DNA of 32,909 bases. Source: Chloroflexota bacterium (lineage in GTDB: Bacteria > Chloroflexota > Anaerolineae > Anaerolineales > Villigracilaceae). Within the stretch, counting starts at the first letter, position 1; each line of letters starts with the position of its first letter. Positions 1 to 32,909 of the stretch are shown piece by piece. Below the pieces are notes generated by a model that saw only the letters and a program-made list of their open reading frames with translations, was not told the DNA's origin and ran no database searches. Location: contig VGNF01000004.1 of assembly GCA_016866195.1 (NCBI GenBank), positions 1 to 32,909 on the forward strand. The letters are read 5' to 3'. A program made the translations under genes and the position numbers.

Positions 1-2
1 TT

Positions 3-1328
3 TTGATTTTGGTCGGAGTCACACTCATGCTGATCTACCTGTCCAGCCATATGGTGTGGAGAAAGTACATGTCCCCCGGCCGCCGCTTGATCTTGCTAGA
101 CTATTTAAATGTTGTTTCCATTATCGTCGTTACGTTTCCGTTGTACAAAATCGCCTCTTTCTGGATCAAAGCCGCGGACGACACCCCCAGGCCCTGGTCA
201 AGTTACATCGATAGAGCCAACCCCGCCACGAGACTTCCCGTCGAGGATCCCCCGGACATTTACTACATCATTCTCGACGGCTATGGGCGCGCAGATGTTT
301 TACAGTCGCTGTACACGTACGACAATTCCCAGTTTCTGGACGCGCTTGAGAAACGCGGCTTCTTCATCGGTGAGCAAAGCCAGAGCAACTACCTGCGGAC
401 ATCGCTTTCGATCACCTCTGCACTGAATATGGAATACATCAACTTCACCGCAGACCTGGCGGGAGCGGATTCGGTCAACCGCATCCCGATGTTCGATCTG
501 GCGAATAATAACCTTGCCCGTCAATTGCTGGAGGAAGTGGGATACACCTTCATCCTCGTGGACAGCGGCAGCGCGTTCACGCGCTTCTATGATGCGGATG
601 TTTTCCTGACGCCGTTCAAAACCCGACCTACTCTGTTTGAAATGTGGTTCTACTCGACAACATCAGTCAACACGCTTTATGAACCCGAACTTCCGTTCAC
701 ACAGGATCTTTTACAGGTCTTCCCGGTCGCTGGATATGCCAGCCATCGTGAATTCATTCTGGACGCGCTCGAACAACTTGCTGTTTTACCGGAAATGCCC
801 GGCCCGAAATTCGTCTTTGCCCACGTGATCGCGCCCCATCCACCGTTCGTTCTCGACGCGCACGGGAATCCGCTTCACCCAAATTATCCCTACGTGACAG
901 GAGACGGTGCTTCGTTCGTCTCCGGCGTTGAGACGTACAAACAAGGTTACATCGGGCAGGTGGAATACTTGAACCGCCGCGCACTGGAGGTGGTGGACGC
1001 CATCCTTGAGAAATCTGCGCAGCCGCCGGTCATCATCATTCAGGGCGACCACGGCCCCGGATTGCTTCTCATACTGGAAGGCGATGATATGGACACCTGC
1101 CTGTGGGAACGCGCCTCCATTCTTAATGTCTATTACTTCCCTGAGGGAAAAACCGAGTTGCTGTATCCGTCAATCTCCCCCATCAACTCATTCCGCACGG
1201 TGTTCAACACCTACTTGGGCACCGACTTTGAGCTGCATGAAGACCAGACCTGGTTATCGCTCTTCGACGTGCCGTACAATTTCACCGAGATCACAGACCA
1301 GGTCCGCAATTCGTGTGTAGCACCTTAA
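3..1328 (+). CDS. Membrane-anchored alkaline phosphatase/sulfatase-superfamily protein (5' end probably truncated by window)
   Basis: ORF of 441 aa; N-terminal TM segments, then PPDIYYIILDGYGRADV, HVIAPHPPFVLD and IIIQGDHGPG motifs typical of sulfatase/LTA-synthase-like phosphotransferases. Confidence 0.75.
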   Translation: MILVGVTLMLIYLSSHMVWRKYMSPGRRLILLDYLNVVSIIVVTFPLYKIASFWIKAADDTPRPWSSYIDRANPATRLPVEDPPDIYYIILDGYGRADVLQSLYTYDNSQFLDALEKRGFFIGEQSQSNYLRTSLSITSALNMEYINFTADLAGADSVNRIPMFDLANNNLARQLLEEVGYTFILVDSGSAFTRFYDADVFLTPFKTRPTLFEMWFYSTTSVNTLYEPELPFTQDLLQVFPVAGYASHREFILDALEQLAVLPEMPGPKFVFAHVIAPHPPFVLDAHGNPLHPNYPYVTGDGASFVSGVETYKQGYIGQVEYLNRRALEVVDAILEKSAQPPVIIIQGDHGPGLLLILEGDDMDTCLWERASILNVYYFPEGKTELLYPSISPINSFRTVFNTYLGTDFELHEDQTWLSLFDVPYNFTEITDQVRNSCVAP

Positions 1329-1331
1329 CTG

Positions 1332-2933
1332 ATGGGTGTTCCGAGATTGCCGATGAAAAAACCAAAAGACCGAATCTGGCTTGTGATGGCATCGTCCCTC
1401 ATTTTGATCTACAGTTCGATACCCAATTGGGTAGGGTACGCCTCCGAGACCGAGATCCTCTCGTTCAAGGGTATCTTCTTCGACCCGCAGGATTACGCTG
1501 TCCATCGTTCAATGATTCGCTCCGGGATGCAGGGGAATTGGACATATCAGTTCCGCTTCACGACTGAGCCTCACCAGCCAGCGTATACGCGGCTATTTTA
1601 CGTTGTACTGGGTGAATCCAACCGACTCCTTCATCTTGACCCCGCCATTTTGTTCGAGATCACTCGCTGGATTTTCGGTTTTACGGCGCTTGCTGCTCTC
1701 TATTCACTCATGGGTCACTTCTTCAAAGAGGTCTTCTGGCGGCGCATCGCATTCCTACTCGCAGTTTTTGGTTCCGGTTTGGGCTGGCTGCAATTGATTC
1801 TCGGATGGACGCCCGGTCCCTTCACGCCGATAGACTTCTGGCTGATTGACGCCTATGTTCTTTTTGGGATCGCGCTTTTCCCCCATTTCGCGTTCGTTAC
1901 TGCAGCGATTTGTCTCGTATTCTTGCTTTATCTTGATTTTCTCGACAAAGGTGGATGGCACCGAATTGAGGGAATCTGTGTCGTGGCCATCCTGACCCAA
2001 TTCGTTAACCCCATCGTCTGCGTTCTTGTGGATGCCGCGATCGCATGTACAACATTGTTAAAATGGATACAAAATCGAAAAATCGAGATCAAACAAGCTA
2101 TTGCGCTGGGAGCGATCGCCGCGGCGCAATTGCCTTTGCTGATCTACAATGTCAACCTGCTCACCCACGACCCGCTCTGGAGTCTGTTCACGCGCCAAAA
2201 CGAGACCATCTCACCGCCACCAGTCTACTACTTTTGGGGGTTCGGTTTGCTCTGGCTTTTTTCACTGGTAGGGCTTTTCTCCATGATTCAGAAAAAGCAC
2301 GCTGCCCTCTTCGGCGCGACTGCATGGATCGTCACGGGATTGCTATTGTCTTACGCCCCCTTGGCGATCCAGAGGCGTTTCCTGCACGGCGTGACCATTC
2401 CGTTGGCGTTGTTATCCGTTGAGGGTGTCCGATACGCGACATCCTACTTCGCCGTGCGTTCTCAACTTCTAGCCCGCCGGACTCGCAGTATCGTGATTCT
2501 ACTCGCGTTCTTCGCGTCGTTCTCCATTATTTATCTTGTTCTTGGACGAAGCCTCTTCCTACGCGGACATCCCGCCGAATTTTTCTATCCCGCCTCGCTC
2601 AACTCCGCGCTCGCATGGCTCGATGAACACGCCCCGGCAGACAGCTTTGTTCTATGCTCCGCTCCGAGCGGATTACTCGTTGCGCAGGAGACCGACCTGC
2701 GAGTCTATCTCGGTCACCCGATGGAAACGTTGTATTATTTGACCAGGCTTGAGGAAGTGGAAACCTTTTTTCGCGGAAATGCAAACCCCGGCTGGTTGGA
2801 AAACTCCGGCGTGAAATGGATTCTGGTCGGGCCATATGAACAAGATACATTCGGCCTCACTGGGATTAGCGGTACAAACACTGCGATTGTTTATATGTCG
2901 GAAGAAGTCGCTATTTACCGGGTCGGCCCGTAA
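1332..2933 (+). CDS. Polytopic membrane protein, possibly GT-C-type glycosyltransferase-like
   Basis: 533 aa ORF with many hydrophobic helices; located 3 bp after the previous stop; start may be the ATG at 1353. Confidence 0.65.
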   Translation: MGVPRLPMKKPKDRIWLVMASSLILIYSSIPNWVGYASETEILSFKGIFFDPQDYAVHRSMIRSGMQGNWTYQFRFTTEPHQPAYTRLFYVVLGESNRLLHLDPAILFEITRWIFGFTALAALYSLMGHFFKEVFWRRIAFLLAVFGSGLGWLQLILGWTPGPFTPIDFWLIDAYVLFGIALFPHFAFVTAAICLVFLLYLDFLDKGGWHRIEGICVVAILTQFVNPIVCVLVDAAIACTTLLKWIQNRKIEIKQAIALGAIAAAQLPLLIYNVNLLTHDPLWSLFTRQNETISPPPVYYFWGFGLLWLFSLVGLFSMIQKKHAALFGATAWIVTGLLLSYAPLAIQRRFLHGVTIPLALLSVEGVRYATSYFAVRSQLLARRTRSIVILLAFFASFSIIYLVLGRSLFLRGHPAEFFYPASLNSALAWLDEHAPADSFVLCSAPSGLLVAQETDLRVYLGHPMETLYYLTRLEEVETFFRGNANPGWLENSGVKWILVGPYEQDTFGLTGISGTNTAIVYMSEEVAIYRVGP

Positions 2934-2947
2934 AGAGGAAATTTCAG

Positions 2948-4538
2948 GTGTTGAAACGATTCCCCATATACGTATTGCTTTTCGCGCTTAATCCTGTCGT
3001 TGTTTTGTACGCGCGCCTGCCGGGAGGCGTGCCGATTCAAACCGTCTGGCGGACGCTTCTCCTGCAATCCCTGTTGGCAATCTTGTTGACGGCGTCGATC
3101 TATTGGAAAACGAGAAACCTCGATCGCTCAGCCTTCATATCCGGCTTCTCCATTTTCTATTTCTGTTCCACGGGATATTTCCTGCGGCTCATTCCCGGCC
3201 CCGCGCCATTATGGATGCACCCGGCGCTCGTCGTGCTGGGTGTTCTGATGGTGGTCATCCTCAGCCAGCCTCGTATCTGGCAAAAATACCTGACCGGGGA
3301 GCGGCTCGGATCGTTAACGCCTTATTTGAATCTTGTAGCCGTAATTTCGTTGATCTACCCCGTCTATTACATCTCGACGATATTAGTCGCAGCTTACGAC
3401 GACGCCCCGATCCCATGGAGCGAGATCGCCCGGCAGAAAAACCCCGCCGCAGCCCCTGAAATCAAATACGCCTCCAGATATTTACTACATCCTCGACGGT
3501 TACACCCGCGCGGATGTACTAGAAGATGTGTTTGGCTACGACAACAGCCTCTTCCTCGAGGCCTTGCGCGAGCGAGGATTTTACGTCGCAGACCAGAGCC
3601 GCAGCAACTACATTCGGGCGGCGGTCTCCATTCCTTCCTCGCTGAATATGAGCTACATCAATTTTGTGGAGGAGCAGGCGGGCTGGGACTCGTTAAACTA
3701 CCTCCCCCTTTACGACATGACGCATCATGGACAGGTGAGAGACCTGCTCGAGGGGGCGGGATATACCATTGCCGCAATGGATACGGATTATCCACTCACG
3801 GACTGGAAAAATGCGGATATTTATCTGTCTCCTTATCATTCCCGCTTGTCGGAATTCGAGCTCGTTTTTCTGGGAAAGTCAGCAATGGGAGCGGTGTTTG
3901 ACCCTGAATTTCCATTTACAGATGAATTTCGCGCGTTTCTTCCCCTGCCGAACTACGGAACGCGACGCGAAAAGCTGCGGTTTGAATTCGACCATCTGCC
4001 AGAATTGTATTCGATAGATGCGCCAACCTTCGCCTTCGTTCACATTATTGCACCACACCCGCCATTCGTCTTGGATCGGGATGGCGGTCCGCTAGCGATT
4101 CGACGACCATATTCTCCCGTCGACGCAGAGGGATTCGGCGGGACAGTCGAAGAATACCGCTCGCTTTACATCCAACAACTTCAGTATACGAATCAAGCAA
4201 TCTTGCAAGCCTTGGATTCAGTTTTAACCAACTCGGATCGACCATTGGTCATCATCATCCAGGGTGATCATGGTAGTGGATCTCAAATGGGCGAAACCCT
4301 GGAAGCCTCCTGCATGTTCGAGCGCACATCCATCCTGAACGCGTATTACATGTCCGATGGAAAAACGGATTTGCTATATCCATCCATCACGCCGGTCAAT
4401 TCATTTCGAGTTATCTTCAATACCTACTTGGGAACGGATTATCCCTTGCTCCCCGATCGAACCTATTACTCACCGTACGTGAATCCCTACCAATTCGTGG
4501 ACATCACGACCGATATCGGTTCTACGTGCAGGGAGTGA
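2948..4538 (+). pseudogene. Second alkaline phosphatase/sulfatase-superfamily membrane protein, interrupted by a frameshift near 3464-3466
   Basis: ORF 2948-3901 supplies the TM N-terminus up to NPAAAPEI; homology continues in another frame (PPDIYYILDGYTRADVLEDVFGYDNSLF..., ORF 3528-4538). Removing one A of the AAA at 3464-3466 restores NPAAAPEINTPPDIYYILDGY, parallel to the first copy. Confidence 0.75.
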
Positions 4539-4543
4539 TTCTG

Positions 4544-5860
4544 TCACGCCATCGCATCCACCATGAACGCGATGAACAGGAACAGCAGATACATGCTGGA
4601 CCAGCGGTACATCCTCCACGCCACTTTATTCCCTCCAACACGCCATACGCGCCAGGCAGCATATAACAATATTCCCCCGAGGATCGCAGCCGAAAGGATG
4701 TAGATCGAACCTGCCAGATTGAAAAGCGGCAGTAGAAACGTCACGAAGATCAATTCAACCGTATAGATCAGGATCTGCCTGCGGGTTTCCCGGTCGCCAC
4801 GGACGACCGGCATCATCGGGACGCCGGCGTTTTCATAATCCTGTTTGCGCACGATAGCCAACGCCCAAAAATGCGGCGGTGTCCACATGAAGACAATCGC
4901 AAACAACAACCAGGCAGCCAGTGAGAGCTCCCCGGTCGCCGCCGCCCAGCCCACCATCGGCGGGATCGCACCCGCGCCCCCGCCAATCACAATATTTTGT
5001 ACGGTAGCCTTCTTAAGCCAGATGCTGTAAAACAATACATAATAAAAGATGCCGGCCAAAGAAAGCAATGCTGCCAACAGATTGACAAATCCCGCCATGA
5101 CGTAATAGCTGGCGAGACACAACGACAGCCCATAGGATAATCCCTCCACGGGAGTAAGCCGGCCTTCCGCCAAGGGCCGGCGGGCGGTTCGCTGCATCCT
5201 GCGGTCTAATTCGCGGTCGATATACTGGTTCAGCGCGCTCGAACCGCCTGCCGCCAAGGCACCTCCCAACAAGGTCCAAAAAGCCAGAGAGAAAGCGGGC
5301 CACGCCTTTCCCCCGGCAACCAACCCGGCATAAGTGGTCAATAAGAGAAGGGAGACGATCAGGGGTTTTGAAAGGACAAAAAAATCCTTTATTCGCTGGC
5401 GGAAGGGCTCGCCCGGAAGGACCACCGGCTCCTCTTTTTCCAAGGAGGCGGTGATCACAAGCGCCCCCAGGGATATCCATAGGGAAACTGCGGTGAACCC
5501 ATGCAAGATGACCAGATGGGCCGGATAGTATTTCGCAACTTCGATCGAACCGACCAGCGCCTGCCCGAAGAATAAAATACCAGTGACTGAAATCAAGGGC
5601 AGGATCGACCCATGATGACGATATTCCCGCCAGCCAGTCCTCCAAACCACGATCATCATCACCGACGCAAGGCCGACCAAGAGCAAATGCGCCAATTTCA
5701 GGATCCCTGCCGGTTCGCTGGGAATGCATAAGGGCCAACCGATGCAAGACGCCCACGCGCCCGTTTGTGTAACGATGCGACCGATGACCGTTACCAGCCA
5801 GATACTAATCATCAGGGATAAGGAAAGTCTGGCAATCTTCGTGCGAATTGAAAGACGCAT
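4544..5860 (-). CDS. ctaB: Fusion of half-length CtaA/COX15-like domain with CtaB protoheme IX farnesyltransferase
   Basis: N-terminal four-TM region with GRIVTQTGAWASCIGWPLC resembling CtaA; C-terminal UbiA-type prenyltransferase with NQYIDRELDRRMQRTARRPL and PPHFWALAI. Start chosen at MRLSIRTK (5860), just after the SURF1 stop. Confidence 0.9.
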   Translation of the reverse strand: MRLSIRTKIARLSLSLMISIWLVTVIGRIVTQTGAWASCIGWPLCIPSEPAGILKLAHLLLVGLASVMMIVVWRTGWREYRHHGSILPLISVTGILFFGQALVGSIEVAKYYPAHLVILHGFTAVSLWISLGALVITASLEKEEPVVLPGEPFRQRIKDFFVLSKPLIVSLLLLTTYAGLVAGGKAWPAFSLAFWTLLGGALAAGGSSALNQYIDRELDRRMQRTARRPLAEGRLTPVEGLSYGLSLCLASYYVMAGFVNLLAALLSLAGIFYYVLFYSIWLKKATVQNIVIGGGAGAIPPMVGWAAATGELSLAAWLLFAIVFMWTPPHFWALAIVRKQDYENAGVPMMPVVRGDRETRRQILIYTVELIFVTFLLPLFNLAGSIYILSAAILGGILLYAAWRVWRVGGNKVAWRMYRWSSMYLLFLFIAFMVDAMA

Positions 5861-5865
5861 TGATG

Positions 5866-6615
5866 TCAACCCACTTGCTTGCTCAAGTAATAGGGATATC
5901 CAATGATTAGCATTGCAGCAAATACGAACCATTGGACGGCATAACCAAAATGAGGGCCTTCAGTTAATTCGATTTTAGGCTGGGTGGGGACAGGGAGGTT
6001 AATTTCAGCCTCGGTTGCTTCAGGCTGAACGAATACCGGCAGGATCGGATAAGGAATTTGACCGGCCAATCCTTCCAGGTCCATATTGATCCACAGGGAG
6101 CGGCGGGTCTGCCCATTCGTCAAATCGGCCTCAGGGGCTCCTCCCAATAGACGGGCTGGCTGATCCAGGCGAATCTGGCCGACGATGTCGACGAATCCTC
6201 CCTGATCGTACTTTCGCCAATCCTCCTTTGTTTCATTTCCCTCCATGGGGATCCACCCCCGGTCGACCATCACCGCTTTATCTTCAAAAACAAGAGGCGT
6301 AATCAAATGAAAACCAAGGCGATTTTGAAAATATTGATTTCTAAGTGCAACCTGGTTTTCAAAATCATATCTTCCCCGAACGGAGACGGCCCGCCATTCC
6401 ATGGACCGGATATCCTCCGGCACTTCCAGGTTCAAATCCAATTCTTCCATGGATCGCATCGAAAGAACCTGTCGGTTGAACACCTGCCGCTGTTCCAGTC
6501 GATCCAACTGCCAGATCCCGAGCTGCGTGCAGAGGATAGCACCTGTAAACACAAGCACAGTTGTTAGAAACCAGCGCCGCGAGAATATGCGTCCAGGGAG
6601 GGAAGAGGATTTCAA
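5866..6615 (-). CDS. SURF1-family cytochrome oxidase assembly protein
   Basis: 249 aa, N- and C-terminal TM, LGIWQLDRLEQRQ and VDRGWIP motifs typical of SURF1. Confidence 0.9.
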   Translation of the reverse strand: MKSSSLPGRIFSRRWFLTTVLVFTGAILCTQLGIWQLDRLEQRQVFNRQVLSMRSMEELDLNLEVPEDIRSMEWRAVSVRGRYDFENQVALRNQYFQNRLGFHLITPLVFEDKAVMVDRGWIPMEGNETKEDWRKYDQGGFVDIVGQIRLDQPARLLGGAPEADLTNGQTRRSLWINMDLEGLAGQIPYPILPVFVQPEATEAEINLPVPTQPKIELTEGPHFGYAVQWFVFAAMLIIGYPYYLSKQVG

Positions 6616-7103
6616 ACCTTGGCAACCCTGGATTTTATTGGATATGCGGCGAGGCTGTACAGCGCGATCAATCCACCCAACGGAAGCCCCGCGAATAAGA
6701 TTCCGACGACGCGAGTGTAAAGAGTAACCGGCTCTACCACGGTCAGCCCAAACTGATTATCCGGTTGAAAGGAACAGGAATAGGAATAATTTTCCTCCGC
6801 ATTGAAGGAAAGTTGGGTCGATGAACCCGCCGGTATGAAAAGGGGGCCGAGTTCGTGGGGCACGGTATCCTCGTTCTTGATGGAGAGCACGTCACCGACC
6901 ACGAAGCGCATTTCTTCCGGCAGAGTCGGAGGTTTTTCGCCACGGGCGATCCCATCTGCAGTGCCCGCGGGGATAACCAGCTGGAATACTTTGGGTGACC
7001 GCGAGTCTTCGCGCAGAAAGAGAAAGGAAACCTCGCTGACCGCTGCGCTGATCGCAAGGCCGGCGAGAAGAGAAAACACTACGCGTTTGAGCAATGGTGA
7101 CAT
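6612..7103 (-). CDS. Membrane-anchored cupredoxin-like protein
   Basis: 163 aa; N- and C-terminal TM; central VGDVLSIKNEDTVPHELGPLFIPAG...YSCSF with a cupredoxin-like H...C arrangement; overlaps the SURF1 start by 4 nt. Confidence 0.55.
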   Translation of the reverse strand: MSPLLKRVVFSLLAGLAISAAVSEVSFLFLREDSRSPKVFQLVIPAGTADGIARGEKPPTLPEEMRFVVGDVLSIKNEDTVPHELGPLFIPAGSSTQLSFNAEENYSYSCSFQPDNQFGLTVVEPVTLYTRVVGILFAGLPLGGLIALYSLAAYPIKSRVAKV

Positions 7104-7134
7104 GGATCTAGCTCAAGTTCGAAACACCTGGATT

Positions 7135-7749
7135 CTAATTCCTATTCCCGCCGAGCAAGATACGGATATCGTTCGCAACATCCTCGGGGAACGTCCCAAA
7201 TGCGAAGGAAAGCCGAAGCGCGCCTTGAGGATCGATGGCGTATACACGAGCCGTATGCGAGACTTCATACCAGCCGTTCATATTGGGCTCTCCCTCTTCT
7301 CGATATACTCCGTACGCCTGCCAGACCCGCGATAATTCTGCCTGGGAACCACTGAGACCAAGAAAGGTTGGGTCAAAGCGTTCCACGTACTCCTGAATTG
7401 CATCTGGGGTATCACGTTGCGGGTCTACAGTGATGAAGACGACCTGCACTCGTTCCGCCTCCTCGGTCCGTAGCAGTGCCCGAGCTTGTTTCAATTCCGC
7501 CATCGTCGCAGGACAGATATCCGGGCAGGAGGTGTAACCAAAAAATAACAGCAACACACTTCCTCGGTGATCCGAAACACGAAAGATCTCGCCGGAATGC
7601 GTGGTGAGCGGGATTTCAGGTGCGGGCGAGCTGGGCTCGATGATCGAGCCGCGAAAGGTTTTGGGCGCTGTGAACAAGACTGTCATCAGGGCGGCCAGGC
7701 CAATGACAATAATCCCCGCGGCGCCAACCCAAATTGCCCTTCTTTCCAT
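7135..7749 (-). CDS. SCO1/SenC copper chaperone
   Basis: FFGYTSCPDICPATMAELKQ (CxxxC), VFITVDPQRDTP; start reassigned to MERRAIW at 7749 with AGGAG RBS, because the longer ORF would read through a hairpin terminator. Confidence 0.9.
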   Translation of the reverse strand: MERRAIWVGAAGIIVIGLAALMTVLFTAPKTFRGSIIEPSSPAPEIPLTTHSGEIFRVSDHRGSVLLLFFGYTSCPDICPATMAELKQARALLRTEEAERVQVVFITVDPQRDTPDAIQEYVERFDPTFLGLSGSQAELSRVWQAYGVYREEGEPNMNGWYEVSHTARVYAIDPQGALRLSFAFGTFPEDVANDIRILLGGNRN

Positions 7750-7759
7750 GTTGCTCCTC

Positions 7760-7792
7760 AAAAAAAGGGCGGCCTGCTTGATCAGGCCGCCC
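7760..7792 (-). terminator. Intrinsic terminator downstream of the fused subunit IV/III gene
   Basis: On the minus strand GGGCGGCCTG-atcaag-CAGGCCGCCC (perfect 10-bp stem) followed by TTTTTTT. Confidence 0.85.
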
Positions 7793-7822
7793 CCAAGTGT
7801 GTGGTTCGATGCACGCACAATC

Positions 7823-8596
7823 TTACGCCACTTTACCGATCAGGTAAAGAGCAGGGTAGAAGAAAATCCATACCACGTCCACGAAATGCCAATATACAGC
7901 GGCTGCTTCCACACCCCAATGCTGTTCCCGGGTGAAGAAGCCCATTTTTCCCAAGCGCCATACGATGAAGAGAAAGATCACCCCGGTAAGCACGTGAAAG
8001 GCATGCATACCGGTCATCATATAGAAGATCCCTCCAACCACATCCTTGTTGACGATTACCTGTTCCAATTTGGCCAGTTGCCACTCCAATCCCACAACTC
8101 CCACCAGGAACGCGAGGCCCAGGACGATCGTGATCATGATCCCGCTCAAAAAGCCTTTCTGATCTCCATGCGCCATGCAGGTCTCGGCGCGATTCATAAA
8201 GAAGGATGAGATCAAAAGCACGGATGTGACCCCGAGCCCAAGCAATTGGTTGAGGTGCGGACGTTCCATGCCAAGCAGATTAAAACGGCTCACTAGCAAT
8301 CCACCAAAGACAAAGGAGTCCGACAAGAGGAACAGCCATAGTCCGAAACGGTTGGTCGAGGTCTTGTAGGCGTAACTGTCATGCCCTTCTGAGGCGGCGT
8401 CTTCCTTTCCCAGATTATAGATGTGCATGTAGTAATACATCACCAGGCCGGCTTTGATCAGGGCGACCAATGCGAGCAGCGGGACTGAAGGCAGTGCGAT
8501 TGCAATTCCGTATTCCAGGGCAGTCAATACAGCAAGATAGACAAAGATGATCACGCCCTGAGTTAACGCTGAGGATTTATCCGTTGTTGTAGTCAT
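7823..8596 (-). CDS. ctaE: Fused cytochrome c oxidase subunit IV (CtaF-like) and subunit III
   Basis: N-terminal ~75 aa with subunit IV-like helices (ALIKAGLVMYYYMHI), then COX3 (NRFGLWLFLLSDSFVFGGLL ... HVLTGVIFLFIV ... AAAVYWHFVDVVWIFFYPALYL). Confidence 0.88.
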   Translation of the reverse strand: MTTTTDKSSALTQGVIIFVYLAVLTALEYGIAIALPSVPLLALVALIKAGLVMYYYMHIYNLGKEDAASEGHDSYAYKTSTNRFGLWLFLLSDSFVFGGLLVSRFNLLGMERPHLNQLLGLGVTSVLLISSFFMNRAETCMAHGDQKGFLSGIMITIVLGLAFLVGVVGLEWQLAKLEQVIVNKDVVGGIFYMMTGMHAFHVLTGVIFLFIVWRLGKMGFFTREQHWGVEAAAVYWHFVDVVWIFFYPALYLIGKVA

Positions 8597-8606
8597 GAAT
8601 CAGCAC

Positions 8607-10466
8607 CTATTTCTTGGCAAACTGGACATATTTCGAACCGGGCAATCCATAATCGTATGGTTCACCCACGACTTCGAACGGCGTCTCGTAATTATGGGCA
8701 GGCATGGGCGAAGGGGCCTGCCACTCAGGGGACCGTGAATTCCACACATTGCCGGTTGCAGGGTCCCCTTTGCGGATGCTGTTGACCAGATTGATGATGA
8801 AGATCAATACGGAAAGCGCGATCAGGAAGGCGGCAATCGTCAGAACGATATGGGTATTCTGAAATCCCAACTCGGGATCGTAGTCGAAGATGCGTCTGCG
8901 CATCCCGAGCAAGCCGATGCGCATCATCCCGAAGGATAGCACAAGGAACGAGGGTGTCATCAGCCAAAAGTGAATTTTTCCGAGAGTTTCATTCATCCGG
9001 CGGCCGGTAGCTTTTGGGAACCAGTAATATAACGCCGCGAAAAAAGGAAATACGAATCCCCCGAAAAGCGTATCGTGGAAGTGACCAACAATCCAATAGG
9101 TATCGTGCAGGTGCAGATCGGTCGAAACGGTAGCATTCGGAGGTCCGGTGAGACCGCCCATAAGGAAGACCACGATCGCCCCAAGCACGAACAGCATCGG
9201 CGTCGGCAGATCGATCTTCCCCTTCCAGATGGTTGCCACCCACGAGAAGAATTTCACTCCCGTGGGAACCGCGACCAGCAAGGTGCTGTACATGAACGGA
9301 ACCCGCAGGTACTCATTCATGCCGGAGGTAAACATATGATGCGCCCAGACCAGAAACCCCACGAGGGCGATACCCAGGGATGACATGGCGATCCACTTGT
9401 AACCGAATAAGGGTTTTCGGACGAAGACCGGCAGCAATTCCGAGACCACCCCCAAACCGGGCAGAATAAAGACATAAACCGCCGGATGGGAATAGAACCA
9501 GAACAGATGCTGGAATAGAACCGGGTTGCCTCCCTTGTTGGGGTCAAAGAAACCCATCCCGAACAACCGTTGGAACATGACCATCTGAAACGACAACCCG
9601 ATCAGCTGCGTGGCGGTCAGGGCGATGAGAGAAGTGGCAATTGCCGCCCAGACGAAGATCGGCATGCGAAAGGCGGTCATGCCCTTGGCCCGCATGCGAA
9701 CGACGGTTGCAATCAGGTTGAGTGAACCGAGGACGGAGGACCAACCGGCCACAAATACACCCAGAAAGAACATCTGTTGACCGATCTTGTTCGGATTCAC
9801 CGAAAGCGGCGGATATCCCGTCCAGCCGGTTTCCACTCCGCCCAAAGGCATCGATAGAATTAACCAGACGGCAGCGGGAACTGCGATCCAGAAGGAAAAG
9901 GCGTTCAACCGCGGGAAAGCCATGTCGTGCGCGCCGATCAATAACGGAATTAGATAATTCATCAAACCGGCGATCCCGAGCAGGATCGAAACGATCATGA
10001 CCATCCCATGCAGGCTCATCAGTGTGTTGTATTGGTCGGGCTTTAAGAACTGCGCTCCTTCAAAGGACAATTCGGTCCGAAAGATCAGGGCGAATGTTCC
10101 GCCGATAACAAGCAACAGGATGCCTGTGACCGTGTATTGAATACCGATGACCTTATGGTCCAGGGAAGGTCCAAAATATTTAACCCAGCCCGGAGGATCT
10201 TCGCGATGATCAGGCATTTCCTGACCTCGCCACCACTTGAACCAATCGCCCATCACCCCATGGCCGACAAGAAAGGCCATTGTGCCAACGAATCCACCAA
10301 ACACCCAGGCGTGTTCGGTTACCAGATATTTCCCCGTTGCCGGCAACCCCATGGCAAGACGGATCCCAGCGACAAGCACAATACCTGCCAACAGGCCAGC
10401 CGACAACCACAACAGGCCGCGCATCAACGGCGTAGATAGAAATTGTTTCATGCTCCAGTTCTCCAA
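8607..10466 (-). CDS. ctaD: Cytochrome c oxidase subunit I (A2-type) with N-terminal two-TM extension
   Basis: FWFYSHPAVYVFILPG (YS-HPxVY), WAHHMF, HDTYWIVGHFH, IGAHDMAFPRLN; no Glu in the HPEVY position. Confidence 0.96.
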   Translation of the reverse strand: MENWSMKQFLSTPLMRGLLWLSAGLLAGIVLVAGIRLAMGLPATGKYLVTEHAWVFGGFVGTMAFLVGHGVMGDWFKWWRGQEMPDHREDPPGWVKYFGPSLDHKVIGIQYTVTGILLLVIGGTFALIFRTELSFEGAQFLKPDQYNTLMSLHGMVMIVSILLGIAGLMNYLIPLLIGAHDMAFPRLNAFSFWIAVPAAVWLILSMPLGGVETGWTGYPPLSVNPNKIGQQMFFLGVFVAGWSSVLGSLNLIATVVRMRAKGMTAFRMPIFVWAAIATSLIALTATQLIGLSFQMVMFQRLFGMGFFDPNKGGNPVLFQHLFWFYSHPAVYVFILPGLGVVSELLPVFVRKPLFGYKWIAMSSLGIALVGFLVWAHHMFTSGMNEYLRVPFMYSTLLVAVPTGVKFFSWVATIWKGKIDLPTPMLFVLGAIVVFLMGGLTGPPNATVSTDLHLHDTYWIVGHFHDTLFGGFVFPFFAALYYWFPKATGRRMNETLGKIHFWLMTPSFLVLSFGMMRIGLLGMRRRIFDYDPELGFQNTHIVLTIAAFLIALSVLIFIINLVNSIRKGDPATGNVWNSRSPEWQAPSPMPAHNYETPFEVVGEPYDYGLPGSKYVQFAKK

Positions 10467-10467
10467 T

Positions 10468-11475
10468 TTACTTGAGGGTCTTTATGTATGCGATGAGGTT
10501 GCCAACTTCTTCCTGGCTGAATGAATACGCAGGCATCGGGCTGGCAGCTTCGAAACCAGCCACAATTTTTGCGGCCGGATCGAGAATCGATTCGGTTAGG
10601 AAAGATTCGTCGGCGACGACGGAAGTGCCATTTGCAAGGTTTACTTGCGAGCCGAAGAGCCCCAGCCATGTCGGTCCTACCAAGGCGGCGCCATTGATGG
10701 AATGACAGCCCACGCATCCATTGGCGGCTGCCAGGAGCTCCCCCTTCCCCTCGGGAGTTTGTGCGGCGGCAAATGCGATCTGCTGCTCCTGAACCCAGGC
10801 GGAAAAATCCGCTGCTTCACTCACAACCACGACACGCTCCATTGCGTAATGAGCCGCGCCGCATAATTCCGCACAACGTACTTTGTAATTTCCGATCTGA
10901 GAAGGCGTTATCCGAAGCTCGGTCACCCGGCCTGGCACGATATCCTGCTTGACGCGAAATTCTGGCACCCAAAAGGAATGAATCACATCCCTTGATTCCA
11001 TCTTCAGCAAGACCTGTCTTCCCACAGGCAGGTGAAGTTCATTACTGATGAATCCGCCGTAATCGGGATATTCAAAATTCCAAGAAAACTGCTGAGCCCT
11101 GACCTTGATCACCATGGCTTCGGGATCGACTCGACGGATTTCCCTCAGGTTATAGGCTCCCAGATAGGCAAATGCGAGGACGGTAAACAAAGGCATGATC
11201 GTCCAGCCAATTTCGAGGCTGGTATTTCCCTCCACGTGCTCCGCGTCCGAGAGATCCCCCTTCTTCCTGCGAAATACTATCAAGCTATAAAACAAAGGCA
11301 CCACGATCAAGGCAAACAGGAACGACATGGCAATGACCTGCAAATTCCAGAGCCAGTCGATCGCGACTGCCTGCGTGCTTGCCTGGGCAGGCATTAACCC
11401 TGCCGAATCCAGGCCGAAATAAGTGAGACCCGCCATGAGAATGACCAGAAATCCCACGATAATGATATGTCGCAT
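10468..11475 (-). CDS. ctaC: Cytochrome c oxidase subunit II with C-terminal cytochrome c domain (caa3-type)
   Basis: CuA motif CAELCGAAHYAM and C-terminal GCVGCHSI (CxxCH); start chosen at MRHIIIVGFLVI. Confidence 0.94.
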   Translation of the reverse strand: MRHIIIVGFLVILMAGLTYFGLDSAGLMPAQASTQAVAIDWLWNLQVIAMSFLFALIVVPLFYSLIVFRRKKGDLSDAEHVEGNTSLEIGWTIMPLFTVLAFAYLGAYNLREIRRVDPEAMVIKVRAQQFSWNFEYPDYGGFISNELHLPVGRQVLLKMESRDVIHSFWVPEFRVKQDIVPGRVTELRITPSQIGNYKVRCAELCGAAHYAMERVVVVSEAADFSAWVQEQQIAFAAAQTPEGKGELLAAANGCVGCHSINGAALVGPTWLGLFGSQVNLANGTSVVADESFLTESILDPAAKIVAGFEAASPMPAYSFSQEEVGNLIAYIKTLK

Positions 11476-11709
11476 ACTCGCTCTCTCTCCTGAACAATAT
11501 CGAACCGGAACACCCCAAGTAGACAACCGCCCTAATTTACCAAATATTGGTCGAAATGTCACTATTTTCCTGGGTGATTGTACAATGCCTCACCACATGG
11601 TTTCCACCAATTTGGTTTATGAATCCACGTGCAACCTGGAGGTTCCCATCTTCGATTTGAATACCTCCTCCCTCCAGAAATAATATGAGTACCATCGGCA
11701 GAAATGATA

Positions 11710-11741
11710 AAACAGCGCACCCGCCCCGGATTGCGCTGTTT
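11710..11741 (-). terminator. Hairpin terminator for the cytochrome c lipoprotein gene
   Basis: AAACAGCGCA (11710-11719) / TGCGCTGTTT (11732-11741), 10-bp perfect stem; minus strand continues TTTTATCATT. Confidence 0.7.
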
Positions 11742-11760
11742 CGATATCCAGCCGGTTGCT

Positions 11761-12162
11761 TTACTTCAATGTACGGATGAAGGCAACAGCCTGCCAGATC
11801 TGCTCGTCGGTGAGAACGCCCCGCCAGGCCACCATTGAAGTTCCCTCCTTTCCGGAGGCAATCCTCCAGAACAGGTAATCATCCCCGGCGCGGGCCTGCA
11901 ACTCGGCGAGGTTTTTGGGGGCTGGGTCCAACGCGACACCAGCTGGACCATCGCCATAGCCCTGAGGACCGTGACACGATTCGCAATTGACCTGGAAAAC
12001 TTTCGCTCCTGCCGAAGCCGCATCCGTACCAAGTGGATTCGTCTGGCCGGCAAATTCAGCAGGAACTGGATCCAGCGGCACATTGGCTTCACTACCGCCG
12101 CCACCACAAGCTGCGATAACCAGCATACTCAGGACAAGGATGGGCATTTTCTTAATAAACAT
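11761..12162 (-). CDS. Class I cytochrome c lipoprotein
   Basis: Lipobox-like VIAACGGGG, CESCHGPQGYGDGP (CxxCH), SMVAW possible axial Met; RBS GGAGGTGAACG before ATG. Confidence 0.88.
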   Translation of the reverse strand: MFIKKMPILVLSMLVIAACGGGGSEANVPLDPVPAEFAGQTNPLGTDAASAGAKVFQVNCESCHGPQGYGDGPAGVALDPAPKNLAELQARAGDDYLFWRIASGKEGTSMVAWRGVLTDEQIWQAVAFIRTLK

Positions 12163-12192
12163 CGTTCACCTCCGTAGAACTCTTCTGGCAGC

Positions 12193-12198
12193 ATTATA
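12193..12198 (-). promoter_or_regulatory. -10 element of the cytochrome c promoter
   Basis: Exact TATAAT on the minus strand, about 40.5 bp from box centre to the inferred start site. Confidence 0.6.
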
Positions 12199-12218
12199 AA
12201 CCAAAGGATTTCTCGCTT

Positions 12219-12234
12219 CGTGACTTAAGTTACA
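12219..12234 (-). promoter_or_regulatory. CRP/FNR-family-like operator box (cytochrome c side)
   Basis: Minus strand TGTAACTTAAGTCACG; TGTNA-N6-TNACA-like dyad, reverse-complement partner of the box at 12344-12359. Confidence 0.65.
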
Positions 12235-12343
12235 TCCAGGTTTTCGTACACTTGCTTAGCGAAGAATCCGGAGGCTGATTGAGAAGGGAGAACGAACCCA
12301 ATTGACCGCCGGTTTCACAAGGAAATGCATTTATAGGGATGTG

Positions 12344-12359
12344 TGTAACTTAAGTCACA
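12344..12359 (+). promoter_or_regulatory. CRP/FNR-family-like operator box (heme-copper operon side)
   Basis: TGTAACTTAAGTCACA; 15/16 identical to the first box when each is read in its direction of transcription. Confidence 0.65.
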
Positions 12360-12380
12360 GCATTCACAAAGGCGACCGAT

Positions 12381-12386
12381 TAAGAT
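12381..12386 (+). promoter_or_regulatory. Candidate -10 (TAAGAT) of the plus-strand heme-copper operon
   Basis: TAAGAT 21 nt after the upstream box, placing the box centre near -41.5. Confidence 0.4.
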
Positions 12387-12440
12387 ATAGCTAATAAGAC
12401 AAAACTTGTGAAATAACACACATTACTAAAGGAGAGTGCC

Positions 12441-12593
12441 ATGAACGAACAGAAAGGGAAAGAACCTGTTCCAGTAGGACAGAAATGGTTCGACAACGTC
12501 TGGTTGCTGTTCCTGCTCTCGCTCTTGATCAGCGGTTTGCTCTATAACGTTTGGGGGCTGGTCGACTTGATGAACGTCCCGCCCGCACCCTAG
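12441..12593 (+). CDS. 50-aa single-TM protein, candidate subunit IIa-like small subunit of the B-family heme-copper enzyme
   Basis: MNEQKGKEPVPVGQKWFDNVWLLFLLSLLISGLLYNVWGLVDLMNVPPAP; RBS AAAGGAGAG; immediately upstream of subunit II; below the supplied ORF-track cutoff. Confidence 0.75.
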   Translation: MNEQKGKEPVPVGQKWFDNVWLLFLLSLLISGLLYNVWGLVDLMNVPPAP

Positions 12594-12614
12594 GAAAGGA
12601 AATGGAGATACGCC

Positions 12615-13133
12615 ATGTTAGCTCCTGAACGAATTTGGTGGAAACCCATGGGCCGGCTGGAAAAGACCTGGCTTACCGTCGCCCTGGTCTGGTGTGTATT
12701 TCTCACGATAATGATGCCCTTGTGGTACCTGTACGGAAAACAAAATGTGCCTGCCGAAACCTACCGGGTGACCAAGGAAGCCTATTCCGCAAAGGTCAAC
12801 GAATTTGTCACCCAATTTCAGGTTGGCGAAGAAAACGGCATACCTGTTGTTGCGCCTCCCGCTGGAAGTGATATCTACCTGAGGGCGAGCACCTGGCAAT
12901 GGTATCCGATTCTGCAACTGGAAAAAGGGGAAATTTACCGCCTGCATCTTTCATCCATGGATCTTCAGCATGGATTCTCGCTTCAGCCTGTGAACATCAA
13001 CCTGCAAGTACTGCCGGGATACGATTACGTCGCGACCATCGTCCCGACTACCACCGGTGAGTTCACGGTCGTTTGCAACGAATATTGTTACCTCGGCCAT
13101 CACACCATGGTCGGTAAAGTGATAGTTAAGTAG
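12615..13133 (+). CDS. CuA-containing subunit II of ba3-like heme-copper enzyme
   Basis: Single N-terminal TM, LQHGFSL His and CNEYCYLGHHTM CuA motif. Confidence 0.92.
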   Translation: MLAPERIWWKPMGRLEKTWLTVALVWCVFLTIMMPLWYLYGKQNVPAETYRVTKEAYSAKVNEFVTQFQVGEENGIPVVAPPAGSDIYLRASTWQWYPILQLEKGEIYRLHLSSMDLQHGFSLQPVNINLQVLPGYDYVATIVPTTTGEFTVVCNEYCYLGHHTMVGKVIVK

Positions 13134-13147
13134 GAAGGAGGAATCCC

Positions 13148-14875
13148 ATGGCAACACTGGCACCTACAACCCAATGGACGAAAGGGGCAAAGGACGATTA
13201 TCGAACCTGCCCCGTCACCACTTTAAAAGTGGATTTGCATTCGGAACGCTTGATCATCGCCAACGCAGTCATGGCGGTGGTTTGTCTCGCTCTGGGCGGA
13301 ATCGCCGCTCTCCTGATCGCACTGACGCGCTGGCAGGCGATTCACCTGCTGGATGCGGCATGGTTCTACCGGTTGCTCACCCTCCACGGCATCGACATGC
13401 TTGTCGCGTGGATCGTATTCTTTGAAATGGCCGGCCTGCACTTTGGCTCGACCATCCTGCTCAATGCCAGACAAGCCAATCCAAAACTAGCCTGGTTCGG
13501 TTTCATCTTGATGACTGTAGGCGGATTGCTGGCGAACGGAGTGGTGCTCTTCGACAGCAATAGTATCGTGACCTTCACCGCGTATGTTCCACTCAAGGCT
13601 CACCCGCTGTTTTATTTGAGCTACATCCTGTTCGCGGTCGGGGCATTGATCACCGTGATCACGTTCTTCATCAACCTTGTCGTCGCCAAACGTGAAGGCC
13701 GATTCGAAGGTTCCCTCCCGCTGGTGGTATTCGGTCTGATGACTGCCGCCATCCTAGCTACCTACACGCTTCTCCAGGGCGCGGCTGCAATCGTTCCAGC
13801 CTTTTTTTGGTCCCTGGGCGTGTTACCCGAATATGATCCCGGAATCTATCGCAATTTCTTCTGGGGTTTTGGGCATCCAGCCCAACAAGTGAACCTGGCG
13901 GCCATGGTGGCGATCTGGTATGCACTGGCCCAGATGACCCTGGGAATTCGGCCTCTCAATGAAAAATTCTCCCGCCTGGCGTTCATCCTGTACCTGTTCT
14001 TCATCAACCTTGGTTCTGCCCATCACTTGTTGGTGGATCCCGGATTGTCCTTCGCGTGGAAGGCGGTCAATACATCCTATGCCATGTACCTGGCAGTTTT
14101 AGGTTCCATGATGCATGCATTCTCCATCCCCGCTGCAATGGAGGTTGCCCAGCGCGCAAAAGGCTTCACCAAGGGATTGTTTGGATGGCTGCGCAACGCT
14201 CCATGGAACGAACCGGGTTTCTCTTCACTCGTGGTCTCGATGATCCTCTTCGGATGGATTGGCGGAATTACCGGGGTGACCATCGGCACGGAGCAGATCA
14301 ACATGCTGGCTCACAACACCCTGCGATTGCCCGGTCACTTCCACGCGACAGTGGTCGGTGGAACCACGACCGCCTTCATGGGCTTTACGTATTATGTCAT
14401 TCCGTTGATCTTCCGAAAAGAATTGAAACTGAAGAAATGGGCGCAATGGCAGCCGTACGTCTATGGTGTCGGATCCGCCCTGGTTTCGTTGGGCATGATC
14501 ACCAGCGGACTGCAGGGTGTTTCGCGGCGCAACTGGGACATCACCTTTGCGGGTGTCGTTCCTGGAACGGTCGACCTTACCCTGGCCATTTTTGGCATTG
14601 GCGCCCTGATCGCCGTCACGGGCGGCATCATGTACCTCACGGTCGTCCTTGCCTCGGTGTTCACCGGCCCGCGCATGGAAGCCGGTCAATTATTGCTGGT
14701 GGCTGGATCGCAAAATCCCCTGCTCGAATCCACAAAACTGACCGACGAACAGATGGAAAGACCGCAGAACCAGCCGAAAGGTACCCTGGTATTGGTCTTC
14801 GCATTCCTGGTCTGGTTTGCTGTGTACTACCTCAGCAATTGGTGGTTGCTCGGTCGTACCTGGTTCATCCGCTAA
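13148..14875 (+). CDS. B-family (ba3-like) heme-copper subunit I lacking the active-site Tyr; candidate nitric oxide reductase-like enzyme
   Basis: LHGIDM, FWGFGHPAQQVN, SAHHLLVDPG, LPGHFHATV align with T. thermophilus ba3 motifs recalled from memory; six His retained, HPIVY Tyr replaced by Gln. Confidence 0.92.
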   Translation: MATLAPTTQWTKGAKDDYRTCPVTTLKVDLHSERLIIANAVMAVVCLALGGIAALLIALTRWQAIHLLDAAWFYRLLTLHGIDMLVAWIVFFEMAGLHFGSTILLNARQANPKLAWFGFILMTVGGLLANGVVLFDSNSIVTFTAYVPLKAHPLFYLSYILFAVGALITVITFFINLVVAKREGRFEGSLPLVVFGLMTAAILATYTLLQGAAAIVPAFFWSLGVLPEYDPGIYRNFFWGFGHPAQQVNLAAMVAIWYALAQMTLGIRPLNEKFSRLAFILYLFFINLGSAHHLLVDPGLSFAWKAVNTSYAMYLAVLGSMMHAFSIPAAMEVAQRAKGFTKGLFGWLRNAPWNEPGFSSLVVSMILFGWIGGITGVTIGTEQINMLAHNTLRLPGHFHATVVGGTTTAFMGFTYYVIPLIFRKELKLKKWAQWQPYVYGVGSALVSLGMITSGLQGVSRRNWDITFAGVVPGTVDLTLAIFGIGALIAVTGGIMYLTVVLASVFTGPRMEAGQLLLVAGSQNPLLESTKLTDEQMERPQNQPKGTLVLVFAFLVWFAVYYLSNWWLLGRTWFIR

Positions 14876-14892
14876 CGCGGACTCTCCTGAGT

Positions 14893-14925
14893 GTTCCGCC
14901 CAGGGTGATGCGCTCTGGGCGGAAC
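14893..14925 (+). terminator. Hairpin downstream of heme-copper subunit I
   Basis: GTTCCGCCCAG / CTGGGCGGAAC perfect 11-bp inverted repeat, 18 bp after the stop; only a weak T-rich tail. Confidence 0.55.
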
Positions 14926-14955
14926 ATAATACAAATTTGTTCTGAACCTGGGAAA

Positions 14956-15630
14956 TTGTTGTATACCACTTTATTCCTTGGATTATTGGGCAGTCTGGGT
15001 CATTGTGTGGGAATGTGCAGTGCTGTGATCATCCTGCTTGACAGACAAGCCTCGTTTCAGGGCAGCCGCCGATCCTGGCTGTTTGCCCATCTTGGACGCA
15101 TTACCACTTATGCAGGCCTCGGTTTTATATTTGGATTTTTCAGCGAATCGATTTGGTTCTTATCAACAAATTTGGCCGGCATTCAGGGATCTCTCTCGAT
15201 TCTCTTTGGTATTTTCGCCTTTTACATGGCGTTGGTTTTCATCGGACTTGGAAGGTCGCCTGAATTATGGCTCACAAACCTAGTTGCCAAATGGGGAAAA
15301 GCATTTCGTGGATTGAAATCCCCCGCCCCTTTCGTCGCGGGGTTGCTGTGGGGGTTGTTACCCTGCGGACTTGTCATCACCGCCCTGATCCCAGTCATGG
15401 CTTCGTTAAATGCCATTCAGGGTGCGTTGAACATGATCGTGTTCGGGATCGCCACCGTCCCTAGTCTCTTCGCCGTGGGTTGGTTGACGCAGAACACGAT
15501 CTCAAAAACCTTGTCTCGAAGCCTCGCTTCGATTGTGATGATGATCTTCGGAATTCAATTCGCCATGCGCGGATTCGCCTCCCTCGGCGTGGTAGACCAT
15601 TTATTGATCGGCAATTTAATGATTTGGTAA
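14956..15630 (+). CDS. TauE/SafE - UreH-like membrane protein (cytochrome/copper biogenesis-type)
   Basis: LLYTTLFLGLLGSLGHCVGMC...GLLWGLLPCGLV, typical COG2836-like; start uncertain (TTG at 14956, or ATG at 14908 inside the hairpin loop). Confidence 0.7.
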   Translation: MLYTTLFLGLLGSLGHCVGMCSAVIILLDRQASFQGSRRSWLFAHLGRITTYAGLGFIFGFFSESIWFLSTNLAGIQGSLSILFGIFAFYMALVFIGLGRSPELWLTNLVAKWGKAFRGLKSPAPFVAGLLWGLLPCGLVITALIPVMASLNAIQGALNMIVFGIATVPSLFAVGWLTQNTISKTLSRSLASIVMMIFGIQFAMRGFASLGVVDHLLIGNLMIW

Positions 15631-15668
15631 TTTTCATCAGAAATACATATTCTTATTCTCTTCCGCAA

Positions 15669-18074
15669 ATGAACCTCGCCGCCACTTCCGTTCGGTCACT
15701 CGCCTCCTGCTCATTGTGCGGGTTGACCACCCTGCACCCACTCACAAATCTTCGAGGAGATGTTTTTTGCTGTCCTTCGTGCAAAGAGGTCGCGGCATTG
15801 TTGGCAGAAAATCCGCCGGTCGCAAAGGCGCAGACGGAGACTCTTTCCTCTCAGGGTCGAACTCGGACGAGGATCGAAAATCTCACACTTAGGTTGGGAG
15901 ACATGTGGTGCCCGTCATGTGCCTGGCTGGTCAGCGAGCAATTGCGCCGCACCGCCGGAGTAAATACTGCGGAAGTAAGTTTTATCCAACAACAGGCAAA
16001 CTTGACCTTTGATGGGGCCATCACAAATCCACAAAAACTTAAGAAACGAATTCGCTCTTTGGGTTACAAGGCAAGTTTGCCGACGGAAAAACCGCGCGAC
16101 GAGGAGGAATCGTTCTTTACGCGGCTGTTGATCGGTGGCGTGATGGTGCTCCATGACATGATCGTGGGCGGGGGAATCTATATTCGCGAGGCATTGGGCT
16201 GGGCCTCGCCCGAGACGCAATGGCTGGTGGATTTTTTTCAACTAATGATGCTTGTGACAAGCCTGCCTGTGTTGGTTTTGCTTGGTCTGCCGATCCTGCG
16301 TGCCGGCCTTGCGAGCTTGTTGAGAGGCAAGCCAAACATCCATACGCTTATCACGATTGGAACCTTTTCGGCGGTCGGTTTGTCTGTGCGGAATATGATC
16401 GTCGGCTCCGGCGGGCAATACTTCGACACAGCCACCATGCTGATCTTCTTGATTTCGATCGGCCGCTGGCTGGAAATGCAAGCTCATAAATCCTCTTCGA
16501 AAGCGGTGGGGCATCTGCTCGAACAAATTCCCGAACAGGCGACAGTGGTTACACAGGAGGGCGATAAGACCGTTCGCGCCTCGGATTTGCGCCCAGGACA
16601 GCGCGTGCGTGTGCGACCGGGAGAAAAATTCCCCATAGACGGGTTGATCGCGGCTGGAGAAGGGGATGTTGACAAATCTCTTTTGACCGGTGAACCGCGC
16701 CCGGTCACACACCGGGCTGGCGAGGCGGTTCAAGCCGGGACCTTGAACCTGGACGGCAGCTTCGAGGTCATCGCCACCGCTATAGGGGACTCGACCGTCG
16801 CAGGTCAGGTCGGCCGCCTGCTTCATCAGGCTCTGTGGAATCGATCCCCCCTGGAGCGTCTCGCCGATAAATTGTCCGCCTGGATGACTCCCTTCGCTTT
16901 GGTACTCGCGACCATAGCTTTCTTATTCTGGAACAACCAATCCGGATTCGAAAGCGGATTGTTGGTTGCCTTGTCCATTTTATTGATTGCCTGTCCTTGT
17001 GCCCTGGGATTGGCTACACCTTTAACCCTGTGGCTGGCTGTAGGTCGTGCAGCCGATTCAGGCGTCATCATGCGCAGTACGGCCGCGCTGGAGAGGCTGG
17101 CAAAAGTGGAGAAAGTATTCTTCGACAAGACCGGAACCTTAACGAAACTCCCGATGAGGGTGATGGAGGTATATGCAACCTCTCGCGTGGTCCACTCCCT
17201 CCACTCTTCGGAAAACGAGCCGAGGATGATGGAGAAAGCTTTCCTCCAAGTCGTGGCATCTGTGGAGCGCGAGTCGGAGCATCCTCTGGCTAAGGCGATT
17301 GTAGACTACGCCGGAGACATCAAGTTATCGACCACAGAATCATTCAAAGCGCTGCCCGGTATGGGCGTGAAGGCCGTATTGAACGGTGAAGAAATTATCA
17401 TCGGAAACGAGGTGCTTCTTTCGCGCGAGCAGATCCAAATCACGGATCGGATCAAGGATGAGGCTGAAATCTTGAAAAAGGCAGGGCAGATGGTGGTATT
17501 CGCCGGCTGGGGGGGGCAGGTTCAAGGATTGATCGGCCTGGGCGAGACGGTCCGTGAAGAGGCCAGGGATGTTCTCGACCGCCTCCACTCCCGCGGTTTG
17601 AGCCTTGGTGTATTGACCGGGGACGAAACCCACGCAGGCGAGAGATGGCAGGCGACCCTCGGCATACCCGTTTATGCGGGATTAAATCCCAGCGAAAAAA
17701 TGTCCCACCTGACCGACAAGACGGCAATGATCGGCGACGGAATCAATGACGCGCCTTCGCTCGCCGCCTCCACGGTGGGTCTGGCGATGAGTCATGGCAC
17801 GGACGTAGCACGTACGGCGGCAGACATCGTCCTGATGCGCGATGACTTGCGCGTCCTGCCCTGGTTGTTTGATTTGTCCAAGATTACAATGCGGCGCGTC
17901 AAAGAGAACCTCGGCTGGGCATTCATTTACAATATCATCGGTATTGGTTTGGCGATGGCGGGCTTGATGAAACCCGTCTACGCGGCACTTGCCATGGTGA
18001 TGAGCAGCATCTTCGTCACGGCAAACGCAATGCGGATGAATACATATCCCCTGCTGGAAAAGGAAGCTGATTAG
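15669..18074 (+). CDS. P1B-type copper-translocating ATPase, CcoI-like
   Basis: N-terminal CSLCG...CCPSC and MWCPSC metal-binding motifs, CPCALGLATP, DKTGTLTK, GDGINDAPSLA; start at MNLAATS (15669) rather than 15480. Confidence 0.93.
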   Translation: MNLAATSVRSLASCSLCGLTTLHPLTNLRGDVFCCPSCKEVAALLAENPPVAKAQTETLSSQGRTRTRIENLTLRLGDMWCPSCAWLVSEQLRRTAGVNTAEVSFIQQQANLTFDGAITNPQKLKKRIRSLGYKASLPTEKPRDEEESFFTRLLIGGVMVLHDMIVGGGIYIREALGWASPETQWLVDFFQLMMLVTSLPVLVLLGLPILRAGLASLLRGKPNIHTLITIGTFSAVGLSVRNMIVGSGGQYFDTATMLIFLISIGRWLEMQAHKSSSKAVGHLLEQIPEQATVVTQEGDKTVRASDLRPGQRVRVRPGEKFPIDGLIAAGEGDVDKSLLTGEPRPVTHRAGEAVQAGTLNLDGSFEVIATAIGDSTVAGQVGRLLHQALWNRSPLERLADKLSAWMTPFALVLATIAFLFWNNQSGFESGLLVALSILLIACPCALGLATPLTLWLAVGRAADSGVIMRSTAALERLAKVEKVFFDKTGTLTKLPMRVMEVYATSRVVHSLHSSENEPRMMEKAFLQVVASVERESEHPLAKAIVDYAGDIKLSTTESFKALPGMGVKAVLNGEEIIIGNEVLLSREQIQITDRIKDEAEILKKAGQMVVFAGWGGQVQGLIGLGETVREEARDVLDRLHSRGLSLGVLTGDETHAGERWQATLGIPVYAGLNPSEKMSHLTDKTAMIGDGINDAPSLAASTVGLAMSHGTDVARTAADIVLMRDDLRVLPWLFDLSKITMRRVKENLGWAFIYNIIGIGLAMAGLMKPVYAALAMVMSSIFVTANAMRMNTYPLLEKEAD

Positions 18075-18104
18075 AGATAATCCGCACGGAGGGAGAGTTC
18101 CCAT

Positions 18105-18179
18105 ATGGACAAAGCCACATTGGGATATTTCCCCCGCGCCCATTATGACCCACGTAAAGAATTGGATCCCCTGCGATGA
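18105..18179 (+). CDS. 24-aa putative microprotein translationally coupled to the cytochrome b fusion
   Basis: GGAGGGAGAG RBS then ATG; MDKATLGYFPRAHYDPRKELDPLR; stop overlaps next start (ATGA). Confidence 0.5.
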   Translation: MDKATLGYFPRAHYDPRKELDPLR

Positions 18180-20221
18180 CTGCCAGAACATACGCTGAAC
18201 GACGCTTCATGCGCGCCCTCGAAAGAACCTGGGCGCTCATCGAGGGCGTGGTCAACCGCTATTCCAAATCGGATTTCAACCCCCTCCCCCATCTGGGAAC
18301 GTTGACAATACTGTTGCTGGTCGTCTTGATTGTGACGGGCATTTATCTAACAATCTATTACCGCCCCGGCTCTGACGTGGCATTTGCGACCGTTGAAACG
18401 CTCAGTTCAAACTGGTTTGGCCAGTTGATGAGGAGTATCCACCGCTACGCGTCCGACGGGATGATCGTGCTGATCCTCCTGCACTTCATCAAGATGCTGG
18501 TCAGTGACCGATTCTGGGGTCAACGATGGCTGGCATGGACCAGCGGCTGGCTGATGCTCGCCACGACCTGGCTGGTGGGGACGATGGGGTTCTGGCTGAT
18601 CTGGGATCAGCGCGCCCAGTGGATGACCGAGTATATGATGAGAACCGTCGCCGGAGGTTCCGGCCTGACCTACGTCGCAAACGACCTGGCCGCGCGCACA
18701 TTTTCAAACTTTGTGATCATTCTGTTCCTGCACGTCTTTTTACCGCTGATCGGTTTTTTGGGAGTTTATATTCACAGCCTTCGTTTATCGCGGGCGCGTT
18801 GGTGGTCACCTCGCTGGGCGATCGCACAAACCCTGGCCGGTTTGATCATCCTCTCCTTGATCAAGCCCTCCACCTCTAGCGCGCAGGCGGATCTATCGAG
18901 ATTCATATCGAATGTTCCCATGGACGCTTTCTACCTTGGATTCTTGCCTATAATCGATGCCTGGGGAAATCTGATCTTTTGGAGTCTGGCAATTCTGGTC
19001 GGTGGCACGTGTTTTCTCCTTCCATGGATTTTCAAAGGGAAGGACCTCGGGCCGGCGGTGATCACGAACGATAAATGCACCGGCTGCAATATTTGTTTTG
19101 CAGAATGCCCCTTTGACGCGATTCGAATGGCTCCCCGATCGGACGCCACCGGTTTTCAAAAACTGGCTGTGATTATCGAACGCCAGTGTACGGGATGCGG
19201 GATTTGTGTCGGCGCCTGCCCGGAGGATGCGGTTGAATTGGCCGGGGGATTTAATGGAGACCAGCTCTTCAACGCAATCAAGGGGGCGCTTCGACGGGAA
19301 CAGGAGGAAGGTAACGAAGGCACCGTATTGTTTGCCAGTCAAAGGGATCTTTCCCTCGGCGGTTTACCCCCCGCTTGCATCACACACGCCCCAGTCACTA
19401 CTTGTACCTGGAATGGCAGATTCCGACTCGTGACTGCGATTCTACCTACTGCCAGCACGATCAACATTGATTGGATCAAGGTCCTGCCGCAAGAGGGAGC
19501 TCGGGCGATCGTCATTCTTTCTCACCCATATGACGATGGCATTTTCAGGGAGGATTCGCACTGGATTCTCAATCGATTGCACCTCCGTCCCGCGTTGATC
19601 AGCGGGGACCTGCACTGGCTTGAGACAACCCCGGGCGATTCAACGACTGTAACAAACTTTCTGGATGGCCTACACGAATCAGAGCTGAAAGATAGGGAAC
19701 GCTCCCCGACCTTGCCGCCTGTGAAAGGCAGGTATAAATTAATCCCCTCCATTTCCGGAGGTTTGGCGGGCATCTTCTTGATGCTGGCCTTGTTTTCGAT
19801 CGCATTGCCGCTGGACATCCGGTCCGGAATGAAAGATGCCGATGGAAGCGGACTACGGATAGCCGTCGACGCGAAAGGCAAGATCGAAGTCGCGGCCATA
19901 CCGGAAGGATTTACCCTGCCCGAAGGTGCGGATGCCGAGAAAATCTTCGGGGGACAACATTATCCGATGGAAATTATGGTGACGGTGGACGGGAAAGATG
20001 CACTGAAGGAAATCTACCAACCTTCCGGTTTAAGCGGGAATGGAAGGATTTCGGCGCTTGATTTCCTGACCATCGAACCTGGATCGCATGAAATCCTCAT
20101 CAATATAAGAGACGACAACGCGGTATTCCGAACGGTATTCTCCGACAGCGTCACTTTTGAACAGGGGGCGATTCGCGTCCTCGCCTACGATGAAGGGAAG
20201 GATGAATTCATTATGCGATAA
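18176..20221 (+). CDS. Cytochrome b(6)-like / 2x[4Fe-4S] ferredoxin / MvhD-like / extracytoplasmic domain fusion
   Basis: Two His pairs each 14 residues apart (HRYASDGMIVLILLH; HVFLPLIGFLGVYIH), CTGCNICFAECP and CTGCGICVGACP, then an MvhD-like region, TM and C-terminal domain. Confidence 0.88.
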   Translation: MTARTYAERRFMRALERTWALIEGVVNRYSKSDFNPLPHLGTLTILLLVVLIVTGIYLTIYYRPGSDVAFATVETLSSNWFGQLMRSIHRYASDGMIVLILLHFIKMLVSDRFWGQRWLAWTSGWLMLATTWLVGTMGFWLIWDQRAQWMTEYMMRTVAGGSGLTYVANDLAARTFSNFVIILFLHVFLPLIGFLGVYIHSLRLSRARWWSPRWAIAQTLAGLIILSLIKPSTSSAQADLSRFISNVPMDAFYLGFLPIIDAWGNLIFWSLAILVGGTCFLLPWIFKGKDLGPAVITNDKCTGCNICFAECPFDAIRMAPRSDATGFQKLAVIIERQCTGCGICVGACPEDAVELAGGFNGDQLFNAIKGALRREQEEGNEGTVLFASQRDLSLGGLPPACITHAPVTTCTWNGRFRLVTAILPTASTINIDWIKVLPQEGARAIVILSHPYDDGIFREDSHWILNRLHLRPALISGDLHWLETTPGDSTTVTNFLDGLHESELKDRERSPTLPPVKGRYKLIPSISGGLAGIFLMLALFSIALPLDIRSGMKDADGSGLRIAVDAKGKIEVAAIPEGFTLPEGADAEKIFGGQHYPMEIMVTVDGKDALKEIYQPSGLSGNGRISALDFLTIEPGSHEILINIRDDNAVFRTVFSDSVTFEQGAIRVLAYDEGKDEFIMR

Positions 20222-20244
20222 ATCAGATTTGGTCAATGGATTTT

Positions 20245-20733
20245 CTAACTCTTCTGCGGATTTTTTCGGTAAGCCAGATAGAATATTGCCAACAGTGTCA
20301 GCAGGATGACGAATGGGATCCAGGTAAATCTCGCCCGTTCTGCCAGCACCTTGCGGAACGGCGCCTCTACCGAAGGATTGGCCGGATACCATTTTCCATC
20401 GTACTCTGAAGAGCCGTTGACCAATCCATCATAAAATACAAATCCGGTATATGGATAGTAATGCAGTTGGTCGAACGGCTTGTCTTTACTCCCTTCCACG
20501 TAAACTCGGACGATTTCATAACCCTGCCCGGGATCAACGGGCTCGGCAATCTCTCCACTTGAAAAATCCGCGAACGCAAAGAAGTCCCCTGTCAAATCGG
20601 GATTGGTCACATCGATCTCGCCTGTAATGCCTGGCCCTTTGATGGTAATGTAATCAAACCCTCCTCCCGCCAAAGCTTTCACAAAAGGCAGAACAAGGAT
20701 CAGGAACGAGAAGAAATCCGCGGTCTTTTTCAT
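20245..20733 (-). CDS. Hypothetical secreted/membrane protein (signal peptide plus C-terminal TM)
   Basis: 162 aa; hydrophobic N-terminus, TWIPFVILLTLLAIFYLAYRK C-terminal anchor. Confidence 0.65.
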   Translation of the reverse strand: MKKTADFFSFLILVLPFVKALAGGGFDYITIKGPGITGEIDVTNPDLTGDFFAFADFSSGEIAEPVDPGQGYEIVRVYVEGSKDKPFDQLHYYPYTGFVFYDGLVNGSSEYDGKWYPANPSVEAPFRKVLAERARFTWIPFVILLTLLAIFYLAYRKNPQKS

Positions 20734-20774
20734 TGATCACCACAGCCCTGTAATTTTCCAATAATTCTACCTTC

Positions 20775-21332
20775 TTATTCCATCCACACGGTTCGATCCG
20801 CGAAGGACGGACGTGAAACAGACTCCGCCTTTTCCGCCGGATGCCCGATGTATAAGAACCCGGCGATTTTTTGTTCTTCTGCCAATCCAAAGAAGCGCTT
20901 GACTTTTGCATCCCGCGCCCATTCACCGGTTCTCCAAATCGCACTCAAACCTGATGCATGGGCAGCCAAAAGGATATTCTGGCAGGAGGCTGCAGCCGCA
21001 GAGAGGTTTTCCTCCTCAATCACTTTCGATTCAGAGGGCTGATCCACGCCCACTGCGATAATTAAAGGAGCCCGCAACGGTAATTTCTTGGTTTTATCAA
21101 AAGTTTCAGTGGGCAGGTCCGGATTCCTGGCCAGTTGAGACGCTGCCATGGCCTGCCCGAGTCGATTGCGGGCGTTTCCGGTCAGGACGAAGAATCGCCA
21201 CGGTCTGACTTTGTAATGATTGGGCGCCTGATTTCCCGCATCCAGCAATTTCCCGATCAGATCCCGCGGCAATTCCTCCGACCGGACATTCCCGTTGGAA
21301 TGCCGCGTGAAAATGGCTTCAAACAATTCCAT
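20775..21332 (-). CDS. Nitroreductase family protein
   Basis: MELFEAIFTRHSN...APNHYKVRPWRFFVLTG; start chosen at MELF. Confidence 0.85.
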   Translation of the reverse strand: MELFEAIFTRHSNGNVRSEELPRDLIGKLLDAGNQAPNHYKVRPWRFFVLTGNARNRLGQAMAASQLARNPDLPTETFDKTKKLPLRAPLIIAVGVDQPSESKVIEEENLSAAAASCQNILLAAHASGLSAIWRTGEWARDAKVKRFFGLAEEQKIAGFLYIGHPAEKAESVSRPSFADRTVWME

Positions 21333-21384
21333 TTCTACCTCCGCACTTTTGATAAAATAGATCGACCATATCTTACCAGCCATT

Positions 21385-22422
21385 ATGAAAGTATTTTATT
21401 CCGAAACCCACCGCGCTCACAACCCAACCATCGAAATATTCGAAGGCGGTAAGAACGTGCCGTATCTTGAGACTCCGGAGCGCGTGGACCGAATCCTTGC
21501 TTCGCTGCAGGACCTTGCGTGGATTGATCTCACCGAACCGGATGCCTCCAGCTCAATTGGAATTCAAGCGATACACGACAAATCCTACATCACATTTCTG
21601 GAAACCGCATGGCGGGAGTGGATGGAAACCAATCCTGCGGAAACGGATATGACGAAAATCACTCCCCTCCTGCCGGCGACATTCGCACTCCGGAGTCAGT
21701 CAAGCTTGCCCAAAACGATCCTGGGCAAAGCCGGCTATTACATGATGGATTTGAGCGCCTGCCTGGTGGAGGGAACGTACCCGGCAGCCATGAGTGCAGC
21801 GAATTGTGCTGTCAGTGCGGCGCAGGCTACATTCAAGAGTTTGAAGAATTCATTCGCTCTATGCCGTCCACCCGGCCACCATGCTGGGCTGGATTTCGCA
21901 GGTGGATATTGTTTCATCAACAATGCCGCAGCGGCGGCACACTGGTTCTCCGAACGGGGCAGGACCGCCGTATTGGACATCGATTATCACGCCGGCAATG
22001 GGACGCAAGATATATTCTATGATAGAGAGGACGTCCTGACGATCTCGATCCACGCGGATCCGGCGTACGAATATCCGTATTTTGCCGGTTACCCAGAGGA
22101 GATCGGATCTGGACAAGGGCAGAACTACCACAGAAATTTCCCTCTTCCGAAGGGGGTGGACGACAGCCTATACCTGTTCGCGTTGGACAACGCCTTGATT
22201 CGAATTCGCGAGCACCGGCCACAATATCTGGTTGTTTCGCTGGGATTGGATATCTACCGCGGAGACCCCTTAGGGAAATTCAACATTACCCGCTCGGGCA
22301 TCGGAAAGATTGGAAAGCGGATCGCAGATCTGGCCGTTCCCACCTGTGTAATCATGGAAGGTGGATATGCCATATCAGACCTTGGCGATAATTTGATCAC
22401 CTTCCTGGAGAATTTCAAATGA
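21385..22422 (+). CDS. HDAC-family deacetylase, acetylpolyamine amidohydrolase-like
   Basis: LCRPPGHHAGLDFAGGYCFINNAAAAAHW, VLDIDYHAGNGTQDIFY, VSLGLDIYRGDPLG, MEGGYAISDLG. Confidence 0.88.
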   Translation: MKVFYSETHRAHNPTIEIFEGGKNVPYLETPERVDRILASLQDLAWIDLTEPDASSSIGIQAIHDKSYITFLETAWREWMETNPAETDMTKITPLLPATFALRSQSSLPKTILGKAGYYMMDLSACLVEGTYPAAMSAANCAVSAAQATFKSLKNSFALCRPPGHHAGLDFAGGYCFINNAAAAAHWFSERGRTAVLDIDYHAGNGTQDIFYDREDVLTISIHADPAYEYPYFAGYPEEIGSGQGQNYHRNFPLPKGVDDSLYLFALDNALIRIREHRPQYLVVSLGLDIYRGDPLGKFNITRSGIGKIGKRIADLAVPTCVIMEGGYAISDLGDNLITFLENFK

Positions 22423-23192
22423 AGCAAAAGTTTGCAGCGATCCTATTCGCCTTCCTCGTGATCACCTCCTGCGGACCTTCGCCTGAAGTACAAACCGCGA
22501 TGACCGCTACATCCGCCGCTGCCAAAGCCGCTGCCTGGACACCAACCGATACCTCTACACCCACGCACACCGTAACTTCAACCCCCACCATTACGCTCAC
22601 TCCAACCATCACCACCACTTTCACGATTACCCCGACATTTACTCCCGAGCTTCCCAAAGTTACGGTGAACAAACAGGCGCATTGCAGGTACGGACCTCAC
22701 GTGGCCTTTCTCCATGCCGCCGACCTGTATCAGGGCGATGCAGGATACGTCCGCGGAAGGTACGAGTATAGCTCCTGGATGTATGTCAAATTCGATAAGT
22801 TGAAGTATTCCTGCTGGGTGGCACCGTCCGTTGTGGATGTCACTGGCGAGGTCAGCACAGTTCCATATTTCAATTTGGATCTTCTTTCCATCGGCTACAA
22901 CAATTATGGACCGCCGCGCAACGTCACGGCGATCCGTAATGGAGGCGAGGTGACGATCAACTGGGAACAGGTAATCATGCAGGCAGATGACGATCGCGGT
23001 TATCTGATCATCGCTTTTGTCTGCCAGAACGGGGAGTATTTTTGGTGGCCCTTTTCATATCCGGATCAATTCACCACCAGTTACACGGTGCTGGATGAAA
23101 CAGGCTGCCCACTCCCCTCGGAGGGATTGCTTTATACAGTGGAAAAGCATGGTTTTTCGGAGCCGACGGTCATCCCCTGGCCTGCTCCATGA
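22419..23192 (+). CDS. Lipoprotein with Thr/Pro-rich linker and SH3-like domain
   Basis: Lipobox-like VITSCG; TPTDTSTPTHTVTSTPTITLTPT linker; ATGA overlap with the upstream gene. Confidence 0.6.
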   Translation: MKQKFAAILFAFLVITSCGPSPEVQTAMTATSAAAKAAAWTPTDTSTPTHTVTSTPTITLTPTITTTFTITPTFTPELPKVTVNKQAHCRYGPHVAFLHAADLYQGDAGYVRGRYEYSSWMYVKFDKLKYSCWVAPSVVDVTGEVSTVPYFNLDLLSIGYNNYGPPRNVTAIRNGGEVTINWEQVIMQADDDRGYLIIAFVCQNGEYFWWPFSYPDQFTTSYTVLDETGCPLPSEGLLYTVEKHGFSEPTVIPWPAP

Positions 23193-23220
23193 AAAAGGGC
23201 GGACCGCGTATGGCCCGCCC
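23192..23220 (-). terminator. Terminator of the response regulator gene
   Basis: Minus strand GGGCGGGCC...GGTCCGCCC stem followed by TTTTT. Confidence 0.75.
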
Positions 23221-23226
23221 ATTGCA

Positions 23227-23592
23227 TCAAGGAATCACGCCGGCTTTCTTCAACGCCAATTCCAACGCGTCGATCGTGGCGGGTTTGATGAGCATGGCAT
23301 TCGCTCCCCCCTTCATCACCCGATGACGGGTTTCCGGTTGATCATCCGAGGTGATCACAATGACCGGAATTTTCATCAAGCGCGGCTCCCGCCGCAGGAA
23401 CGCCAGGACCTCGGTTCCATCCACCCCGGGCATGTTGATGTCCAAACAAACAAAACGCGGCACAAACGTTCCCAAAACGGAGATCGCAGGGCTCGAGCCG
23501 TACGCGACTCGCGACGGCACGTCCAAGACATCCAGCATTTGCTTGAGCGCATCCGCTGTCTGTCGATTGTCATCTATGATCAAACCATCCAT
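23227..23592 (-). CDS. Single-domain response regulator (CheY-like receiver)
   Basis: LIIDDN, VCLDINMPGVDG, VIVITSDD, LIKPAT. Confidence 0.93.
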   Translation of the reverse strand: MDGLIIDDNRQTADALKQMLDVLDVPSRVAYGSSPAISVLGTFVPRFVCLDINMPGVDGTEVLAFLRREPRLMKIPVIVITSDDQPETRHRVMKGGANAMLIKPATIDALELALKKAGVIP

Positions 23593-23595
23593 GTA

Positions 23596-25578
23596 CTAAT
23601 CCTCCAAGATTATTCTACCCATGACGGAGGTATCGTAACCTGTCAGTTTCGAAACAGAATTGCGAAAATCCGCGTCCTCCAGGATGGAGAATACAGGCTG
23701 CAACAGATCCCCCTCTGCATCAACCTTGGGAACCACCAGGTCATATCGTTCCTGATAGAGCGGTACGAACTCCAGTTCCAACGCCTGGGCTGCTGCAGCA
23801 ATTCCAAGCCCGCAATCCGCCCGTCCAGATGCAACCGCGGCAGCCACTCCCAGATGAGTATATTCCTCCTGAGTATATCCGAGGATGTCATCGCTGGATA
23901 TGCCCTGTTTCTTCAGATGAAAATCCAATAACACACGGGTGCCTGCGCCGCGTTGACGATTGATGTATGCGACCTCCGGGCGAATGAGATCTTCGAGGCC
24001 ATATATCTTCTTGGGATTTCCCTTTAGGACAAGCAACCCTTGCGCCCGTCCAGTTAACGCCACTACTCTGACTGGCAATTCCGGCAGGTACTCTCTAACC
24101 GCCTGAAGGTTGTACTCCCCTGTCAGAGGATCCAGCAGATGTGAACCGGCAAGGTGCGCTTCCCGCCGCCGCAGGGCGATTAATCCGCCCTGCGAACCGA
24201 CGTTTGCCGAAACCAGCCTTCGGCCGCGCCGGGCCAGGAATTGAGCCAGGAGGTCGAGTGACATATCGTGCGATCCGATCGCCAGGATGGTTTTGTCGAT
24301 CTCCTGCCTGCTTCGCATAAGGTGGACCGTGATTTCTTCCCCTGCTTCATGTCCTTGAATTCCCCTGGGAATCAACGCAAGTCCATCCGCCTGAACCAGC
24401 GATGTAAGCACACCTGCCCCTCGCGACAAAGGGGCTGCGAGCAGCCTCCCATCCACCCTGCCCAACACGACCCGAACGTAATCGTCGTCCCCAGCCGGTG
24501 AGACGATCTTGCGGGCAATGATTGCCGTTTCGGTTTGCCGCTCAAGCGGTGGTCTGCCAAGCCAAACGGCTAGGAGGGGTTCCACGAAGATTTCCACAGT
24601 CAACGCAGCAGAGACGGGATACCCCGGTACTCCGATGATCGGGATACATCCAGGGAGATCAGGTTTTCCCTCCTTTGTCTCACGCCGTATCAATCCAAGA
24701 ATCACCGGATGACCCGGTCGTACAGCCACACCATGAACTAGCAAACTTCCCAGGCGTTCGACCACCCTTGCGGAAAAATCTTCCGCTCCGGCGGATGACC
24801 CGGCGTTGAGCAAAATCAGATCGAATTCATTTGCTGCGTTTTGAACCTGTCTGCTGATCGCGTCAAGGTCGTCCTTGATGATCGGAAAGCGTACTGGCTC
24901 TCCTCCCATCGAACGTATCTGCGCTGCCAGCACGAGAGAATTGAATTCAGGGATTTCCCCCCTTCGAGGTTTGCTTCCCAGGGGAACCAGCTCCGATCCG
25001 GTCGGCAGTATAGCCACGCGCGGCTTGCGTGCGACATGTATTTCCTGTATCCCAGCAGCCGCCACGGCACCAAGGTCCGCCGGTCTCAAAGAATGGCCCG
25101 AGGGCAAAACTAATTGAGTCGCGACAATATCCTCTCCGAGAGATCGCACATGGCTCCAAGGAGGGATCGCCCCACGAATTCGAATAAAGGTCGGGTTGCG
25201 AATATCGGTGACGATCTCCCCTTGTGCATTCAGAGATTCGACGTTTTCAATGGGTATGACTGCATTCGCCCACTCCGGAAGCGGATCCCCGGTATCCACA
25301 TAGTGAACCTCCGCTCCAATGGTCAAGAGCACCGGTTTCGAAGGCAAAGCACCATTGGTGGAAATTGCCTGTACAGCAAATCCATCCATCGCAGCGGAAT
25401 GGTAGTGAGGCGATGATCTCCTCGCCCAAACCGGCTCAGCCGTGACGCGTCCCAGCGCGTTCTCGTCGAGCGGTATGGTTTCCGATCCCAGCACACCCCA
25501 CAGACCGGAATCGTTCAGAGCCTCGCGCAATCGGGATTGAGCCTGCGGGAGGGGAATATCTTGAAGATATATGGACAT
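23596..25578 (-). CDS. moeA: MoeA molybdopterin molybdotransferase fused to C-terminal PBP/LysR-substrate-like domain
   Basis: MoeA domains (SSPHYHSAAMDGFA, NAGSSAGAEDFS, GVPGYPVSA) followed by a molybdate-regulator-type PBP domain (LAIGSHDMSLDLLAQFL ... RQRGAGTRVLLD). Confidence 0.9.
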   Translation of the reverse strand: MSIYLQDIPLPQAQSRLREALNDSGLWGVLGSETIPLDENALGRVTAEPVWARRSSPHYHSAAMDGFAVQAISTNGALPSKPVLLTIGAEVHYVDTGDPLPEWANAVIPIENVESLNAQGEIVTDIRNPTFIRIRGAIPPWSHVRSLGEDIVATQLVLPSGHSLRPADLGAVAAAGIQEIHVARKPRVAILPTGSELVPLGSKPRRGEIPEFNSLVLAAQIRSMGGEPVRFPIIKDDLDAISRQVQNAANEFDLILLNAGSSAGAEDFSARVVERLGSLLVHGVAVRPGHPVILGLIRRETKEGKPDLPGCIPIIGVPGYPVSAALTVEIFVEPLLAVWLGRPPLERQTETAIIARKIVSPAGDDDYVRVVLGRVDGRLLAAPLSRGAGVLTSLVQADGLALIPRGIQGHEAGEEITVHLMRSRQEIDKTILAIGSHDMSLDLLAQFLARRGRRLVSANVGSQGGLIALRRREAHLAGSHLLDPLTGEYNLQAVREYLPELPVRVVALTGRAQGLLVLKGNPKKIYGLEDLIRPEVAYINRQRGAGTRVLLDFHLKKQGISSDDILGYTQEEYTHLGVAAAVASGRADCGLGIAAAAQALELEFVPLYQERYDLVVPKVDAEGDLLQPVFSILEDADFRNSVSKLTGYDTSVMGRIILED

Positions 25579-25590
25579 GACGATCGCGTT

Positions 25591-25618
25591 TAAAGGGCCG
25601 GAAAAAATTCGCCCTTTA
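25591..25618 (-). terminator. Possible hairpin terminator between aminotransferase and moeA genes
   Basis: TAAAGGGC / GCCCTTTA perfect 8-bp inverted repeat; no clear T tract. Confidence 0.35.
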
Positions 25619-25623
25619 TCTAA

Positions 25624-26961
25624 TTAAACGACTCCGTCCATCGCGGCGCCCAGGCGCTTTACGATTTCATCGATCTCATCTTCATTGATCGACAGCGGAG
25701 GCGAAAAGGCCAGCACGTTCCCCAGCGGCCGGCTGCGCAAGCCACGCACCTGAGCGGCTTTGAAGATCTTCATGGCGGTGGCTGGATCAGCGGTTTTCGC
25801 ATCCTTGTTGGACACAATTTCCACTCCGCAAACCAAGCCAATGCCTCGCACCTCGCCCACGAAGGGAAATTCCAGGAGGGTTTTCAAGCCCTCCTGCAAG
25901 CGCGCACCCAGTTCCCTGGCGCGAGCCGGGAAATTCTCCTTTTCCATCAGCTCAATGTTTTTCAGTCCCACCGCGCAGGCCATGGCGTGCCCTGAATAGG
26001 TAAATCCGTGCATATAGGTTTCCGTTTCCGTTGCGGATTCCATCGTCTCGCGGATCTCGTCCGAAATCTGAATGCCGCCGAGCTGGGCGTATCCACTCGT
26101 GATGGCCTTGGCGAAGGAAAGGATATCCGGTTTGACATTCCAATGCTTTAGCGCAAACCATTCGCCCGTCCTGCCGAATCCGGTGATCACCTCATCCGCT
26201 ATGAACAGGATCTCGTTCTCATCACAAATCTCGCGCACGTGCGGAAAGTAATCCGGCGGTGGCACGATCACACCGCCGACTCCCATTACAGGTTCCGCGA
26301 TGAAAGCCGCGATCGCATCCTTCCCTTCCCGCTGGATGACTTCCTTCAATGCCCTGGCAGCAGCCAGCCCGACCGACTCACCCGGCTTCAAGTCCCCTTC
26401 GTACCGGTATAGGTTCGGCGCCGGAATGTGTACAAAGCCGTCGACCGCAGGACCAAACATCGTCTGGTACTTCTCCAATCCGGTAGCAAACGTTGCGGAC
26501 AACGTGACCCCATGATATGAACCCTTGCGAGCGATCACCTTGTATTTTCCCGGCTTGCCTTTGCGTTTCCAATAATAGCGGGCGGTTTTGAAAGCCGAAT
26601 CGTTGGCTTCGGATCCGCCAGAGGTGAAGAAGGTGGTGTTCAAGCCAGGGTAGGCAAATCCCGCGAGTTTATCCGCCAAAGTGATGGACGGCAGGTTGGT
26701 CATCCCGGAGAAATTGGAGGTAAATGCCATTCGCTTCATCTGATCGAAAGCCGCCTGAGCCAATTCCTCGCGTCCGTATCCCGCGTTGACATTCCACAAA
26801 CCCGCCATGCCATCCAGGATTTTTTGCCCGTCGGTCGTGTACAACCACACGCCTTCTCCGCGCTCGATCACCAGGGGATTGGCATGCGACTTGGGATGAT
26901 ATACAGGATGCAATTGCTTCCTATCCTTTTCGATCCACGTAGCTGTATCGGGTTTACTCAT
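25624..26961 (-). CDS. Class III PLP aminotransferase (omega-amino acid/putrescine-pyruvate type)
   Basis: TSGGSEANDSAFKTARYYWK, FIADEVITGFGRTGEWFA, SFAKAITSGYAQLGG. Confidence 0.9.
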   Translation of the reverse strand: MSKPDTATWIEKDRKQLHPVYHPKSHANPLVIERGEGVWLYTTDGQKILDGMAGLWNVNAGYGREELAQAAFDQMKRMAFTSNFSGMTNLPSITLADKLAGFAYPGLNTTFFTSGGSEANDSAFKTARYYWKRKGKPGKYKVIARKGSYHGVTLSATFATGLEKYQTMFGPAVDGFVHIPAPNLYRYEGDLKPGESVGLAAARALKEVIQREGKDAIAAFIAEPVMGVGGVIVPPPDYFPHVREICDENEILFIADEVITGFGRTGEWFALKHWNVKPDILSFAKAITSGYAQLGGIQISDEIRETMESATETETYMHGFTYSGHAMACAVGLKNIELMEKENFPARARELGARLQEGLKTLLEFPFVGEVRGIGLVCGVEIVSNKDAKTADPATAMKIFKAAQVRGLRSRPLGNVLAFSPPLSINEDEIDEIVKRLGAAMDGVV

Positions 26962-27030
26962 GTTGCCTCCGTAAGGATGATTTTGAATGGTCCGCCTGAA
27001 TGGATTAAGAATCGGGGTGGTGTGTCGGTT

Positions 27031-28470
27031 TCACACCAAAACATCAACATCATGCGGGCCGGATTCCTTCAATCCGGCTCCGGTCATTCTCACCAAGATC
27101 GCTTTTTGGTAAAGCTCCTCAAGGGTATGCGCTCCGCTGTAGCTCATGCCCGACTGCAAACCGCCTACGAGCTGCATCAGGACTTCGCGCGCCTTGCCGC
27201 GGTAGGGAACGGCCGCTTCCACTCCTTCGGCTACATACTCCTCGATCTCATCGGTCGTTAAATCGTTTCCTTCCCGCACGTTTCGTTCGAGCGTCGCCTC
27301 AAGCGAGGCCATGCCGCGCGAGGCCTTGTATTTATGTCCCCGCCGGGTCATAACCATGCCAGGGCTCTCATCGGTCCCTGCGAGCAGCGAGCCGATCATG
27401 ACCGTATCGGCTCCGGCGGCGATGGCTTTGGCCACGTCGCCGGGTTGGCGGATTCCCCCATCGGCAATGATCGGAATATCGCGTGGACGTGCCGCCTCGG
27501 CACAATCCATGATCGCGGAAATTTGCGGGATGCCGGCGCCGGCTACCAGGCGGGTGATGCAAATGGATCCAGGACCAACACCTACTTTCACCGCGTCCGC
27601 ACCTGCGTCGATCAACCTTTCGGTACCTTCACGGGTAGCTACATTCCCGCCAATGATCTGCGCCTCCGGAAATCGCCTTCGTATATTCTTGATCATGTCG
27701 ATTTCCAGGCGTGAATCGCCGTGGGCGATATCCACCACCACGCAATCTGCCCCGGCCTGAAGCACGGATTCCACCCTCCGCATTTCCTGATCCCGCACGC
27801 CGACAGCCGCCCCGACCGATAACCGGCCCTTGGAATCTTTGGCGGCTCTTGGATACTGAGTGATTTTCATGATGTCTTTCAAGGTGACGAGACCGGCGAC
27901 CTTGCCGGCATTATCCACCAGCGGGAGTTTCTCGATGCGGTATTCGTGCAGAAGCCTTTCCGCCTCTTTGAGGGAAGTATCCGGCGCAGCCGTATGCACC
28001 GGTTTGGACATGATATCCACCACGGATTTGGAGTTGTCATGTTCGAATAACAAGTCCCGCGTAGATACAATCCCGACCAGTTTTTCCTTTATATCCAGAA
28101 TCAATATTCCACCGGTACCGGTCTCTTCGACGACCTTCTTCACCTCTCCCACGGTATGCGCTTCGGTCATGGTGATCGGCTGGTCGACGATATAGGATTC
28201 AGCCTTCTTCACGCGATCGATTTGCCGCGCCTGCTCGGCAATCGTCATAAATCTATGGATGATCCCAATCCCTCCCTCCCGCGCCATCGTGATCGCCATT
28301 TCGCTTTCGGTCACCACATCCATATTGGCGGAAAGGATCGGTATCTGGAGAGGAATCTTCCTTGTCAACCGGCTGGCCGTAGACAGCGACCGTCGCGAAT
28401 CCACATCAGAAAATTGCGGTACCAGCAAAACGTCGTCGTACGTCAGTGCCACGTCCGGTCGGATCTTCAT
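27031..28470 (-). CDS. guaB: IMP dehydrogenase
   Basis: ALTYDDVLLVPQFSDV, CBS pair, VGVGPGSICITRLVAGAGIPQ, IADGGIRQPGDVAKAIAAGAD. Confidence 0.97.
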   Translation of the reverse strand: MKIRPDVALTYDDVLLVPQFSDVDSRRSLSTASRLTRKIPLQIPILSANMDVVTESEMAITMAREGGIGIIHRFMTIAEQARQIDRVKKAESYIVDQPITMTEAHTVGEVKKVVEETGTGGILILDIKEKLVGIVSTRDLLFEHDNSKSVVDIMSKPVHTAAPDTSLKEAERLLHEYRIEKLPLVDNAGKVAGLVTLKDIMKITQYPRAAKDSKGRLSVGAAVGVRDQEMRRVESVLQAGADCVVVDIAHGDSRLEIDMIKNIRRRFPEAQIIGGNVATREGTERLIDAGADAVKVGVGPGSICITRLVAGAGIPQISAIMDCAEAARPRDIPIIADGGIRQPGDVAKAIAAGADTVMIGSLLAGTDESPGMVMTRRGHKYKASRGMASLEATLERNVREGNDLTTDEIEEYVAEGVEAAVPYRGKAREVLMQLVGGLQSGMSYSGAHTLEELYQKAILVRMTGAGLKESGPHDVDVLV

Positions 28471-28516
28471 TGCCTTTTCCTCGATAATTTGACCTCCCGA
28501 ATTATAATGCGGGAAG

Positions 28517-31164
<2,648 letters not shown>

Positions 31165-31225
31165 GTTTGCTGCCCGCCGCTTCAGGCAGGATAGTATCCG
31201 CCAATTCCCCACAAGAACGAGATAA

Positions 31226-32146
31226 ATGACACTCACCCTGCTGATCGTATCCCGTCAGGCGAAGGAATATCGCGCATTCTTCGAAGCGGCGCGTTTGCCG
31301 GAGCTTTCATTCAGCGATGAACCGACATCGGAAGTGGATATTCTTTTCGGCGAACCGGATCGAATTCGAAGCGCACTCCCATCCGTTCCGGCGCTGAGAT
31401 GGGCTCAATCGAATTGGGCAGGCGTGGAACCCTTGCTCGAACCCGACGTTCGCCGCGATTACATTCTGACCAACGCACAAGGGGTGTTCGGAAAATTGAT
31501 GGCAGAATTTGTATTCACCTATATCCTCGCCTACGAACGGAAGCTGATCGAGCGCTTTCAAGCGCAATCCTCCCTGAAATGGGACGACCGCAGGACGGGA
31601 TCACCACGCCGTAAAACCCTCGGCCTGCTCGGGGTGGGCTCCATTGGTATGGAAATCGCGCGAACCGCAAAATTCTTCGAAATGCACGTCAAGGGGCTGA
31701 CCAGGAAAAACGAAAACTGCCCTTATGTAGATGAGTATTACCACGGAAAGCCGGAAATCACTGGACTGGCAACTAACACGGATTACCTCGTCAGTGTTCT
31801 GCCTGCGACAAATATCACGCGCAGAATCATCGACAAGAATGTCCTGGCAGCTTTGCCAACTCACGCCTTGTTTTTCAATGTCGGGCGAGGATCTGCTGTC
31901 GACGAATCCGCACTCATCGACGCGCTGCGGCAGAAAAAGCTTGCAGGCGCAATCCTGGACGTGTTTGACCGTGAACCACTTCCGGCCGGGCATCCGTTTT
32001 GGAAGACACCCAACCTGACCCTGACCTTCCACACCGCCGCCCCGAGCTTGGTGGAGGATATCGGTGCGTTGTTTATCGAAAATTATCAACTTTTTCGAGC
32101 AGGTCAACCCGTCAAGTATCAGGTTGATTTTGAGCGCGGATATTAA
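31226..32146 (+). CDS. D-isomer-specific 2-hydroxyacid dehydrogenase family protein
   Basis: LGLLGVGSIGMEIARTA, FFNVGRGSAVDESALIDAL, AILDVFDREPLPAGHPFWKTPN. Confidence 0.9.
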   Translation: MTLTLLIVSRQAKEYRAFFEAARLPELSFSDEPTSEVDILFGEPDRIRSALPSVPALRWAQSNWAGVEPLLEPDVRRDYILTNAQGVFGKLMAEFVFTYILAYERKLIERFQAQSSLKWDDRRTGSPRRKTLGLLGVGSIGMEIARTAKFFEMHVKGLTRKNENCPYVDEYYHGKPEITGLATNTDYLVSVLPATNITRRIIDKNVLAALPTHALFFNVGRGSAVDESALIDALRQKKLAGAILDVFDREPLPAGHPFWKTPNLTLTFHTAAPSLVEDIGALFIENYQLFRAGQPVKYQVDFERGY

Positions 32147-32161
32147 GCCTGGGAAGAAATC

Positions 32162-32909
32162 ATGACAGTTTCAATTGAAGACATTCGCGCCGCAGCGGAA
32201 CGAATCCGTCCATACATCCATCGCACACCCGTCCTGACCAACGAAAGCTTGAATCGACGAACGGGATCAAAAGTGTATTTGAAATGCGAGAACATGCAGA
32301 AAGTCGGGGCGTTTAAGTTTCGGGGCGCATGCAACGCAGTTTTCACCTTAAGTGAAACCGAAGCCAGACAAGGAGTTGCCACACACTCTTCCGGGAATCA
32401 CGCGCAAGCGCTGGCACTGGCAGCCCGATTGAGGGGCGTTCCGGCGCACATTGTCATGCCGCAGAATGCCCCACAAGTCAAAAAGGATGCAGTCGCTTCC
32501 TACGGCGGCAAAATCACCTATTGCGAGCCGACCCTTGAAGCACGGGAATCGACCCTTGCCGGAATCGCCGCGAATACCGGTGCGACGATCGTCCACCCGT
32601 ACGATAATGAACTTGTGATTGCCGGCCAGGGTACATCCGTCCTTGAATTTCTGGAGGAGGTTCCCGGTCTGGATGTGGTCATCACGCCGGTTGGCGGTGG
32701 AGGATTATTGAGCGGAACATCCATTGCCGCTTCAGAGTCCCGCAGGGGAATCCGCATCATCGGAGCCGAGCCCGAAATGGCAGATGATGCCTATCGCTCA
32801 TTGAGAGAAGGACGAATTTTACCGTCTATTAATCCGAAGACGATTGCCGATGGCCTGCTAACCTCCCTGGGTCATTTGACGTATCCGATCATCAGAGCGC
32901 GGGTCGGGG
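32162..32909 (+). CDS. Threonine dehydratase/serine racemase-like fold-type II PLP enzyme (3' truncated by window)
   Basis: MTVSIEDIRAAAERIRPYIHRTPV, KCENMQKVGAFKFRGA, SSGNHAQALALAA, VGGGGLLSG; open to window end, hence absent from the ORF track. Confidence 0.92.
   Translation, partial: MTVSIEDIRAAAERIRPYIHRTPVLTNESLNRRTGSKVYLKCENMQKVGAFKFRGACNAVFTLSETEARQGVATHSSGNHAQALALAARLRGVPAHIVMPQNAPQVKKDAVASYGGKITYCEPTLEARESTLAGIAANTGATIVHPYDNELVIAGQGTSVLEFLEEVPGLDVVITPVGGGGLLSGTSIAASESRRGIRIIGAEPEMADDAYRSLREGRILPSINPKTIADGLLTSLGHLTYPIIRARVG

Follow-up and report, generated by a model that had tools for sequence, protein, structure and literature searches.

The two boxes between the eNOR operon and a cytochrome c gene in the window, the whole 32,909-nucleotide stretch of Chloroflexota (Villigracilaceae) DNA analysed here, are best explained by one Crp/Fnr-family activator that would bind both in class II position at two independent, divergent promoters, and we hold this explanation with considerable confidence. 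One promoter would serve the eNOR operon, encoding a 50-aa protein, the CuA subunit II and subunit I; the other would serve the cytochrome c, which probably passes electrons to eNOR. Since nrfHA (nitrite to ammonia) is preceded by this site at an identical spacing, the predicted regulon would couple nitrite ammonification with the clearance of NO leaking from nitrite reduction, and the activator is likely the 226-aa Crp/Fnr protein of contig C31, whose gene adjoins nrfA. On balance we expect this regulator to respond to a nitrogen-oxide signal; as the targets produce NO and clear it, that signal would be NO or nitrite. The mechanism is ordinary, even textbook; the regulon is new.

An earlier note on this DNA had described two CRP/FNR-like boxes at this intergenic region, and both 16-bp boxes were located where it put them (Table 1), 15/16 identical, with centres 125 bp apart and with gaps of 20 nt to the minus-strand TATAAT and 21 nt to the plus-strand TAAGAT. 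At up to three mismatches the window holds these two places only, which yield four matches because each box is nearly palindromic and is counted on both strands; shuffled sequences lead one to expect 0.22 matches, and none of 100 reached four. The caa3 operon is therefore without a similar box, as the note had judged by eye.

Table 1. Features of the predicted regulon, with positions in the window unless a locus is named.
Feature	Position	Strand	Remarks
Cytochrome c, 133 aa, lipoprotein-like, monohaem	11761..12162	-	Cytochrome_CBB3, CESCHG
-10 hexamer TATAAT, cytochrome c promoter	12193..12198	-	20 nt after box; 17 unlinked orthologs have an exact TATAAT 20-22 nt away
Activator box TGTAACTTAAGTCACG, cytochrome c promoter	12219..12234	-	predicted site; conserved upstream of linked and unlinked orthologs
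Activator box TGTAACTTAAGTCACA, eNOR operon promoter	12344..12359	+	predicted site; conserved at orthologous operons
-10 hexamer TAAGAT, eNOR operon promoter	12381..12386	+	21 nt after box; TATAAT-like hexamer there in 23/25 orthologs
Leader element TTGTGAAATAACACACATTA, degenerate Crp-like palindrome	12406..12425	+	predicted 5' leader of eNOR operon
eNOR operon gene 1, 50-aa single-helix membrane protein	12441..12593	+	54-aa ortholog in L048
eNOR subunit II (P0002), cupredoxin, CuA motif CNEYCYLGHHTM	12615..13133	+	COX2-like, weak match
eNOR subunit I, helix VI GHPAQQ	13148..14875	+	Gln replaces cross-linked Tyr
Candidate regulator, 226-aa Crp/Fnr protein	L014:4638-5318 (contig C31)		beside nrfA

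The operon had been called NOR-like; that character stands and is refined to eNOR by the Gln signature. GHPAQQ is present in 30/30 subunit I orthologs, so that Gln occupies the active-site Tyr position, and the cupredoxin subunit II lies directly upstream. Subunit I is a haem-copper protein whose closest solved structures are ba3-type oxidases. According to Table A4 of PMC8756737, eNOR is marked by a Gln where other enzymes have the cross-linked Tyr, and CuANOR and sNOR have Asn. The bNOR/CuANOR type was considered since CuA is retained, and was ruled out on the grounds that CuANOR has Asn, not Gln. The enzyme thus carries the eNOR signature, and its role as an NO reductase is predicted. The eNOR of SURF MAG 42 (PMC8756737), also from Anaerolineales, shares the Gln signature and the cupredoxin subunit II just 5'; the portions of that publication available to us describe no regulator or promoter for it, whereas here a promoter box and a candidate regulator can be named. 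The publication also reports eNOR genes in many Anaerolineales and their frequent annotation as oxygen reductases. The region 3' of the eNOR operon (15480-20221) encodes a copper P-type ATPase and a cytochrome b/ferredoxin fusion.

The consensus of the box is TGTRAC-N4-GTYACA. In the 3.6-Mb genome it occurs at up to two mismatches in five places, against four for the reversed control, and this number is by itself not striking. The places are the two window boxes, the nrfH promoter (C20:489), a position near a Crp/Fnr gene (C12:5773) and one at focA (C83:3505); the genome scan that had been proposed earlier thus returned matches at nitrogen-oxide genes or beside a Crp/Fnr gene. With the tighter pattern TGTRACWWWWGTYACA the counts are 4 against 0 in our own genome, including an additional place at C12:2479, and 94 against 12 when summed over the table of 152 genomes of the family. 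That the matches are chance palindromes, as the near-equal genome-wide counts at two mismatches might suggest, has a negligible probability given the conservation of the box in many genomes against unconserved flanks, its fixed spacing and its coherent targets; the box is real and beyond chance. The site before the formate/nitrite (FocA/FNT) transporter gene (TTGTGAATTAATTCACAA, L012:3505-3520, contig C83) lies immediately 3' of a TATAAT, a repressor-like place, and was excluded from the regulon for this position and because it fits only at up to two mismatches.

The earlier note had staked its reading on conservation in orthologous intergenic regions, and there both the box and its class II spacing were kept. 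The upstream regions of 30 orthologous operons (our own and 29 others, subunit I 84-91% identical) and of 10 further ones chosen deliberately were read, and the box is present at 28 of these 40, 799-827 bp 5' of subunit I. The box columns of the eNOR promoter alignment carry a mean of 1.62 bits per base versus 0.21 in the 5' flank, and the box is almost always the sole match in the neighbourhoods of up to 17 kb examined. When the eNOR, nrfH and cytochrome c promoters are pooled, 32 of the 37 have a -10 hexamer 21 nt 3' of their box, and in a spacing control of 200 shuffles no position rose above 11. Judged from predicted start sites, this fixed distance is that of a class II Crp/Fnr-dependent promoter with the site centre near -41.5, as had been claimed. 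Class II promoters of E. coli CRP have TGTGA-type half sites centred near -41.5, with the -35 element unnecessary; the boxes here have the half-site type and the centre in common with them.

Occupying -33 to -49, the box overlaps the -35 region, and it could in principle be a repressor operator blocking that region, a reading with which the repressor-like places of the leader element (12406-12425) and of the focA site right behind its TATAAT (C83) would agree. We consider this improbable, given that no -35 hexamer is evident and that the 21-nt gap to the -10 is constant across unrelated promoters, as expected of an activator contacting RNA polymerase. The eNOR and cytochrome c promoters are separate units, since the distance between the divergent boxes varies (125, 104, 93 and 94 bp, and more than 250 bp in L031). 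The spacing of about 12 helical turns put forward earlier is therefore no shared architecture, and we gave up the idea that the two boxes are in helical phase.

The earlier proposal that one sensor controls both this cytochrome c and the NOR operon gains strength from boxes at cytochrome c orthologs far from the NOR operon. The cytochrome c gene beside the eNOR operon has its own box in all box-bearing cases (our own genome, L018, L024, L025 and L031), and 17 of 23 unlinked orthologs combine a box (up to two mismatches) with an exact TATAAT at 20-22 nt. Because these unlinked orthologs keep their own box, the pairing is no by-product of the divergent arrangement; the remaining 6/23, without the box and TATAAT pair, count against our explanation. 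The cytochrome c is the likely electron donor to the eNOR CuA site. In the unlinked cytochrome c promoters of L217, L220, L222, L223, L228, L229, L232, L235 and L242 a further TTCACA or CTCACA stands between box and TATAAT, some 10 nt from the box; it is perhaps a second overlapping site.

The proposed scope, cytochrome c and NOR operon, held and was widened by nrfHA, which has the same box. In nine genomes (our own and eight relatives) the box of the nrfH promoter lies 52-65 bp from the start codon. Six relatives fetched have the gene order PRTase-regulator-nrfA-nrfH, and in five of these nrfH is preceded by a box; in our own genome this cluster is split over contigs C31 and C20, both of which end within it. 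Further cases have the box and a C31-type regulator a few kb apart on a single contig. The switch common to eNOR and nrfHA provides independent support for an enzyme acting on nitrogen oxides, and it bears on the conditions that lead these bacteria to NO consumption and N2O release.

Three proteins of our own genome have a convincing Crp helix-turn-helix and a cNMP-like domain, and the C31 protein is a fairly likely identity for the activator. It belongs to the Crp/Fnr superfamily by both domains, which score above cut-off (cNMP_binding 90.9 bits, HTH_Crp_2 47.3 bits). By p-values that ignore kinship, the box pattern occurs in 53 of 89 genomes with a C31 ortholog versus 10 of 63 without (p=5e-8), and the reversed-control pattern shows no association with the ortholog (p=0.07). 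Where promoter types were assigned by hand from the upstream reads, the C31 regulator is present in 26/28 genomes with a type A (box) NOR promoter and in 0/8 with type B (p=1.5e-6, again ignoring kinship), the type B promoters forming one eNOR clade by identity and therefore not representing independent events; it is also found in 3/4 genomes with type C eNOR promoters, which have neither site. Several exceptions count against C31: G143 and G147 have the box without the ortholog, and G145, G096 and G124 have the ortholog without a box at eNOR.

The recognition helix TVREVVAR(S) is conserved across 30 C31 orthologs. Its Arg and Glu occupy the positions associated with site bases G3 and A6 (PMC1274295), and both bases are retained in TGTRAC. 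We infer binding and activation by the C31 protein from sequence features, the boxes, spacing, conservation, regulon content, synteny and recognition-helix residues themselves being directly observable. The hinge helix SEMAFYQVTHRLARLI is invariant in C31-type proteins, as are H158 and H126, which would be the candidate residues if the protein senses through haem. Among the C31 orthologs we found no N-terminal Cys group for a 4Fe-4S cluster of the FNR kind, only C54 and C109 being nearly conserved, and no Arg-Ser pair of the CRP cAMP pocket, where an invariant P100 and a near-invariant N99 are aligned; in the alignment with GlxR, too, Asn/Pro-type residues stand where that protein has its cAMP-pocket Arg and Thr/Ser. 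Among 396 sampled genomes of the class, close C31 orthologs are confined to the window's own family. More tentatively, and with slightly less than even chances, the C31 type might be a family-restricted, dedicated nitrogen-oxide sensor of neither FNR nor cAMP kind that governs eNOR, the cytochrome and nrfHA, with tuning by the leader operator and with a swapped promoter in some relatives.

The strongest competitor for the role is the paralog P0004 (contig C12, L010:3878-4558), which could be the activator here, or share the sites with C31, with boxes and geometry the same. Its gene lies between two boxes, one at C12:5773, 1.2 kb downstream, the other at C12:2479, 1.4 kb upstream, for which it was our first pick, and its helix STREVVCR is likewise of the R-E-x-x-x-R kind and equally suitable. 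Its absence from half of the box-bearing genomes cost it the place of main candidate: just 13 of the 28 genomes whose NOR operon has the box contain a P0004 relative, relative and box are weakly associated (p=0.05), and close orthologs (78%) are found in two genomes only. We thus consider it an unlikely alternative to C31. The Crp/Fnr protein of contig C2 was set aside, its recognition helix ASRKRVNQA being without the Glu.

Crp/Fnr proteins regulate denitrification genes elsewhere, for example DNR and NnrR in Proteobacteria. The DNR site, TTGAT-N4-ATCAA, differs from the box here, and in a PDB search DNR (3dkw) matched the C31 protein modestly (E=4e-14), ranking below GlxR/CRP-type proteins. 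HcpR, a Crp/Fnr regulator of nitrogen-oxide genes including nrfHA in Geobacter and Desulfuromonas, recognizes TGTGA-N6-TCACA, or GTAAC-N4-GTTAC in its HcpR2 form (PMC1274295, PMC5701242). The present system resembles it in site, which comes near a mixture of both forms, in the R-E-R helix of C31, as in HcpR1, and in having nrfHA as a target; HcpR controls hcp/frdX, whereas no hcp/frdX gene appeared among the predicted targets here, which are eNOR, its cytochrome and nrfHA. Nitrogen-oxide regulons under HcpR, DNR and NnrR are thus already known (PMC1274295, PMC5701242). We found no published regulon for Chloroflexota eNOR in the open-access literature, where the regulon, the site form and a candidate regulator for Anaerolineales eNOR appear undescribed; ours would be the first predicted regulon for eNOR, with one regulator gene named as candidate.

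The leader element, of the form TTGTGAAA-NNAN-RCACATTAC, lies 60-67 bp 3' of the box in nearly all box-bearing eNOR promoters, is single in our own genome at up to two mismatches, and was absent from the eNOR promoters of the other type among the relatives' promoters examined. It may be a second operator, or may act as RNA instead. That it carries the specific nitrogen-oxide response, leaving the box to set only a general Crp-like level, would fit its being unique in the genome and about as conserved as the box; this reading has little chance, however, as the promoters of nrfH and of cytochrome c have the box but no such element was seen in them.

Eight relatives without the C31 regulator (L191-L196, L198 and L043) carry at almost the same place in the eNOR promoter a type B site (typically TGTGACATTYWTCACA) with a 22-nt gap to the -10 and often with an upstream copy TGATAAATGTCAC; six of these genomes each hold a single match to the tight type B pattern. 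By its sequence this is a different Crp-like site, a predicted promoter swap preserving class II geometry. The eNOR promoters of L039, L040, L041 and L045 form a third type, in which both box and leader element are absent; upstream they share an inverted repeat around AAAAAGAGTGAT...ATCACTCTTTTT.

Adjoining the Crp/Fnr gene of contig C12 is P0005 (L010:4623-5708), a 361-aa membrane protein with no family match in the family search even at E=10; L089, L105 and L093 have homologs about 73% identical, no more than 8 kb away from their eNOR operon. A C12-type Crp/Fnr relative in L128 (G122:C181:193-828) carries an in-frame TAA. On the same locus as P0005, a box TGTGACAAATGTCACA and an AATAAT at class II distance precede L010:1780-2391, which encodes a membrane protein of 203 aa that belongs to no known family, and a similar protein with the same box is found in L055.
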